Positions 1 to 64,000 of a stretch of DNA of 64,000 nt are shown one piece after another (the first letter of the stretch is position 1; every line of letters begins with the position of its first letter). Source of the stretch: Flavobacterium acetivorans (GTDB taxonomy: Bacteria > Bacteroidota > Bacteroidia > Flavobacteriales > Flavobacteriaceae). The translations under genes and the position numbers were made by a program. The notes under the pieces were generated by a model that was given only the letters and a program-made list of their open reading frames with translations, was not told the DNA's origin and ran no database searches. Location: NCBI RefSeq assembly GCF_020911885.1, contig NZ_CP087132.1, positions 1,240,001-1,304,000 of the forward strand, read 5' to 3'.

Positions 1-108
1 GCTCCTTGTTTTCTTGTACGTATGACTTAATATTTTCCATGTATGGGCTAAATTTTTATAAAAATCAAAAGTACAAAAAAGAGAATAATAAATTTTTTGA
101 AAAAATGT

Positions 109-138
109 TTTGAATATTGGAAGATATGATTATCTTTG
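109..138 (+). promoter_or_regulatory. promoter of tRNA-Leu
   Basis: A TTTG (109-112) and a TATCTTTG (131-138) are separated by 18 bp and match the Bacteroidota -33/-7 promoter consensus (TTTG, TAnnTTTG). The tRNA begins 13 bp after the -7 box. Confidence 0.7.
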
Positions 139-151
139 CACCCACAATTAC

Positions 152-233
152 GCGGATATGGTGAAATTGGTAGACATGCCAGACTTAGGATCTGGTGCCG
201 CAAGGCGTGTAGGTTCGAGTCCTATTATCCGCA
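152..233 (+). tRNA. tRNA-Leu, anticodon TAG
   Basis: The acceptor arms GCGGATA (152-158) and TATCCGC (226-232) pair perfectly. The anticodon arm CCAGA-CTTAGGA-TCTGG gives anticodon TAG, which reads CTA leucine codons. The long variable arm (TGCCGCAAGGCGT) is the class II feature expected of tRNA-Leu, and GGTTCGAGTCC forms the T arm. CCA is not encoded. Confidence 0.95.
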
Positions 234-238
234 CAAAA

Positions 239-270
239 AAAGCTTCTCAATCGAGAAGCTTTTTTTTTTG
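239..270 (+). terminator. terminator after tRNA-Leu
   Basis: AGCTTCTC and GAGAAGCT form a perfect stem around a four-base loop and are followed by a run of ten Ts. Confidence 0.85.
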
Positions 271-360
271 GTTTTATTTTCTGGATTCAACTCCTGTTCC
301 GTGTTTTGGATTTTAGATCTAAACTTGAGGAATGTGGGATCATGCGCAAAAGTTGGGGGA

Positions 361-1353
361 TTAGGCAAAAAGATTAGATAATCTGAACAAGAAGAAATCT
401 ATTTTCCTTACTCCTCTAAACTGACTTCTAAAGGCTTTTATTTTTGCATTGAAAGATTCAGCAGAAGCATTGGTACTTCTATTATCAAAGTAGTTTAAGA
501 TTGACCGGTAATTGAAAGTTATAGTATTGAGTAGAATATTGAAGTTTTTAAAACCAGATTCCTCTACATTCCTATACCAATGTGCTAGTTTAGTCATCGC
601 AATGTGCTTGTCATTGTTGCTATTGTAGATACCTCGAAGTTGTTGGCTTAGATAATAGGCTGTTTTTATATCTGGATATAGTCCAAATAATAATTGAGCT
701 CTTTCATTTTGATTCTCAGTCCATTTTTCGCGAGATTTATAAAGTGCATATCGACTCCTGGCTAATAGCTGTTTTACAGAGTCACCGTTAGCTAAGAGCT
801 CCGGAATATAGGTTTGATTCTCTCTTTTGGTTTGCAATATCAATTGATTCTCAAAATCCATAGCCTCCCATCGATGTTTAATCCTAATCTCTTGTAAGGC
901 TTCCAGTGCCAGTTTTTGGACATGAAATCTATCTGTTACCTGTGTGGCTTTAGGGAAACATCTTTTAGAGATCAATTTCATAGAATTAGCCATGTCAAGT
1001 GTTATTTCTTTGACACAGCTTCTCTTCTTGTAATCAATCTTTCTGATATGTTCTATGACTTTATCTGCCTTTGTTTCAGCAACAATGGCAACTAAGGAAC
1101 CTTTTTTACCTTTGAACTTCTTGTTGGTTACAATAGTGTAAAGTTCACCCTGAGACAAAGCTACTTCGTCAATTGATAAATGGGTGCCCATATTTTCAGG
1201 GTAAACAATCCATTGATGTGCATGTTCTCGTGGAGCCCAAGCATTAAAGGAACTCAGGTGTTTTTTATATTGCCGTTGGAGTTTCTTTCCGTTGACTCCG
1301 AAGAAACCACCAATGGTGTGACAATCAGTAGCACTCTTATCTATTAATTTCTT
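361..1353 (-). CDS. ISAon1-like transposase, catalytic ORF
   Basis: This is the DDE-type catalytic part of an ISL3/IS204-like transposase. It contains SIDEVALSQGELYTIV, a DMANSMKLISKRCFPKA segment, VTDRFHVQKL and a C-terminal NASAESFNAKIKAFRSQFRG. The frame is open from 1353, but its first ATG is only at 1191. That ATG lies after a helix-turn-helix-like stretch (TIGGFFGVNGKKLQRQYKKH) which should belong to the protein. No ATG precedes this stretch, so translation probably enters from the upstream ORF (1684-1337) by frameshifting near 1350-1360. Starting at 1191 would leave a 276-residue protein without its DNA-binding region. The family call is confident; the expression mechanism is inferred. 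Confidence 0.8.
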   Translation of the reverse strand, partial: KKLIDKSATDCHTIGGFFGVNGKKLQRQYKKHLSSFNAWAPREHAHQWIVYPENMGTHLSIDEVALSQGELYTIVTNKKFKGKKGSLVAIVAETKADKVIEHIRKIDYKKRSCVKEITLDMANSMKLISKRCFPKATQVTDRFHVQKLALEALQEIRIKHRWEAMDFENQLILQTKRENQTYIPELLANGDSVKQLLARSRYALYKSREKWTENQNERAQLLFGLYPDIKTAYYLSQQLRGIYNSNNDKHIAMTKLAHWYRNVEESGFKNFNILLNTITFNYRSILNYFDNRSTNASAESFNAKIKAFRSQFRGVRKIDFFLFRLSNLFA

Positions 1354-1684
1354 TTAAAAAAGCCGCAAACTCTTGAGTCATGGGGGTTCCTTTAGCAACT
1401 AAATTCCAATCTCTTTTAAGAATTTCGCCTGTTGTCTTATTTGTCCAGCGACGTCTTTTTATATGTAGATATACATATTTACCTCTGAGAGGGAAATCCT
1501 GAATGGTTATCTCATCCTGAAAGCCCTTTGATACTAGTTCCAGTGTATCAAATTCTTTTGGAGGCTTGGCATTCTCTTCAAAATATAGGTGTACTATTTC
1601 TTCTGTGTTAGTAGAAGAAACCACTTCAAAGTGATCTACTAAAAAGTCAGGTAACATGAATTTTAAAAGGTCTATTGGGGGCAT
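1337..1684 (-). CDS. ISAon1-like transposase N-terminal ORF
   Basis: This 115-residue protein is the N-terminal region found upstream of ISAon1-type transposases. It has a basic segment (HIKRRRWTNKTTGEILKRDW) that may contact DNA. It overlaps the open frame of the catalytic ORF by 17 bp. The overlap contains T6A4 and lies in the frame relation needed for a +1 (or -2) shift. It is probably made alone and as a fusion with the downstream ORF. Both genes lie inside the same inverted termini. Confidence 0.75.
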   Translation of the reverse strand: MPPIDLLKFMLPDFLVDHFEVVSSTNTEEIVHLYFEENAKPPKEFDTLELVSKGFQDEITIQDFPLRGKYVYLHIKRRRWTNKTTGEILKRDWNLVAKGTPMTQEFAAFLKEINR

Positions 1685-1856
1685 CTCTCATTCTTAAGAT
1701 TGCAAATCTCTCAATTTATTTTGACATTTCCCCCCAGGTTTTGGGATTGATCCGGAATGTGTAAAATATTCCTAAAATTTAGTTAACTAATTCTATTATG
1801 ATTAGTCTTTTGAGTTGTTTTGTATAAGTTTACTTTTTTAAATTAATTACACTCAA

Positions 1857-4004
1857 ATGAGAAAGAAATCATTTTTTATGCTGTTAGTTATCGGTAATAT
1901 GATAACTATTGACGCCCAAGAAAGAAAAGATGGATCGATAGCGAATCCTTTTTTTCAGCCGTATGATACTCCTTTTAACGTGCCGCCTTTTGATAAGATC
2001 AAAAACGAGCATTTTAAACCTGCAATTTTAGAAGGAATCAAAAAACATGATGCAGAAATTAATGCCATTGCCAATAATATAGCGGCTCCTACTTTTGATA
2101 ATACGATTCTTGCCATGGAAAATGCAGGAGAATTATTATCGAATGTAAATGTGGTTTTTTCGAATTTAAATGGTGCGAATACCAATAAAGGAATGCAAAA
2201 TATTGCCAAAGAAGTGGCGCCGAATTTGTCGGCACACAGAGACAATATTTACCTTAACGAAAAGTTATTTGCAAGAGTAAAAGCACTTTGGGACCAAAAA
2301 GAATCTTTGGGATTGAACTTAGAGCAGGCCAAAATTCTGGATAATTCCTATAAAGATTTTGTGAGAAGTGGCGCTAATTTATCAAATTCAGATAAAGAAA
2401 AACTCAGAAAAATTAATGGAGAACTTTCGTTATTAGGGCTGAAATATGGCCAAAATATCTTGGCCGAAACCAATAAATACGAATTGGTTATCACCGCTAA
2501 AAAGGATTTAGCCGGCTTGCCCCAAGGGTTAATTGATGCGGCAGCCGCAGATGCTAAGGCTAAAGGAAAAGAAGGGAAGTGGGTTTTTACACTTGCTAAT
2601 TCTAGCGTGATGCCTTTCTTGCAATACAGCTCTAATAGAAAATTGCGTCAGGAAATTTGGAATGCCTATCAAACTAGGGCAAATCATGATGATGAATTTG
2701 ATAACAAAGAGAACGCCGTAAAATTGGCTAATTTGCGTGGTCAGAAAGCCCGTTTACTGGGTTATAAATCCCATTCTAATTATGTATTGGAAGAATCGAT
2801 GGCCAAGACACCTGAGAATGTGAACAAACTTTTGAGTGATTTGTGGAAACCAGCTTTGGAAATTGCCAAGCAAGAAGCGGCCGATATTAAAAAAATGATG
2901 GCCAAAGATGGTATAAAAGGTGAGGTGCAGCCTTACGACTGGAGGTATTATACCGAAAAAATCAGAAAAGAGCGTTTTGATTTAGACGAGGAAGAATTAA
3001 AACCTTTTTTTAGTTTAGAAAACGTGAGAAGCGGAGTTTTTCAGGTAACAGAGAAATTATATGGAATTCAGTTTAAAGAATTAAATAATGTTCCTAAGTA
3101 TCACGAAGATGCCTCTGTGTGGGAAGTTCTAGAAGCTGATGGAAGTCATATTGGGATTATTTACATGGACTTTCATCCGCGTGAATCAAAACGTGGTGGC
3201 GCCTGGATGACCTCGTACAGAAGTCAAAAAACGGTTGATGGAAAACGTATGGCACCAGTCATTTCTATTGTTTGTAATTTTACAAAACCTACAGGATCGA
3301 CTCCAGCATTGTTGACTTTTGACGAAGTAACTACTTTTTTCCATGAATTTGGACATGCTTTACACGGATTGTTATCTAATGTAACTTATAAGAGTCTTGC
3401 GGGAACAAGCGTTCCAAGAGACTTTGTTGAATTGCCATCTCAAATTATGGAAAACTGGGCAGCAGAACCAGAGGTTTTGAAAATGTATGCCAAACAGTAC
3501 AAAACGGGTGAAGTTATTCCTGAAAGTTTAATCAATAAATTAAAAAAAGCAGGAACTTTTGACCAAGGTTTTACTACTACTGAATATCTTGCGGCTTCTT
3601 TACTTGATTTAGAATACCACTCGCAAACCAAAGATATTACTGTTGATGCAAATACTTTTGAAAAGGCAGCAATGAATAAAATAGGTTTAATAGACGCGAT
3701 TATTCCAAGATATAGAAGTACATATTTTAACCATATATTCGCAGGAGGTTATTCTTCAGGATATTATAGCTATATCTGGTCTGGTGTTTTGGATACCGAT
3801 GCATTTGAAGCCTTTAAAACCACTACTTTGTTTAATCCCGAGAAAGCAAAACTATTCCGCGAGAATATTTTGGAAAAGGGAGGGACAGAAGATCCAATGA
3901 TTCTTTACAAGCGTTTTCGCGGGGCAGAACCGAGTATTGCACCTTTGTTAAGAAAAAGAGGATTAGATAAAAAGGAAGCGCCGACTAAAAAAGTGAGGGG
4001 ATAA
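1857..4004 (+). CDS. dcp: M3 family peptidyl-dipeptidase Dcp
   Basis: This zinc metallopeptidase of family M3 (thimet oligopeptidase/Dcp clan) removes dipeptides from the C-termini of oligopeptides. The zinc motif HEFGHALH places ligands at H496 and H500 with catalytic E497, and a glutamate about 25 residues later is the third ligand. At 715 residues it has the usual Dcp length. The first 20 residues are hydrophobic and end at DAQ, which suggests export to the periplasm. The gene stands alone, with an IS upstream and a strong hairpin terminator downstream. Its role in recycling peptides is inferred from the family. Confidence 0.92.
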   Translation: MRKKSFFMLLVIGNMITIDAQERKDGSIANPFFQPYDTPFNVPPFDKIKNEHFKPAILEGIKKHDAEINAIANNIAAPTFDNTILAMENAGELLSNVNVVFSNLNGANTNKGMQNIAKEVAPNLSAHRDNIYLNEKLFARVKALWDQKESLGLNLEQAKILDNSYKDFVRSGANLSNSDKEKLRKINGELSLLGLKYGQNILAETNKYELVITAKKDLAGLPQGLIDAAAADAKAKGKEGKWVFTLANSSVMPFLQYSSNRKLRQEIWNAYQTRANHDDEFDNKENAVKLANLRGQKARLLGYKSHSNYVLEESMAKTPENVNKLLSDLWKPALEIAKQEAADIKKMMAKDGIKGEVQPYDWRYYTEKIRKERFDLDEEELKPFFSLENVRSGVFQVTEKLYGIQFKELNNVPKYHEDASVWEVLEADGSHIGIIYMDFHPRESKRGGAWMTSYRSQKTVDGKRMAPVISIVCNFTKPTGSTPALLTFDEVTTFFHEFGHALHGLLSNVTYKSLAGTSVPRDFVELPSQIMENWAAEPEVLKMYAKQYKTGEVIPESLINKLKKAGTFDQGFTTTEYLAASLLDLEYHSQTKDITVDANTFEKAAMNKIGLIDAIIPRYRSTYFNHIFAGGYSSGYYSYIWSGVLDTDAFEAFKTTTLFNPEKAKLFRENILEKGGTEDPMILYKRFRGAEPSIAPLLRKRGLDKKEAPTKKVRG

Positions 4005-4025
4005 TAAATAAAGTCTTTTACTGTC

Positions 4026-4068
4026 AAAAAAGCCTACAACAAGAATATTTCTGTTGTAGGCTTTTTTT
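4026..4068 (+). terminator. terminator after dcp
   Basis: AAAAAGCCTACAAC pairs with GTTGTAGGCTTTTT across a 12-base loop, and T residues follow. The A-rich 5' arm could let it also act on the opposite strand. Confidence 0.85.
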
Positions 4069-4141
4069 GTGGGTTTCAAGTATCGTTTTAGTTTCTAGAA
4101 ATATTTTTACCGCAAATTCAGTATCGAACGTCTGTTAAATC

Positions 4142-4504
4142 TTATCCGTGATATACGCGTGAAGCGATGATTTTATCTTCTTTTACCACAAGAACTTCGG
4201 CTATGTGCATGTTGTCTTCTCCTTCTACAGATCGGGTGTATTCCATGAAGACGCGATCGCCATTTGCCGTAAGCGAAGTGACTTTGTAGTTTAGGCTTGG
4301 CAATCTGTGAAAGGCGTCCTGCCACCATTCGCGCATGGCTTGTTTCCCAATGACAAGTCCGTTAGTTTCAGGTTTGAGAATCTTTAATTTTGGACTGAAA
4401 TGTTGTGCGTCATCATCATAAAGCGAAAGCAGTTGTTCTAGATTGTGTGTGTTAAAAGCATCAAACCATTTGAAGGCAATAGACTGTAATTTTTCGGCTG
4501 TCAT
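4142..4504 (-). CDS. NTF2-like/SnoaL-like protein
   Basis: This 120-residue protein has the sequence pattern of a nuclear transport factor 2-like cone fold: an N-terminal helix AEKLQSIAFKWFDAFNTHN, then LLSLYDDDAQHFSP, a QAMREWWQDAFHRLPSLNY stretch and a beta-rich C-terminus. Such proteins are small-molecule binding or ketosteroid-isomerase-like enzymes of very diverse function, so no substrate can be given. The ATG start is at 4504. It lies convergent to dcp and downstream of the pseudouridine synthase, from which a hairpin separates it. Confidence 0.75.
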   Translation of the reverse strand: MTAEKLQSIAFKWFDAFNTHNLEQLLSLYDDDAQHFSPKLKILKPETNGLVIGKQAMREWWQDAFHRLPSLNYKVTSLTANGDRVFMEYTRSVEGEDNMHIAEVLVVKEDKIIASRVYHG

Positions 4505-4527
4505 AATAATTGTGTTTGTCAGGCATA

Positions 4528-4563
4528 AAAAAATCCCATTCCGTTTGTCACGAAAGGGATTTT
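4528..4563 (-). terminator. terminator of the pseudouridine synthase gene
   Basis: AATCCC and GGGATT form the base of an imperfect stem-loop that ends in T residues on the minus strand, just after the synthase stop codon. Confidence 0.7.
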
Positions 4564-4585
4564 AATTGTAATGATTTCAATGAAT

Positions 4586-5497
4586 TTATTTTAGATTCTT
4601 CAAATTGATAACTTCTTGTTCTGTAAGTAATCTCCAGTTTCCTCTTGGTAAATTTTTCTTGGTTAAACCAGCAAATGAAACACGGTCAATTCTTAAAACA
4701 TCGTATTTGAAGTGTTCAAAAATAGAACGAACCACTTTTACGTTTGAAGATCTTAATTTAAGTCCAATCTCACTTTTTGCTTCTCCTTCAATATAGCTTA
4801 CATCTTCTACAAAAACACGGTGTCCATCAAGAACAAGACCTTTGCTGATTTTTTCTAAATCCTCAAATTTCAAATTCTTGTCTAAAGAAACCTGGTAGAT
4901 TTTAGATGATTTTTGGCTTGGTAAGGAGAATTTACGAATCATATCGGTATCATTCGTAAACAATAGCAGACCAGTAGTGTTCTTGTCCATTCTTCCTACA
5001 GCAGCAATTTTTGAAGTTGTAGAACCTTTTACCAGTTCTAATACATTTCGAAATTCCTGACCTTCGTCAAGTGCCGTTGTAAAGTTCTTTGGTTTGTTTA
5101 ATAGGATGTATACTTTTTTCTCAGGAGTTAATGTTGCTCCGTCAAAATTTACGGTATCGCCTGGTTTTACCATGTATCCCATTTCGGTAACCGGAATTCC
5201 GTTTACTTTTACGTTACCGGATTGAATGTAAATATCCGCATCACGGCGGGAACAAGCGCCAGAGTTGGCGATATATTTATTCAAACGAATTTCGTCTTTT
5301 ACTTTAGGTCTTTTAGGTGCCTGATTTGGTTTTTTTTCCACTTTATCAGAAACAACTTCTACTGCTTTAGTATTTATTTTTGCTTTTTTTGGACCTTGTG
5401 CCCTTTTTTGCATCGCAGGTTTTGGCTTATTAGAACTAGGTCTAGAACTTGTTGGTCTAGCTCCGCTTCTTTTATTATTGCCTTCCTTATTACTCAT
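4586..5497 (-). CDS. rRNA pseudouridine synthase, RsuA/RluB family
   Basis: The enzyme isomerises uridine to pseudouridine in ribosomal RNA. It has a lysine- and proline-rich basic N-terminal tail of about 65 residues, an S4 RNA-binding domain (RLNKYIANSGACSRRDAD, about residues 70-118) and a catalytic domain with GRMDKNTTGLLLFTND, whose aspartate (D171) is the nucleophile. I chose the ATG at 5497 (MSNKEG). An in-frame TTG at 5518 overlaps the promoter -7 box and so cannot be the start. The basic extension is common in Bacteroidota homologues. Which of RluB, RluE, RluF or RsuA it matches cannot be decided here. Confidence 0.88.
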   Translation of the reverse strand: MSNKEGNNKRSGARPTSSRPSSNKPKPAMQKRAQGPKKAKINTKAVEVVSDKVEKKPNQAPKRPKVKDEIRLNKYIANSGACSRRDADIYIQSGNVKVNGIPVTEMGYMVKPGDTVNFDGATLTPEKKVYILLNKPKNFTTALDEGQEFRNVLELVKGSTTSKIAAVGRMDKNTTGLLLFTNDTDMIRKFSLPSQKSSKIYQVSLDKNLKFEDLEKISKGLVLDGHRVFVEDVSYIEGEAKSEIGLKLRSSNVKVVRSIFEHFKYDVLRIDRVSFAGLTKKNLPRGNWRLLTEQEVINLKNLK

Positions 5498-5515
5498 AAT
5501 ATTCCATAATTTGTG

Positions 5516-5523
5516 CAAAGATA
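5516..5523 (-). promoter_or_regulatory. -7 box of the pseudouridine synthase gene
   Basis: TATCTTTG on the minus strand is a perfect TAnnTTTG box. Transcription should start near 5510, which sets the translation start at the ATG at 5497. Confidence 0.7.
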
Positions 5524-5811
5524 GTATTTATATCATTGAGAATCGATAAATGCTAATTATAAAACGCTAACTCTCTAATTAATAAGTCTGTTGGAAGGAT
5601 ATTGTAATTGCTGTAAAAGAGGTTTTATTTTTTCTTTGGGCAAGATGAATTGCTGAGTTTTTTTTTGAGTTTAAATCGGCTTTCAATCCCTGCGTAAATC
5701 ATTTCAGGAAAATGCAGGACCTTTTTGATTCGGGTCTTTGATGTTTTTTTTCGGGATCTAAATAAAAAAAGCCCCAAGTTGAGTTGGAGCTTTATAAGTT
5801 ATTTTAGTGTT
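5524..5811. other. intergenic stretch with a terminator
   Basis: No ORF with plausible coding content is seen. At 5766-5792 an imperfect hairpin (AAAGC-CCAA / TTGG-GCTTT) probably terminates the minus-strand sorting-domain gene that ends at 5812. I see nothing else. Confidence 0.5.
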
Positions 5812-6150
5812 TTATCTTACGATGAGTTTTCGGGTGGCCGATGCGTTTTGTTCGTTAATCTTTATGATGTAAACACCCGGTGATAGATTGGAAACATTTA
5901 GTTCTCTGGAATTAATCATCGTTTGGAGTACTTTTTTTCCTAGAAGGTCAAAAATAATGATTTCTTTTTCTAAATCATTTTTTGTCGAAATGTATACTTT
6001 GCCATTACTCACAGGATTGGGGTACAAGTTCAAACCTTCAATGACCGAGGTTTCTTGCGGTTTTGGTATTTGCTTAAGATCCTGTGCGCTGAGGCTTAAG
6101 GAAAAGAAAAGTACCATTAAGATTGTAGTATAAAAGTATTTTTTTTTCAT
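5812..6150 (-). CDS. small T9SS type A sorting-domain protein
   Basis: This secreted protein is about 112 residues long. It has a signal peptide (KKKYFYTTILMVLFFSLSLSAQ) followed almost directly by a type A C-terminal sorting domain: LNLYPNPVSNGKVYIS, IIIFDLLGKKVLQT, LNVSNLSPGVYIIKI and a final RKLIVR. That domain directs passage through the type IX secretion system. Only about 20 residues of cargo lie between the two, so it may be a remnant or a tiny secreted protein. I start it at the ATG at 6150; a longer upstream reading would cross the promoter (TATCTTTA near 6170-6178). It is flanked by terminators and appears monocistronic. Confidence 0.8.
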   Translation of the reverse strand: MKKKYFYTTILMVLFFSLSLSAQDLKQIPKPQETSVIEGLNLYPNPVSNGKVYISTKNDLEKEIIIFDLLGKKVLQTMINSRELNVSNLSPGVYIIKINEQNASATRKLIVR

Positions 6151-6204
6151 TAGCAGGATTTTTGAATAGTAAAGATATAAAAAAATATTCAAATAGTATG
6201 CCAA

Positions 6205-6234
6205 AAAAAACACCCTGATTGTCAGGGTGTTTTT
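6205..6234. terminator. bidirectional terminator
   Basis: ACACCCTGA and TCAGGGTGT form a perfect stem with an A run on one side and a T run on the other. It closes the minus-strand lipoprotein transcript that ends at 6259. Confidence 0.8.
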
Positions 6235-6258
6235 AAATATAATAAAAAGTTTGCTTTA

Positions 6259-7437
6259 TTATTTTCCTAATAAATTAACACCGTCGATGATAGCCCAAGC
6301 TCCGCCTGTTAATGAAGCTCCAGTAGAAGTACTGCTTGTGGTGTAATTTCCTGTTGGGAAAGCAACAGTAAATCCAGTTCCAACACCTCCAAATAGAGAA
6401 GTACCATCATTGATTTTTACATTCAATAATTTGATTTTTCCACCAGTTACTTGATTAGTGTTTGTTGTAGCATCTTGAATTCTTACTGCAGTAGCTCCAG
6501 AAGTAGTGTATCCAGAGATTACTACATTTGAATATTCTCCATTTCCTTCTTTTTTGAATTGGATAGCATCATATTCAGCAGCAGATGAACCTCCTTCAGT
6601 AGCTGTTCCAGCAGCTCTAGTTAAAGTAATGTTGCTGATTTTTGGTCCAAAAGCATTGTTTACTGATTTAGCTTCAATTTCCATTCCATAATTTCCGGTT
6701 CCTGTTTGATAAGCATACCAGTTTGTATTTTCAGCACCTCTCCAGCCATCTTGCCAGTCAAATGAGTCATCAAAGTTTCCATAAGAAATCAAGTTTTTAG
6801 CACTTACAGTTCCACCATAAAATTCAAATCCGTCATCAGCCCCTTTGTAAGCAATTAGATTTTCTAATTTAGTTGCTGAACCCACGGAATAAAATGAAAA
6901 CCCATTCATTTCACTAGTGTTATCAGTTAATTTTTTACCTGCATATTCTACACGTACATATTTTAATGCCCCCCCATTGTGAGCTGCATTTGTTCCTCCG
7001 TACGTTAAATTGTTTCCGTCTTCAGAGGTCGCAGATGTTACTCCATTTGCACCTACTATTGGAGCATCACCATACATGATGATTCCTCCCCAAGAACCTG
7101 CAGTTTTTGATGTTTCGGTAAAAATAATTGGCAAAGCAATTGTACCATTCAAAAATAATTGCCCTCCGTTTTCTACAAGTAAAGCATCTGCTGTACCATC
7201 ACTGCCATTTGCTGTGATTGTAGATCCGGCAGCAATAGTTAATGATCCTGTACTTTTAATTTTTACCGTTCCTTGTATCGTGTAGTTTCCTAACGGATAC
7301 TCTTTGTCTGTTGTGATTTCTCCGCTAATTTCTCCAGTTGGGATTGGTTCATTTTTGATGTCTTCATTATCAGAAGAACAGCTTCCTAAAGTTAAAGCTA
7401 CTATTGCTAAGCTTAATACTAATTTTTTCATTTTCAT
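6259..7437 (-). CDS. putative Pho-regulated surface lipoprotein with beta-helix-like repeats
   Basis: This 392-residue lipoprotein has its lipobox cysteine at C20 (LTLGSCSSDNED). The acidic SSDNED after the cysteine resembles the lipoprotein surface-export signals of Flavobacteriia. The mature part is rich in short beta-strand and glycine repeats (GSLTIAAGSTITANGSDG, WGGIIMYGDAPIVGANG, DGFEFYGGTVSAKNLISYG), as in right-handed beta-helix proteins. No catalytic motif is evident. It lies downstream of a TonB receptor and has its own Pho-box promoter (7467-7522). A role as surface partner of that receptor in capturing phosphorus compounds is inference. Homologues carry misleading names, so I give none. 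Confidence 0.75.
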   Translation of the reverse strand: MKMKKLVLSLAIVALTLGSCSSDNEDIKNEPIPTGEISGEITTDKEYPLGNYTIQGTVKIKSTGSLTIAAGSTITANGSDGTADALLVENGGQLFLNGTIALPIIFTETSKTAGSWGGIIMYGDAPIVGANGVTSATSEDGNNLTYGGTNAAHNGGALKYVRVEYAGKKLTDNTSEMNGFSFYSVGSATKLENLIAYKGADDGFEFYGGTVSAKNLISYGNFDDSFDWQDGWRGAENTNWYAYQTGTGNYGMEIEAKSVNNAFGPKISNITLTRAAGTATEGGSSAAEYDAIQFKKEGNGEYSNVVISGYTTSGATAVRIQDATTNTNQVTGGKIKLLNVKINDGTSLFGGVGTGFTVAFPTGNYTTSSTSTGASLTGGAWAIIDGVNLLGK

Positions 7438-7466
7438 TTTTTTGTTTTTGTTGTAATTATTTGATA

Positions 7467-7522
7467 CAAATCTAGAAAGGATATTACAGGCAGAGGTTAA
7501 CTCAATATTATAATACTGTTGC
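7467..7522 (-). promoter_or_regulatory. Pho-box promoter of the lipoprotein gene
   Basis: On the minus strand the hexamers GCAACA, ATAATA, TTAACC and CTGTAA follow each other every 11 bp. Exactly 9 bp after the last comes TAGATTTG, a perfect TAnnTTTG box (7474 to 7467). The spacing equals that at the pstS promoter. Confidence 0.6.
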
Positions 7523-7585
7523 TAAAATTTGAATTTTATGTAAACTTTATATAAAGTGATTGACATTATTTTTTGTTTTTCACAA

Positions 7586-7611
7586 AAAAAGCTACCGTTT
7601 TAGGTAGCTTT
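7586..7611 (-). terminator. terminator of the TonB receptor gene
   Basis: On the minus strand AAAGCTACC and GGTAGCTTT form a perfect stem followed by Ts, starting just after the receptor stop codon. Confidence 0.8.
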
Positions 7612-7616
7612 AGGTG

Positions 7617-10397
7617 TTAAAAAGTATATGAAAGGTTTAAGGAGAATCCTCGGCCTCTTTTGAAATTCTCTAATATTAAGGAGCTTTCGTTTATTGTAAA
7701 TCGATTCTCAGTACCTAATTCCATTTTATATAATGAATTTAAAATGTTATCTACAGCAAATTTGACATCGATATTTTTAGTTAACTTACTGGTCCATATA
7801 AAATCTAATTTATGAAACGGTTGTTCGTAGATATGGTCCATTCCTGCAGAACCTACTGCGAAAATTCTAGGCCCGTATACTCCATAAACAAGCGAAACGG
7901 AGTTTTTCATGGTTTCATTGAATTTAAAGTCATATTTTAAATCTGAATTCACAATCCATTCTGAAGCTCCTTGTAGTTTTCTACTCGGATTGTTTTCTAA
8001 TGAAGTAGGGCCGTAATTTACTTTGACATCGGTTTTCATTAAGGAAGTGTTAAATCCAAAAGAAAAATCGGATAAAAGGGGGGATAAACGTTCCAATTGT
8101 AGAAGCAGTTCAATTTCTGCGCCAAATAGGAAAGCTTCTTTGGAGTTTTGGTAGGTCATTGTTTGTCCGCTACCTCCGGCTCCTGCAATGAAAATTCTTT
8201 CGATTGGGTTTTGAATTTGTTTGGCAAATAGACCTACGGCTACCAATTCGTTACTTTTTGGAAACAGTTCATACTTCGCATCCAGGTTGTAATTGTCACT
8301 GTCTTTTATGTTTTTATTACCTAAAATAGATTTTCCGTCTGGGCTTATGTATTGTATTGGTAATAACTCCATCGTTACTGGTCTGGTAATTGTTTTAGAA
8401 GCATTAAAACGTAAATTAGTTTTATCGTTCAATTCGTATTTAGCATTTACAACAGGTAGAAAGTTTGTTTTCTGGTTGTTAATTTTTCTGTATTTCCCAT
8501 TGATGATGTCTCCAAAATTCCTATAATCTATAACTCTTTCTGAGTTTTCTATTCGAATTCCTCCGTTGATCTCAAACTTGTCGCCAATTTGGTGTAAGTA
8601 ATTTACATATCCAGCATGTACCATTTGGTTTAATTTTACTTTATAATCCGCATTAGTTTCTTCACGAACGCTTAAGATTCCACTATTGATATCCTCTGTG
8701 ATAAATTGATCAATAGTATTGATAGGAGCAGTGTAATTTTTGTTTGTCATTCTAAATCCGGAAAAAATTCTATAAATAGAGTTTAGATTATTAACAAAAG
8801 AGTTTGCGCCAATGGTTAAACGATTGAATTTACCATTTTCTTTTTCTTTAAATTTTAGACTGTACTCTAATAAGCCAGAGAAATAATAGTTTCCGTTGAT
8901 GTCTAAATACTGTCTGTTCAAATGATTTCCACCATATGAGGTGTTGATTTCCGTATTCGAAATTTTCTCTCCAACGATAAATTTACGGTCAGGTTGCTCG
9001 TAAGCTGTTTTTACAAAAGAACCGCCAATTTTTAGAGTTTGTCTTTCATCTTCAGTAAGTTTAATGTTTCCTGTAAGTTGGGTGTTAATATAGTCAGATT
9101 GATCAAATTGATTGGTGCGAATTAAGATGTTTGGATTTGAGGACTGATTGTTTGTATACCCTAATTGGTCTTGGATTTTACTGTCAGTAGAGCGCAAATA
9201 GAAAGAATTTATGCCAATATCAAATCGTTTTGCTTTGTATTTTATAGCTACTAAAGCTGATGCGTTAGTTTGATAGCTGTAGCTTTCTTTTTGAAAATTA
9301 TTGTCATAATCACCGGCACCTAATATAAATGTACGATCTACTCCTTTACGGATAACGTATTTATTGTCTCCGTTTATAGAAAAGGAGTAATTGATTTTAT
9401 CTCCGTTTTCTAAATCGAATTTTTCAGAATGAATAAAACCGATACTGGTGTTTAACGGACTTGAAGTTTTGTCTACATTCCAAGTATTATCTTTGTATGC
9501 GGTATTATATTGTTCTGGAGTTAATTTTCTGGCTGTAGGGACATTACCAAAAGCAGTGCTTAATTGACGGTCTTTCCCGTTCAAACCAAAGATACCTTGA
9601 GTGTTGTTAGCGTCTGAATGGATTAAGAAATCAGAGCCATTATTTGCAGTTGTGTAACCAGCTCCTAAGCTGATCTTGGTTGTACTTTTAGCTTGAGTTG
9701 TTTCTATGTTCACGGTTGCTCCTGCAAAATCACCGGAAATATTTGGATTAAAAGTTTTGTAGACATTTAGTACTCCAACAATATCTGTAGGAAACAAATC
9801 CAATGGAATAATTTTGGTAAAAGGACTATTAGACGGTGCCTGTAAATCATTTATTAGTAAATTGTTGTAGCGATCTTCTAATCCCCTAACAAATAAACCA
9901 CGTGATTCTACTTTGGTGATACCTGTAATTTTACTCAGTCCTTCTTCTACATCGCTCACTCCTTTTCTGGACATTTCTTGGGCACCAATACTTTGTTTTA
10001 TCTCAACCGCATTTTTTTGTTCTAATAGCAAAGCGGTTTCCTTTTCTCTGTTCACCTTTGATTTAATAACAACGGTGTCCAGATTGTAGCTGGCAGAAAC
10101 CAAAGTTTCGTTAATAACGGTTGTTTGCCCTTCTTTTACAGTTACCAGTACTTCAACGGTTTCATAACCCATTAAGCTGAACTGGACAACATAGTTTCCA
10201 GGTGTAATGGTCAAGCTGTATTTTCCGTCAGCATCAGTGTTAGTACTAATGTTTGTTCCTTTAATTAGTACGTTTGCTGCGGGTAAACCTTTGTCATTAA
10301 GGTCTCGGTCTTTCAATATTCCTGTAATTGTACCCTGACTTTTGGAGAAAGCCAAAGTGGTAATTAATAGGGCAATAAATAGAATTCTAAATTTCAT
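7617..10397 (-). CDS. TonB-dependent outer-membrane receptor, predicted Pho regulon
   Basis: This 926-residue receptor has a signal peptide, then a carboxypeptidase-D regulatory-like domain (about 20-110: GTITGILKDRDLNDKGLPAA, YVVQFSLMGYETVEV), a plug domain (about 115-230: VVIKSKVNREKETALLLEQK) and a 22-strand beta-barrel ending in SLNLSYTF with the terminal aromatic residue typical of outer-membrane proteins. It is not SusC-like and no SusD partner is adjacent. It lies next to the phoBR-like pair and carries a three-hexamer Pho box, so it probably imports a phosphorus-containing ligand under phosphate starvation. The ligand itself cannot be read from the sequence. It uses TonB-ExbBD energy, encoded elsewhere. 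Confidence 0.85.
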   Translation of the reverse strand: MKFRILFIALLITTLAFSKSQGTITGILKDRDLNDKGLPAANVLIKGTNISTNTDADGKYSLTITPGNYVVQFSLMGYETVEVLVTVKEGQTTVINETLVSASYNLDTVVIKSKVNREKETALLLEQKNAVEIKQSIGAQEMSRKGVSDVEEGLSKITGITKVESRGLFVRGLEDRYNNLLINDLQAPSNSPFTKIIPLDLFPTDIVGVLNVYKTFNPNISGDFAGATVNIETTQAKSTTKISLGAGYTTANNGSDFLIHSDANNTQGIFGLNGKDRQLSTAFGNVPTARKLTPEQYNTAYKDNTWNVDKTSSPLNTSIGFIHSEKFDLENGDKINYSFSINGDNKYVIRKGVDRTFILGAGDYDNNFQKESYSYQTNASALVAIKYKAKRFDIGINSFYLRSTDSKIQDQLGYTNNQSSNPNILIRTNQFDQSDYINTQLTGNIKLTEDERQTLKIGGSFVKTAYEQPDRKFIVGEKISNTEINTSYGGNHLNRQYLDINGNYYFSGLLEYSLKFKEKENGKFNRLTIGANSFVNNLNSIYRIFSGFRMTNKNYTAPINTIDQFITEDINSGILSVREETNADYKVKLNQMVHAGYVNYLHQIGDKFEINGGIRIENSERVIDYRNFGDIINGKYRKINNQKTNFLPVVNAKYELNDKTNLRFNASKTITRPVTMELLPIQYISPDGKSILGNKNIKDSDNYNLDAKYELFPKSNELVAVGLFAKQIQNPIERIFIAGAGGSGQTMTYQNSKEAFLFGAEIELLLQLERLSPLLSDFSFGFNTSLMKTDVKVNYGPTSLENNPSRKLQGASEWIVNSDLKYDFKFNETMKNSVSLVYGVYGPRIFAVGSAGMDHIYEQPFHKLDFIWTSKLTKNIDVKFAVDNILNSLYKMELGTENRFTINESSLILENFKRGRGFSLNLSYTF

Positions 10398-10421
10398 TGT
10401 GTTTGTTGTTTTTATTTACCG

Positions 10422-10466
10422 CAAAGTAATGTCGTCTTTGTAAAGTTCAGGTTAATGCTTTGTTAC
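10422..10466 (-). promoter_or_regulatory. Pho-box promoter of the TonB receptor gene
   Basis: On the minus strand GTAACA-N5-TTAACC-N5-TTTACA gives three hexamers in 11-bp steps. Nine bp further lies TTACTTTG, a near match to the -7 box. The layout matches the pstS and lipoprotein promoters. Confidence 0.65.
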
Positions 10467-10721
10467 GATTGCGTTGTTCTAATATTATTAAAAGGTTATG
10501 ATATTAAATTAAGGTAAACTCAGTTTTTTAGCCGTTGTTTTATTCTTACATTTACAACACATTTAACAATTATTGGGTCTAAATATTGATGAAGATTCGA
10601 TAGCAAGAAATATAATTTTGCATTTATGAAATCGCCACTAACAACAAGTTTGCCTAAGCAAACACCTAATAAATAAAAGGCGATACCATATATGACCAAA
10701 GACAAATAATTTTTACATACT
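10467..10721 (+). promoter_or_regulatory. intergenic region with the phoB-like promoter
   Basis: TAATTTTG at 10613-10620 is a -7 box for the response regulator. The leader is about 95 nt long and begins near ATG at 10626, which opens a 16-codon ORF of unknown meaning. No Pho-box hexamers lie in phase with this -7 box, so autoregulation of the kind seen at pstS is not evident. Confidence 0.5.
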
Positions 10722-11405
10722 ATGAAAAAGAAAAATACAAAGATTTTGTTGGTAGATGATGAGCCGGATATCTTGGAAATTGTAGGCTACAATCTTGCCC
10801 AGGAAGGTTATCAAATAGTTACTGCAGCAAACGGTAAAGAAGCCATTTTGAAAGCCAAGAAAGAATTGCCGGATCTTATTATTATGGATGTGATGATGCC
10901 GGAAATGGATGGAATGGAAGCTTGCGAGAATATTCGAAAAATTCCTGAATTGAGTAATGTAATCATTACTTTTCTAACAGCACGAAGCGAAGATTATTCT
11001 CAGGTGGCCGGATTTGATGCCGGAGCCGATGATTATATTACAAAACCAATTAAGCCTAAATTATTGGTGAGTAAAGTAAAAGGACTCTTGCGCAGATTAA
11101 AGGAGAAAGAACAAAATACGGAAACCCTGAATGTAGGCGGAATTGAAATAAATCGCGAAGAGTACAAGATTGTAAAGGATGAAATTGAAATATCCTTACC
11201 TAGGAAAGAATTCGAGTTGTTTTATCTATTAGCTTCAAAACCGGGTAAGGTTTTTAAGAGAGATGAAATTTTAGATAAGGTTTGGGGAAATGAGGTCGTT
11301 GTAGGAGGAAGAACCATTGATGTTCACATCAGGAAACTGCGAGAAAAAATAGGAGAAGATCTTTTTAAAACCATAAAAGGAGTAGGTTATAAATTTGAAG
11401 TTTAA
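10722..11405 (+). CDS. phoB: PhoB/PhoP-like OmpR-family response regulator
   Basis: This 227-residue transcription factor has a receiver domain (about 6-120) with the acidic pair D12-D13, phosphoacceptor D56 (LIIMDVMMPEMDGM) and conserved K108 (DYITKPIKP). A winged-helix OmpR/PhoB DNA-binding domain follows (about 135-226), ending in GRTIDVHIRKLREKIGED and IKGVGYKFEV. It precedes a sensor kinase and lies between a TonB receptor and the pst genes. It is therefore the likely regulator that binds the 11-bp-phased boxes in this region. The symbol rests on this context; the domain family alone would not fix it. Confidence 0.85.
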   Translation: MKKKNTKILLVDDEPDILEIVGYNLAQEGYQIVTAANGKEAILKAKKELPDLIIMDVMMPEMDGMEACENIRKIPELSNVIITFLTARSEDYSQVAGFDAGADDYITKPIKPKLLVSKVKGLLRRLKEKEQNTETLNVGGIEINREEYKIVKDEIEISLPRKEFELFYLLASKPGKVFKRDEILDKVWGNEVVVGGRTIDVHIRKLREKIGEDLFKTIKGVGYKFEV

Positions 11406-11489
11406 GTGATACTATATATAGGTAGTGATAAATTTTAAATGAGTCGAAGGCTATTTTGCTTTCGACGATATTAACAGCATGTATATTAG

Positions 11490-12566
11490 ATGAAAATCAG
11501 TTTTAAAAAAACCTACAAGTTTGCTATAAAATCGGCATTGTATATCAGTGTCTTTGCCACAGGATTTGGATTGCTAATTGTGAATTCAATTTTTAAGCCC
11601 AGCTTTCAAAGTTTATTGCTTTTTGGGTTTGTCTTTATTTTTTGCCTTTATGCTTTTTCATTTATTGTTTTGCAATACCGCGTGGAGCGTTTTATCTATA
11701 GGAGAGTAAAAAAGATTTATGATGAGGTTTCCTTACTCGAATCCAGTAGTTTGATTAATCAACCCATTACTACAGATATGGAGACCCTGTCCAGAGAGGT
11801 GAAGAAATTTGCCACGGATAAAAAACTGGAAATCGAAATGCTGCAAATTCGGGAAGAATACCGAAGAGAATTTCTGGGTAATGTATCCCATGAGTTAAAA
11901 ACCCCTTTGTTTACCGTTCAAGGTTATCTTTCTACATTGATTGATGGCGCGATGGAAGATAAGAATATTCGAAAAAAATACCTGAAACGTGCCGAGAAAG
12001 GCGTGGAGCGATTGATCTACATTGTGGAGGATTTAGATATGATTACCAAGTTAGAAGCGGGGGATTTGAATTTAGAGTATTCTGAGTTTGATGTGGTCGA
12101 ATTGATCCAGAACGTTTTTGATTTATTGGAAATGAAAGCTGAAAAAAGACATATCAAACTGTGTTTCGAAAATGCTAATATTCAACCAAATTTTGTTCAA
12201 GGAGACAAAGACAGAATCCAGCAGGTGATCGAAAACTTGATCGTGAACTCCATTAAGTACGGAAAAGAGAATGGGGTTACCGAAGTGACGGTCGTTAATC
12301 TAACCAAGAAAAAGATATTGATCCGAATAAGTGATAACGGGGAGGGAATCGAAAAGCAGAATATTCCCCGACTTTTTGAACGTTTCTATCGGGTCAACAA
12401 AAGCGGGTCCCGTTCTGAAGGAGGTTCTGGTTTAGGGCTGGCCATTGTGAAACATATAATAGAAGCGCACAAAGAAAAAATTTATGTAGAAAGTGAGTTT
12501 GGTATAGGGTCTGATTTTTCATTTACCCTCGAAAAAGCCCCCCGAAAGAAGATTGCTAAAACTTAA
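11490..12566 (+). CDS. phoR: PhoR-like sensor histidine kinase
   Basis: This 358-residue membrane kinase has two transmembrane helices near residues 13-33 and 39-61 with hardly any periplasmic loop, so it probably senses through a partner such as the Pst complex and PhoU. A coiled linker leads to the HisKA domain with phosphoacceptor H134 (GNVSHELKTPLFTVQGYL), then a HATPase domain with an N box (ENLIVNSIKYG), DNGEGI and GSGLGLAIVKHIIEAH. It is cotranscribed with the response regulator 84 bp upstream and followed by a strong terminator. No PAS domain is recognisable. Confidence 0.85.
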   Translation: MKISFKKTYKFAIKSALYISVFATGFGLLIVNSIFKPSFQSLLLFGFVFIFCLYAFSFIVLQYRVERFIYRRVKKIYDEVSLLESSSLINQPITTDMETLSREVKKFATDKKLEIEMLQIREEYRREFLGNVSHELKTPLFTVQGYLSTLIDGAMEDKNIRKKYLKRAEKGVERLIYIVEDLDMITKLEAGDLNLEYSEFDVVELIQNVFDLLEMKAEKRHIKLCFENANIQPNFVQGDKDRIQQVIENLIVNSIKYGKENGVTEVTVVNLTKKKILIRISDNGEGIEKQNIPRLFERFYRVNKSGSRSEGGSGLGLAIVKHIIEAHKEKIYVESEFGIGSDFSFTLEKAPRKKIAKT

Positions 12567-12605
12567 TTAATATAAAAAATAGATTCTTATATAGGAAGAA
12601 TTTTC

Positions 12606-12642
12606 AAACCTGTAGTTGTTTATTCAGCTACAGGTTTTTTTG
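12606..12642 (+). terminator. terminator after phoR-like gene
   Basis: AACCTGTAG and CTACAGGTT form a perfect nine-pair stem around a 12-base loop, followed by seven Ts. Confidence 0.85.
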
Positions 12643-12783
12643 TGCTTTTACTTTTTATAAAGGAGTAAGTATCTAAGCTTTTGTGAAGAAATAAAAATGA
12701 AAAACAGAAGCTGAAGGAATGTTCTGATGCTTCTGCTGCTGTTTTTTATAAAATACTGTCAAACGGTTGTTTATGGGCGGGAG

Positions 12784-12850
12784 ATTACCTAAATTTATTA
12801 GAAGCGTAACCTTTTCTTAATATAAGAAAAAAAAATTAACATTATTTTTG
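12784..12850 (+). promoter_or_regulatory. promoter of the porin gene with degenerate Pho boxes
   Basis: ATTACC, TTATTA, GTAACC and TTAATA start at 12784, 12795, 12806 and 12817, all 11 bp apart. A perfect TATTTTTG -7 box lies at 12843-12850. Stepping 11 bp further and adding 9 bp reaches the -7 box, so the register agrees with the other Pho promoters, although the hexamers are weaker. Confidence 0.45.
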
Positions 12851-12884
12851 CTTTATAATAACACAACGTTAATTAAAAATCAAA

Positions 12885-14102
12885 ATGAAAAAACTATCAT
12901 TACTTGCCTTCTTTATGTTTTCTATGATTGCAGCGGCGCAGGACAGTAAAATTGAAGGGAAGACTTCAGAGAAAAAAGCGAGTTCCAAGAATTATTTTAA
13001 CTCAGATAAAAAGTTGGGATTCACAGCCCAAGACAGTTTGTTCCAGGTGAATATTGGTGTTAGAGTTCAAAGTAGAGCCGGTTATCAGAAGACGGATGGA
13101 CAAGCGGGTGCAGTAGAAGGGGAAATCAGAAGAATGCGACTAAAGTTTGATGGTTTTGTTTATAATCCAAAGTTTGGTTATAAAATTGAACTTGGTTTTT
13201 CGGCAGGAGATTTAGGAGTAATCAAGGCGGGAGAAAATCAAAATGTAATTTTAGACGGGGTTCTTTTTTATAAGCCAACAAAAAATTGGTCGATCGGTTT
13301 TGGTCAGACTAAATTGCCAGGGAACAATCAGCGTGTAATTTCTTCGGGAGCGCTGGAATTTACAGATAGAACTATAAATAACTCTAAGTTCAATATTGAT
13401 CGTGACTTTGGATTGTTTATTGACTATGGAAAAGAAAATCCAAATCATTTTACCTATGCTGTAAAAGGAGCCTTGACTAAAGGAGAAGGTAGAAACTGGA
13501 CAAAAACTAAAGATGATGGAATATCCTTAACGGGAAAACTGGAATTGTTTCCTTTGGGTTCATTTACCAAAAATGGCTCTCACTTTGAAGCAGATTTGGC
13601 AAGAGAAAAAACGCCAAAATTATTGATTTCCGGGGCTTTTAATCAAAATAATAATGCCCGTAGATCACAAGGTCAACTGGGTAATGATTTATTTGAAGCA
13701 AGAACATTACAATCTTTCTTTTTTGATACAATGCTAAAGTACAACGGATGGGCGGCTTCGGCTAATTATATGTCAAGAAGAGCGGATAATCCAATTACCA
13801 GAAATCCTTTGGACAACACGAAAACCCAGGCTGTTTTTGTGGGGGAAGGGGTAGACACCCAATTGAGTTATTTGTTTCCGTCTAAATATCAAATTGCCGG
13901 AAGATATTCTACGCAAAATGTAGGGAAAGAAATTCATGCTTTTACTCCGGATGCAGAAGAGTTTGCCGTTAGTTTCTCTAAATATTTTTTAGAGCATAAA
14001 GTAAAATTACAAACAGAATGTTCGTACGAGAACTTAAATCATTTTTCGGGGAACACAACAGGAAGTTGGTATGTTCGTTTTCAATTTGAAATTGGAATAT
14101 AA
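12885..14102 (+). CDS. OprO/OprP-like phosphate-selective porin
   Basis: This 405-residue outer-membrane protein has a signal peptide (KKLSLLAFFMFSMIAAAQ) and a beta-barrel body with alternating aromatic and polar strands (GFTAQDSLFQVNIGVRVQSR, RRMRLKFDGFVYNPKFGYKI, WSIGFGQTKLPGNNQRV). It ends in SWYVRFQFEIGI. The pattern fits the porin O/P family, which forms anion or polyphosphate channels induced by phosphate limitation. Its place directly before pstS and the phased hexamers upstream support that role. The channel would pass phosphate to periplasmic PstS. Confidence 0.8.
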   Translation: MKKLSLLAFFMFSMIAAAQDSKIEGKTSEKKASSKNYFNSDKKLGFTAQDSLFQVNIGVRVQSRAGYQKTDGQAGAVEGEIRRMRLKFDGFVYNPKFGYKIELGFSAGDLGVIKAGENQNVILDGVLFYKPTKNWSIGFGQTKLPGNNQRVISSGALEFTDRTINNSKFNIDRDFGLFIDYGKENPNHFTYAVKGALTKGEGRNWTKTKDDGISLTGKLELFPLGSFTKNGSHFEADLAREKTPKLLISGAFNQNNNARRSQGQLGNDLFEARTLQSFFFDTMLKYNGWAASANYMSRRADNPITRNPLDNTKTQAVFVGEGVDTQLSYLFPSKYQIAGRYSTQNVGKEIHAFTPDAEEFAVSFSKYFLEHKVKLQTECSYENLNHFSGNTTGSWYVRFQFEIGI

Positions 14103-14169
14103 CAATTTGGGGATGAGCTCGTTTTCTTGATTTAGAAAGCCTTAAATATCACAATTGGGTAATGCTGGC

Positions 14170-14203
14170 TTAACACTGACTTAACACTTAAGAAATACTT
14201 TTG
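14170..14203 (+). promoter_or_regulatory. Pho-box promoter of pstS
   Basis: Two perfect TTAACA hexamers at 14170 and 14181 are separated by 5 bp (CTGAC). Nine bp after the second comes TACTTTTG (14196-14203), a perfect -7 box. The hexamer and spacing resemble the PhoP box of Bacillus (TTAACA with 11-bp repeat). Confidence 0.75.
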
Positions 14204-14235
14204 TCAAAAATAAAAACAACAAAAAAACAACAAAA

Positions 14236-15099
14236 ATGAATAGAACTAAATTATTTTTAATCTTACCATTAATTGGTATGTTAAGCTGCGGTAAAGCAAA
14301 AACAGAAGACAAAGGAACTGAATCTAAAACAGCCGCTATTTCTGTTACAATCAAAGGAAGTGACACCGTTTTGCCATTGGCACAAAAAGAGGCAGAAGAA
14401 TTAATGAAAAAGAATGCCGATGTTAGTGTTACTGTTGTAGGTGGTGGAAGTGGAGTAGGATTGACAGCCTTAATTGATGCTACCACTGATATTGCAATGA
14501 CTTCAAGAGATATTAAAACAGAAGAGAAATTGAAGTTTTCAGAAATGAAAAAAGAAATCGAAGAAGTAATCATTGCTTATGATGCATTGACGGTTATCGT
14601 TAACCCGGCAAATAAAGTTTCAAAATTAACTCGTGAGCAATTAGAGAAAATCTTTACGGGAGAAATTAAAAACTGGAAAGAAGTAGGCGGAGCCGATGAG
14701 AAAATAGTAGCTTATTCAAGAGAATCTTCTTCGGGGACTTATGAGTTCTTTAAGGATGAGGTAATGGATAAGAAAAATTATGCTACAGATGTTTTGAGTT
14801 TGCCGGCAACAGGGGCTATTGTACAAGCAGTAGGTCAGACGAAAGGCGCAATTGGATATATCGGATTGGCTTATGAGACCAAAGAAGTAAAACAATTGGC
14901 AGTATCTTACGATCAGGGAAAAACATTTGTAGAGCCATCTATTGCTTCTGCTAAAGACAAGTCTTACCCTATTTCAAGACCATTGTTTTATATGTATGAT
15001 AAGACTAATGCAGCAAAAGTGAAAGTAATTATTGATTACGCTCTTTCTGCAGAAGGACAGAAAAATGTTTCTGAAATAGGTTATATTCCATTAAATTAA
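14236..15099 (+). CDS. pstS: phosphate ABC transporter substrate-binding lipoprotein PstS
   Basis: This 287-residue phosphate-binding protein is a lipoprotein (C18 in GMLSCGK). The ligand-binding signatures IKGSDTVLPLAQ, GGGSGVGLTALIDATTDIAMTSR and SRESSSGTYEFF are those of PBP2-type PstS proteins and place the phosphate-coordinating serines and arginine. It delivers phosphate to PstC/PstA. A hairpin terminator between it and pstC, together with a second Pho promoter for pstC, suggests that pstS is expressed at a higher level than the rest. Confidence 0.93.
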   Translation: MNRTKLFLILPLIGMLSCGKAKTEDKGTESKTAAISVTIKGSDTVLPLAQKEAEELMKKNADVSVTVVGGGSGVGLTALIDATTDIAMTSRDIKTEEKLKFSEMKKEIEEVIIAYDALTVIVNPANKVSKLTREQLEKIFTGEIKNWKEVGGADEKIVAYSRESSSGTYEFFKDEVMDKKNYATDVLSLPATGAIVQAVGQTKGAIGYIGLAYETKEVKQLAVSYDQGKTFVEPSIASAKDKSYPISRPLFYMYDKTNAAKVKVIIDYALSAEGQKNVSEIGYIPLN

Positions 15100-15124
15100 T
15101 AAAGGTTAATTTTTATAACTAGAA

Positions 15125-15153
15125 AAGGCTGTCGTATTGCGATAGCTTTTTTT
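15125..15153 (+). terminator. terminator or attenuator after pstS
   Basis: GGCTGTCG and CGATAGCT pair (with one G-U) around a short loop and are followed by Ts. It would limit read-through from pstS into pstC. Confidence 0.75.
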
Positions 15154-15192
15154 ATTGAAATAAGTTGTAAATTTATAAGCAACAAGTTTTTC

Positions 15193-15259
15193 TTAACATT
15201 AAGCTAACACAAGGATAACAACATCAAAACATGGTTAACAAATACCTAACGTAGTTTTG
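15193..15259 (+). promoter_or_regulatory. Pho-box promoter of pstCAB
   Basis: TTAACA, CTAACA and ATAACA start at 15193, 15204 and 15215, and AAAACA continues the series at 15226. The next step plus 9 bp reaches TAGTTTTG (15252-15259), a perfect -7 box. A second out-of-phase pair, TTAACA (15235) and CTAACG (15246), overlaps. Confidence 0.65.
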
Positions 15260-15280
15260 CTAAAAATAAAAAAGACTGAT

Positions 15281-16489
15281 TTGAAAACAAATTTGAAACA
15301 GATTAAGGAGAAGATAATTGAATCTATTTTGATGCTAAGTAGCGCTGCTACTAGTATTACGGTATTGCTTATTGTCTTTTTTTTATTTATTGAAGGCGCT
15401 GGGGTTTTTACTAAAAAACCCATAGAAGATGGTTTCTTGCTCGCTGTTGCGGCGGATAATCCGGTAAAGAAATTAAAACCTTCCCAGATTAAAGATATTT
15501 TTGATCAAAAAATTAAAAACTGGAAAGAAGTTGGTGGAAAAGACGAAGCGATCGTTTTGTTTCGAACAAGTGATATTACCGACTATTACACGGACGAAGA
15601 ACTTGGTGAGAATTTTGAGTATTTTCCGGCAAAGATTAATGAGCTTATCGCTAAAACTCCCGGAATAGTTGCTTTTTTCTCGGATAAATACAAAGCCAAA
15701 GATTTTAAAGGAAAGGAACTTGACATTGATAAAATCAAGGTTTTTGAGTTTTTATCGGGCGAAGAATGGTTCCCAACAGCACAGCCCATTGCTCAAATGG
15801 GAGTAAAGCCGTTGATTTATGGAACGCTTTGGGTGAGTCTTGGAGCAATCCTCTTGGCTTTGCCTATAGGTTTAGCAGCTGCGATTTATTTGAGTGAAAT
15901 TGCCAAGAAAAAAACTCGCAGTTTGTTAAAACCGCTTATCGAATTGCTGGCGGGAATCCCATCAGTGGTCTACGGTTTCTTTGGCTTGGTGGTTATAGTG
16001 CCTTTAATTCAAAGTCTTTTCAATTTACCAGTTGGAGAAACGGCTTTGGCGGGAAGTGTCGTTTTGGCTATTATGGCCTTGCCTACAATTATTACTATTT
16101 CTGAAGATGCGATGCGCAATACACCACGTGCCATGAAAGAAGCCAGTTTGGCTTTGGGTGCGAGCCAATGGCAGACTATTTATAAAGTGGTGATTCCTTA
16201 TTCTGCTTCTGGGATAACGGCAGGAGCTATTTTAGGAATTGGTAGGGCTATTGGGGAGACTATGGCGGTTTTAATGGTTACCGGAAATGCGGCTGTGATA
16301 CCAAATTCTTTTTTAGCTCCTGTAAGGACGATTCCGGCTACTATTGCTGCAGAATTAGGAGAAGCGCCAAACGGTGGTTTGCATTATGAGGCCTTATTTG
16401 CATTAGGATGTATTTTGTTTCTAATCACTTTTGGAATAAATATGTTAGTAGAGATGGTTACGAATAAACAATCCCATAAAAAACACTAA
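15281..16489 (+). CDS. pstC: phosphate ABC transporter permease PstC with PstS-like insert
   Basis: This inner-membrane permease has a C-terminal half with five transmembrane helices and the EAA-type loop (EASLALGASQWQTIYKVVIP) that contacts PstB. Between the first helix and the rest lies an extra extracytoplasmic segment of roughly 115 residues. It contains KIKNWKEVGGKDEAIVLFR, strikingly like EIKNWKEVGGADEKIVAYSR of PstS. No ATG precedes the first helix. A TTG at 15257 overlaps the -7 box, so I start at the TTG at 15281; the ATG at 15332 is possible but close to the first helix. It is one base before pstA. Confidence 0.85.
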   Translation: MKTNLKQIKEKIIESILMLSSAATSITVLLIVFFLFIEGAGVFTKKPIEDGFLLAVAADNPVKKLKPSQIKDIFDQKIKNWKEVGGKDEAIVLFRTSDITDYYTDEELGENFEYFPAKINELIAKTPGIVAFFSDKYKAKDFKGKELDIDKIKVFEFLSGEEWFPTAQPIAQMGVKPLIYGTLWVSLGAILLALPIGLAAAIYLSEIAKKKTRSLLKPLIELLAGIPSVVYGFFGLVVIVPLIQSLFNLPVGETALAGSVVLAIMALPTIITISEDAMRNTPRAMKEASLALGASQWQTIYKVVIPYSASGITAGAILGIGRAIGETMAVLMVTGNAAVIPNSFLAPVRTIPATIAAELGEAPNGGLHYEALFALGCILFLITFGINMLVEMVTNKQSHKKH

Positions 16490-16490
16490 A

Positions 16491-17369
16491 ATGAGTAAGG
16501 AAATTCGTTTAGCAAAAAAGAAAAGAAGAAATCAAAAAATTGCTTTTGGTATATTTAGCCTTATTAGTTATACAGTTGTGGCTATTTTATTTGTAATATT
16601 AGCTTTTATTGTAATCAAAGGAATAGGAGTTATCAGTTGGGAATTTATTAGCGCAATGCCAAGTAATGGAATGACCGAAGGAGGAATTTTCCCTGCCATA
16701 ATAGGAACGCTTTGTCTGGTTTTAGTGAGTATGGTGTTTGCCTTTCCGGTAGGTGTTTTGGCTGCAATTTACATGAATGAGTATGTCAAAGAAGGATGGC
16801 CTAAGAAAATAATCAAGCAAATGACTAACAACCTTGCCGGTGTACCTTCGATTGTCTTTGGATTGTTCGGGATGTCTTTGTTTGTTAATAAGATGGGATT
16901 TGGCGATTCGATCTTAGCCGGAGGTTTGACGCTTGGTTTATTAGTTTTGCCTATTGTGATTAGAACCACAGAGGAATCGCTAAAAGCGGTGGATGATACT
17001 TTCCGTCAGGCCAGTTTTGGATTAGGAGCCAGTAAATGGGAAACCACCAGTAAAATTGTGTTTCCAATTGCCTTTCCAAATATTATTACCGGATTGATAT
17101 TATCCATTGGAAGGGTTTCGGGAGAAACGGCACCAATTTTGTTTACCGTTGCTGCTTATTTTTTACCTAAATTGCCTACATCAATATTCGATCAAGCCAT
17201 GGCCTTGCCTTATCATTTGTATGTGATAGCGACAAGTGGAACTAATATAGAAGCTTCGAGAGCGATGGCTTATGGTACAGCGCTTATTTTAATTATTATT
17301 GTATTAATTTCTAATTTATTGGCGAACGCCCTTCGCAAGTATTACGGAAAAAAAGTAAAAATGAATTAA
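16491..17369 (+). CDS. pstA: phosphate ABC transporter permease PstA
   Basis: This 292-residue permease has about six transmembrane helices and the conserved loop [21 protein letters not shown], which docks on the ATPase. The segment [19 protein letters not shown] is characteristic of PstA/PstC. It pairs with PstC to form the phosphate channel. Gaps of one base to pstC and pstB indicate a tightly coupled operon. Confidence 0.92.
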
Positions 17370-17370
17370 C

Positions 17371-18123
17371 ATGCATAAAATAGAATCCAAAAACGTAAAT
17401 TTTTACTACGGCGAAAATCAAGCATTACACGATATTTCGTTATCAATGAAAACCAATACGGTGACCGCATTAATAGGCCCTTCGGGTTGTGGAAAGTCTA
17501 CTTATCTTCGTTTATTGAATAGAATGAATGATCTGATTGACAATACCCAGATGTCGGGAAGTATTCTTATTGATGGGAACGATATTTATGCCAAAAACAC
17601 GAATGTAGACGATTTGCGTAAGAATGTCGGGATGGTTTTTCAAAAACCCAATCCTTTTCCTAAAACAATCTATGAGAATGTGGCTTATGGTCTAAGAGTA
17701 AACGGAATTACCGATAAAAAGCTAATTGAAGAACGAGTGATTACTTCAATAGAACAAGTAGCACTTTGGGATGAGGTCAAAGACAAACTTAAAAAATCGG
17801 CTTTTGAACTTTCCGGAGGACAACAACAAAGGTTGTGTATTGCGCGCGCCTTGGCCATTAAACCATCAGTATTGTTGATGGACGAACCTACTTCTGCTTT
17901 AGATCCCATTTCGACTTCAAAAATCGAAGAATTAATCTATGAGCTCAAGAATAAATACACCATCGTTATTGTAACGCACAACATGCAACAGGCAGGACGT
18001 ATCAGTGATACGACCGCTTTTTTCTACATGGGAGAGTTGATTGAGCACGATACAACAAAGACGATTTTTACAAAACCGGCGATAAAACAAACCGAAGATT
18101 ATATAACAGGAAGGTTTGGATAG
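17371..18123 (+). CDS. pstB: phosphate ABC transporter ATPase PstB
   Basis: This 250-residue ATPase carries Walker [10 protein letters not shown], the signature [15 protein letters not shown], Walker [13 protein letters not shown] and the switch histidine in [28 protein letters not shown] is typical of PstB. It hydrolyses ATP to drive PstCA and links transport state to PhoU/PhoR signalling. It is the last gene of the pstCAB unit. Confidence 0.95.
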
Positions 18124-18202
18124 TTTTAGTTATTGGGACTAAAATTAGGAGGTACTATTTGTCAAATGTGACTTATGAATAAGTTCGTTTTAATTAAAGT
18201 AG

Positions 18203-18210
18203 TAGTTTTG
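18203..18210 (+). promoter_or_regulatory. -7 box of phoU
   Basis: TAGTTTTG matches TAnnTTTG. No good Pho hexamers lie in phase upstream. The predicted leader of about 70 nt is almost wholly the heptamer tract at 18222-18284. Confidence 0.55.
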
Positions 18211-18221
18211 TTTTAAGTTTC

Positions 18222-18284
18222 AAAATCTAAAATCTAAAATCTAAAATCTAAAATCTAAAATCTAAAATCTAAAATCTAAAATCA
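18222..18284 (+). repeat. AAAATCT heptamer tract in the phoU leader
   Basis: Eight perfect tandem copies of AAAATCT (18222-18277) are followed by a ninth with one change (AAAATCA). The tract ends one base before the phoU ATG and covers the position where a ribosome-binding site would be. Copy-number change by slippage would alter the leader by 7 nt per unit without touching the reading frame. Confidence 0.95.
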
Positions 18285-18285
18285 A

Positions 18286-18954
18286 ATGGCATCATATTTA
18301 GAAACAGAACTAGGTAAACTTAGAAATATCATATTAAAAATTGCTAAGCTGGCTGAAGGCCAAGTGGCCGAGTCGGTAAAAGCATTGCTTTCCGAGCCCG
18401 TTGCTGTGGGGAAAGAAGTGAAGAAAACAGAAAATAAGATTGATAAATTAGATGTAAAAATCGATGATATTTGTCAAAGTGTTTTTGCTTTGCAACAACC
18501 GGTGGCTTCTGACTTGCGCTTTATCATGTCAGCAATGCAAATTAGTAATGAAATAGAAAGAATCGGGGATTTAGCAGTCAGTGTTATAAAGGCTTCTAAA
18601 AACATCAAAGAGAAACACGAATTGATCTCAAAATTCAATATTGCCGAAATTGCCAGAGAAGTGGAGACCATTACAATAAAAACAAATGAGTGTTTTCAAG
18701 ATAGGGATGAAACCACTATCGAAGAAATTTTTGTTTTGAATGATAGTATAAAATCCAAGAGCGCAACCGCTATAGAAGAAATCATTGGTGAAATGAAGAA
18801 CCATTCTAAAACTGTGGGCTCGGGAACCAATCTTATTATTGCACTGAAACACATGGAAAGAATTGCAGATCACAATTCGAATATTGCAGAATCGGTCTAT
18901 TTTATGATCAATGCCAAGACAATTAAACACGAAAGATTGTTTGATAAGAAGTAA
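18286..18954 (+). CDS. phoU: phosphate signalling protein PhoU
   Basis: This 222-residue protein is made of two three-helix PhoU repeats, with the metal-binding helix patterns EIERIGDLAVSVIK and KHMERIADHNSNIAESVYF. PhoU represses the Pho response when phosphate is plentiful by connecting PstB to the sensor kinase and by limiting transport. The start is the ATG at 18286, directly behind the heptamer tract. It has its own -7 box 162 bp after pstB, so it can be expressed apart from the transporter. Confidence 0.93.
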   Translation: MASYLETELGKLRNIILKIAKLAEGQVAESVKALLSEPVAVGKEVKKTENKIDKLDVKIDDICQSVFALQQPVASDLRFIMSAMQISNEIERIGDLAVSVIKASKNIKEKHELISKFNIAEIAREVETITIKTNECFQDRDETTIEEIFVLNDSIKSKSATAIEEIIGEMKNHSKTVGSGTNLIIALKHMERIADHNSNIAESVYFMINAKTIKHERLFDKK

Positions 18955-18990
18955 TTTTGGGGTTGAATTTTAACTGTAAATGTAAGGGAT

Positions 18991-19024
18991 AGACCTGTCA
19001 GGTTTTCGAAGCCTGACAGGTCTT
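18991..19024. repeat. palindromic intergenic repeat
   Basis: AGACCTGTCAGG and CCTGACAGGTCT are perfect 12-bp arms around a nine-base loop. There is no long T run, so it looks more like a dispersed palindrome than a simple terminator, though it could end phoU transcription. Confidence 0.7.
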
Positions 19025-19124
19025 GAAGTTCATACTTCAGCTTCTTAATCTTCCTCTGCGAGCATCTTGCTCCTACAACAACCTATGTCGGCCATAACTC
19101 AAAACAGATAACCGATAACCCATA

Positions 19125-20192
19125 TTATTGTTCAAATATTTCGAAAAGTTGCTTCCAATCTACGGGACTGTTGAATTTTTTTAATCCCGAATAAGCACTC
19201 ACTTCCGATAATTTTTCAATACTGAAATCACCCTGACTTGACCAAGGGGCAATGCCATCTTTTTCTAGTTTTTTAGCTAAGTATTCTTGCTCGTATTGGC
19301 CTGGAGTTGGAATAAAAAAAGCCTTTTTTTCTAGTTTGGCCAAATCCATAATGGTGGTATAACCGGAACGGCTTAATACCAAGTCACTTTCATTAAACGC
19401 TTGTTCCAACTGTTTTGTGTTCATGAAATTGTAAAAAGTGATGTTTTCCTTTTCTTCTTTTTTCTGTTCTTTTTCTATGATACCTTTTATGAAAATCACC
19501 TTTCCGGTATAGTTTTGAACTTCCGTTTTTAATTTCTCTTCCAGATAAGTTCGTTGCGGTTCCGGCCCTGAGAGAATAACCATGAGATCGTATTTTTTTT
19601 CGACTTCTTTTTTCTGAATCCGACTTAAAGGTCCAATGTAGTTCAGTTTCAAATCAGTCGTTTGAAGGTGGCCCAGTTCCCCGCTTAGATTTGGTGTTCC
19701 CGCTACATCCGGAATCCAACAAATGCGGTGTTTTTTTATGATGTTCTGGTGGATTTTACTGCTAAGCCAGCTGGTATTTCCTGTCATCACGTTGAGTTGG
19801 TGGGTGATAAATACCGATGGCGTTTTCTGGTCAAAAACGCCCAAGCGGTTGTCAGATAGGATGCCATCAATTTCGTATTTCGCAATCCATTCTTTGGTGG
19901 TTCTTTTTTCTTTCCAAATGGCACGAATCATTTTTGGGAGACTTTTTATTAGTTTCCACTTGAAATTTTTGCCGTTTTTGGCATACTCGATCTGATAAGA
20001 AGGCAGTTCGAGTGTTTTTATATAGGGAAATTCTTTTCGTAAAAGTGCGAGGGCAACACCATCCGACGCAATTATGGGGATGTAATTATTGTCTTGTAAG
20101 GCTTTGATAATGGGGATGCATCGGGTAGCATGTCCTAAACCCCAATTCAACGGGGCAACCAAAATAGTTTTGTAGCTGGGGTCTTTTTCCAT
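19125..20192 (-). CDS. MurG-like (GT28-type) glycosyltransferase
   Basis: This 355-residue GT-B fold enzyme has an N-terminal acceptor domain with the glycine motif LNWGLGHATRCIPIIKAL and a C-terminal nucleotide-sugar domain with LVLSRSGYTTIMDLAKLEKK and PTPGQYEQEYLAKKLEK. These correspond to the UDP-sugar binding region of the MurG/GT28 family. It is shorter and more divergent than MurG, so the acceptor is unknown (perhaps a lipid or surface glycan). The gene stands alone, convergent with phoU. Confidence 0.75.
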   Translation of the reverse strand: MEKDPSYKTILVAPLNWGLGHATRCIPIIKALQDNNYIPIIASDGVALALLRKEFPYIKTLELPSYQIEYAKNGKNFKWKLIKSLPKMIRAIWKEKRTTKEWIAKYEIDGILSDNRLGVFDQKTPSVFITHQLNVMTGNTSWLSSKIHQNIIKKHRICWIPDVAGTPNLSGELGHLQTTDLKLNYIGPLSRIQKKEVEKKYDLMVILSGPEPQRTYLEEKLKTEVQNYTGKVIFIKGIIEKEQKKEEKENITFYNFMNTKQLEQAFNESDLVLSRSGYTTIMDLAKLEKKAFFIPTPGQYEQEYLAKKLEKDGIAPWSSQGDFSIEKLSEVSAYSGLKKFNSPVDWKQLFEIFEQ

Positions 20193-20320
20193 TTGTATAC
20201 TCTAAGTTTTAATCAAAACGAAAGATACATAAAGTGTTGGTTTTTTTGTGTTGGTAAAGCGTTACCAAATTCTTAAGTTGTTGTTTGGAATAGTTTTATT
20301 TCTAGGCTTTTCCGCTAAGT

Positions 20321-20593
20321 TTGGAAAATTTACATCCAAAAATTGTCAATTATATTTTAGAAAACGGTGAAATAAAACGGGAAATAAAATACGAATTACT
20401 TCGCCTAAAAACATTAGACAATCAAGAACTCAATGAAGCAGAAAAATTATTTTTTAATAACGAAAGACGATTATTGGTCGATAAACGTAAAGAAATTATA
20501 AAAAAGCAAATTGGCAGAACAAATATCAATGGAAAGATATTAAATCAAATAAGTCATAAAATTCAGATTATTATAGAGAATTACTCAATTTAA
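20321..20593 (+). CDS. hypothetical protein, charged and helical
   Basis: I do not recognise this 90-residue ORF. It is lysine- and glutamate-rich with a helical pattern (NGEIKREIKYELLRLKT, AEKLFFNNERRLL). The start would be a TTG, and no promoter or ribosome site is clear. It could be a small gene or the decayed end of a larger one. It lies between the glycosyltransferase and hipBA with the same strand as hipBA. Confidence 0.35.
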   Translation: MENLHPKIVNYILENGEIKREIKYELLRLKTLDNQELNEAEKLFFNNERRLLVDKRKEIIKKQIGRTNINGKILNQISHKIQIIIENYSI

Positions 20594-20684
20594 CCAATCA
20601 ATTCGTTGACATAACAATATTAGATTACTTCATTCCAATAGTTTTAACATACGAAAAATCACAACAACAATCGATAAATGTTTG

Positions 20685-20721
20685 TTATTATGAACAAATA
20701 AGCTAACTTTGTTCATAATAA
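20685..20721 (+). promoter_or_regulatory. hipBA promoter with inverted-repeat operator
   Basis: TTATTATGAACAAA (20685-20698) and TTTGTTCATAATAA (20708-20721) are perfect 14-bp inverted repeats. The -7 box TAACTTTG (20704-20711) lies between and into the second arm, so a bound repressor would block RNA polymerase. GTTCAT...ATGAAC just downstream adds a third half-site. Confidence 0.75.
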
Positions 20722-20734
20722 TGAACATTACATC

Positions 20735-21025
20735 ATGAGTAGTAGAAAGCAATCCATATTCCCAAAGCACCTGAAAATCTTGGAACATATGGGTGAAAAT
20801 ATAAAATTGGCTAGAAAAAGAAGGAAGCTCACAGCTACACAAGTAGCAGAAAGAGCAGATATTGTTCGTACTACTCTATACCAAATAGAGAAAGGAAATC
20901 CGAGTGTAGCTATTGGTGCTTATTTCAATGTGCTCCGCGTTTTAGGATTACAAGACGACTTCCTAAAACTAGCTGCAGACGATGAACTAGGAAGAAAACT
21001 CCAAGATCTCGAACTTCTTAAATAA
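20735..21025 (+). CDS. hipB: HipB-like XRE antitoxin
   Basis: This 96-residue DNA-binding protein has a helix-turn-helix of the XRE/Cro type (GENIKLARKRRKLTATQVAE, VRTTLYQIEKGNPSVAIG). In HipBA modules it neutralises the HipA kinase and represses the operon by binding palindromic operators, which are visible directly upstream. The hipA gene follows 57 bp later. Confidence 0.85.
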   Translation: MSSRKQSIFPKHLKILEHMGENIKLARKRRKLTATQVAERADIVRTTLYQIEKGNPSVAIGAYFNVLRVLGLQDDFLKLAADDELGRKLQDLELLK

Positions 21026-21052
21026 AGTCATTGCGAGGTACGAAGCAATCTC
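21026..21052 (+). repeat. dispersed repeat between hipB and hipA
   Basis: GTCATTGCGAGGTACGA within this short gap occurs again at about 37028-37045 in this window. It looks like a small dispersed intergenic repeat lying inside the hipBA transcript. Confidence 0.5.
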
Positions 21053-21082
21053 GTCCAAAAATCTAACCTTCTTAAAATCTAT

Positions 21083-22330
21083 ATGTCCACAAAAACCAAC
21101 ATATATGTTTACGCCCACTGGAAGGGCATACAAGAACCAAAAATTATTGGTATTCTATCAGCACAACAAGCCAAAGGCAAAAAAGCATTTAGCTTTGAAT
21201 ACGATAAAAACTGGCTCAAAACAGAACAGAAGTTTCTTTTAGACCCAGACATCCAACTCTATGGTGGCTCACAATACCCAAACCAAAAGGAAAACTTCGG
21301 AATTTTTCTAGACAGCATGCCCGACACCTGGGGACGCACATTAATGAAACGCAGAGAAGCACAATTAGCAAGAGAAAATAATGAAAAACCGAAGACGCTT
21401 TACGATATTGATTTTCTTTTAGGTGTGTATGACGAAAGTCGTATGGGAGCCTTACGTTTTAAAACAGACCCAGATGGAGATTTCTTAGACAATAATAAAA
21501 CCTCTTCTACTCCACCTTGGTCCTCTATTAGAGAATTACAAAACGCAGCTTCAATTTTCGAGAATGACAACGAAAACGATGAAGTCAATAAATGGTTAAC
21601 AGTATTGATGGCTCCGGGTTCTTCTTTGGGTGGAGCAAGACCAAAAGCCAATATCCTAGACAATGATAAAAGTCTTTGGATTGCTAAATTCCCATCCAAA
21701 ACAGATGCTATCGATAAAGCAGCTTGGGAATTCCTAGCCTGTCAATTAGCGATTAATGCAGGAATTGACATGGCACCATGCCGTATACAAAAAATCATGG
21801 GCAACCACCATACTTTCTTCACCAAACGCTTTGATAGAGAAAACGGAGAAAGAATTCACTTTGCTTCTGCAATGACCATGACAGCGAACAATGAGGATAC
21901 TATCCGGGACAATCCGGCCAGTTATTTAGACATTGCCGAGTTCATTAGTAATCATGGTGCTAATGTAGAAGCCAATCTACACCAACTATGGCGAAGAATT
22001 ATCTTCAATATTGCTATTTCCAATACTGATGACCATCTACGCAACCACGGATTTATATTAACAACAGAAGGTTGGATTTTATCTCCTGCTTATGACCTTA
22101 ATCCTTCCATTGATAAAGACGGCTTAGCCTTGAACATTGATATGGACAATAATGCACTCGATTTGGATTTGGCAAAAAGCGTTGGCAAATATTTCCGTTT
22201 AAACAAACAACAAATGGAAGTTATTATGCAAGAAGTTATTCAAGTAACAAGCAACTGGAAATCTATAGCTAAAGAAATAGGAATTTCAAGAAATGAGCAG
22301 GAATTAATGATAAAAGCATTCCATTTTTAG
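21083..22330 (+). CDS. hipA: HipA-like serine/threonine kinase toxin
   Basis: This 415-residue protein has the HipA N-terminal domain (YGGSQYPNQKENFGIFLDSM, PDTWGRTLMKRRE), the ATP loop SSLGGARPKANI and the catalytic motif SNTDDHLRNHGF at about residues 312-323, followed by YDLNP. HipA kinases phosphorylate a translation target (glutamyl-tRNA synthetase in E. coli), causing growth arrest. All recognisable catalytic residues are present, so it is probably active. It forms a toxin-antitoxin pair with the preceding HipB. Confidence 0.88.
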   Translation: MSTKTNIYVYAHWKGIQEPKIIGILSAQQAKGKKAFSFEYDKNWLKTEQKFLLDPDIQLYGGSQYPNQKENFGIFLDSMPDTWGRTLMKRREAQLARENNEKPKTLYDIDFLLGVYDESRMGALRFKTDPDGDFLDNNKTSSTPPWSSIRELQNAASIFENDNENDEVNKWLTVLMAPGSSLGGARPKANILDNDKSLWIAKFPSKTDAIDKAAWEFLACQLAINAGIDMAPCRIQKIMGNHHTFFTKRFDRENGERIHFASAMTMTANNEDTIRDNPASYLDIAEFISNHGANVEANLHQLWRRIIFNIAISNTDDHLRNHGFILTTEGWILSPAYDLNPSIDKDGLALNIDMDNNALDLDLAKSVGKYFRLNKQQMEVIMQEVIQVTSNWKSIAKEIGISRNEQELMIKAFHF

Positions 22331-22350
22331 TAATCTAGCTGGAAAAACCA

Positions 22351-22396
22351 GTCAAATTGACCACCCAATTCCAATTCAAAATGACCACCTCCATTT
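22351..22396. mobile_element. possible IS terminus remnant
   Basis: TTGACCACC and ATGACCACC occur 28 bp apart just after hipA, resembling repeated terminal sites of IS21-type elements. No transposase remains next to it, so this is tentative. Confidence 0.25.
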
Positions 22397-22432
22397 TTCA
22401 TTAAAAACTACTTTTTTTTATCTGTTAATTAC

Positions 22433-22673
22433 AGTATTAATGATGATTTATTTGTTGAGCTGCGTCGTAAAGGAAATTGTTGGAATAATGCTGTAGCGGT
22501 AAGCTTCTTCAAATCTTTGACCCGAGCACAGTCAACAGACGAAGCAATACATTGAAACTGGGTATAACAGAAAAAAAAGACATTGATTTGGCTTTTCTAC
22601 GCTCGGGTCTACTTTGAATTATGCAACTATTGAAGAATTTAACAATCAAATTAATTACAAAAATGTAGCTTAA
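22433..22673 (+). pseudogene. IS3-family transposase C-terminal remnant
   Basis: In frame from 22433 the DNA reads SINDDLFVELRRKGNCWNNA, then VAVSFFKSL, the conserved RKGNCxDNAxxESFF region of IS3 integrases. After stops and a frame change it ends in EEFNNQINYKNVA and a stop, the usual end of such proteins. The middle is lost and the 5' part absent. It is a dead fragment. Confidence 0.75.
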
Positions 22674-22702
22674 CTTATACTGCAGGTTTTATGTGCATAT
22701 CC

Positions 22703-22831
22703 AGTCTTCCGATTGTAAATTCGGTAGCACACTCAAAAAAGTACCACTGGCAGTCCCTATGAGCGGACTGTTACTCGTTTGCATCAGGATCATAATTAGG
22801 CTCGCCAGTCAGCTGACTTACAGCCGATAAT
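22703..22831 (-). repeat. 129-bp exact duplicate of 49279-49407
   Basis: Every base from 22703 to 22831 matches 49279-49407. There the sequence contains the overlapping ends of two small membrane-protein genes. Here only this piece remains, directly after the stop of the regulator gene at 22832. It marks a second, mostly deleted copy of that cassette. Confidence 0.95.
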
Positions 22832-23143
22832 TCATACCTCCACACCCTCATCTTCCGCAAAGTTAAATAACAATACTATACTGCCTTTGAATGGATTGAA
22901 AGTCGGTTCATATTTGATATAGCCTTTATCATTAAGCTCCCGCATGCATTTATGGTAGGTAGTCTTAGAGCTTATTTTACTAATGATCATGATCTCATCT
23001 CGGGTAATGCTAATCGGATTTTGAAAGCGATTGATATTCCAATATTGAAATAAAGTAAAGTACAAACTGATGTGGGTGGGATGAATAGCTTGGTCTTCAA
23101 TCAGGCGATCAAATAAGCGGGTGAGGTGTTTTATAGGTTTCAT
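22832..23143 (-). CDS. winged-helix-like small regulator
   Basis: This 103-residue protein belongs to a family I have seen widely in Flavobacteriia. ITRDEIMIISKISSKTTYHK followed by CMRELNDKGYIKYEP forms a winged helix-turn-helix. The C-terminus (EDEGVEV) is acidic. No ligand domain is present. It precedes the duplicated piece of the small-protein cassette found intact near 49.2-50.8 kb, so it may originally have belonged to that cassette. The following 260 bp (23144-23404) to the next gene show no coding content. Confidence 0.65.
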   Translation of the reverse strand: MKPIKHLTRLFDRLIEDQAIHPTHISLYFTLFQYWNINRFQNPISITRDEIMIISKISSKTTYHKCMRELNDKGYIKYEPTFNPFKGSIVLLFNFAEDEGVEV

Positions 23144-23404
23144 GTTTTTTAGATTTGAGATGCAGAAGGGTCTTAATAATCCATAATTTTGGTATATAAT
23201 TCCGAATAGTAATGATATAGAATCCCGATTATATTCGGGATTCTATATTAAATACAGAATTATTATAAAAAACATCTTTATCACAAATTGCAAGTATTGG
23301 TACTAATTAATTTGTGAAAATTAGTGCAATTTGTAGTTTAAATTTAACCGGATGCACTCTCAATCAGTCAAACTAAATCTTTTTCTTCGTCAGTCTATAG
23401 AGGT

Positions 23405-25825
23405 TTAGCTTAAAGCTTCGTTTTGTAGCATTCCCATCAATTCCATCGAAAAATTATCTCTTGTTTGAATGTAGGCTACTTTTGGAATTATTGTCGCTCC
23501 CAGTTTTCTCTTTTCGAAAGTTGCAGAAAAGCCAAAATCAATTTTGCTCCGATTTATTTCCCGAGCCCGCTTGATGGTTTGAAATAGAAGTTGGCGGTAG
23601 AGGTGGAATTCTTTAGCAGAATCATAATCCATTCCGATTAGTGCCGGAGCATAAGTTTGCTCTGTGTTTTTATAACAAAACATGATTCCGACCAATGGGT
23701 TTGAAACTCCTTTTTTTAAATATAATAGAATGAATTCCCATTGGGAATGTTCATCCATTTTTTGGAATACTTCTATGGGGTAGGTGAATGTATTTATGGC
23801 ATGGTTGTTATTTTTAACATTTTGATACAGTTTATACGCTTGTTCTAATTCTTCATTAGTTAATTGATTTTTTATTACAATATCAAAAGCCTGTTCAAAA
23901 GGCAGTATCTCTTTCAAGAAATGTTTTCTAGAACGGGGAGAAAGTGAAGCAGAAAATTCTTCGATGGTATTCCAGCTTATATTTTGCACGATGCAGCTTT
24001 CGGGCATGTTTATTTTTAGGAAGCCTTGATTGTGAAAAATGTCATTTATTTGTTTGTCTTCATCAAAATCTCTTAATACTAACATGTCGGCATTTAATTG
24101 ATGGTATAAAGCTTCAGCTTGCTCTAGTAAGAGTTGTAAAGCCTCATCTGCCAAGGGATGGGTTTTGTTGATGTAGCAATGGTTCCCTTCGGTGAACAGT
24201 GAGCCCATTCCCAGTACTTTTGAAGTCAGGTATAATGGATTTAGTTTTCTTTTTTCTTCCAATTGCAGTGAAATGGATTCCGGTGCGAGCATATCGTCTT
24301 TCCATAAACCAATGGTAAAAAAAGTAGCCAATAGCGGCATTCCGTTTTGGTCTTTGATTATGTAATAATGGAAATCCCATTGATTTTCCAGACATGCTTG
24401 ATTTGTAAAGGTGTTTTCAAGGAAACAGAGCCCATCCCAGTCGAAAACGCTTTGGCTGCCCAAGAGTTCGTTCCAGAGCGGTTTGTTTATTTTTTGTATC
24501 GTTGTTTCGTATTGGAGTATTAAGGCTGTTCCGCTTTCTATTGTCTTAGCTGGCGGGTTGGTTTCTGCTATTCCAAAGGCTCGCTTTATCTTAGATTGGC
24601 TGTTGGCCGTTTCCAGCAGGACTTTGGGGAAATGGTATTCCATTGCTTCTACCAATGCTTTTATTTCCTCTTTTTGATTGTGACGGGAGAGGGTGATGCG
24701 GATACCGGTATTTTTTATCGGTACGGCGGGATAGATGGCGGCATTGAGATAAAAGCCTTCGTTAAAGAGGCATTGGACCAATTTATAAGTCGTTAGCGGC
24801 ATAGCGGTTCCCAGGAAAAACACCGGAGAGTTGTTTGGGGCTATCATTGGCAGGGCTGTTTTTGCCAATAGGGATTTGAAGTATTCGATTTTATCGGCCA
24901 GATCGGATTGCAAGGCTGTGATTTCGGGAGAAAGGTGAATTTGTGCCGATGCAATTGCGGCAGCTACGGAAGCGGGTTCGAGTTGGGCTGAGAAAGTGAG
25001 GGGGCCGCCAAAGTTTTTAATTTTTTCGCGCAGGCGGTTATCGGTACACAGTACTGTTGCTCCGCTGGCACCAAAGGTCTTGCTCAAGGTACCGAAGAGT
25101 AAGACATTGTCCGGTAATTCCTTTAAAATGTCCAAGACATATCCAGTTCCGTTTTTTCCTTTCCAGCTCATGCCGTGCACATCATCAAAATAAAGATGCA
25201 GCTGGGGGTATTTGTCAGCGAGTTGCATCAGTTCCTTTATGGGTGCATAATCGCCAAACATGGAATATACGCCGTCTGCCATATACCATATTTTATTGCA
25301 TCGGGTTGTGAGGTATTTGATTTTGTCTTCCAGCATATCCAGATTGGAGTGGCGGATCATTTCGACCGGAATGCCTCTTGTCTTGAGAATTTGGCAGGCA
25401 TTCTGAACGCCCCAATGCACCTGATGATCGAGAATTACCCCATCTTCATCCCTTATCACTGTTGGGATAACGGCCATGTGACCGAGGGTACTGTTTTTGG
25501 TTATAATAGGAGGGATTGCATACATTTCTTCGATTTTGGCTTCCAATTGGCTGTATAGCGGATGGGATATGTATGATTTTGAAAGTGGAAATTGGGTGCC
25601 ATATTGTTGAATGGCTGCGATTGCCGCTTGTTTTAAACGGCTGTCCTGTTCGAGTCCGAGGTAGCCTGTTGTACCAAAATGGAACATTTTTTGGCCGTTT
25701 ATTTGCAGGGTACGTCCGTTTAGGTTTTTGTCTTCGGCATAGAGATGGAGTACGCCTTCTTTTTTTGCTGCTGAGAATACTTCCTCTACGGTATCAATGA
25801 AATTGTTGTGTTTAATTTTTGCCAT
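23405..25825 (-). CDS. alpha-oxoamine synthase-like PLP enzyme fused to a GNAT-like domain
   Basis: This 806-residue two-domain protein starts with a fold-type I PLP enzyme of the alpha-oxoamine synthase group (about 1-405), with FGTTGYLGLEQDSRLKQAAI, the aspartate motif YFDDVHGMSW and the PLP lysine in LFGTLSKTFGASG. Enzymes of this group condense an acyl thioester with an amino acid (KBL, BioF, serine palmitoyltransferase, cysteate acyltransferase). The C-terminal part (about 425-806) resembles GNAT/FemAB-like acyltransferases (SPRSRKHFLKEILPFEQAFD, KIDFGFSATFEKRKLGA). It may build and further acylate an amino-lipid; the substrates are not readable. Confidence 0.75.
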   Translation of the reverse strand: MAKIKHNNFIDTVEEVFSAAKKEGVLHLYAEDKNLNGRTLQINGQKMFHFGTTGYLGLEQDSRLKQAAIAAIQQYGTQFPLSKSYISHPLYSQLEAKIEEMYAIPPIITKNSTLGHMAVIPTVIRDEDGVILDHQVHWGVQNACQILKTRGIPVEMIRHSNLDMLEDKIKYLTTRCNKIWYMADGVYSMFGDYAPIKELMQLADKYPQLHLYFDDVHGMSWKGKNGTGYVLDILKELPDNVLLFGTLSKTFGASGATVLCTDNRLREKIKNFGGPLTFSAQLEPASVAAAIASAQIHLSPEITALQSDLADKIEYFKSLLAKTALPMIAPNNSPVFFLGTAMPLTTYKLVQCLFNEGFYLNAAIYPAVPIKNTGIRITLSRHNQKEEIKALVEAMEYHFPKVLLETANSQSKIKRAFGIAETNPPAKTIESGTALILQYETTIQKINKPLWNELLGSQSVFDWDGLCFLENTFTNQACLENQWDFHYYIIKDQNGMPLLATFFTIGLWKDDMLAPESISLQLEEKRKLNPLYLTSKVLGMGSLFTEGNHCYINKTHPLADEALQLLLEQAEALYHQLNADMLVLRDFDEDKQINDIFHNQGFLKINMPESCIVQNISWNTIEEFSASLSPRSRKHFLKEILPFEQAFDIVIKNQLTNEELEQAYKLYQNVKNNNHAINTFTYPIEVFQKMDEHSQWEFILLYLKKGVSNPLVGIMFCYKNTEQTYAPALIGMDYDSAKEFHLYRQLLFQTIKRAREINRSKIDFGFSATFEKRKLGATIIPKVAYIQTRDNFSMELMGMLQNEALS

Positions 25826-25933
25826 GTCATTTTAAGTTTTAGGTTAGAGAGTAGGTTTTTTTGAGGCATGCGCAGTTTTTTATTTAGTAAAATTCTGAAT
25901 AAAAACATGATTGTGGTAGATGGACTTGCAAAT

Positions 25934-25969
25934 AATCCCTTTTTGACTACTAATACTCCCGATTTGACA
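25934..25969 (+). promoter_or_regulatory. predicted AraC-type operator, copy 1
   Basis: AATCCCTTTTTGACTA is followed by ATACTCC and GATTTGAC. The TTGAC half-sites recur at 21 bp, two helical turns, as in sites of AraC-family dimers. The motif recurs at 27725-27760, on the other side of an AraC-family gene. Confidence 0.5.
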
Positions 25970-25976
25970 CTTTTCG

Positions 25977-26035
25977 GTTGTCGGTTGTCTGTTGTCGGTT
26001 GTGGGTTGTGAATCGTGAGTTGTCGGTTTTCAGTT
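25977..26035 (+). repeat. GGTTGTS heptamer tract
   Basis: The sequence reads in register as GGTTGTC, GGTTGTC, TGTTGTC, GGTTGTG, GGTTGTG, AATCGTG, AGTTGTC, GGTTTTC. This is the reverse-strand form of the CACAACC tract at 51095. Confidence 0.8.
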
Positions 26036-26222
26036 GATTCCGTCACTTCGAGTGATTTTATAAAATAGCGATAGCCTTTTTATAAAATTGTATCGAGAAG
26101 TCGGTTGTGAATCGTGAATCGTGAGTTGTCAGTTATGAGTTTTAGGTTGTCTATCCCGAGGTGGTTTTGTTTTATACTATTTTTTTGGTTAAATTGGGGG
26201 TTTTATTTTAAAATTCGTGAAA

Positions 26223-26600
26223 ATGACAGCTGATTATCATCAAAATGAGTTTAGCCAATTTTGGATTCGGAATGGGATTCTGTTTTTTGAATATAAGCCC
26301 GATGTTAGTATTGATTTGGCTGCCGCCCGGCTGATTGTGGCCGATCGGATTCGGTTTCAAAACAATAGCTATTATCCTGTTTTATGTGATACCAGGGGTA
26401 TTGCTTTTATTGATAAAGGGGGACGGGATTATCTGGCTCAAAGCGGTTCTGTTATGACGAAGGCAGTGGCTTTACTATACAGCGGTCCTGTTTCTTTGAC
26501 GCTTTCCACTTTTTATCTTGAAGTCAACAAGCATCGGGTGCCTAGCGCGATTTTTACCGATAGTGGGGGTGCCTTGGGGTTTCTGGGGGGGTATGTGTGA
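26223..26600 (+). CDS. STAS/SpoIIAA-like small protein
   Basis: This protein is about 125 residues long with an alternating strand-helix pattern (GILFFEYKPDVSIDLAAARL, YYPVLCDTRGIAFIDKGGRD, AVALLYSGPVSLTLSTFYLE) that suggests a STAS or SpoIIAA-like fold. I recall related Flavobacteriia proteins grouped as a DUF, without known function. An in-frame GTG lies two codons upstream (26217). The gene sits just before the PAS/AraC regulator on the same strand and may modulate it. Confidence 0.6.
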   Translation: MTADYHQNEFSQFWIRNGILFFEYKPDVSIDLAAARLIVADRIRFQNNSYYPVLCDTRGIAFIDKGGRDYLAQSGSVMTKAVALLYSGPVSLTLSTFYLEVNKHRVPSAIFTDSGGALGFLGGYV

Positions 26601-26669
26601 GTTGTGAGATCTCAGTTATGGGTTATGAGTTTTCGGTTTTGGGTTGTAAGGGGATTCTAATTAGAGCGA

Positions 26670-27623
26670 ATGGCTTACTATCATAAACTTTACACTATGG
26701 ATCAGAAGATTAATCAAAGGCGTATTCGTAAAATTTCTAAAATGCTTCTTCAGATGGCGAAAGGTAATTTTAGTTATAGGATAAGGCGTACGGGAAAAGA
26801 TGATGAATTGGAAGCATTGGCTGTTCTTGCTAACATGCTTGCTGAGGAATTGAGGGAGAGTGTTTTTCATGCCGGTTTTATCAATCCTCATCGTACTTAT
26901 AAAAATCTTCTGGAGAGCAGTTTTATACTGGATGCCGATTTTGTCATCAAAGGTTATAATGCAAATGCTCTGGAGGTATTGGGTTTTTCCTGTGGGATGC
27001 TTGATAACAATCCGTTCAGCAGTATTCTTGCGGAGTCTTCTTTGGCATCCTGGAATCGCGTTGCGGCGGAGATTCCACATCAGGACCATTATAGGAGCAG
27101 ATTGGAATTGGTTTTTATTAATCAGGATGAGTCGCTTGTTTCTTTTTATTGCTCCATTTCGCGAATATTAGGCTGTTCTTCTATTTTAATCAGTATGGTT
27201 GGTTGCGTCATTGAAGAGACTATAGATACCGATGGTGTAGCTGTGGCTGAAGCGCCTCAGTTGCTTGGCGGTTTGTATCGGCATTCGGATATTGCCCTGA
27301 TGCAGGATGTTTATGATTATATTTTAGAGAATTTGGATTCGACCTTACCTTCAATCAAAGAGCTTTCGCGCATTTTTGGCACTAATGAACATAAGCTGAA
27401 GTGTGATTTCAAGCTTTTGTTTAAAACGACAATTTATCAATTTTATACTAATGAGAGGCTGAAAAAGGCGCATTTATTGATTCAGCAAACGGGAATGCCT
27501 TTTAAGCTGATTGCCAGCAGCTGTGGTTTTAATAACTATTCTAACTTTTTGAAAGGGTTTAAGAAATGTTTTGGCTGTAGTCCTATGGATGTTAAGAGGA
27601 GGGGAGGCGGTTTGCGGTTGTGA
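26670..27623 (+). CDS. PAS-containing AraC-family regulator
   Basis: This 317-residue regulator has a HAMP-like helical start (MAKGNFSYRIRR, DELEALAVLANMLAEELRES), a PAS-like domain (YKNLLESSFILDADFVIKGY onward, about 75-190) and a C-terminal AraC/XylS double helix-turn-helix (PSIKELSRIFGTNEHKLKCD, KLIASSCGFNNYSNFLKGFK). It lacks a membrane segment, so the HAMP-like part is soluble. It probably senses a cytoplasmic signal. The two copies of a 21-bp-phased motif on either side (25934, 27725) are its likely binding sites, which would make it the controller of the adjacent genes. An alternative start is the ATG at 26697. Confidence 0.75.
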   Translation: MAYYHKLYTMDQKINQRRIRKISKMLLQMAKGNFSYRIRRTGKDDELEALAVLANMLAEELRESVFHAGFINPHRTYKNLLESSFILDADFVIKGYNANALEVLGFSCGMLDNNPFSSILAESSLASWNRVAAEIPHQDHYRSRLELVFINQDESLVSFYCSISRILGCSSILISMVGCVIEETIDTDGVAVAEAPQLLGGLYRHSDIALMQDVYDYILENLDSTLPSIKELSRIFGTNEHKLKCDFKLLFKTTIYQFYTNERLKKAHLLIQQTGMPFKLIASSCGFNNYSNFLKGFKKCFGCSPMDVKRRGGGLRL

Positions 27624-27724
27624 GTTATTGATTGTCAGTTGTCTGTTATCGGTTTGGAGAGCGTGTCGGGAGGAAGTGTTAAGTTGTTTGTTGTTAATTG
27701 GTTGTGTTTTTTGGGTTATTTAAA

Positions 27725-27760
27725 GAATCCCTTTTTGACTAGTGATACTCCTGATTTGAG
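27725..27760 (+). promoter_or_regulatory. predicted AraC-type operator, copy 2
   Basis: AATCCCTTTTTGACTA, ATACTCC and GATTTGAG repeat the motif at 25934 with only a few changes, with the same 21-bp step. It lies 60 bp before the MauE-domain gene. Confidence 0.5.
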
Positions 27761-27820
27761 TACTGCTCTTTGTTGGTTTTTTCGGAATTTTATATCGGAT
27801 TAATTTAAAGTACGACCGAT

Positions 27821-29332
27821 ATGAAATTAGCTGCCACCACCAAAAGAATTATTGTCGAAATTATCTGCCTGCTCTATATATTATTATTTGTTTATGCGGC
27901 AGTGAGTAAGCTGCTGGATTTTGAGAACTTTCAGGTACAGCTGGGGCAATCGCCTTTGTTGAGTGCTTTTGCGGGATGGGTATCCTGGGGAGTTGTAATT
28001 GTAGAACTTGTAATTGCGTTATTACTGGTTTTTCCACGATTTCGTCTTGTGGGGCTTTTTGCCGCATTCAGTTTAATGGTAATGTTTACTACTTATATTT
28101 TCATCATATTGAATTATAGTTCATTTGTTCCCTGTTCTTGTGGAGGCATTTTGGAGAAGATGGGTTGGACGGAGCATCTGATATTTAATATTGTGTTTGT
28201 AATACTGGCGGCAGCGGGTATCCTGATACTGCGCGGTGGCGTTTCTAAGGAACGCCGAATTTCAAAACCCGCTGCCCTTGCCAGTATTTTTTCACTATCG
28301 CTATTTTGTAGTATTGGCATTGTTGCTTTGTTGTTTATGTGGTCAGAAGATATTATCCACCATCGCAATAATTTTATCAGACGTTTTCCCCATTATCCGA
28401 CAACTCAAATACGTCAGATGGATCTTAAATACAACTCCTATTATTTTGCTGGTACGAATCCTGGAACAATTTATCTCGGAAATTATACAACCCCATTTCA
28501 ACTTACTGTAGTGGACACTCTTTTAAAAACAATTAAGGAAAATAATATTCAGCTAGACCAAGTTAATTTCAATTTTCATAGTGCCGAAATGCGTGTACTA
28601 GACTCTACTTTCTACTTATTTGATGGGACAGTTCCATGCATTTACAAAGGAAAAATAGCAGATTGGGAAGCCAAACTTCAAGCATCAATTGAAACTAGAT
28701 ACACGCTGGCAGAGCCTGTTGATACAAACACTGTTGTTTTTCGTGCATTTGCACCTAAAACAGGAGAAAATACTTTAGGTCTATTTAAACTTGCCAAAGT
28801 GAATACCATATATTTCAATCCAAAGCTTTTGGAAAAACAAATTGACGGGGTATTTGATACCGATGGGATGCTTAAATTTGACAAACTAAAGCATAAAGTA
28901 GTATACGGCTATAAGTATCGGAATCAGTATATAACAATGGATCAAAAGCTTTCAATGGTTGCTCGTGGTAAAACTATTGATACTTTCAGCAAAGCAAAAA
29001 TACAAGTAAAATATCTACCTCAATCTAAGGAACGGAAAATGGTTGCTCCTCCTTTTGTAGTCAACAAAGCAATAGCGGTTCACAGTAATTTGTTGTATGT
29101 AGCCTCAGCATTGCCAGGAAAATATGAGCCAATCGCACTTTGGGAAACAGCAACTATTATTGATGTGTATAATCTTCAAAACAACAGTTATCTTTTTAGT
29201 TTTCCTATATACAATATAAAGAAAGAAAAAATGAAAAGTTTTGTCGTAGAGGACAAGCAACTGTTCGCTATCGTAGGTACACATTTGGTCATTTATAAAT
29301 TAAACAGCCTCTTTAAGTATAATCAAAATTAA
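27821..29332 (+). CDS. MauE/DoxX-like membrane protein with large extracytoplasmic domain
   Basis: This 503-residue protein starts with about four transmembrane helices of the MauE/DoxX type (residues 1-140), including the redox-associated motif VPCSCGG between helices. A fifth helix (about 150-175) leads to a periplasmic domain of roughly 320 residues with no recognised motif. MauE-like proteins act in disulfide formation or membrane redox chemistry. It is followed by a secreted peptide with four cysteines, so it may help oxidise or mature it. That link is inference. Confidence 0.7.
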   Translation: MKLAATTKRIIVEIICLLYILLFVYAAVSKLLDFENFQVQLGQSPLLSAFAGWVSWGVVIVELVIALLLVFPRFRLVGLFAAFSLMVMFTTYIFIILNYSSFVPCSCGGILEKMGWTEHLIFNIVFVILAAAGILILRGGVSKERRISKPAALASIFSLSLFCSIGIVALLFMWSEDIIHHRNNFIRRFPHYPTTQIRQMDLKYNSYYFAGTNPGTIYLGNYTTPFQLTVVDTLLKTIKENNIQLDQVNFNFHSAEMRVLDSTFYLFDGTVPCIYKGKIADWEAKLQASIETRYTLAEPVDTNTVVFRAFAPKTGENTLGLFKLAKVNTIYFNPKLLEKQIDGVFDTDGMLKFDKLKHKVVYGYKYRNQYITMDQKLSMVARGKTIDTFSKAKIQVKYLPQSKERKMVAPPFVVNKAIAVHSNLLYVASALPGKYEPIALWETATIIDVYNLQNNSYLFSFPIYNIKKEKMKSFVVEDKQLFAIVGTHLVIYKLNSLFKYNQN

Positions 29333-29428
29333 GTACTATGAATTTAAAAAATAACCGGGCCCGGCTATCAGGGATACGATCGAAAACCTGTTAACAGAGT
29401 AGATCATTAATTTTTAATTCTATTAATT

Positions 29429-29704
29429 ATGAGAACAGAAATTTTAAAAATGATACTGCCAGTGGCAGTCATTGCAGTTGCCATATCAGGCGCGTTCAGT
29501 TCAAATGCGATGAATAAAAAATCAAAAGCATTTGCGCTTAGGCAAGGATACACGCATACCAGTCCTTCGTCAGTATGTGACATTTCAGAAATGTGTTCTG
29601 ATGTAATTGGAGACTTCTGTACTGTAGGTGTGGAAGAGGTACGACTGTGGGGTAAAACTAATCCCGAAGCTACAACTTGTAACGTTCCTCTTTACAAGCA
29701 ATAG
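29429..29704 (+). CDS. DUF6520-like secreted four-cysteine peptide
   Basis: This 91-residue protein has a signal peptide (KMILPVAVIAVAISGAFSSN) and a mature part of about 64 residues with C50, C56, C64 and C84. It matches the DUF6520 type, small secreted proteins of Flavobacteriia often placed after MauE-domain genes. Two disulfides are possible. Function is unknown. It is separated from the MauE gene by 96 bp and followed by a terminator. Confidence 0.75.
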   Translation: MRTEILKMILPVAVIAVAISGAFSSNAMNKKSKAFALRQGYTHTSPSSVCDISEMCSDVIGDFCTVGVEEVRLWGKTNPEATTCNVPLYKQ

Positions 29705-29741
29705 CTAAAAGCTTGTATTTTTAGGTTTTAGATTTAGTAGT

Positions 29742-29784
29742 TGGCAATGCGGTTTCTATTTTCGAGAAACCGTATTGTTTTTTT
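29742..29784 (+). terminator. terminator after DUF6520-like gene
   Basis: CAATGCGGTTTCT pairs with AGAAACCGTATTG (one G-T) and is followed by eight Ts. Confidence 0.85.
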
Positions 29785-29809
29785 TAAGAAAACATTATTG
29801 GTTTATATA

Positions 29810-32446
29810 TCAATTAGGGGGTGATTTCAAATTTTCTGAAACCTCTTTCTTTAAATAATGGTCAAACCATTTTTCAATGTGTTGCGTTAAGTGCTGTTGA
29901 TTCTTGCGCTGCTCTAATGCATGTCCTTCATTGGGATAGAGTAACATTGTAGATGGCTTTTGCATTCTCCTCAAAGCCATAAAAAAATGGACAGTTTGTA
30001 AGTAATGCACCTGTGGGTCGGAATCTCCTGACCAAGATAAAAGAGGCGTATTCACATTTGCAGCATCAAGTATGGGGGAATTGTTCAGATAGCCTTGTTT
30101 GTTTTCAAATAAGGATGTTCCCATTCGGAACTGCTGAAATTCAAAACGCCAGTAATTTGCTTTGCCCGTTACGCCGTTAATCTGCAAATAAAAACTCGTT
30201 AGATCCGCTACGCCAGCTCCTGCCACAGCAGCTGCAAATCTATTGTTGTGTGAAATGATGAAGTTCGTTTCATAGCCCCCAAAAGAATGACCAATAAGGC
30301 CAATGTGTTCAGGCGATATGGATGCCGTCAAAAGCGACTGATCCACGGCTGCTAATACACAATCCATTGCCGATTTCCCTGGTTGACCCTGGTGGTAAAC
30401 GATATCCGGATACAGTACGAAGTAGCCCTGAGCGACTAAATTACGAACATTAAATCCCGCAGAATTATGTAGCGAAGGATTGACATACTGGTGTAACTCT
30501 TGCGACTGTTTCTGATAAATATGAACCACCATTGGATATTTTTTGTGTGGATCATAATCAGCGGGATAAAACAGTACACCCAGCAAAGGGGTACCGGTGC
30601 TATTGATATAGGAGATACTTTGCGCCTTAGACCACAAATATTTTTGCTGTTGGCTGTTGCTTTTACAAATGAGCTTGGGTACCGCCTTAGCATCTGATTT
30701 AAAAACTAATGCAGGGGAGTGCTCAAAGGTTTCTTCCCGGTAGACATAGGTATTTCCTTTTTTGGAAGTAATCAAATTATCCATTTTCTTTTTTTCAAAT
30801 ACGAGGGACTGTAAACCTTTAGTACGTTGCCACAAAGAGTAGCCACTGGCCGTATAATCGGTACTATGGACTTTCAAAATGAGGTTTTTGTCCAAATTGA
30901 AGCAGGCACTGGTCATACCGCTGTAATTGGGAGCAATGCGTTGCACTTGCTCTCTTAGCGCTATTCTATAAACAAGATTGTCTTCCTTTCCACTAGTCAA
31001 ACGTTGGGCGGTACTGCCGTTGGGAGTAATTTCCCAAAGATCAAACTGGTCATATACCAATAGTGATTTGTCATTAGTGCTCCAGCTTGCAAGGCCAAAA
31101 GGCTGAGCATCTTCCTGCACAACATAGGGGTGATGTGAAAATGCAGTTCTGTTTTGGGTAACATTCGTATGCGTGGCTTGGGCAATATTGTATACCCACC
31201 AGTTGCTATCTTTGAAATAACTAAAATACCCACCACTGGGGGAAGCAAGGATAGGATTATCTAAACTGGGATGCTTTTTCAGGAAAAGTTGCTTGTGGCC
31301 TGTATCGAGATCAAGTAGCCAAGAAGTAACATCTTTATTGTCTTTGAATTGGGGGTGGTGCGTTTCAGAATCAAATAAAAGGGCCACACTTTGGTTCCCA
31401 TTGAGCATCATCCTAGACAATGCTGCATCGGTAATTTGTAAATAGCGATTGCTTTTTGGCCACCATACCGAGTAAAAAATGGTGTTTTTCATTTGTTTTC
31501 GCTCAGGATACAACAGAGGGTCGGTAGTATTCCAAACCATTGCAGTATCCGTTACGGTAAGAACAGCTTCATTTTTAGAGACTTTCATAAACACTCTATT
31601 CCCATCATCCGATAAAGTCAACGGTGCTATATCATTGGACAATTGCATTGCTTTAGGAAAGTCAGCACGACTGGAATCAAAAACGGCTAACTTCTTTTGG
31701 TCAATAGTATAATGATAAAGTGTAATGTTTGGTATTGGATCAGTCATAGAAATGCCGTAAAAACTTAGTGCTTTGGCTTTTTTACTCCAGGTTATTTTTT
31801 CAAAGTTTTCATCTTGGCTCTCCACCATTTTTAAGTGCCTGAAATGCTCCTGCATAAAGACTAATTCTGCAACAATCCCTTTCTTACTTTTAGTAACAAT
31901 ACCCATGATAGTTTTATCAGGATTTAATGAGAAAGAAAGAACAGAATCAATACTTTTGAGTATTTGCCCATTGGTTTTACAAATAACTATTTTTCGCTCT
32001 TTTTGATAATCTATGGTAAGAATAAGAAAGCGATCATCATTGGCAAAAAGGTAGTCCTTGACATGGCTAAATATTTTTACCTTATCCTTTTTTAAATCGA
32101 GTACATTCAAAGTATCAGGGGCAGCAAAATAAGTAAAAAAATCATCTTTGCTAAATTTTCCATTTTTGCCCTTGGCTAAGGCATATGTTTTTAAAGTGTG
32201 GGTATCCCTGACAAATAAAGTGTCCTGATGTGATTCATAACTTAGGTTATAGCTTACCCATTGGCCATTATCTGAAAGTTCTTGTGGTCCAAGCTTCGCC
32301 CAGAGCGCATAATCAGCAGCAGTCAATTGTTTTTTCTCTTTTATCTGACCCATGGATAGATTGGAAACCAAAAACATTAGTAACCCTATCGTTCGAGCGT
32401 AATGTAGGTAAACGACTATCCATGCACAGCCTTTTTTATTTTTCAT
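29810..32446 (-). CDS. S9 family (prolyl oligopeptidase-like) serine peptidase
   Basis: This protein of about 878 residues has a signal sequence, a beta-propeller part (about 50-620) and a C-terminal alpha/beta-hydrolase with the serine in GLIGHSFGGYET, aspartate in SWSGDSDPQVHY and histidine in YPNEGHALE. S9 peptidases cleave short peptides. The ATG at 32446 is the likely start, since the longer reading begins with TTG inside the preceding susD-like gene. It follows that gene by 10 bp, so it probably trims the peptide taken up by the SusC/SusD-like pair. Confidence 0.88.
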   Translation of the reverse strand: MKNKKGCAWIVVYLHYARTIGLLMFLVSNLSMGQIKEKKQLTAADYALWAKLGPQELSDNGQWVSYNLSYESHQDTLFVRDTHTLKTYALAKGKNGKFSKDDFFTYFAAPDTLNVLDLKKDKVKIFSHVKDYLFANDDRFLILTIDYQKERKIVICKTNGQILKSIDSVLSFSLNPDKTIMGIVTKSKKGIVAELVFMQEHFRHLKMVESQDENFEKITWSKKAKALSFYGISMTDPIPNITLYHYTIDQKKLAVFDSSRADFPKAMQLSNDIAPLTLSDDGNRVFMKVSKNEAVLTVTDTAMVWNTTDPLLYPERKQMKNTIFYSVWWPKSNRYLQITDAALSRMMLNGNQSVALLFDSETHHPQFKDNKDVTSWLLDLDTGHKQLFLKKHPSLDNPILASPSGGYFSYFKDSNWWVYNIAQATHTNVTQNRTAFSHHPYVVQEDAQPFGLASWSTNDKSLLVYDQFDLWEITPNGSTAQRLTSGKEDNLVYRIALREQVQRIAPNYSGMTSACFNLDKNLILKVHSTDYTASGYSLWQRTKGLQSLVFEKKKMDNLITSKKGNTYVYREETFEHSPALVFKSDAKAVPKLICKSNSQQQKYLWSKAQSISYINSTGTPLLGVLFYPADYDPHKKYPMVVHIYQKQSQELHQYVNPSLHNSAGFNVRNLVAQGYFVLYPDIVYHQGQPGKSAMDCVLAAVDQSLLTASISPEHIGLIGHSFGGYETNFIISHNNRFAAAVAGAGVADLTSFYLQINGVTGKANYWRFEFQQFRMGTSLFENKQGYLNNSPILDAANVNTPLLSWSGDSDPQVHYLQTVHFFMALRRMQKPSTMLLYPNEGHALEQRKNQQHLTQHIEKWFDHYLKKEVSENLKSPPN

Positions 32447-32456
32447 AGTCTGTTTA

Positions 32457-33881
32457 TTAATAGCCTGTGTTTTGAGGGGCAAGATTTGGATTCACGAGTA
32501 TTTCTGTTTCCGGAATAGGAAGCAATGCATCGGTGGAGTTCCAGCCTACTTTAGTACCTAAAACTTCATCAAGTTTTCCATATCGTTTTAAGTCAAAAAA
32601 GCGATGTCCATGTTCTGTAAATAACTCCACACGTCGCTCTTTCAAAATAGCATCTAAAATTTGCTGCTGGGAAACAGCAAGTGTTGGATCTAGCCCCGCT
32701 CGATTTCGAATCACATTCAAATCCTCTTTTGCTCCAATCAAATCACCAGTCCTTGCACGCGCTTCTGCACGGATGAGATATTGCTCTTCAAGTCGCAGAA
32801 TAACAGCATATTCAGCAGAGAAGGTGGTGGAATTATTATCTTTGTATTTATAGGCATGATACCAAGTTGAGGTACCGTTAGTTACAGCATTTGTCCATTT
32901 TGCTCTGCGCATGTCCATCGGTTCAAACGCAGCCATAAGAACATCACTTAAAGCAGTAAAAGGGGGAGGGCCTGAAGTAAATATAAATAGGTTGCCCTCT
33001 TCTGTACTACTGCCATAATATCCGGGCGAAAATTGCCATATCGTACTACTGCTGCCATTCAAAAAAACAGAATTGAGATCATTTTCTAGGCGATAAACTG
33101 CGGTATTGTTTAGTATAGCAGATGAAGCATTAGCCGCTTGCGACCATAATCCATCATATAAATACGTTCGTGCCAGTAATGCCTGAGCTACATATTTATT
33201 TGGACGAGTCCTTTCTCCACTACTATCTTCTGAGGAAAGTAAAGACGAGGCAAGAGATAGGTCAGTAATGATCAATTCATATATTTTTTCAATTGGCATC
33301 CTAGTGACTACTCTGTTTTGCTTGTAATCTGTGGTAGTGATATATGGAATAGCACCATAGATATTAACAAGATAAAAATGCACCAATGCTCTTACAAATA
33401 GAGCCTCACCCCTAAGCTGTTGGGCTGTTGCATCAGGCAATGTAGTAGAGGCTGTAACCCCTTCTATTACAGCATTAGTATTATAAATGACATGGTAGCT
33501 GTTGTTCCATAATCCGGCAACGGTACTATTCGAAGCTAATAAACTATTTGTGTAGAAACCAAAGGTCGAAATTTCAGTATCCCCATAAAAATTAAGCTCG
33601 TCAGCATAGTGTCCGAGCTGATTCGATAGTCCAAGTGGTGAACCTGTTAATAGGGTAGCATTGCGCAATTGAGCATAAATGGCTACCATTGCAGCGTTAG
33701 CAGTGCTAGGGCTATTGAATACTCCGCTAGAGGCAAGTTGTGAAGAGGGTTGTTCGATTTCTACAAAGTTTTCGCAGGCGAAAAGTGAGAATAATAAACT
33801 AGCACTAAAACCGAATGCGAGAAAGCGATTTTTTTTCTGCAGCCAAATAAGACCGCTATTTTTATTAAATATATTTTTCAT
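32457..33881 (-). CDS. SusD/RagB-like outer-membrane lipoprotein
   Basis: This 474-residue lipoprotein has its lipobox cysteine at C36 (LLFSLFACENF). The TPR-rich SusD fold is indicated by FNSPSTANAAMVAIYAQLRN and by ARARTGDLIGAKEDLNVIRN near the end, followed by ILKERRVELFTEHGHRFFDL. SusD-type proteins cap the SusC barrel and bind the ligand. With an S9 peptidase as partner the ligand is more likely a peptide than a glycan. It lies 16 bp after the susC-like gene. Confidence 0.92.
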   Translation of the reverse strand: MKNIFNKNSGLIWLQKKNRFLAFGFSASLLFSLFACENFVEIEQPSSQLASSGVFNSPSTANAAMVAIYAQLRNATLLTGSPLGLSNQLGHYADELNFYGDTEISTFGFYTNSLLASNSTVAGLWNNSYHVIYNTNAVIEGVTASTTLPDATAQQLRGEALFVRALVHFYLVNIYGAIPYITTTDYKQNRVVTRMPIEKIYELIITDLSLASSLLSSEDSSGERTRPNKYVAQALLARTYLYDGLWSQAANASSAILNNTAVYRLENDLNSVFLNGSSSTIWQFSPGYYGSSTEEGNLFIFTSGPPPFTALSDVLMAAFEPMDMRRAKWTNAVTNGTSTWYHAYKYKDNNSTTFSAEYAVILRLEEQYLIRAEARARTGDLIGAKEDLNVIRNRAGLDPTLAVSQQQILDAILKERRVELFTEHGHRFFDLKRYGKLDEVLGTKVGWNSTDALLPIPETEILVNPNLAPQNTGY

Positions 33882-33897
33882 TTCTGTGGGTTTAAGG

Positions 33898-36800
33898 TTA
33901 AAAGCTAAATTGGAATCCTGTAGTAACTATTTTCAATGGGGGTAGTCCACCTCTGGTTTTAAACTCAGGATCAGCACCTCTATAGGAGGTAAAGGTGACC
34001 AAGTTTTGTGCCTGGATATTGAATTTACACACTACGCCTTTTATCCAGCTAGAAGGGAGCTCATAGCTCAAGGATATATTTTTTAATCGTATGTAGGAAG
34101 CATCAGTAATTGACGCATCGCTTTCTCGGTATTTAGTAAATGCGTTTGCTACAGCAGCCTTTGCACCGGTACTGTATTGCTGAAAAGGGCCTACATCAGA
34201 AGGGTTTTGCCAGTGCGCCAGCACATCAGTCGTTTGGTTATTTCTACTTCCAGGCAAGCCAAGGGTAGAGACTGAGTTGTAATTTAATTGCTTAACAAAC
34301 TGGAATAGGAAATCGAGCTGTAGGCCTTTGTAGTGAAGTTGGTTTTGTAAAGCCCCATAAAACGCAGGATTTAAGTCGCTAAGGTATTTTTTATCATCTT
34401 TAGCAGAAAGTACTCCATCACCATTAAAATCTTCAAACTGATATAATCCTGTTGCGGGGTCAAGGCCTGTAAAATTATATACTTTTACAATATTCAAGGG
34501 TGCCCCTATAACATACTTATTTGCATAGGTTGAGCTCTCTAAATCTGGGAATCGCAACAGTTTGTTTTTCGAAATACTAATGTTATAATTACTGCTCCAT
34601 CCAAAGTCCTTGCGTTGAATAATTGCGGTTCGTAGTGTCAATTCTATTCCATCATTCTGTACACTGGCATCAAGGTTGGCTTGTATACTGTTAAAACCAG
34701 TTGTTCCAGGTAAAGGAATCCCTACTAATTGACTCGATGAGGTATTTCGAAACCAGCCGGCGGTCAAGAAAACGCGGTCTTTAAAAAAGCCAAGTTCTGT
34801 TGCTATCTCCAATTTTTTATTGTTTTCCCATCCAAAATTAGAATTAAATAGTCGAGTAGGTTCTAAGCCAACAATCCCTTGGTATGGATTCCCAGAAGAG
34901 CTGTAGCTGTCTAAATACTGGTAATCCCCGATTTGGTCATTTCCTGTTATTCCATAACTGGCTCGCAGTTTGCCGAAACTTAGAAGTGAAGTGTTTCCAT
35001 CAGTTGTATAACTATCTTTAGTAAAAAGCCATGCAGCACCGATGGCACCAAAATTAGCAAACTTGTTGCCTGGACCAAAACGACTTGAACCATCTTTTCT
35101 AGCGGTAACGTTTACAAAATAGCGATCCTGCCAACTTAAATTGGCGCGACAAAAGAAAGCTTGGTATTTGTATTCAGTATCATCGCTACTCATAATATTG
35201 ACATTAGAGGCCGATGCCAAATCATAAATCAAGCTGTTGCTGGTAAATCCCTCAGCGCCTAGAACCAGCTGTTCTCCATTGAGTTGATTGAAAGTACTTC
35301 CCAATAACATCGTAATCTTAGCCTGACCGATGGTAGTGTGCCAATTTATCTGTGGCTCTATAATCCATGATTGTCTAGAAGTTGAATTGGTAAAAAGAGA
35401 AGAAAATTCACTGCTAAGTCCATAAGCAGGGTTGTAAATCGTCGATGGAAAAGTACTGCTCTCTGTGTGTTTCAGCTCAGTAAAACCAAAACTAGATTTC
35501 AGTTCAAAGTGATAGGGAAGTTGATATGATAAAATAGTGTTTGCTACAAAATCATAGGTTTTGCTCAATGATTTACCGTTCAAATTGCTCAAAGGATTTT
35601 CCCAAGTACTGTTCTCCCAGTTCAACTCGCCTGCTGCATCATAAAGCGTTGGAGCATTCGGGGCTAGTTTTCTTGAAATAGTAGTTAGGTCGGTAGAGGG
35701 CTGATTATTGTCCTGTACTGTATAGCCAGCTGAAAACGTAATGCCAAACTTTTTATTTTCAGACGCATGGTTCAAGTTGATCCGGACATTTCCTTTTTTA
35801 TATCCAAAATCACCGGGAAAAACGGTCGTTTCTTTTCCATAATTTCCATTGATGATAAACTGAGTGTATTCGTTGCCACCCATAACAGAGGATTGTAGAT
35901 TCGTGATGGTGGAAGTACCTCCGGTAAGTACTTTTTGCCAATTGGTATTTCGAGTTTGGTCCCAAGTACCATTGATTTCATAAGCAGAAGCAGGATATTT
36001 AGTGTAACCATCATTAGCGTAAGCTTCTTTACGCATTTCTAAGTATTGCTCTGTATTCATTAAGTCCATAAAGCGGGTTACCTTGCCAAAACCATAGGAA
36101 TAGTTTGCGGCATAAGTGGTTTTGCCTGCCTTCCCCTTTTTAGTTGTAATCAGTACCACGCCATTGGCTCCACGAGAACCATATATAGCTGTGGCATCAG
36201 CATCTTTGAGTACTTCTATGCTTTCAATATCTCCGGGATTCAAATTGTTCAAGGGGCTAGTCAAGGTAGGCATAATTGACGCAGTGGCACTAAACCCGAT
36301 GGGATCACTTGCATATGGCACCCCATTTATAATATATAATGGTCGGTTTCCATCAGCTCTGAGACTGTTGTGCCCGCGTATCTGTATATCAAATCCACCT
36401 CCCGGGACACCAGTAGTCTGGGTTATATTTACCCCCGCCATACGTCCCTGCATAGCAGCCAGCACATTAGTTACCGGTTGGGTCTCAATATCTTTAGCCG
36501 TAATGCGGGCAATACTTCCGGTGCGCTCCTTTTCTTTGACGGAATAGTAACCGGCATTGATACGGACTTCCTGCAAGGAGGTGATGTCTTCCTGTAGCTG
36601 GATGTGGATGTTTTTGCGGTAGTTTATGGGGATTATAGCTGTTTTGTAACCGATATAGCTCACAACTAAGGTATCATTGGCTTTGGCTAGGAGGCTGTAT
36701 TTGCCATCAAAGTCGGATAGGACGGCATAATTGACGCGGTTTTTTATGGAGATGGTCACGCCGGGCAAGGGGGTTCTGCCATCGGTTATGATACCACTTA

Positions 36801-36936
36801 TTTGGTTTTGCTGTCGTTCAGACAGCTCTGGCCTTAGTGTTTTGTTAGCTAAGGCTGGGCTGCTGCTTAGGATAATCCCGATAAGGATTATGTAGCATAA
36901 AGCTGAAGCTGTGTTGTGAAATGAAGAATTTTTCAT
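33898..36936 (-). CDS. SusC/RagA-like TonB-linked outer-membrane protein
   Basis: This 1012-residue receptor starts with a signal peptide and a carboxypeptidase-D-like domain (GIITDGRTPLPGVTISIKN, YSLLAKANDTLVVSYIGYKT). The plug domain contains NVLAAMQGRMAGVNITQTTG and the SusC-type IESIEVLKDADATAIYGSRG. The barrel ends in FQFSF. It transports a ligand handed over by SusD using TonB energy. No sigma/anti-sigma pair is adjacent, so control may fall to the AraC-family regulator upstream. Confidence 0.93.
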   Translation of the reverse strand: MKNSSFHNTASALCYIILIGIILSSSPALANKTLRPELSERQQNQISGIITDGRTPLPGVTISIKNRVNYAVLSDFDGKYSLLAKANDTLVVSYIGYKTAIIPINYRKNIHIQLQEDITSLQEVRINAGYYSVKEKERTGSIARITAKDIETQPVTNVLAAMQGRMAGVNITQTTGVPGGGFDIQIRGHNSLRADGNRPLYIINGVPYASDPIGFSATASIMPTLTSPLNNLNPGDIESIEVLKDADATAIYGSRGANGVVLITTKKGKAGKTTYAANYSYGFGKVTRFMDLMNTEQYLEMRKEAYANDGYTKYPASAYEINGTWDQTRNTNWQKVLTGGTSTITNLQSSVMGGNEYTQFIINGNYGKETTVFPGDFGYKKGNVRINLNHASENKKFGITFSAGYTVQDNNQPSTDLTTISRKLAPNAPTLYDAAGELNWENSTWENPLSNLNGKSLSKTYDFVANTILSYQLPYHFELKSSFGFTELKHTESSTFPSTIYNPAYGLSSEFSSLFTNSTSRQSWIIEPQINWHTTIGQAKITMLLGSTFNQLNGEQLVLGAEGFTSNSLIYDLASASNVNIMSSDDTEYKYQAFFCRANLSWQDRYFVNVTARKDGSSRFGPGNKFANFGAIGAAWLFTKDSYTTDGNTSLLSFGKLRASYGITGNDQIGDYQYLDSYSSSGNPYQGIVGLEPTRLFNSNFGWENNKKLEIATELGFFKDRVFLTAGWFRNTSSSQLVGIPLPGTTGFNSIQANLDASVQNDGIELTLRTAIIQRKDFGWSSNYNISISKNKLLRFPDLESSTYANKYVIGAPLNIVKVYNFTGLDPATGLYQFEDFNGDGVLSAKDDKKYLSDLNPAFYGALQNQLHYKGLQLDFLFQFVKQLNYNSVSTLGLPGSRNNQTTDVLAHWQNPSDVGPFQQYSTGAKAAVANAFTKYRESDASITDASYIRLKNISLSYELPSSWIKGVVCKFNIQAQNLVTFTSYRGADPEFKTRGGLPPLKIVTTGFQFSF

Positions 36937-38476
36937 AATATTGGTTTAGTTTAATGAAACGTTAGTTTTGTTTGCGATGGTTCTCTTCAGTTGTCCAGAC
37001 GGTTAGGGGGCCTTTTTTGTTTACAAAGTCATTGCGAGGTACGACGCACCCGAGAGAAGCGAACGGAGCGTTAGCTAACCTCACTTTTATTATTATTACT
37101 CTGTCATAGTTGATCTTTTGTTAGTGATTAAACATTAAATTTATTTTTATCCATAAACAGTTGGGTTTTAATTACTATTCCGTTCTTTTTTGCATTGCCC
37201 AAAAAAGAACCAAAAAACGCTAGCCTGACTATTTTTATCCTGAAAATCTTCGGATGTATTTTCCTATCGCGACCCCAGCCGCTCTTGCTGCGCACTCGAC
37301 TCGGGGGTCACTCCCTTCGGCCAAGGCTTAAATCCATTCTTCGATTTTCTGAGATAAAAATAGAAGGGCGGTTTTAGCAAAAGCATAATCTTTATTTAGT
37401 CATAGGCGTTTTGAGTTATGGATTTTCTGTTTTCTGATCACTGCAATCTGATCACTGACCACTGCCTTCTTTCTTCATCAACCATAAATATAAAGGCATA
37501 TCAATGTTATAAATGCTAGTATTAATAAGGCTTGTATTTGTTTGTAATATTTCATGTTATTTAGTAGGTTATCTGTTATGAGTTATGGGTTGTCGGTTAT
37601 CAGTTTTCTGTTGTCGGTTATCCGCCCCAATAGCGATCGGGATCGGTTGTCTGTTGTCTGACCACTGCAATCTGATCACTGCCTTCTGACCTCTGACCAC
37701 TGTTTTCTTTACTCTTTATTCTTTGTCATCCTGAGCTTGTCGAAGGACACATCTCACGATAAAAACATCCTGCACCATTAATAAATTCAAATTAAATTAA
37801 TGAGATCAATTGCTCAAAGGATCGTGCGGTGCAGGTGTTTTTTTTTAGCCTTAAAGTTTCAAGTCTAAGGTCTTAAAGTCTTTATGCTTGGTATTTTTTT
37901 ATCATTGGCGTTTTTTTAGTTATCGGTTGTCTGTTATCAGTTATGCCCTTCGACAAGCTCAGGGTGACACAGGTTATTGGTTAAAATTGGCATAGGGATT
38001 CCTGACCGGTTAAGAAAAGTACATTTTCCTGACTGGGAATGCTGAATTATGGGTTTGGGGTTTAAGAAGCTGTTTTTACTAGGCTTACTGAAACAAAGTC
38101 TGAAAACTTTGGGGACGCATTTGGAAAATAGAAATAAAGACAATACTTTTAAAGTGCGAGTTTAAAGAGGAAGGGCTTCAATCGAAGTGCCAAAGGCATT
38201 TTAAGTTTTATGGGCTATAAAGGGGATTATTTTATGTAATTCCTTTTTTTATGTGTCAAGGCAGGGTTAAACGCTGCAGGATTACAATCCTGTTTGTTGT
38301 TTTCCTGGCTTGATGCCCTAATTGTTTCCGGTTTTGAGACGGTAAAGCAGCTTGCTTGTAGCAGGTGGTTAAGGTGGTTTGATCGTGCTGATGCATAAAA
38401 AGATCGTTCTCATAATTTATAGGTTTATGGTTATGGAACGATGTATTTCGTGGTATGAATGGTCTTTGCAGAAAAA
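36937..38476. other. repeat-rich intergenic region
   Basis: No convincing gene. It contains the GTCATTGCGAGGTACGA repeat (about 37028), a GC-rich block (37195-37380) that looks like a dispersed repeat, heptamer-like tracts (about 37560-37660 and 37915-37945), REP-like TCATCCTGAGCTTGTCGAAG (37728-37750) and its inverse (about 37947-37966), and a hairpin with distant arms CCTGCACC/GGTGCAGG (about 37770 and 37830). Confidence 0.6.
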
Positions 38477-38588
38477 GCAAGGAGCGGCCTCACACTTTAG
38501 AACCGTGGGCGACCAAACCCATCCCCACAATCTTTCGATTGAGAAGGTACTATCTAAAGCTTACGTGAGAACCGCTCGCATGCCTTGC
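38477..38588 (+). ncRNA. possible structured RNA or palindromic element
   Basis: Nested complementary segments can be read: GCAAGG/CCTTGC, GAGCGG/CCGCTC, CTCAC/GTGAG and CTTTAGA/TCTAAAG. These enclose two hairpins, GTGGG/CCCAC and CAATC-TTTC-GATTG. This gives a long stem with a branched end over 112 nt. Neither strand has a convincing protein. It could be an RNA gene, an attC-like fold or part of a dispersed repeat. Confidence 0.35.
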
Positions 38589-38760
38589 AAAAGTAAAAAA
38601 CTTTTTGACATGGAGCGACTTCACGATACTCTCGATAGTAAAATTGGTCGTTTCGGTTCGAGAAAACATCGTTTTGATTATGCCAAAAAAGGCTAATTGT
38701 CAATTCGCTAGAACAAATATAACAATAGTTTCTTAATTACAAAATTTTTAAACAAAGAAA

Positions 38761-39228
38761 ATGAATCATAATATTGATAAATACATTAGTGACAAGATTT
38801 CAGAATTAAAATGGCAGGATAAACAACTATCCGAAATTTCTGGGTTATCAAAAGGACAAGTTAGCAAACTAAAAAATGGTTCAGTATCAAAATTATCTGC
38901 TCAAACCTTTTATTTAATTGTAAAAGCTTTTAATGATTCTATAGATAATGCAACTAGAATTGTATTCCTAAATCAGAAATTCGATTTAAATAAATGGATT
39001 CCTAAAGAGCGTAATGAATTTGGGAAAATAATGTCTAAATACGAGAATATCACAAATTCGCTAGAAGAAATTTCAGCTAAAACTGGAATTAATGAAATAA
39101 GATTAAGTGAATTGTATTATAGAAAAGGAGCTTTAGATGCCTATGAATTACTATTTATTGAAAAAGCTATCGGAAAGAAGCCAGGGGAATTATTTGAGGA
39201 GTTTTATGGAAAAAATATTTTGTTTTGA
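38761..39228 (+). CDS. XRE-like regulator with two helix-turn-helix segments
   Basis: This 155-residue protein has an N-terminal XRE-like domain (QLSEISGLSKGQVSKLKNG) and a second, weaker helix-turn-helix near residues 100-150 (LEEISAKTGINEIRLSELYY). It lies 78 bp before a protein with a HEPN-like motif on the same strand, which suggests an antitoxin-like or regulatory role. No ligand domain is seen. Confidence 0.65.
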   Translation: MNHNIDKYISDKISELKWQDKQLSEISGLSKGQVSKLKNGSVSKLSAQTFYLIVKAFNDSIDNATRIVFLNQKFDLNKWIPKERNEFGKIMSKYENITNSLEEISAKTGINEIRLSELYYRKGALDAYELLFIEKAIGKKPGELFEEFYGKNILF

Positions 39229-39306
39229 GAGGACAAAAAATGATTGAGACTATATAAATGATATATAAAAATACGTAAAGGGAAAGATTTAAAAAAGAAT
39301 ATTACT

Positions 39307-39726
39307 ATGTACGAAGAATATAGCCGACAAGCATTGCCTTCAAAAAGATATAGAGAATTGCTAGGTTCTGCAATCTGTGTGTTTAATTCTAATAATCAAT
39401 TTATTATCGAAAATATTTTGAGAATAGACGACTCGAATTACAATTGGTATGAACTAATAGATAAAACTTCCGGAGATTTGTCGCAGCCTGTGAAAGAAAC
39501 CATTACTAAAAATTCCGACACGAAAATTGCAGTATTATTTTCATCGGTAATTGGCAAAAGAAACCGAATAATTCATAGTTTTCAGATAACTGAAAATAAC
39601 GAACAGGTACTTAGAACCAAGACAAAAAATAATGAGCAGTTCACTATTACAGAATCATCTTTACTAGAGTTTATAAAAGACAATGAAAATTTGTCGTTAA
39701 TGTTGCATCAATTAAGAGGTCATTGA
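39307..39726 (+). CDS. hypothetical protein with HEPN-like RNase motif
   Basis: I recall this 139-residue family from Flavobacteriia but know no function. GKRNRIIHSF (R85, N86, H90) matches the Rx4H motif with asparagine after the arginine that marks HEPN ribonucleases. The helical bundle around it is less clear, since the first half is beta-rich (SAICVFNSNNQFIIENIL). Together with the XRE gene upstream it could be a toxin-antitoxin-like pair. Confidence 0.5.
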   Translation: MYEEYSRQALPSKRYRELLGSAICVFNSNNQFIIENILRIDDSNYNWYELIDKTSGDLSQPVKETITKNSDTKIAVLFSSVIGKRNRIIHSFQITENNEQVLRTKTKNNEQFTITESSLLEFIKDNENLSLMLHQLRGH

Positions 39727-40173
39727 CTTTGAAAGGGATTGGAAGAATAGTAAATACACGAACGGCTAACAGGCTCCCAGCTCTCCGAAGTGTTCCATAA
39801 AAAATAAACATTCTTAAAAATCTAGGGCGCTGTGCGAAGTCTCCTGACTTCGTATCCCGCTCCACTAAGTGTTCGTCTCTACGCTAGGCAAATGTTTCAT
39901 GCATTTTCTTTAAAATACCCTTAAAAGCCGCAAGAATAATGAAATTCTCCTGACTGTTTGCGTGAATGTTTTTAAAACTCAATGAAGGTATTGCGTCTTC
40001 TAAACTTGAAAAACGCATTTGTTGGTGGCAAATTCCGCTGATGTGTTGCTTTCTTAAAAATAAGAATAATCTTCTTTTTACACAAGTATTTTGTTATATT
40101 TGGTGGTAATACAACGGAGGTTATTTCACAGACTGACGTTATGCCTTCTACTAAAAAAACTAACGACAAAAAA
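39727..40173. other. intergenic region with REP copy and promoter
   Basis: It holds a solitary REP element (39777-39857), about 230 bp without recognisable content, a -7 box TATATTTG (40095-40102) and a GTTATGC core-like site (40138-40144) of the kind seen at the attC-like element downstream. The ATG at 40141 is part of that core-like site. Confidence 0.5.
39777..39857 (+). repeat. solitary REP element
   Basis: This copy starts CCAGCTCTCCGAAGTGTTCC and ends with the hairpin CGAAGTC-TCCT-GACTTCG. It is nearly identical to the third REP beside the RAYT gene (47905-47985), about 8 kb away. Confidence 0.85.
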
Positions 40174-40719
40174 ATGAGTAAAGAAAAATATGAGTTAATT
40201 CAAAAAATGAATGAAATAATTGAAAAACCAGCAGGAAAACAAGCTATTAGATTTATATTAAATTCGCTTGGTTCAGTTCCAGTTGTTGGAGGAATGATTT
40301 CAGCTACTGGTTCCGTTTGGAGTGAAAAAGAACAACAAGAATATAATCAAGTATTAGCTGAATGGGCAAATAAGACTGAATCCGATTTAAAAGATATTTT
40401 AGTAAATATTGAAAATTTATTACAGACACCTACCAAAACAAAAATGACCCTGCTGATTGGTGAAATTATTGGAAATGATAATGCTGAAAAGTTTTTAGAG
40501 AAAAGCAATTCTCAAATCCCATTGGTTTTAAACAATCAAACTATCAATGAATTACAACCATTTATTGAAATTCAATGGATATCCATTAAATCAACTGGAG
40601 CTACTTGTTCAATGGGAGCAGGAAATCGAGTAGGTAATCACTTCGAAGAACTGAAAAGACCATATGGAATGGGTACTGGTTTTGTACTCACTTTAAACGA
40701 ATCTTATTTTATAGATTAA
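40174..40719 (+). CDS. hypothetical cassette protein with glycine-rich hydrophobic segment
   Basis: I do not recognise this protein of about 181 residues. Near residues 30-50 it has a glycine-rich hydrophobic stretch (ILNSLGSVPVVGGMISATGS) like a membrane-inserting hairpin, then a coiled helical part and a beta-rich end (GMGTGFVLTLNES). I start at the ATG at 40174, because the upstream ATG (40141) lies in a recombination-core-like sequence. The gene sits alone between a core-like site and an attC-like palindrome, as in an integron cassette. Confidence 0.55.
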   Translation: MSKEKYELIQKMNEIIEKPAGKQAIRFILNSLGSVPVVGGMISATGSVWSEKEQQEYNQVLAEWANKTESDLKDILVNIENLLQTPTKTKMTLLIGEIIGNDNAEKFLEKSNSQIPLVLNNQTINELQPFIEIQWISIKSTGATCSMGAGNRVGNHFEELKRPYGMGTGFVLTLNESYFID

Positions 40720-40740
40720 TCTTAGAGATGAAAAGTATAA

Positions 40741-40866
40741 GGCATAACAGCCATTTAGCGAGATTGTGGGTTTAGTGGAATTACCGTTTCGCATCAAGTT
40801 TTCGTTAAGCCGAAAATTGAAAGGTTACGAATTTCCAGCCATCTCAAAGCAGCAAACCGTTATGCG
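40741..40866 (+). repeat. attC-like integron recombination site
   Basis: The ends GCATAAC (40742) and GTTATGC (40859) are inverse core-type sequences. Between them lies an imperfect palindrome (GAGAT/ATCTC, GGAATT/AATTTCC, centre TTTTCG/CGAAAA) of about 125 bp with unpaired bases. This is the architecture of attC sites. No integrase gene is in the window. Confidence 0.5.
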
Positions 40867-40898
40867 TCAGCTTAAACGAAAATTACTCAAAAGAAGAA

Positions 40899-41246
40899 AT
40901 GGGACATAAAAGTGTTTGTTTAGAATGTAGAAAATCATTAAATAGGGAAATTGACAGTAATTCTGAGAGAATTTATCCATGCTCTGAATGTGGAAAACCT
41001 ATGACACTTTTGCCACACAGATTCAAACCGCCTAAAAAAACTGAAGACAAAAAATGGGAAACTGTAAATTTTCTAATTGAACATGGTTTTTACTATCAAC
41101 ATGTTTATGAAAATGTTGAAGTCAAAAAAAGTGGAATCATAGTTTATGAAAATTACGCAAAATATCCAGAAAACATAAAAGATGCAAAAGAGTTTGTCGA
41201 AAAATATAAAGATCAAGCTCGAATCTATAAATATAAAACAGGTTAG
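40899..41246 (+). CDS. hypothetical zinc-ribbon protein
   Basis: This 115-residue protein starts with a zinc ribbon: CLEC (residues 7-10) and CSEC (about 28-31). The rest is basic and contains ETVNFLIEHGFYYQHVYENV. It directly follows the attC-like site and could be a single-gene cassette. Function unknown. Confidence 0.55.
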   Translation: MGHKSVCLECRKSLNREIDSNSERIYPCSECGKPMTLLPHRFKPPKKTEDKKWETVNFLIEHGFYYQHVYENVEVKKSGIIVYENYAKYPENIKDAKEFVEKYKDQARIYKYKTG

Positions 41247-41387
41247 ATTTTATTATAATGCAGAAATTCAAATCACTGGTTTGATGAAAGTAAAATTTAT
41301 TTATTGAGCAAATATTTATGTTAGTTTAATTGACGTGACAGTGTAACGACAATTAAAAAATAGAAATGGAATTTTAAAACAAATAAT

Positions 41388-42362
41388 ATGGAACAACAAA
41401 CGACAACCGTTTTAAATGCAAATGCTTTAGAGTTGCATTATTGGTTTAACGATAACTCGCACACAATGAATGCTTTTGTTCAGAATAAGTGTGAATTGGA
41501 GTTCCTTGGTATTATTAATGAAATTGCAACTACTTTCGGTGCAGAAATAATAATTGAAACAGAACCTTTTGGTGATGGTGGTTTGATACGTTGGTTTAGA
41601 ATAAAAACCAAATTAAATGAAAAATCATCTGTTTTAAAAGTTGCTATTGTAACTGCATTAGCCACAACAATATTAGTTACCCCTCTAAATACTGTTGTAA
41701 CAAAAGCTACAGAAAAATTAATTGAAAAGGCATTTGAAGATGAAGAAAAAACTAATCGTGCTACCGAAAAAGAAAAACTTGAACTCGAAGAATTAAAACT
41801 CAATGTAGAGCTCAAAAGACAGTTGTTACATAAAAACACTGTAATCAGTAAAAAGAAATCCAATTTTTATGAAATATTAGACAGATATCCAAAAGTCACT
41901 CAGGTTTCAATTGCTATTCAGGATAAAGACAAAAAACGTGTTTCCGAAGAAAATTTTGTTCGAAAAGAAAATTTCAAAGAATTTATTTTAGTTACTGATA
42001 AACTAGAACCTGATTATATTGACAATGCAATTATTGAAATTATTTCCCCAGTACTAAAAAAAGGAGATTACAAATGGAGAGGTATTTACAATGGAGAAAC
42101 CGTTTCTTTTACAATGAAATCCAATGAATTTAAAACATTAGTTCAAACTGGTAAAATTGAATTCAAAAATGGTTCTTCAATAAATTGTTTACTAAAAATA
42201 GACAAGAAGATGAACAACGAAGGCATTGAACAAATCTCTAACTATACCATAAAAAGAGTGAATAATTATTTTGAAAATGACAAACCTATTGAAACTCCAG
42301 AAGGTAAAAATTATAGACAAAAACGAGAAGCTGACGAATCTCAATATGGAATGTTTGATTAA
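41388..42362 (+). CDS. hypothetical membrane protein with coiled coil
   Basis: I do not recognise this 324-residue protein. An N-terminal domain (about 1-75) is followed by one membrane helix (VLKVAIVTALATTILVTPL), a charged coiled coil (about 105-150, EKEKLELEELKLNVELKRQL) and a beta-rich C-terminal domain (about 160-300). It lies 90 bp before the PHP-ATPase gene on the same strand. It could be the membrane-acting partner of that module. Confidence 0.55.
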   Translation: MEQQTTTVLNANALELHYWFNDNSHTMNAFVQNKCELEFLGIINEIATTFGAEIIIETEPFGDGGLIRWFRIKTKLNEKSSVLKVAIVTALATTILVTPLNTVVTKATEKLIEKAFEDEEKTNRATEKEKLELEELKLNVELKRQLLHKNTVISKKKSNFYEILDRYPKVTQVSIAIQDKDKKRVSEENFVRKENFKEFILVTDKLEPDYIDNAIIEIISPVLKKGDYKWRGIYNGETVSFTMKSNEFKTLVQTGKIEFKNGSSINCLLKIDKKMNNEGIEQISNYTIKRVNNYFENDKPIETPEGKNYRQKREADESQYGMFD

Positions 42363-42452
42363 AATGTGTGATTTTGGTTAGCTGTGACTTTTATCTTTTT
42401 TGGTAAAATTTAAAAAGAACGATAACCATATAAAATTAAAAAGGAACTAATT

Positions 42453-44855
42453 ATGAGTTATTCAGATTGGCAGAAAATAGATCTCCATATCCACACAGAT
42501 TGGAGTAGAAAAACAAAGGAAAATGATTATAACGGAAGTTTTTGTGTTGATATTCTCAAACAAAAGCTAAAAGAGAGTCGTGTTAATATTTTTTCCCTAA
42601 CCGATCATAATATAATAAACATTGATGCTTATAATGCCTACTATGATAGTTATAATGAATTTGAGGACCCATTACTTTTACTTGGCGTAGAACTTGACAT
42701 TATTGTTAATACTGAATCAAGAGGTAATAAAACATACCATTCATTAATAATTTTTAATTTCCAGGATAAAACAAACGCAAGAAATATTTCAGATAAATTA
42801 GAAGCCAAATACGCTCAAAATGGTGTTGCAGATAAAGAGAGGGTATTAAATATTGAGGAAGTTATAGAATTATTTCCAGATGATGATTTCTTTTTTATCC
42901 CTCACGCAGGAAATACAAAAAGTATTTTAGATGGCTATAAAGAAAATATTGAAGACGCTCAACGAATGGTTTTGTTAATGCCAAGTGCATTTGAAAAAGT
43001 AGCCGAAAAAGCTAGGCAACAATATAACAAAGGATTTGATAAGGTTTTAGAATATGATTTTAAGAAAAGAAATGATATACCGTATATTAACTTTTCTGAC
43101 AATCATAATATTTCACAATACCCTTGTACCAATAAAGGAGGGCAGGAATGTAAAATCCATCAGTTTTATTATCTAAAAGGAGATAAAAGTTTTGAAGCAT
43201 TGCGTTTAGCTTTTATAGATCCCGAATCTCGAATTAAATCAACACCAGAGCTAGACAAAATTCATCCAACTTTCAACTATATTGAGAAAATAAAGATTAC
43301 TAATAATTCTACATTAACCGATTGTGAGTTAGTATTTAGTCCACACCTAAACACATTAATAGGTGGACGCTCAAGCGGAAAGAGTTTAATGATGACAATT
43401 TTAGGAGATAAAATTGATAGTGTAAATATTGAAAAAAGCAAGTACAATATCGATTACGATCAAATTGAAATTAAGTCAAAATTTGATATGCTTTATGGAG
43501 ACAAAGCATCAATAACAAAAGATGAAATTATCTACATTAAGCAGGGTGATATTGTTAGATATTTTGAAGATAAAAAACTTGAAGATTTAGCAAAAGAAGC
43601 TAATAAAGGGACTCTATATACAGAAACACGTACTCTTTTTACGGAACATAAAAGAACCTTCGATTCTGTAATTGATACCTTTTTAGAAGCATATAGTGTA
43701 AGCTCAAACGATAAAGGACAAAAGTTTATACTTCACGATTCAACTATTGAAAATATATTAAGTGAACATTTTGTATTCAGTTGGAATAAAAACCAGTCGT
43801 TTGAAAAATTAGATCAAACGGATTTGATAACTGAATCAAAAGACTTACTAGATTTAATTAAAGAAAAAAATGCTGAATTAAAAACAAAGACCATTCTTTC
43901 GTTTAAAGAAAATGAGTTAGAAACAATTCAAAATTATGAAGATTTAATCGATGTCAAATTGGAATTAATTTCGAAATTAGATAAACTAAATACAAAAAAA
44001 ATAAGGTTTTTGAATTCAATAGATTCTGTAATCGATAATGTAAATCAACAACTTACCCAAGAAGCAAGAAGTAAGAGTGAATCAAAAAAAATAATTAATG
44101 ATTTAAAAACTAGTATTGAAAAGAAATTTAATTCTAGTGTAATTCTTAAAAAAAGTTCTGATTCTCTTGAAAAATTCAACTATGAATTAAAACAACCTAT
44201 TAAAATTAATGATAGTGTTTCATTAATTCTAGAAATAGAAAAAGTAAATACTATTATTGATTTAATTCTTGAGGGTATTCAAAATGGAGAAAATAATATT
44301 AGTTTATATCTTAATACGTTAGGTCTTCTTAATTCTAAAAAAAGCATTAAAAATTATAGCGATGTAAGTAGTGATTCTCTTCGGAAAAAAATAAGAAAAC
44401 AACTTTCAGATTTATTAAATTCATATGACAATCCAACAGATTATTTGGAATATGAAAATGGTGAAAGTTCCAAAAAGAATAGTCCTGGATATAACTCTGA
44501 AAAATATTTAGAAATAATTTTAAAAAACCCCAAGTCTAAAATTATTTTTATAGATCAACCCGAAGACAATCTTGGGAACAAATTCATTACCGATACATTG
44601 GTAAAACTAATAAGAGAAATTAAATTCAATAAACAAATTTTTTTAGTTACACATAATCCATCAATTGTTGTGTATGGAGATGCTGAAAGCATAATCATAG
44701 CATCAAATCAAAGTAACAAGATTAGCTATAAACAAGTTGTCCTTGAAAATCAAAATGCTCAAAAAGAAATTTGCGGAATACTTGATGGTGGAGAATATAT
44801 CTTCAATATGCGATCTAAAAAATATAACATTAAAAGAATTTTAAAAGATAATTAA
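42453..44855 (+). CDS. PHP-domain/SMC-like ATPase (TrlF-type)
   Basis: This 800-residue protein has an N-terminal PHP phosphoesterase domain with metal ligands in DLHIHTDWS (H12, H14), SLTDHN, IPHAGN and NFSDNHN. An ABC/SMC-type ATPase follows, with Walker A LIGGRSSGKS (about 302-311), a helical coiled-coil middle (about 400-640) and Walker B KIIFIDQPEDNLG (about 694-706), then FLVTHNPS. This layout resembles TrlF-type and other PHP-ATPase proteins found in defence neighbourhoods. It may sense DNA or RNA ends and cut nucleic acid or nucleotides. The next gene begins one base after its stop. Confidence 0.8.
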   Translation: MSYSDWQKIDLHIHTDWSRKTKENDYNGSFCVDILKQKLKESRVNIFSLTDHNIINIDAYNAYYDSYNEFEDPLLLLGVELDIIVNTESRGNKTYHSLIIFNFQDKTNARNISDKLEAKYAQNGVADKERVLNIEEVIELFPDDDFFFIPHAGNTKSILDGYKENIEDAQRMVLLMPSAFEKVAEKARQQYNKGFDKVLEYDFKKRNDIPYINFSDNHNISQYPCTNKGGQECKIHQFYYLKGDKSFEALRLAFIDPESRIKSTPELDKIHPTFNYIEKIKITNNSTLTDCELVFSPHLNTLIGGRSSGKSLMMTILGDKIDSVNIEKSKYNIDYDQIEIKSKFDMLYGDKASITKDEIIYIKQGDIVRYFEDKKLEDLAKEANKGTLYTETRTLFTEHKRTFDSVIDTFLEAYSVSSNDKGQKFILHDSTIENILSEHFVFSWNKNQSFEKLDQTDLITESKDLLDLIKEKNAELKTKTILSFKENELETIQNYEDLIDVKLELISKLDKLNTKKIRFLNSIDSVIDNVNQQLTQEARSKSESKKIINDLKTSIEKKFNSSVILKKSSDSLEKFNYELKQPIKINDSVSLILEIEKVNTIIDLILEGIQNGENNISLYLNTLGLLNSKKSIKNYSDVSSDSLRKKIRKQLSDLLNSYDNPTDYLEYENGESSKKNSPGYNSEKYLEIILKNPKSKIIFIDQPEDNLGNKFITDTLVKLIREIKFNKQIFLVTHNPSIVVYGDAESIIIASNQSNKISYKQVVLENQNAQKEICGILDGGEYIFNMRSKKYNIKRILKDN

Positions 44856-44856
44856 A

Positions 44857-45180
44857 ATGACAGAAAAAATAGCTAAAATATTGTTTGATGAAGATGCTAA
44901 CATTATTACAATTGAGGGTATCGGTTCTAATAATCTTCAAATTGATTACACTGGCGATATTGACTTTACTAATTTAGTAGAAACTTTAACCGTTTTTATT
45001 GAAGAAAACATTTTCATTAAAATTGAAAACACTGATGATTTACCTAAAGAAGGGAAAATTTCAATTGTTTTGGAAACAATAATCGAAATTATTAAAAAAT
45101 ATAATGAAAGCATATCAACAATTGAATCAACTGGACAAGTTTCTTTAGTTAATGACGATGATGATGATTTACCTTTTTAA
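44857..45180 (+). CDS. small acidic protein with SSB-type C-terminal tail
   Basis: This 107-residue protein is strongly acidic and ends in DDDDDLPF. The acidic run followed by a hydrophobic-Pro-Phe end is the tail with which bacterial single-stranded DNA-binding proteins (ending DDDIPF or DDLPF) recruit partners such as RecO, RecQ and PriA. No OB fold is evident in the rest (FDEDANIITIEGIGSNNLQI is a short beta motif). The gene starts one base after the PHP-ATPase stop, so they are translationally coupled. It may let the module mimic or compete with SSB. Confidence 0.7.
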   Translation: MTEKIAKILFDEDANIITIEGIGSNNLQIDYTGDIDFTNLVETLTVFIEENIFIKIENTDDLPKEGKISIVLETIIEIIKKYNESISTIESTGQVSLVNDDDDDLPF

Positions 45181-45232
45181 TTTTAAAATTTTAAAAACAA
45201 TAAACCCAGCATTAACAATTCACCTGTAAATA

Positions 45233-45364
45233 ATGAGTGAGATACAAAACATAGAATGGAAATAAAGTTGGCACGAGGTTATTGAATATGATAATAAAGA
45301 ATTGGAAGAATTAATACTAGCAAGAATGACAAAAGTTGGAGCTGAAATTTCGCAAACATTATGA
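45233..45364 (+). pseudogene. AlbA_2/Schlafen-type ATPase gene remnant
   Basis: The reading MSEIQNIEWK, stop, SWHEV matches the usual start of AlbA_2-domain proteins (EWKxSW). A TAA replaces one codon and nearly all of the gene is missing. The frame then runs to a stop overlapping the next ATG. Confidence 0.45.
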
Positions 45365-46026
45365 ACTATATTCACAGTACATCAGCTTTTCATGTAACTT
45401 GGTTAAGTAGATTAAATCCTATTTACAGAATTTTAAGTGATATTCAATATGTTGAAGATTTTTTTGAGAATGGAAATATTTATCTATCAAGTTTTAAAAA
45501 TTTTAAAAAATATGAAGATGAAATGCAAGGTGATAGAACTGAAGGACAAAATCTAGTTGGTGGATTTAATGGCAAAGACGCTAGCCAATATGTATCTTAT
45601 GAAGGTGGGATCAACGCTTATGTACTGTGTGCTACAAATTCTTTGAATGAAAATGTAATTAAGGATTTTAAAGGTATAGGTGCAATAAAAATAAAAGATT
45701 CAGTAAATTTTGGTAAAGAAATAGCAAGGAAATTACCTTTTGTTAATACCGGTATTGAAGGAGATTGTATATATGGAGATTCTAAAGTTCAAATATTAGA
45801 AAATGAACAGAATAAAGCATTTCATGATATTGACTTTGAAAATCCAATTATAATGAAAGAGGAATTATCCCAAATAACTTTAGGGGTTGAAATGTTTATG
45901 AAGCATAAAAAATATGAGCATCAACAAGAACACAGGTTATTATGGTTTTCTGAAGTTCAAATTGAAAACGGAATAGTTATTCATTGTCCCGAGGCAATTA
46001 AATATTGTGATAAAATAATTTTTTGA
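45361..46026 (+). CDS. DUF2971-like protein
   Basis: This 221-residue protein has the features of the DUF2971 family: an early YIHSTSAFHVTWLSRL-type helix, LSSFKNFKKYEDEMQGDR, and the conserved end segment KKYEHQQEHRLLWF. Members are of unknown biochemistry and often lie in defence islands. The next gene, a truncated SIR2-like gene, follows within 15 bp, so the two were probably an operon. Confidence 0.6.
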   Translation: MNYIHSTSAFHVTWLSRLNPIYRILSDIQYVEDFFENGNIYLSSFKNFKKYEDEMQGDRTEGQNLVGGFNGKDASQYVSYEGGINAYVLCATNSLNENVIKDFKGIGAIKIKDSVNFGKEIARKLPFVNTGIEGDCIYGDSKVQILENEQNKAFHDIDFENPIIMKEELSQITLGVEMFMKHKKYEHQQEHRLLWFSEVQIENGIVIHCPEAIKYCDKIIF

Positions 46027-46040
46027 AAGGCATATTTGAA

Positions 46041-46380
46041 ATGGAAGAAATAAAAGAAACAGTATTTACAGTAATTCAAAATTATCTAAAAACACCTCCT
46101 GTAATTATCTGGGGCTCTGGAGCAACAGTCCCTTTTGGACTTCCTAGTATGAATACACTAAATGGGATTTTAAAAAATAATATTTCAGAGTTTGATAAAG
46201 ATTGTGAGAATCTTGAAGTTGAACTTGGTAAAGAAAAGTATCATGAAGTAAGGTTTGAAATACAAGATGTCATAGGCGGAAAAGATAATGTTTGTGGTCA
46301 AGCCCAAAAATCACAAACAGGGACGCCAGGAAATTACAAAATAGTATCTAAAGGATTAATTTATATAAAAAAAGCTGGCT
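46041..46380 (+). pseudogene. truncated SIR2-like gene fused to foreign sequence
   Basis: From the ATG at 46041 it reads the N-terminal part of a defence-type SIR2 NADase (PPVIIWGSGATVPFGLPSMN, the glycine-rich NAD-binding start). After about 70-80 residues similarity to SIR2 seems to stop and a different, frame-shifted sequence follows, which leads into an RHS toxin end. The catalytic half is lost, so it should be inactive. Confidence 0.55.
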
Positions 46381-46383
46381 TTA

Positions 46384-46587
46384 AACAGTGTAAGACACGT
46401 TGCAAGTGTAGCTGGTCACGAATTAAATCACGTTGCAGATTATATAAGCGGTAATTATGCTGGATGGCTAAATCAATTCGGAAATAATGCCCGTTCAGAA
46501 GTTAAGGCTTATGGTTGGGAACAAAGTATGGGTTCTCCTTACTTTAATAGTCAGATGTATAATCAATTTTTAAATCTAACTAAATGA
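46384..46587 (+). pseudogene. RHS-type toxin C-terminal remnant, HExxH domain
   Basis: In this frame the DNA encodes VASVAGHELNHVADYISGNY, then SEVKAYGWEQSM, and a stop. HELNH is an HExxH zinc-peptidase motif, and the segment resembles the end of a polymorphic RHS toxin. The frame is closed upstream (stop at 46366). The stop overlaps the ATG of the next gene (ATGA), as in toxin-immunity pairs. Confidence 0.55.
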
Positions 46588-46616
46588 TGAAAACTAACCT
46601 AAAAACTGATATGTTT

Positions 46617-47063
46617 ATGAAAAAGATATTCTTTCTTTTCTTATTAGCATCAAATATTTCATTTAGTCAAAATCAAATGGGAGATATTCAAAAAAAATAT
46701 TACACATTTTGTCATAGTGATTTAACTCCTCTTGAAAAAATTGAAGCATATCCTAATTTTCCATTAGAAGATTTATGTTCTATAAAATCTTGTTTTAGAA
46801 GTATTAGTTATGAAGAAATAAATAAAGTGATTTACAAAAGATTAATTGAACTTGCGATTAAAAATTTTAATGACGGAATATTACTTTACCTAATAGATGG
46901 AAAAAAAAGTGTAAAATGTGCCGACAAAAAAAATCTAAATATAGATGATGATAATGGATTTATATACATCAGTATAGATGATTTTATCAATGCAAAGGAA
47001 ATAACTATTGCAAAAGAACTTTATAATAATGAGACAAAAAAACTTCTCAAAAATAAAATGTAG
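46617..47063 (+). CDS. possible immunity protein, secreted
   Basis: This protein of about 148 residues has a clear signal peptide (KKIFFLFLLASNISFSQ) when started at the ATG at 46617. Earlier ATGs at 46584 and 46587 overlap the stop of the toxin remnant and would add 10-11 residues. It has six cysteines and a helical C-terminus. Directly following a toxin end, it is most likely the cognate periplasmic immunity protein. It is preserved although the toxin is broken. Confidence 0.55.
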   Translation: MKKIFFLFLLASNISFSQNQMGDIQKKYYTFCHSDLTPLEKIEAYPNFPLEDLCSIKSCFRSISYEEINKVIYKRLIELAIKNFNDGILLYLIDGKKSVKCADKKNLNIDDDNGFIYISIDDFINAKEITIAKELYNNETKKLLKNKM

Positions 47064-47078
47064 TTCAAAAAAAAGACA

Positions 47079-47122
47079 TAGAACCAGAAAACCCGAGCAA
47101 TAGCTCGGGTTTTCTGGTTCTA
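47079..47122 (+). terminator. long perfect hairpin after the immunity-like gene
   Basis: AGAACCAGAAAACCCGAGC and GCTCGGGTTTTCTGGTTCT form a 19-bp perfect stem with a four-base loop. No T tract follows the full stem, but GCTCGGGTTTT inside it can act as a terminator. Confidence 0.7.
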
Positions 47123-47192
47123 TAAAGTTGCTATATTTTCAGCAAAGAAATCTTTAAAGTAGCTCCTTGAACACCATTTTGAGAGACTTTTT

Positions 47193-47473
47193 TTAGTAGT
47201 TTTGTGGCAGGTATAAATCTCTGAAATTATCATCCCATTTTACTGCAGCTAGTGCTGGTAAATGCATTGCTTTGCGCAAGTGTCTATTTCCGCTTTTTGA
47301 TATTCGAGGTTTTCCTTTTACCGATGTTCCGGATTGTTTTTCTTTAACATCAAGTCCTGCATAACTTGTCAATTGTCTCTTGCTTCGTATGAGTTCAAAA
47401 CCATTAGTTTCCGCCAAAATAATAACAGCAGTTAGCTCACCTATACCAGGTATTGTACAGATATTCTCTATCT
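47193..47473 (-). pseudogene. IS110-family transposase C-terminal fragment
   Basis: The frame encodes ICTIPGIGELTAVIILAETN, SYAGLDVKEKQSGTS and ISKSGNRHLRKAM, the Transposase_20 region of IS110 enzymes. The N-terminal DEDD domain is missing; the open frame continues into an unrelated IS end to an ATG near 47522. The C-terminus seems nearly complete. Confidence 0.75.
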
Positions 47474-47476
47474 GGA

Positions 47477-47540
47477 TATTCCGCTGTAAAGGTCGCCACG
47501 ATTCCGCTACAAAGTGCACCATGATTCCGCTACAAAGTGG
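47477..47540. mobile_element. IS21-like terminal repeats
   Basis: ATTCCGCTGTAAAGG, ATTCCGCTACAAAGTGCACC and ATTCCGCTACAAAGTGG follow at 23-bp steps. Multiple direct terminal sites of this kind are found at ends of IS21-family elements. No istA or istB is adjacent. Confidence 0.45.
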
Positions 47541-47547
47541 TTCTTCG

Positions 47548-47760
47548 TCAATTTTGGTGATCTAAAATCGATTTGGACAACACTATTTTTCTTAACGATT
47601 GGAATCCAGCCCTTCCATACATCATCCTTTTTATGTTCTTAAGTCTATTAACCTGGCCTTCAACTTGCCCATTACTATATGGAGTAATCACTGCATTGTT
47701 AACAGCCTCATAGTCTCTTAATAGATTTTTAGCAAAATTTTTGATGACTGGACTATCAAC
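47548..47760 (-). pseudogene. ISL3-family transposase C-terminal remnant
   Basis: The minus strand is open for 71 codons and reads LLRDYEAVNNAVITPYSNGQ, VEGQVNRLKNIKRMMYGRAG and FQSLRK, the conserved end of ISL3 transposases (SNGxxEGxxNRLKxxKRxMYGRA). It is cut off at 47760, where the first REP copy begins. Confidence 0.75.
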
Positions 47761-47985
47761 CCAGCTCTCCGAAGTGTTCCATAAAAAAAAACATTCTTAA
47801 AATTCTAGGGTGCTGTGCGAAGTCTCCCGACACCAGCTCTCCGAAGTGTTCCATAAAAAAAAACATTCTTAAAATTCTAGGGTGCTGTGCGAAGTCTCCC
47901 GACACCAGCTCTCCGAAGTGTTCCATAAAAAATAAACATTCTTAAAAATCTAGGGCGCTGTGCGAAGTCTCCTGACTTCGTACCC
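47761..47985 (+). repeat. three tandem REP elements
   Basis: Copies start at 47761, 47833 and 47905 (72-bp step). The first two stop after GTCTCCCGACA. The third has the full hairpin CGAAGTC-TCCT-GACTTCG (47963-47980). They lie directly upstream of the RAYT gene. Confidence 0.9.
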
Positions 47986-48085
47986 ACAAAGTTGAGGTTG
48001 AGCCACAACGTGAGCAACAAAAACAAGTCAAAAAAGGCAAGTATTTATTTGTAGTAAAAAACTATTATATTTGAATTAAAAAGAT

Positions 48086-48685
48086 ATGTCAGAGGGGTAT
48101 AAAATAAGAGATCAAACTTTGCCTCATTTTATCACAGCAACCGTTGTAGATTGGGTTGATGTTTTTACAAGAAAAAATTACAGAGACATAGTTGTAGCAT
48201 GTTTAGAATATTGTATTACAAACAAAGCAATGGTTTTGTATGGCTATGTAATTATGAGCAATCACATCCACATGGTAGTGCAATCGGGCGATGGAGAATT
48301 GTCGGATTTGTTGCGAGATTTCAAGAAATTTACGGCTACAAAAATATTAGAAAAGATAAAATCAGATCCAGAGAGTCGACGAGAATGGATGTTGGAGCGT
48401 TTTAAATTAGCAACCGAAAGTCATTCTAGAAACAAAAACTATCAGTTTTGGCAGTACGGCAATCATCCTGAAGAAATTTATAGCAACCAATTTATGTGGT
48501 CAAAGTTGGATTATATCCATCTTAATCCTGTGCGTGCTGGTATTGTCGAGAAAGCATCGCATTATATTTATTCCAGTGCCAGTAATTATGTTTCAGATAC
48601 AGGATTACTAAAAATTGAAAAAGCAGACAATCCTATTGTTGATGTTTTGAATTTGAATAATTTTACTAAATATAATGAATATTGA
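48086..48685 (+). CDS. REP-associated tyrosine transposase (RAYT)
   Basis: This 199-residue Y1/HUH transposase of the IS200/IS605-like class has HUH histidines in MSNHIHMVV, a downstream tyrosine in the YNQ-like region and the family motif LDYIHLNPVRAGIVEKASHY. It handles single-stranded REP hairpins. The -7 box TATATTTG (48066-48073) lies 12 bp before the ATG. Three REPs precede it and one inverted copy follows, the classic arrangement. The gene appears intact. Confidence 0.85.
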   Translation: MSEGYKIRDQTLPHFITATVVDWVDVFTRKNYRDIVVACLEYCITNKAMVLYGYVIMSNHIHMVVQSGDGELSDLLRDFKKFTATKILEKIKSDPESRREWMLERFKLATESHSRNKNYQFWQYGNHPEEIYSNQFMWSKLDYIHLNPVRAGIVEKASHYIYSSASNYVSDTGLLKIEKADNPIVDVLNLNNFTKYNEY

Positions 48686-48716
48686 GTTTGACAAAGTAGG
48701 GACGGAATATTGGAAC

Positions 48717-48782
48717 GGGTACGAAGTCGGGAGACTTCGCACAGCAACCCTGACTTTTAGGAAACACTTCGAAGAGCTGGGG
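48717..48782 (-). repeat. inverted REP element downstream of RAYT
   Basis: Read on the minus strand it repeats CCAGCTCTTCGAAGTGTTTCC and ends in the hairpin CGAAGTC-TCCC-GACTTCG, in inverse orientation to the copies at 47761-47985. Together they bracket the transposase. Confidence 0.85.
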
Positions 48783-48784
48783 CC

Positions 48785-48910
48785 ATTTTCGATAAAAAAT
48801 ATTATTTACACCGGGATTATCTGGGAAGTATAATTGTCATCTCTGACGAGGCAGCTGTGGCGGTAGAAAGACGCCAATTTGATGCTTGGGGTAATCTCTT
48901 CCATACCTAA
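48785..48910 (+). pseudogene. RHS-repeat protein core remnant
   Basis: The frame encodes YYLHRDYLGSIIVISDEAA, then VERRQFDAWGNL and a stop. This is the conserved RHS core closing motif (HRDYLGS...FDAWG). The 5' side is cut off at the REP. It may belong to the same RHS locus as the toxin end at 46.4 kb. Confidence 0.7.
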
Positions 48911-49183
48911 AAGCAAAATAAAAAAGATCAGTTCCGCAAACGTCTCCTGACTTTGCGTCCCTTTCAAATTGGTGATAATGATAATACAGTTTTAAAAATA
49001 GATTAGAATTGGTTTGGGCACAAGCAATATGTTAGCCTCGGGAAAGCCAATGACCCATAACCGGAAACCCACAAGAACCTCCCTTAAATCAAAAAAAAGC
49101 CCAGACCTTAAGGTCTGGACTCAAGACTCACAACAGAGTCATCCTGAGCTTGCCGAAGGACACAACTCACATCAGGAAAAGTT
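48911..49183. other. intergenic region with terminator and REP-like repeat
   Basis: Holds no gene. A stretch near 48965-49025 resembles one near 51405-51465 (ATACAGTTTTA...GCACAAGC versus ACTACAGTTTTA...GCACGAGC), suggesting an old duplication. A terminator lies at 49092-49122 and a CATCCTGAGCTTGCCGAAGG repeat at about 49141-49160. Confidence 0.45.
49092..49122 (-). terminator. terminator of the small-protein cassette
   Basis: On the minus strand GTCCAGACC and GGTCTGGGC flank a TTAA loop, followed by eight Ts. It ends the transcript of the genes at 49184-50757. Confidence 0.8.
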
Positions 49184-49369
49184 TCATTTCTTCTCCTTTC
49201 GAACCAGTTTTTTGAGCAGGACCGAGATGGCAAAACTAACAACTGCGCCAATAATTGCCAGCACAATGGTTTTCAATAAGTCTTCCGATTGTAAATTCGG
49301 TAGCACACTCAAAAAAGTACCACTGGCAGTCCCTATGAGCGGACTGTTACTCGTTTGCATCAGGATCAT
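49184..49369 (-). CDS. small membrane protein
   Basis: This 61-residue protein has one transmembrane helix (LLKTIVLAIIGAVVSFAISV) and a basic end (KKLVRKEKK). An alternative ATG is three codons later (49360). It overlaps the end of the preceding 76-codon gene by 23 bp, indicating coupled translation. Function unknown. Its first part is duplicated at 22703-22831. Confidence 0.55.
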   Translation of the reverse strand: MILMQTSNSPLIGTASGTFLSVLPNLQSEDLLKTIVLAIIGAVVSFAISVLLKKLVRKEKK

Positions 49370-49574
49370 AATTAGGCTCGCCAGTCAGCTGACTTACAGC
49401 CGATAATACACCACCGGCAACAGCCAGATAACCGCCTATCGAAACAAGGGTCAAAGGCAAGGCTACTGGTGCAGCAATAATACTGCCGCCAACCGCCGCC
49501 AAGGCAAGCCCGATATTTCGAAGCATTTTAAAAAATTTTGGAGTGGGAGCTTTCGCTCGTTTGATAACATTCAT
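49347..49574 (-). CDS. small holin-like membrane protein
   Basis: About 75 residues from the ATG at 49574. A basic start (KRAKAPTPKFFKML) is followed by two glycine/alanine-rich hydrophobic helices (GLALAAVGGSIIAAPVALP, VSIGGYLAVAGGVLSAVS) with a short turn. The shape recalls phage holins, but that is only an analogy. An upstream TTG-type extension overlaps the previous gene and is unlikely. It belongs to a four-gene minus-strand cassette. Confidence 0.55.
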   Translation of the reverse strand: MNVIKRAKAPTPKFFKMLRNIGLALAAVGGSIIAAPVALPLTLVSIGGYLAVAGGVLSAVSQLTGEPNYDPDANE

Positions 49575-49605
49575 AATTTTATTTTTTTGCAATTCCCTTA
49601 AGGAA

Positions 49606-50001
49606 TCAAGATTGAACAATTAATAAAATACTCTCTTTTGCATCCAGTTCAGGATAAACCACCGTTTGAAGCTTTCTAAAGGCTTGTTTCGATTGGAGCC
49701 CTAATCCAAAACCTGAATGTTGACTAACAGGAGCAATACAACCCCGTAGTTCGTTCAAGGCATTGTTAGCCGGATGAAACAAAATCAAACTCCTGTTCGG
49801 AACATTCAAAACTTCCAAATGCCATCCAAATCGGCTACTGTAGCGCTTTTCTATAAAGTATTCCCCCTCAGGAATACAGGAAACTTGACTAAGATTGTCT
49901 TTCCATGGCAATTCAATCGTATGACAGATTATTGTGCCTTCATGTACAAGCTTCCCGTTAGTTCCTTCGGGGAAATACGTTCTGGTCAATACCAAAACCA
50001 T
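49606..50001 (-). CDS. DUF5675-like protein
   Basis: This 131-residue protein matches the DUF5675 type: LVLTRTYFPEGTNGKL, CHTIELPWKDN, CIPEGEYFIEKRYSSRFG and an end region with GLGLQSKQAF. Members occur in phage-like or secretion-related cassettes, and a peptidoglycan-related role has been suggested without proof as far as I know. Its ATG follows the stop of the upstream gene directly, so they are coupled. Confidence 0.7.
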   Translation of the reverse strand: MVLVLTRTYFPEGTNGKLVHEGTIICHTIELPWKDNLSQVSCIPEGEYFIEKRYSSRFGWHLEVLNVPNRSLILFHPANNALNELRGCIAPVSQHSGFGLGLQSKQAFRKLQTVVYPELDAKESILLIVQS

Positions 50002-50757
50002 TTATAGTCCGCTTACGGCAACCACAGCCAATGCGTTATAAGCACCATTTTTCAAGGGGTACATCTGTCCGTTGACCTCTTGGTAAAACTCCATGCCCAA
50101 TACTAAAAATAAAGGCTTAGTACTGTTTGGAGTCACCATATTGACATGGCTAATGGCAATCGTAGGTGCCATATCCCAGGCTAAAGTAGCAGTTTCTGAG
50201 TGCGAGGCTACAAATGTTTCCGCTTCGAAATCAATTTCGGTTCCAGCCGAAATGATTTTAAAATGCGTCGTCCCGGCAGGAGCAGCAATCATATTTGCGG
50301 GCACAAAAGGAGCAATGGCAACCGCAATTTCACCACTAATACGATCAATAGTTCCGGCATAAGGGGCAAACAAACTACTACCCAATGTCCCATTGATATT
50401 AAATTCGAAACCGCCTAACAATTCAGCTTCTCCGTCAATAACGTTTCGCAAACCACGGATACTGATAGTGTCGGCCTGAATGACCTTGATCATAGCTTGT
50501 GTCAATCGGCTGACCATTCTGCTGTCAGCAGCATTCAAAAGCAGGCTGCGTATCGAAGATCTTAAAACTTTACCTGCCTTTCCGGCTCTGCCAAATTCAG
50601 CTCCATTTTCCCTTGTACGCTGAAAAGCAGGATCATTGGCAATTCGTTTGGCATCAACGCCTCCTTTTTCACGAGCCAAATGACCGTCTTTAGTTTTGTA
50701 AAAAGTAATATCCCCGATAGTACCTCTTAATTTAATTATACCTTTTTGCTGGGCCAT
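50002..50757 (-). CDS. conserved hypothetical cassette protein
   Basis: I recognise this 251-residue protein as a recurrent Flavobacteriia family but know no function. It starts QKGIIKLRGTIGDITFYKTK, has a basic segment (RENGAEFGRAGKAGKVLRSS) and beta-rich repeats after that. It could be a phage-like structural or secreted protein. It is the first gene of the cassette 50757-49184. Confidence 0.6.
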   Translation of the reverse strand: MAQQKGIIKLRGTIGDITFYKTKDGHLAREKGGVDAKRIANDPAFQRTRENGAEFGRAGKAGKVLRSSIRSLLLNAADSRMVSRLTQAMIKVIQADTISIRGLRNVIDGEAELLGGFEFNINGTLGSSLFAPYAGTIDRISGEIAVAIAPFVPANMIAAPAGTTHFKIISAGTEIDFEAETFVASHSETATLAWDMAPTIAISHVNMVTPNSTKPLFLVLGMEFYQEVNGQMYPLKNGAYNALAVVAVSGL

Positions 50758-51574
50758 AATTTCTAATTGTTATAATGTTGATGTATAAAATGTTAGGTAC
50801 ATTTTTTCAAACCTTATAAAACCAATTTCGATGCATCTAAAAGCGGATCTATGGTACAAAGCTTTCACTATTTAAATGAAAATCAAAGCACTAGGGTTCA
50901 TAAACGACCATAAAGGACTATTAAAAACCATTATGGCCTATTTTATACTATACAATTTTACATCCCAGTGCGGCAAATTCCAGTATTATTTTTCTATCAA
51001 GCTTATTTCCAACCCTAACCGATAACAGAAAACCCACACCCCACTGTCATCCTGAGCAGAGCCTGCCCTGAGCTTTTGACGAAGGGCCGAAGGACACAAC
51101 CCACAACCCACAACCCACAACCCACAACCCACAACCCACAACCCACAACCGATAACCGATAACTCACAACCCACAACCCACAACCCACTGTCATCCTGAG
51201 CGAAGTCGAAGGGTTGATTAAGCAAAAAAGAAAAGTATTAAACTATAATTTTCATTTTCAACAAAATGGAATTAATGTTTTTTGGTTGAAGGAATTTGAT
51301 TTCGAAAATAAATTACAGAAAGGCGACAGCACTAAATAAAGACGGGGATCTCATCAAAGCTTTCCCCGCTACAAATCTCTCTTGACTTTTAGTTCCATCC
51401 TAATGGTCATAAGGATACTACAGTTTTAGATATAGATCCGAATTAGTTTTTAGGCACGAGCAAGGCGAAGGTACCGGCCTGATTTTGTGTAGTAAGTTTC
51501 GGATTAAAAGTTATATTTGTATAACTATAATAAGATTTATTTAATAATATTTATAGTTATTTTAGAACGGGTCA
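50758..51574. other. intergenic region with heptamer satellite
   Basis: Contains REP-like TCATCCTGAGC sequences (about 51048 and 51190) around the heptamer tract at 51095-51185. No gene is convincing; an ORF through the tract on the minus strand is made of the repeat itself. Confidence 0.55.
51095..51185 (+). repeat. CACAACC heptamer tract
   Basis: Eight perfect CACAACC units (51095-51150) are followed in the same register by GATAACC, GATAACT and three more CACAACC units. It is the largest tract of a family seen at several places in this window. Confidence 0.95.
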
Positions 51575-51778
51575 ATGAAAGCAGAACAGAAAAGAATATG
51601 CATATACCCAAAAGACGTTCAGAGGATTACAGGTAAAAGTTATCGGTATTCAAGATTACTTCTAATTGCCATTAAAAAGGAATTGAATAAGCAAGAACAT
51701 CAATTCCTAAGCATTGAAGAATTTTGTTTATACACGGGCTTAAAATTAGAACTGGTACAACCGCTGATTGTGGGTTAG
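51575..51778 (+). CDS. small helix-turn-helix-like protein
   Basis: This 67-residue protein contains YPKDVQRITGKSYRYSRLLL and FLSIEEFCLYTGLKLELV, two short helical segments resembling a small helix-turn-helix family widespread in Bacteroidota. Function unknown. It lies divergent from the small-protein cassette. Confidence 0.55.
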   Translation: MKAEQKRICIYPKDVQRITGKSYRYSRLLLIAIKKELNKQEHQFLSIEEFCLYTGLKLELVQPLIVG

Positions 51779-52692
51779 TCGTTTGAGATAAATAACTCAG
51801 ACCGATTTTTACACATTCTGCGAACTAGTTCAATGACTGGTCCAATGACTGGTTCAAATAATTTTTGGAGAGCATAATCAATTGCCTAGTTATGCGATTT
51901 ATGTGTTGTTAATATAATAAAATAAGAACTGGTTTTTAACCAAAAACGAATTAGCGGAATCATCGGTGGGATTTTTTAACTGCCAAATCAGAGGATGATG
52001 TTTTTAATTTTTAAGAAGCTTCTTTCATCTAGCGAAAAAGTAAAAATGTTATAGTGAAATGAAAACAGCAAAGAATGCTGGATTCAGGAAACCGACAACT
52101 CACAACCGACAACTCACAACCCACTGTCATCCTGAGCATAGTCGAAGGACACACCCCACAACCGACACCCTACAACCCACACCCCAATGCAAAAGTGTTT
52201 CTAACCACAAACCCTACAAATTCCCGCAAACGAATCAGTGAAAATTTGCGGAATTTGCGGTCAAATTTTTTAACTTAGAAATCAGAGAGTAGTGTTTTTA
52301 ATTTTCGGGCATTGAAATCGAAGATTCAAACGCGGGCACAGGGAACAGACGAAGGATACACCACTAAAAAAGAAAATTAGCAACCTTAATATTTCTCTTT
52401 TAATAAAAACGTCAATGGTAGCAGATCCTACCCTGAGCTAAGCCTGCCCTGAGCCGGACGAAGGGCCACAACTCACAACTCACAACCGACAACCCACAAC
52501 CCACTACGATATAGTTTTTTCTAAAAAAAACGACTTTTTTGTAGTAAAATAAAGGATTTATAGGTGAATTTAATGTAGTTCATCTATAGAAAAATACCGT
52601 TTGTCGATAATTATAAATAAAACAATATTAATGTTTTCTGTTGTTTTTAATTAGTGTATTTTCGCACACCTAAATATCTGATTGTTAAACTT
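51779..52692. other. repeat-rich intergenic region
   Basis: Contains several heptamer-like ACAACCC/ACAACCG tracts (about 52088-52120, 52150-52190, 52470-52505) and REP-like CATCCTGAGCATAGTCGAAGG (about 52127-52147). No gene is supported. Near 52655-52662 a TATTTTCG resembles a -7 box and may start the leader of the adhesin gene. Confidence 0.5.
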
Positions 52693-52711
52693 AAGGATAA
52701 AATTTATCCTT
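52693..52711. promoter_or_regulatory. perfect palindrome upstream of the adhesin
   Basis: AAGGATAAA and TTTATCCTT are 9-bp perfect inverted arms around one base. The element lies 367 bp before the adhesin ATG and just before a 44-codon ORF. It could be an operator. Confidence 0.5.
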
Positions 52712-52724
52712 TGATATAAATAGT

Positions 52725-52859
52725 ATGAAACCTACTGAATTATATATGGATCAATTGTTTCTGCAATTATCCCCAGTCGCAAATTCTTCAGGCGACAATT
52801 TATTTGTTAGATCACTCCTTGTTAACGGTTTTGGTTTTTTGTCGGAATTTGATTCCTAG
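52725..52859 (+). CDS. possible 44-residue leader protein
   Basis: An ATG opens a frame starting MKPTELYMDQLFLQ and ending FGFLSEFDS before TAG. It is not recognised. It lies between the palindrome and the adhesin gene, within the likely adhesin leader. It may be an upstream ORF or chance. Confidence 0.25.
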   Translation: MKPTELYMDQLFLQLSPVANSSGDNLFVRSLLVNGFGFLSEFDS

Positions 52860-53059
52860 TTGGTTGCTGGGCTAGAGGAGTTGTAAGAAAAGCAGAAAGC
52901 GCAAAGCTGATTCTTTTTTTAATCTCAATTCGACCTACAGCACTGCTTTAAACCCCAAGATTTCCGGATTGGCTTGGACAAAAAATAGCGCTACGGACTT
53001 ATTTGATCTCAGCATCCAATCCTTAATAATTTACTTAAAAATTTAACATCATTGCCTAT

Positions 53060-56000
53060 ATGCGGAATTTTACTTTTTTGAAAAGAGTTTTTTTGTTTTT
53101 GTTTTTAATATTTTCTTCTTCAATTGTAGCTCAAAAAGCTGATCTTGGAATTACGATGAGTGTAGATTCTAATTGTCAAAGTGTTGGGAATAATGTAGTT
53201 TTTACTTTAACAGCAACTAATAATGGTCCTTCTACTGAACAGGAGGTAAAGGTTGTAGATAAACTCCCCACAGGTTATACTTATGTAAGTGATAATGGGA
53301 ATGGTAGTTATGTGTCAGGTACAGGGGTTTGGACTATTGGCGATTCTTTTTTTTATCCGGCTACTGTTATATTAAGAATTACAGCCAAAGTAAACGCTAC
53401 AGGTTCTTATACCAATACGGCAAATATTTCTGGTAAAGGGAAAGATGAAATCCCAACGAATAATAGTGCTTCGGTTACTTTGAATCTGTCAACAATTACA
53501 GCTCCAACAGTTGGAACAATCACGCAACCCACTTGTTCAGTAGCTGCTGGAAGTGTTGTCTTAAATGGATTGCCGTCAAGTGGGACATGGACTTTAACAA
53601 GAAGTCCAGGAGCTGTAACTTCAACAGGAACGGGGGCTAGTACTACAATCTCAGGATTAGCTACAGGAACATATACTTATACTGTAACCAATTCAGCTGG
53701 ATGTACAAGTGTAACATCGGCAAGTGTTGCGGTTGATGCACAACCAGTAAGACCATCAGCGCCTGTGGCTACAGCTGCAACAGCTGTAACTTGCAGTGGC
53801 TTTACTGCTAACTGGAATGCGGTTGCTGGAGCTACTTCTTATTCGTTGGCGGTTTCTACTAATATCGAATTTACTCAGATTGTCAATGGGCTTAACGGAG
53901 TTGATTTAAATAGTACTTCTACTTCTTATACTCTAACGGGATTAACTCCAGGGATTAAATATTTTTATAGGGTTTGGGCGTCAAATTCATGTGGTCTTAG
54001 TACTGATTCTTCCAATGTGATTGAGGTAACGACGAGTGCAAATAATACCATTGCATTGAGTTCAGCTGCGGGTACGGATTCCCAGACTAAATGTATCAAT
54101 ACTGCAATTACGAATATTACGTATACAACAACAGGAGCTTCGGGAGCTACAGTCAGTGGTTTGCCTACTGGTGTGACGGGTTCTTGGGCTGGAAATGTTG
54201 TGACTATCAGCGGAACGCCAACCGCCTCTGGTTCGTTCTCGTATACAGTTAGCTTAACGGGAGGTTGTGGTACAGTAAATACTACTGGGGCTATAACTGT
54301 AAGTGCACCAATCGCCCAAACAGTAACAGGAACAAATACGGTTTGTATCGGAAGCACAACAGCTTTCGCTAGTACAACATCAGGCGGGACATGGAGTTCT
54401 ACTGATACAGCAGTAGCTACAGTTGATGCAAGTACAGGAGTTGTAACAGGAGTTGCAGCAGGAACTAGTGCTATCAATTATAGTGTAACAACTGCAGGAG
54501 GTTGTATCAATACAGCATCTCAAACAGTAACTGTAAGTGCGCCAATTGCACAAACAGTAACAGGAACAAATACGGTTTGTATCGGAAGCACAACAGCTTT
54601 CGCTAGTACAACATCAGGTGGGACATGGAGTTCTACTGATACAGCAGTAGCTACAGTTGATGCAAGTACAGGAGTTGTAACAGGAGTTGCAGCAGGAACT
54701 AGTGCTATCAATTATAGTGTAACAACTGCAGGAGGTTGTATCAATACAGCATCTCAAACAGTAACTGTAAGTGCGCCAATTGCACAAACAGTAACAGGAA
54801 CAAATACGGTTTGTATCGGAAGCACAACAGCTTTCGCTAGTACAACATCAGGCGGGACATGGAGTTCTACTGATACAGCAGTAGCTACAGTTGATGCAAG
54901 TACAGGAGTTGTAACAGGAGTTGCAGCAGGAACTAGTGCTATCAATTATAGTGTAACAACTGCAGGAGGTTGTATCAATACAGCATCTCAAACAGTAACT
55001 GTAAGTGCGCCAATTGCACAAACAGTAACAGGAACAAATACGGTTTGTATCGGAAGCACAACAGCTTTCGCTAGTACAACATCAGGTGGGACATGGAGTT
55101 CTACTGATACAGCAGTAGCTACAGTTGATGCAAGTACAGGAGTTGTAACAGGAGTTGCAGCAGGAACTAGTGCTATCAATTATAGTGTAACAACTGCAGG
55201 AGGTTGTATCAATACAGCATCTCAAACAGTAACTGTAAGTGCGCCAATTGCACAAACAGTAACAGGAACAAATACGGTTTGTATCGGAAGCACAACAGCT
55301 TTCGCTAGTACAACATCAGGTGGGACATGGAGTTCTACTGATACAGCAGTAGCTACAGTTGATGCAAGTACAGGAGTTGTAACAGGAGTTGCAGCAGGAA
55401 CTAGTGCTATCAATTATAGTGTAACAACTGCAGGAGGTTGTATCAATACAGCATCTCAAACAGTAACTGTAAGTGCGCCAATTGCACAAACAGTAACAGG
55501 AACAAATACGGTTTGTATCGGAAGCACAACAGCTTTCGCTAGTACAACATCAGGCGGGACATGGAGTTCTACTGATACAGCAGTAGCTACAGTTGATGCA
55601 AGTACAGGAGTTGTAACAGGAGTTGCAGCAGGAACTAGTGCTATCAATTATAGTGTAACAACTGCAGGAGGTTGTATCAATACAGCATCTCAAACAGTAA
55701 CTGTAAGTGCGCCAATTGCACAAACAGTAACAGGAACAAATACGGTTTGTATCGGAAGCACAACAGCTTTCGCTAGTACAACATCAGGTGGGACATGGAG
55801 TTCTACTGATACAGCAGTAGCTACAGTTGATGCAAGTACAGGAGTTGTAACAGGAGTTGCAGCAGGAACTAGTGCTATCAATTATAGTGTAACAACTGCA
55901 GGAGGTTGTATCAATACAGCATCTCAAACAGTAACTGTAAGTGCGCCAATTGCACAAACAGTAACAGGAACAAATACGGTTTGTATCGGAAGCACAACAG

Positions 56001-59000
56001 CTTTCGCTAGTACAACATCAGGCGGGACATGGAGTTCTACTGATACAGCAGTAGCTACAGTTGATGCAAGTACAGGAGTTGTAACAGGAGTTGCAGCAGG
56101 AACTAGTGCTATCAATTATAGTGTAACAACTGCAGGAGGTTGTATCAATACAGCATCTCAAACAGTAACTGTAAGTGCGCCAATTGCACAAACAGTAACA
56201 GGAACAAATACGGTTTGTATCGGAAGCACAACAGCTTTCGCTAGTACAACATCAGGCGGGACATGGAGTTCTACTGATACAGCAGTAGCTACAGTTGATG
56301 CAAGTACAGGAGTTGTAACAGGAGTTGCAGCAGGAACTAGTGCTATCAATTATAGTGTAACAACTGCAGGAGGTTGTATCAATACAGCATCTCAAACAGT
56401 AACTGTAAGTGCGCCAATTGCACAAACAGTAACAGGAACAAATACGGTTTGTATCGGAAGCACAACAGCTTTCGCTAGTACAACATCAGGCGGGACATGG
56501 AGTTCTACTGATACAGCAGTAGCTACAGTTGATGCAAGTACAGGAGTTGTAACAGGAGTTGCAGCAGGAACTAGTGCTATCAATTATAGTGTAACAACTG
56601 CAGGAGGTTGTATCAATACAGCATCTCAAACAGTAACTGTAAGTGCGCCAATTGCACAAACAGTAACAGGAACAAATACGGTTTGTATCGGAAGCACAAC
56701 AGCTTTCGCTAGTACAACATCAGGCGGGACATGGAGTTCTACTGATACAGCAGTAGCTACAGTTGATGCAAGTACAGGAGTTGTAACAGGAGTTGCAGCA
56801 GGAACTAGTGCTATCAATTATAGTGTAACAACTGCAGGAGGTTGTATCAATACAGCATCTCAAACAGTAACTGTAAGTGCGCCAATTGCACAAACAGTAA
56901 CAGGAACAAATACGGTTTGTATCGGAAGCACAACAGCTTTCGCTAGTACAACATCAGGTGGGACATGGAGTTCTACTGATACAGCAGTAGCTACAGTTGA
57001 TGCAAGTACAGGAGTTGTAACAGGAGTTGCAGCAGGAACTAGTGCTATCAATTATAGTGTAACAACTGCAGGAGGTTGTATCAATACAGCATCTCAAACA
57101 GTAACTGTAAGTGCGCCAATTGCACAAACAGTAACAGGAACAAATACGGTTTGTATCGGAAGCACAACAGCTTTCGCTAGTACAACATCAGGCGGGACAT
57201 GGAGTTCTACTGATACAGCAGTAGCTACAGTTGATGCAAGTACAGGAGTTGTAACAGGAGTTGCAGCAGGAACTAGTGCTATCAATTATAGTGTAACAAC
57301 TGCAGGAGGTTGTATCAATACAGCATCTCAAACAGTAACTGTAAGTGCGCCAATTGCACAAACAGTAACAGGAACAAATACGGTTTGTATCGGAAGCACA
57401 ACAGCTTTCGCTAGTACAACATCAGGTGGGACATGGAGTTCTACTGATACAGCAGTAGCTACAGTTGATGCAAGTACAGGAGTTGTAACAGGAGTTGCAG
57501 CAGGAACTAGTGCTATCAATTATAGTGTAACAACTGCAGGAGGTTGTATCAATACAGCATCTCAAACAGTAACTGTAAGTGCGCCAATTGCACAAACAGT
57601 AACAGGAACAAATACGGTTTGTATCGGAAGCACAACAGCTTTCGCTAGTACAACATCAGGCGGGACATGGAGTTCTACTGATACAGCAGTAGCTACAGTT
57701 GATGCAAGTACAGGAGTTGTAACAGGAGTTGCAGCAGGAACTAGTGCTATCAATTATAGTGTAACAACTGCAGGAGGTTGTATCAATACAGCATCTCAAA
57801 CAGTAACTGTAAGTGCGCCAATTGCACAAACAGTAACAGGAACAAATACGGTTTGTATCGGAAGCACAACAGCTTTCGCTAGTACAACATCAGGCGGGGC
57901 ATGGAGTTCTACTGATACAGCAGTAGCTACAGTTGATGCAAGTACAGGAGTTGTAACAGGAGTTGCAGCAGGAACTAGTGCTATCAATTATAGTGTAACA
58001 ACTGCAGGAGGTTGTATCAATACAGCATCTCAAACAGTAACTGTAAGTGCGCCAATTGCACAAACAGTAACAGGAACAAATACGGTTTGTATCGGAAGCA
58101 CAACAGCTTTCGCTAGTACAACATCAGGTGGGACATGGAGTTCTACTGATACAGCAGTAGCTACAGTTGATGCAAGTACAGGAGTTGTAACAGGAGTTGC
58201 AGCAGGAACTAGTGCTATCAATTATAGTGTAACAACTGCAGGAGGTTGTATCAATACAGCATCTCAAACAGTAACTGTAAGTGCGCCAATTGCACAAACA
58301 GTAACAGGAACAAATACGGTTTGTATCGGAAGCACAACAGCTTTCGCTAGTACAACATCAGGCGGGACATGGAGTTCTACTGATACAGCAGTAGCTACAG
58401 TTGATGCAAGTACAGGAGTTGTAACAGGAGTTGCAGCAGGAACTAGTGCTATCAATTATAGTGTAACAACTGCAGGAGGTTGTATCAATACAGCATCTCA
58501 AACAGTAACTGTAAGTGCGCCAATTGCACAAACAGTAACAGGAACAAATACGGTTTGTATCGGAAGCACAACAGCTTTCGCTAGTACAACATCAGGCGGG
58601 ACATGGAGTTCTACTGATACAGCAGTAGCTACAGTTGATGCAAGTACAGGAGTTGTAACAGGAGTTGCAGCAGGAACTAGTGCTATCAATTATAGTGTAA
58701 CAACTGCAGGAGGTTGTATCAATACAGCATCTCAAACAGTAACTGTAAGTGCGCCAATTGCACAAACAGTAACAGGAACAAATACGGTTTGTATCGGAAG
58801 CACAACAGCTTTCGCTAGTACAACATCAGGTGGGACATGGAGTTCTACTGATACAGCAGTAGCTACAGTTGATGCAAGTACAGGAGTTGTAACAGGAGTT
58901 GCAGCAGGAACTAGTGCTATCAATTATAGTGTAACAACTGCAGGAGGTTGTATCAATACAGCATCTCAAACAGTAACTGTAAGTGCGCCAATTGCACAAA

Positions 59001-62000
59001 CAGTAACAGGAACAAATACGGTTTGTATCGGAAGCACAACAGCTTTCGCTAGTACAACATCAGGTGGGACATGGAGTTCTACTGATACAGCAGTAGCTAC
59101 AGTTGATGCAAGTACAGGAGTTGTAACAGGAGTTGCAGCAGGAACTAGTGCTATCAATTATAGTGTAACAACTGCAGGAGGTTGTATCAATACAGCATCT
59201 CAAACAGTAACTGTAAGTGCGCCAATTGCACAAACAGTAACAGGAACAAATACGGTTTGTATCGGAAGCACAACAGCTTTCGCTAGTACAACATCAGGTG
59301 GGACATGGAGTTCTACTGATACAGCAGTAGCTACAGTTGATGCAAGTACAGGAGTTGTAACAGGAGTTGCAGCAGGAACTAGTGCTATCAATTATAGTGT
59401 AACAACTGCAGGAGGTTGTATCAATACAGCATCTCAAACAGTAACTGTAAGTGCGCCAATTGCACAAACAGTAACAGGAACAAATACGGTTTGTATCGGA
59501 AGCACAACAGCTTTCGCTAGTACAACATCAGGTGGGACATGGAGTTCTACTGATACAGCAGTAGCTACAGTTGATGCAAGTACAGGAGTTGTAACAGGAG
59601 TTGCAGCAGGAACTAGTGCTATCAATTATAGTGTAACAACTGCAGGAGGTTGTATCAATACAGCATCTCAAACAGTAACTGTAAGTGCGCCAATTGCACA
59701 AACAGTAACAGGAACAAATACGGTTTGTATCGGAAGCACAACAGCTTTCGCTAGTACAACATCAGGTGGGACATGGAGTTCTACTGATACAGCAGTAGCT
59801 ACAGTTGATGCAAGTACAGGAGTTGTAACAGGAGTTGCAGCAGGAACTAGTGCTATCAATTATAGTGTAACAACTGCAGGAGGTTGTATCAATACAGCAT
59901 CTCAAACAGTAACTGTAAGTGCGCCAATTGCACAAACAGTAACAGGAACAAATACGGTTTGTATCGGAAGCACAACAGCTTTCGCTAGTACAACATCAGG
60001 CGGGACATGGAGTTCTACTGATACAGCAGTAGCTACAGTTGATGCAAGTACAGGAGTTGTAACAGGAGTTGCAGCAGGAACTAGTGCTATCAATTATAGT
60101 GTAACAACTGCAGGAGGTTGTATCAATACAGCATCTCAAACAGTAACTGTAAGTGCGCCAATTGCACAAACAGTAACAGGAACAAATACGGTTTGTATCG
60201 GAAGCACAACAGCTTTCGCTAGTACAACATCAGGCGGGGCATGGAGTTCTACTGATACAGCAGTAGCTACAGTTGATGCAAGTACAGGAGTTGTAACAGG
60301 AGTTGCAGCAGGAACTAGTGCTATCAATTATAGTGTAACAACTGCAGGAGGTTGTATCAATACAGCATCTCAAACAGTAACTGTAAGTGCGCCAATTGCA
60401 CAAACAGTAACAGGAACAAATACGGTTTGTATCGGAAGCACAACAGCTTTCGCTAGTACAACATCAGGCGGGACATGGAGTTCTACTGATACAGCAGTAG
60501 CTACAGTTGATGCAAGTACAGGAGTTGTAACAGGAGTTGCAGCAGGAACTAGTGCTATCAATTATAGTGTAACAACTGCAGGAGGTTGTATCAATACAGC
60601 ATCTCAAACAGTAACTGTAAGTGCGCCAATTGCACAAACAGTAACAGGAACAAATACGGTTTGTATCGGAAGCACAACAGATTTCGCTAGTACAACATCA
60701 GGCGGGGCATGGAGTTCTACTGATACAGCAGTAGCTACAGTTGATGCAAGTACAGGAGTTGTAACAGGAGTTGCAGCAGGAACTAGTGCTATCAATTATA
60801 GTGTAACAACTGCAGGAGGTTGTATCAATACAGCATCTCAAACAGTAACTGTAAGTGCGCCAATTGCACAAACAGTAACAGGAACAAATACGGTTTGTAT
60901 CGGAAGCACAACAGCTTTCGCTAGTACAACATCAGGCGGGACATGGAGTTCTACTGATACAGCAGTAGCTACAGTTGATGCAAGTACAGGAGTTGTAACA
61001 GGAGTTGCAGCAGGAACTAGTGCTATCAATTATAGTGTAACAACTGCAGGAGGTTGTATCAATACAGCATCTCAAACAGTAACTGTAAGTGCGCCAATTG
61101 CACAAACAGTAACAGGAACAAATACGGTTTGTATCGGAAGCACAACAGCTTTCGCTAGTACAACATCAGGCGGGACATGGAGTTCTACTGATACAGCAGT
61201 AGCTACAGTTGATGCAAGTACAGGAGTTGTAACAGGAGTTGCAGCAGGAACTAGTGCTATCAATTATAGTGTAACAACTGCAGGAGGTTGTATCAATACA
61301 GCATCTCAAACAGTAACTGTAAGTGCGCCAATTGCACAAACAGTAACAGGAACAAATACGGTTTGTATCGGAAGCACAACAGCTTTCGCTAGTACAACAT
61401 CAGGCGGGACATGGAGTTCTACTGATACAGCAGTAGCTACAGTTGATGCAAGTACAGGAGTTGTAACAGGAGTTGCAGCAGGAACTAGTGCTATCAATTA
61501 TAGTGTAACAACTGCAGGAGGTTGTATCAATACAGCATCTCAAACAGTAACTGTAAGTGCGCCAATTGCACAAACAGTAACAGGAACAAATACGGTTTGT
61601 ATCGGAAGCACAACAGCTTTCGCTAGTACAACATCAGGCGGGGCATGGAGTTCTACTGATACAGCAGTAGCTACAGTTGATGCAAGTACAGGAGTTGTAA
61701 CAGGAGTTGCAGCAGGAACTAGTGCTATCAATTATAGTGTAACAACTGCAGGAGGTTGTATCAATACAGCATCTCAAACAGTAACTGTAAGTGCGCCAAT
61801 TGCACAAACAGTAACAGGAACAAATACGGTTTGTATCGGAAGCACAACAGCTTTCGCTAGTACAACATCAGGCGGGACATGGAGTTCTACTGATACAGCA
61901 GTAGCTACAGTTGATGCAAGTACAGGAGTTGTAACAGGAGTTGCAGCAGGAACTAGTGCTATCAATTATAGTGTAACAACTGCAGGAGGTTGTATCAATA

Positions 62001-64000
62001 CAGCATCTCAAACAGTAACTGTAAGTGCGCCAATTGCACAAACAGTAACAGGAACAAATACGGTTTGTATCGGAAGCACAACAGCTTTCGCTAGTACAAC
62101 ATCAGGTGGGACATGGAGTTCTACTGATACAGCAGTAGCTACAGTTGATGCAAGTACAGGAGTTGTAACAGGAGTTGCAGCAGGAACTAGTGCTATCAAT
62201 TATAGTGTAACAACTGCAGGAGGTTGTATCAATACAGCATCTCAAACAGTAACTGTAAGTGCGCCAATTGCACAAACAGTAACAGGAACAAATACGGTTT
62301 GTATCGGAAGCACAACAGCTTTCGCTAGTACAACATCAGGTGGGACATGGAGTTCTACTGATACAGCAGTAGCTACAGTTGATGCAAGTACAGGAGTTGT
62401 AACAGGAGTTGCAGCAGGAACTAGTGCTATCAATTATAGTGTAACAACTGCAGGAGGTTGTATCAATACAGCATCTCAAACAGTAACTGTAAGTGCGCCA
62501 ATTGCACAAACAGTAACAGGAACAAATACGGTTTGTATCGGAAGCACAACAGCTTTCGCTAGTACAACATCAGGCGGGACATGGAGTTCTACTGATACAG
62601 CAGTAGCTACAGTTGATGCAAGTACAGGAGTTGTAACAGGAGTTGCAGCAGGAACTAGTGCTATCAATTATAGTGTAACAACTGCAGGAGGTTGTATCAA
62701 TACAGCATCTCAAACAGTAACTGTAAGTGCGCCAATTGCACAAACAGTAACAGGAACAAATACGGTTTGTATCGGAAGCACAACAGCTTTCGCTAGTACA
62801 ACATCAGGTGGGACATGGAGTTCTACTGATACAGCAGTAGCTACAGTTGATGCAAGTACAGGAGTTGTAACAGGAGTTGCAGCAGGAACTAGTGCTATCA
62901 ATTATAGTGTAACAACTGCAGGAGGTTGTATCAATACAGCATCTCAAACAGTAACTGTAAGTGCGCCAATTGCACAAACAGTAACAGGAACAAATACGGT
63001 TTGTATCGGAAGCACAACAGCTTTCGCTAGTACAACATCAGGTGGGACATGGAGTTCTACTGATACAGCAGTAGCTACAGTTGATGCAAGTACAGGAGTT
63101 GTAACAGGAGTTGCAGCAGGAACTAGTGCTATCAATTATAGTGTAACAACTGCAGGAGGTTGTATCAATACAGCATCTCAAACAGTAACTGTAAGTGCGC
63201 CAATTGCACAAACAGTAACAGGAACAAATACGGTTTGTATCGGAAGCACAACAGCTTTCGCTAGTACAACATCAGGTGGGACATGGAGTTCTACTGATAC
63301 AGCAGTAGCTACAGTTGATGCAAGTACAGGAGTTGTAACAGGAGTTGCAGCAGGAACTAGTGCTATCAATTATAGTGTAACAACTGCAGGAGGTTGTATC
63401 AATACAGCATCTCAAACAGTAACTGTAAGTGCGCCAATTGCACAAACAGTAACAGGAACAAATACGGTTTGTATCGGAAGCACAACAGCTTTCGCTAGTA
63501 CAACATCAGGTGGGACATGGAGTTCTACTGATACAGCAGTAGCTACAGTTGATGCAAGTACAGGAGTTGTAACAGGAGTTGCAGCAGGAACTAGTGCTAT
63601 CAATTATAGTGTAACAACTGCAGGAGGTTGTATCAATACAGCATCTCAAACAGTAACTGTAAGTGCGCCAATTGCACAAACAGTAACAGGAACAAATACG
63701 GTTTGTATCGGAAGCACAACAGCTTTCGCTAGTACAACATCAGGCGGGACATGGAGTTCTACTGATACAGCAGTAGCTACAGTTGATGCAAGTACAGGAG
63801 TTGTAACAGGAGTTGCAGCAGGAACTAGTGCTATCAATTATAGTGTAACAACTGCAGGAGGTTGTATCAATACAGCATCTCAAACAGTAACTGTAAGTGC
63901 GCCAATTGCACAAACAGTAACAGGAACAAATACGGTTTGTATCGGAAGCACAACAGCTTTCGCTAGTACAACATCAGGCGGGGCATGGAGTTCTACTGAT
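53060..64000 (+). CDS. giant secreted adhesin with tandem Ig-like repeats, 3' end outside window
   Basis: The frame from the ATG at 53060 stays open to the window end (3647 codons). I checked codon by codon to the first repeat and by unit after that. A signal peptide (FLKRVFLFLFLIFSSSIVAQ) is followed by a DUF11-like domain (about 25-140), an SprB-like Cys motif region (about 155-235), a fibronectin III-like domain (about 236-335) and a further Ig-like domain. From residue 416 identical 78-residue units follow, of BIG2-like type (TDTAVATVDASTGVVTGVAA). Such proteins are exported by the type IX system and act in adhesion or gliding; the sorting domain would be beyond the window. Confidence 0.9.
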   Translation, partial: MRNFTFLKRVFLFLFLIFSSSIVAQKADLGITMSVDSNCQSVGNNVVFTLTATNNGPSTEQEVKVVDKLPTGYTYVSDNGNGSYVSGTGVWTIGDSFFYPATVILRITAKVNATGSYTNTANISGKGKDEIPTNNSASVTLNLSTITAPTVGTITQPTCSVAAGSVVLNGLPSSGTWTLTRSPGAVTSTGTGASTTISGLATGTYTYTVTNSAGCTSVTSASVAVDAQPVRPSAPVATAATAVTCSGFTANWNAVAGATSYSLAVSTNIEFTQIVNGLNGVDLNSTSTSYTLTGLTPGIKYFYRVWASNSCGLSTDSSNVIEVTTSANNTIALSSAAGTDSQTKCINTAITNITYTTTGASGATVSGLPTGVTGSWAGNVVTISGTPTASGSFSYTVSLTGGCGTVNTTGAITVSAPIAQTVTGTNTVCIGSTTAFASTTSGGTWSSTDTAVATVDASTGVVTGVAAGTSAINYSVTTAGGCINTASQTVTVSAPIAQTVTGTNTVCIGSTTAFASTTSGGTWSSTDTAVATVDASTGVVTGVAAGTSAINYSVTTAGGCINTASQTVTVSAPIAQTVTGTNTVCIGSTTAFASTTSGGTWSSTDTAVATVDASTGVVTGVAAGTSAINYSVTTAGGCINTASQTVTVSAPIAQTVTGTNTVCIGSTTAFASTTSGGTWSSTDTAVATVDASTGVVTGVAAGTSAINYSVTTAGGCINTASQTVTVSAPIAQTVTGTNTVCIGSTTAFASTTSGGTWSSTDTAVATVDASTGVVTGVAAGTSAINYSVTTAGGCINTASQTVTVSAPIAQTVTGTNTVCIGSTTAFASTTSGGTWSSTDTAVATVDASTGVVTGVAAGTSAINYSVTTAGGCINTASQTVTVSAPIAQTVTGTNTVCIGSTTAFASTTSGGTWSSTDTAVATVDASTGVVTGVAAGTSAINYSVTTAGGCINTASQTVTVSAPIAQTVTGTNTVCIGSTTAFASTTSGGTWSSTDTAVATVDASTGVVTGVAAGTSAINYSVTTAGGCINTASQTVTVSAPIAQTVTGTNTVCIGSTTAFASTTSGGTWSSTDTAVATVDASTGVVTGVAAGTSAINYSVTTAGGCINTASQTVTVSAPIAQTVTGTNTVCIGSTTAFASTTSGGTWSSTDTAVATVDASTGVVTGVAAGTSAINYSVTTAGGCINTASQTVTVSAPIAQTVTGTNTVCIGSTTAFASTTSGGTWSSTDTAVATVDASTGVVTGVAAGTSAINYSVTTAGGCINTASQTVTVSAPIAQTVTGTNTVCIGSTTAFASTTSGGTWSSTDTAVATVDASTGVVTGVAAGTSAINYSVTTAGGCINTASQTVTVSAPIAQTVTGTNTVCIGSTTAFASTTSGGTWSSTDTAVATVDASTGVVTGVAAGTSAINYSVTTAGGCINTASQTVTVSAPIAQTVTGTNTVCIGSTTAFASTTSGGTWSSTDTAVATVDASTGVVTGVAAGTSAINYSVTTAGGCINTASQTVTVSAPIAQTVTGTNTVCIGSTTAFASTTSGGTWSSTDTAVATVDASTGVVTGVAAGTSAINYSVTTAGGCINTASQTVTVSAPIAQTVTGTNTVCIGSTTAFASTTSGGAWSSTDTAVATVDASTGVVTGVAAGTSAINYSVTTAGGCINTASQTVTVSAPIAQTVTGTNTVCIGSTTAFASTTSGGTWSSTDTAVATVDASTGVVTGVAAGTSAINYSVTTAGGCINTASQTVTVSAPIAQTVTGTNTVCIGSTTAFASTTSGGTWSSTDTAVATVDASTGVVTGVAAGTSAINYSVTTAGGCINTASQTVTVSAPIAQTVTGTNTVCIGSTTAFASTTSGGTWSSTDTAVATVDASTGVVTGVAAGTSAINYSVTTAGGCINTASQTVTVSAPIAQTVTGTNTVCIGSTTAFASTTSGGTWSSTDTAVATVDASTGVVTGVAAGTSAINYSVTTAGGCINTASQTVTVSAPIAQTVTGTNTVCIGSTTAFASTTSGGTWSSTDTAVATVDASTGVVTGVAAGTSAINYSVTTAGGCINTASQTVTVSAPIAQTVTGTNTVCIGSTTAFASTTSGGTWSSTDTAVATVDASTGVVTGVAAGTSAINYSVTTAGGCINTASQTVTVSAPIAQTVTGTNTVCIGSTTAFASTTSGGTWSSTDTAVATVDASTGVVTGVAAGTSAINYSVTTAGGCINTASQTVTVSAPIAQTVTGTNTVCIGSTTAFASTTSGGTWSSTDTAVATVDASTGVVTGVAAGTSAINYSVTTAGGCINTASQTVTVSAPIAQTVTGTNTVCIGSTTAFASTTSGGTWSSTDTAVATVDASTGVVTGVAAGTSAINYSVTTAGGCINTASQTVTVSAPIAQTVTGTNTVCIGSTTAFASTTSGGAWSSTDTAVATVDASTGVVTGVAAGTSAINYSVTTAGGCINTASQTVTVSAPIAQTVTGTNTVCIGSTTAFASTTSGGTWSSTDTAVATVDASTGVVTGVAAGTSAINYSVTTAGGCINTASQTVTVSAPIAQTVTGTNTVCIGSTTDFASTTSGGAWSSTDTAVATVDASTGVVTGVAAGTSAINYSVTTAGGCINTASQTVTVSAPIAQTVTGTNTVCIGSTTAFASTTSGGTWSSTDTAVATVDASTGVVTGVAAGTSAINYSVTTAGGCINTASQTVTVSAPIAQTVTGTNTVCIGSTTAFASTTSGGTWSSTDTAVATVDASTGVVTGVAAGTSAINYSVTTAGGCINTASQTVTVSAPIAQTVTGTNTVCIGSTTAFASTTSGGTWSSTDTAVATVDASTGVVTGVAAGTSAINYSVTTAGGCINTASQTVTVSAPIAQTVTGTNTVCIGSTTAFASTTSGGAWSSTDTAVATVDASTGVVTGVAAGTSAINYSVTTAGGCINTASQTVTVSAPIAQTVTGTNTVCIGSTTAFASTTSGGTWSSTDTAVATVDASTGVVTGVAAGTSAINYSVTTAGGCINTASQTVTVSAPIAQTVTGTNTVCIGSTTAFASTTSGGTWSSTDTAVATVDASTGVVTGVAAGTSAINYSVTTAGGCINTASQTVTVSAPIAQTVTGTNTVCIGSTTAFASTTSGGTWSSTDTAVATVDASTGVVTGVAAGTSAINYSVTTAGGCINTASQTVTVSAPIAQTVTGTNTVCIGSTTAFASTTSGGTWSSTDTAVATVDASTGVVTGVAAGTSAINYSVTTAGGCINTASQTVTVSAPIAQTVTGTNTVCIGSTTAFASTTSGGTWSSTDTAVATVDASTGVVTGVAAGTSAINYSVTTAGGCINTASQTVTVSAPIAQTVTGTNTVCIGSTTAFASTTSGGTWSSTDTAVATVDASTGVVTGVAAGTSAINYSVTTAGGCINTASQTVTVSAPIAQTVTGTNTVCIGSTTAFASTTSGGTWSSTDTAVATVDASTGVVTGVAAGTSAINYSVTTAGGCINTASQTVTVSAPIAQTVTGTNTVCIGSTTAFASTTSGGTWSSTDTAVATVDASTGVVTGVAAGTSAINYSVTTAGGCINTASQTVTVSAPIAQTVTGTNTVCIGSTTAFASTTSGGTWSSTDTAVATVDASTGVVTGVAAGTSAINYSVTTAGGCINTASQTVTVSAPIAQTVTGTNTVCIGSTTAFASTTSGGAWSSTD
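54305..64000 (+). repeat. 234-bp tandem repeat, 41 full units plus a partial one
   Basis: Units start at 54305 and every 234 bp up to 63899, all in frame. Beyond the first few bases of unit 1, I see three variable sites: GGT or GGC in the Gly codon before GGG, ACA or GCA (Thr to Ala) in units 16, 26, 28, 32 and 42, and one GCT to GAT (Ala to Asp) in unit 28. Two cysteines per unit (positions 14 and 67) could form a disulfide. Confidence 0.97.

What the first reader, a model, noticed from the sequence alone, without database searches (positions are those of the whole stretch)
44857..45180. Small acidic protein with an SSB-like tail coupled to a PHP-ATPase
The protein ends in DDDDDLPF, the type of tip by which SSB proteins recruit RecO, RecQ, PriA and others. 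No OB fold is seen, and the gene starts one base after the stop of an 800-residue PHP-SMC-type ATPase. An SSB mimic linked to such an ATPase could tether the module to host or phage replication forks, or serve as bait for phage proteins that target SSB. I know of no described defence system with this arrangement.
Basis: partly seen in the sequence, partly recalled or inferred. Interest (0 to 1): 0.8.

Follow-up and report, generated by a model that had tools for sequence, protein, structure and literature searches.

The report
SSB-tailed partner of PHP-SMC ATPase
A tiny acidic protein, made together with a large DNA-processing motor protein, ends in the same docking tag that bacteria use on their single-stranded-DNA binding protein, which suggests a way for this putative virus-defence module to borrow the cell's own DNA-repair enzymes.

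Summary
The 107-aa protein (44857-45180) ends DDDDDLPF and starts one base after the stop of an 800-aa PHP-SMC-type ATPase. It has no SSB match; its last 15 residues are modelled without structure.
The tip is not chance. In this genome three long ORFs end in DLPF: SSB, a DUF3127 protein and this one. In 12 relatives (27 loci read of 61 matches) 13 ORFs of 60 aa or more end so, all SSB or DUF3127.
The small gene is its own family, without a model in Pfam, PADLOC or NCBIfam, and abuts a TrlF-like ATPase in 16 of 16 loci measured. 56 of 92 distinct members end [LIV]PF; but of 18 loci found through the ATPase only 6 do, 2 have a near-tip, 2 end acidic-Phe and 8 have none. The tail is recurrent, not obligatory.
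Five of 18 loci lie beside type I or III restriction genes; the nearest characterised relative, Ppl, is an anti-phage exonuclease. Best reading: a partner subunit that recruits SSB-interacting enzymes to a nuclease. Binding and defence are untested.

The parts
42453..44855 (+). TrlF-like PHP-SMC ATPase, 800 aa
   Evidence: NCBIfam TrlF 5.7e-76 (257 bits, cutoff 350), Spaf_1101 3.9e-25, Ppl 4.1e-18; PADLOC Ppl 1.4e-13, PDC-M49A 1.4e-8; 14 homologues at 42-51% identity
42453..43232 (+). PHP phosphoesterase-type N-terminal domain (about residues 1-260)
   Evidence: D10, H12, H14, D51, H52, E80, H96, H151, D216, H218 invariant in 15 of 15 aligned sequences; Pfam PHP 9.6e-5 in homologue L018, 23.2 bits under its cutoff of 26.4; naming the residues as the metal site is recalled knowledge
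43272..44810 (+). SMC/Rad50-type ATPase head with helical insert (about residues 274-786)
44857..45180 (+). small acidic partner, 107 aa, own family
   Evidence: no family above noise in Pfam, PADLOC or NCBIfam (NCBIfam for P0001 only)
44857..45132 (+). folded core of the partner (residues 1-92), beta-beta-beta-alpha-beta-alpha by prediction
   Evidence: AlphaFold2 with 50 sequences, mean pLDDT 81.9; weak fold matches only
45133..45153 (+). short disordered linker (residues 93-99)
   Evidence: pLDDT under 50 at residues 93-102; number of residues after N83 runs from 18 to 36 in tip-bearing members
45154..45177 (+). SSB-type tip DDDDDLPF (codons 100-107)
   Evidence: recurrent end of the family; shared with an SSB of the genome; genomic control

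Best explanation
The two genes form one module: a TrlF-like PHP-SMC ATPase, probably a nuclease that acts on DNA ends or single-stranded DNA, and a dedicated small partner. The partner's core holds on to the ATPase; its disordered C-terminus carries an SSB-type tip that docks into the SSB-tail pocket of host DNA-processing enzymes (RecO, RecQ, RecJ, RecG, PriA and the like). This lets the module collect SSB-interacting enzymes, or be placed where they work, at ends and gaps left by restriction or phage replication. SHOWN (computed): the gene pair, the tip and its recurrence in the family, the acidic run before it against a drifting linker, its restriction to SSB/DUF3127 proteins in the other loci read, predicted disorder, the SMC fold, restriction-gene context. 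INFERRED: complex formation, docking to an SSB-interacting protein, nuclease activity, anti-phage role.
For: Pair: gap -17 to +9 nt in 16 of 16 loci measured. Tip: 56 of 92 distinct members end [LIV]PF, 73 end in Phe; in 28 cluster representatives chosen by that end, -3 is Leu in 26, -4 and -5 acidic in 26 each, with no conserved letter in the linker. DLPF ends only SSB, DUF3127 and this protein among long ORFs of the genome; 13 of 13 such ORFs in 27 loci of relatives are SSB or DUF3127. Tip also in Cerasicoccus (DDDDIPF, L009) and in a far member on a viral contig (DADVPF, L068). At least one SSB ends [LIV]PF in 17 of 18 genomes. RecO present. Restriction context L009, L015, L023, L024 (type I), L068 (type III). 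Ppl, a PHP-NTPase, is described as a 3'-5' ssDNA exonuclease activated by 3' ends and nucleotide depletion (PMC12904381, passages). SSB-Ct pockets read the terminal Phe, its carboxylate and the Asp residues (PMC10164576, abstract and introduction).
Against: 8 of 18 ATPase-anchored loci have no tip and two have residues after it (L020 DLPFDF, L122 DPFAI), which should spoil a carboxylate-reading pocket. The tip state changes at least 14 times on a poorly resolved tree (10 if near-tips count as tips). Tip presence does not track restriction context (with tip L009, L024, L068; without L015, L023). The pair is rare and patchy (5 of 299 genomes of the family by ATPase; the partner query itself found only the window copy there). 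No complex was modelled, and no binding or phage data exist.
Confidence: 0.5

Rival explanations
1. The tip is a tethered pseudo-ligand. The ATPase (or another part of the complex) has its own SSB-tail pocket; the partner's tip sits in it and keeps the nuclease quiet until SSB-coated DNA, of phage or host, competes it off. The module is then an SSB or ssDNA sensor.
For: Several defence systems respond to phage SSB (AbpAB with Gp32, and Retron-Eco8, Hachiman, ShosTA, Nhi, Hna as listed in PMC10732053, abstract; Hna stimulation, PMC13381803, passages; table in PMC12904381, passages). The partner abuts the ATPase gene in 16 of 16 loci measured.
Against: Loss of an inhibitory tip should be harmful, yet 8 of 18 loci lack it. 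No pocket was looked for or identified in the ATPase.
Confidence: 0.2
2. Bait or guard: the tip mimics SSB so that a phage protein that attacks SSB-tail interactions, or a hijacked SSB-interacting enzyme, trips the ATPase.
For: Restriction-linked position in 5 of 18 loci resembles guard systems set beside restriction genes such as PrrC (recalled; RloC/PrrC paper PMC2610378 seen only as a search listing). AriA of PARIS is among the sequence and fold relatives of the ATPase.
Against: No phage trigger is known. Bait might be expected to vary under attack, whereas where the tip is present its Leu and two acidic residues hardly vary (26 of 28 each).
Confidence: 0.12
3. The acidic C-terminus has no partner enzyme: it is an electrostatic or stability element (DNA-mimic-like or degron-like tail), and its LPF end is incidental.
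For: The whole family is acidic (median net charge -16), and several tip-less members keep an acidic end.
Against: An electrostatic tail does not need a terminal Phe, yet 73 of 92 distinct members have one and 56 have [LIV]PF; in the proteomes sampled that end is otherwise on SSB and DUF3127 proteins.
Confidence: 0.13

Closest known systems
TrlF of the Photorhabdus temperature restriction locus (trlR-trlF-trlG), NCBIfam NF045780
   Same: PHP + AAA/SMC-type ATPase over most of its length (5.7e-76); a trlG-like SLFN_AlbA_2 + HATPase_c_4 gene follows in relative L023; the paper notes type I M-subunit genes inside the locus on plasmid pYR3 (PMC7554251, passages)
   Different: Score below the family cutoff (257 against 350 bits); no trlG gene found by Pfam in the ten ORFs scanned at 38761-47063; the two plasmid TrlF loci read have no abutting small gene. 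In the passages read, no mutation was seen in trlF.
Ppl, single-gene anti-phage PHP-NTPase
   Same: PHP plus ATPase; C-terminal ATPase region alignable
   Different: 64.7 bits against a cutoff of 1000; Ppl is described as a single-gene system (PMC12904381, passages), here a small partner gene abuts
Bacterial SSB (PF00436), SSB-Ct tip
   Same: Disordered linker and acidic [LIV]PF end at the C-terminus
   Different: No PF00436 match; the predicted core is a small alpha/beta domain
DUF3127 proteins of Bacteroidota (PF11325)
   Same: Small protein with the same DDLPF end
   Different: Different core family; read in 9 of 12 relatives; neighbours not examined
PrrC/RloC-type systems lodged beside type I restriction genes
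   Same: ABC/SMC-type ATPase gene within an hsd operon in some loci
   Different: PHP domain instead of an anticodon nuclease (recalled); no hsd gene among the ten window ORFs scanned

Membership tests
TrlF family (NF045780) | score above NCBI's curated cutoff (350 bits) | tested here: not met
   257 bits; six other pair ATPases score 240-306 bits
TrlF family (NF045780) | PHP domain followed by SMC/AAA-type ATPase | tested here: met
   invariant motifs, fold matches for the ATPase part
TrlF family (NF045780) | trlG (AlbA_2/HATPase_c_4) neighbour | tested here: not met
   none among ten ORFs 38761-47063 scanned with Pfam; present in relative L023
Ppl | score above curated cutoff (1000 bits) | tested here: not met
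   64.7 bits
Ppl | 3'-5' ssDNA exonuclease activity gated by nucleotide pools | not testable with these tools
   described in PMC12904381 (passages); not assayed for this protein
SSB | OB-fold core (PF00436) | tested here: not met
   no PF00436 match for P0001 at E 0.1 nor, at E 0.01, for 50 family members
SSB-Ct tip | acidic residues then [LIV]PF at the very C-terminus, after a disordered linker | tested here: met
SSB-Ct tip | binding to an SSB-interacting protein through the Phe pocket | not testable with these tools
   needs binding assays or co-folding
OB fold (any) | five-stranded OB barrel | tested here: inconclusive
Restriction-linked guard system | gene lies within a restriction-modification operon | tested here: inconclusive
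   5 of 18 loci yes (L009, L015, L023, L024, L068); not seen near the window copy (ten ORFs); flanks of several loci are short

The most novel reading that the evidence does not exclude
A defence module that carries its own copy of SSB's docking code: the first dedicated SSB-tip subunit of a PHP-SMC nuclease, used to draw host SSB-interacting repair enzymes onto invader DNA (or to sense them), and switched on and off in evolution by gain and loss of eight residues.
Probability: 0.35. Interest if true: 0.85.

Novelty: new variant of a known kind. Interest (0 to 1): 0.62.

Why it matters
Several defence systems are known to respond to phage SSB or to DNA-repair states, but how they plug into the host's repair network is often unknown. 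A small subunit that displays SSB's own docking tip would give a direct physical link, easy to test with a peptide and a one-residue deletion, and natural homologues with and without the tip give a ready comparison. It also gives a group of little-characterised TrlF-like ATPases a defined partner.

Tried and rejected

Sampling and circularity: the family count comes from profile searches seeded with tip-bearing proteins and may overstate the tip; the ATPase-anchored count (6 of 18, plus 2 near, 2 acidic-Phe) does not depend on it. The 28 representatives were chosen by their [LIV]PF end, so F and P there are by definition; only -3 to -5 and the linker are informative. Of 48 clusters, 28 hold a [LIV]PF member, 25 in every member, 27 by strict majority. 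Dropped before the 18-locus count: L021 and L022 (contig or frame ends before the partner), L025 (degenerate), L004, L005, L119, L121, L124 and L125 (same places as L023, L018, L013, L010, L015, L009), L007 (match over 159 residues only, no abutting small gene), the plasmid TrlF loci, and the other viral loci, most of them end-only matches. Of those, L069 and L070 do have an abutting small gene without a tip; counted, the share with a canonical tip would be 6 of 20. The tree is short (93 columns), quick-method and poorly resolved; its change counts are rough and cannot tell gain from loss. The DLPF control used TAA/TAG stops only, kept 27 of 61 matches as loci, and says nothing of genes ending in TGA. 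Several genomes also hold an SSB paralogue without a tip, the window genome among them. One search missed loci on the minus strand and was replaced.

Papers: the absence of a description of this pair rests on searches of an open-access library only.

Full report
WHAT IS THERE. The ORF at 44857-45180 (+) encodes 107 residues ending DDDDDLPF and begins one base after the TAA of the 800-residue ORF 42453-44855. The protein is strongly acidic (24 acidic, 7 basic residues). It has no match above noise in Pfam, PADLOC or NCBIfam, and 50 aligned members have none in Pfam or PADLOC. AlphaFold2 with the family alignment gives a compact beta-beta-beta-alpha-beta-alpha core (mean pLDDT 81.9), with residues 93-102 under pLDDT 50 and the tip without secondary structure. 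The core has only weak fold matches, so I call it 'not seen to be OB' rather than a named fold.

IS THE TAIL CHANCE? Three tests. First, the genome: the pattern for D-[L/F]-P-F-stop occurs nine times in the 3.56 Mb genome against three for the reversed control. Read in frame, three end an ORF of over 100 aa: an SSB gene (146 aa), a DUF3127 protein (123 aa) and this protein. Second, 12 relatives, TAA/TAG stops only: 61 matches, of which 27 loci were kept and read; 13 end an ORF of at least 60 aa, and all 13 are Pfam SSB (4) or DUF3127 (9); 11 lie in short frames and 3 read DFPF. Third, the family: 73 of 92 distinct members end in Phe, 59 in Pro-Phe, 56 in [LIV]PF. In one representative of each of 28 clusters (80% identity) with a [LIV]PF end, -3 is Leu in 26, -4 and -5 are each acidic in 26, while the stretch before has no conserved letter and the length after N83 runs from 18 to 36 (F and P are by choice there). 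This is the anatomy described for SSB: a poorly conserved disordered linker and a highly conserved tip (PMC10164576, introduction).

HOW GENERAL IS THE TAIL? Profile searches gave, together with loci, 92 distinct members in 48 clusters: 56 sequences end [LIV]PF (28 clusters hold one, 25 in every member), 6 have near-tips such as DDLLF, DDLTF, DPF, QPF or DLPFDF, 11 end in another Phe after acidic or polar residues, and 19 have none. Because those searches began from tip-bearing proteins, the fairer count uses loci found through the ATPase: of 18, six end [LIV]PF (window, L009, L016, L018, L024, L068), two have a near-tip (L020 DDDDLPFDF, L122 DDDPFAI), two end acidic-Phe (L011, L012) and eight have none (L006, L010, L013, L014, L015, L017, L019, L023). 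In L019 (Aquimarina latercula) the stop is followed at once, in frame, by DDLLF and a further stop, so that copy looks recently truncated; I saw no such remnant, by eye, in the other eight loci read that way. On a short, weakly resolved core tree the tip state changes at least 14 times (10 if near-tips are counted as tips). The tail is thus recurrent, but not needed by every member.

THE PARTNER GENE. In 16 of 16 loci measured the small gene overlaps the ATPase gene by up to 17 bases or follows it by up to 9; L006 and L122, read from ORF lists, overlap by 4 and follow by 10. ATPase identity to the window copy in 14 of these is 42-51%; L068 is 30% in its best segment and still has a partner, ending DADVPF. 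Records come from Bacteroidota, Cerasicoccus (Verrucomicrobiota), Desulfobacula, Fibrobacter, Proteiniclasticum (Bacillota) and a viral contig (phylum names recalled). Two plasmid-borne TrlF genes (Sulfitobacter, Listeria welshimeri) have no abutting small gene, so the partner seems to mark a sub-group. For most members known only as proteins the neighbouring gene was not seen.

THE ATPase. It is TrlF-like (NCBIfam 5.7e-76 but 257 bits under a cutoff of 350), with weaker likeness to Spaf_1101 and Ppl. PHP-type and Walker residues are invariant in 15 of 15 aligned sequences. The fold search gives SMC and Rad50 heads first, with JetABC (Wadjet), AriA of PARIS, Lamassu and a retron I-A complex among the hits (VIA). 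TrlF is named from the temperature restriction locus of Photorhabdus, of which I read passages (PMC7554251): a three-gene operon in which no mutation was seen in trlF. The nearest characterised relative is Ppl, which a 2026 review describes as a 3'-5' ssDNA exonuclease with PHP and NTPase domains, activated by 3' ends and nucleotide depletion (PMC12904381, passages).

CONTEXT. L009 and L024 read hsdM-hsdS-ATPase-partner-hsdR. L015 has hsdM-hsdS before and an EcoEI-type hsdR after. L023 has hsdM-hsdS before, a trlG-like gene after, and further on an hsdR-like ORF judged by eye. L068, a contig with Mu-like genes by eye, carries a type III-like mod-res pair before it. So 5 of 18 loci are restriction-linked, with and without the tip; truncated L021 also has hsdM upstream. 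Flanks differ in length, so 5 is a lower bound. The window copy sits beside a PADLOC PDC-S42 gene, a DUF2971-like gene (weak hit) and a truncated SIR2-like ORF, with no hsd gene among the ten ORFs scanned.

HOST SSB. At least one SSB ends [LIV]PF in 17 of 18 genomes examined; the exception is Capnocytophaga (TTPLF). The tipped Bacteroidota SSBs end DLPF or NLPF like the partner tips; the Cerasicoccus SSB ends DVPF, its partner DIPF. Hosts of tip-less partners also have tipped SSBs, and several genomes, this one included, hold a further SSB without a tip. RecO, a known tip reader, is present in the window genome.

MECHANISM. The pieces fit a nuclease module whose small subunit displays SSB's docking code. 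A protein with an SSB tip would bind what SSB's tail binds rather than SSB. The simplest reading is recruitment of an SSB-interacting enzyme, or delivery of the module to where such enzymes gather, at ends made by restriction or at phage forks. The main rival is a tethered pseudo-ligand that SSB displaces, making the module an SSB sensor, a class of trigger reported for other systems (PMC10732053, abstract; PMC13381803, passages). I put 0.5 on recruitment, 0.2 on the pseudo-ligand, 0.12 on bait, 0.13 on a tail without a partner enzyme.

NOVELTY. The ATPase belongs to a known kind. An abutting, uncatalogued partner family with an SSB tip is, as far as my searches of open-access text go, not described. 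I file it as a new variant of a known kind.

Noticed in passing
L059 (window genome C1:1375622) and L126, L127, L129, L131-L134, L144, L151: DUF3127 (PF11325) proteins end in the same DDLPF tip as SSB, here and in 9 of 12 relatives; their link to SSB-interacting proteins seems worth testing.
   Followed up: partly
41388-42362: PADLOC candidate PDC-S42 (2.6e-108) lies 90 bases upstream of the ATPase; NCBIfam calls it LAPAL family (60.6 bits, cutoff 60). Not found in any other locus held.
   Followed up: partly
45361-46026: DUF2971-like protein (weak hit) with an 89% identical copy directly upstream of the ATPase in Flavobacterium yafengii (L013 5308-5973), on the other side of the pair.
   Followed up: partly
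46023-46454: Truncated SIR2-like ORF: PADLOC SIR2 2.8e-34, but only profile positions 1-79 of 318.
   Followed up: no
L011, L012 and proteins P0016, P0017, P0019, P0023, P0025, P0027-P0029, P0040: Partners without LPF but with a terminal Phe after acidic residues (DDF, EDF, DGF, EGF), reminiscent of the end of phage T7 gp2.5 (recalled): possibly a second tip type.
   Followed up: no
L069 7517-7840, L070 7532-7858: Viral contigs with a more distant PHP-ATPase followed by an overlapping 107-108 aa gene without tip, perhaps a far partner family.
   Followed up: no
L068: Contig with Mu-like genes (by eye) carrying a type III-like mod-res pair plus the ATPase and a DADVPF-ended partner, as if cargo.
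   Followed up: partly
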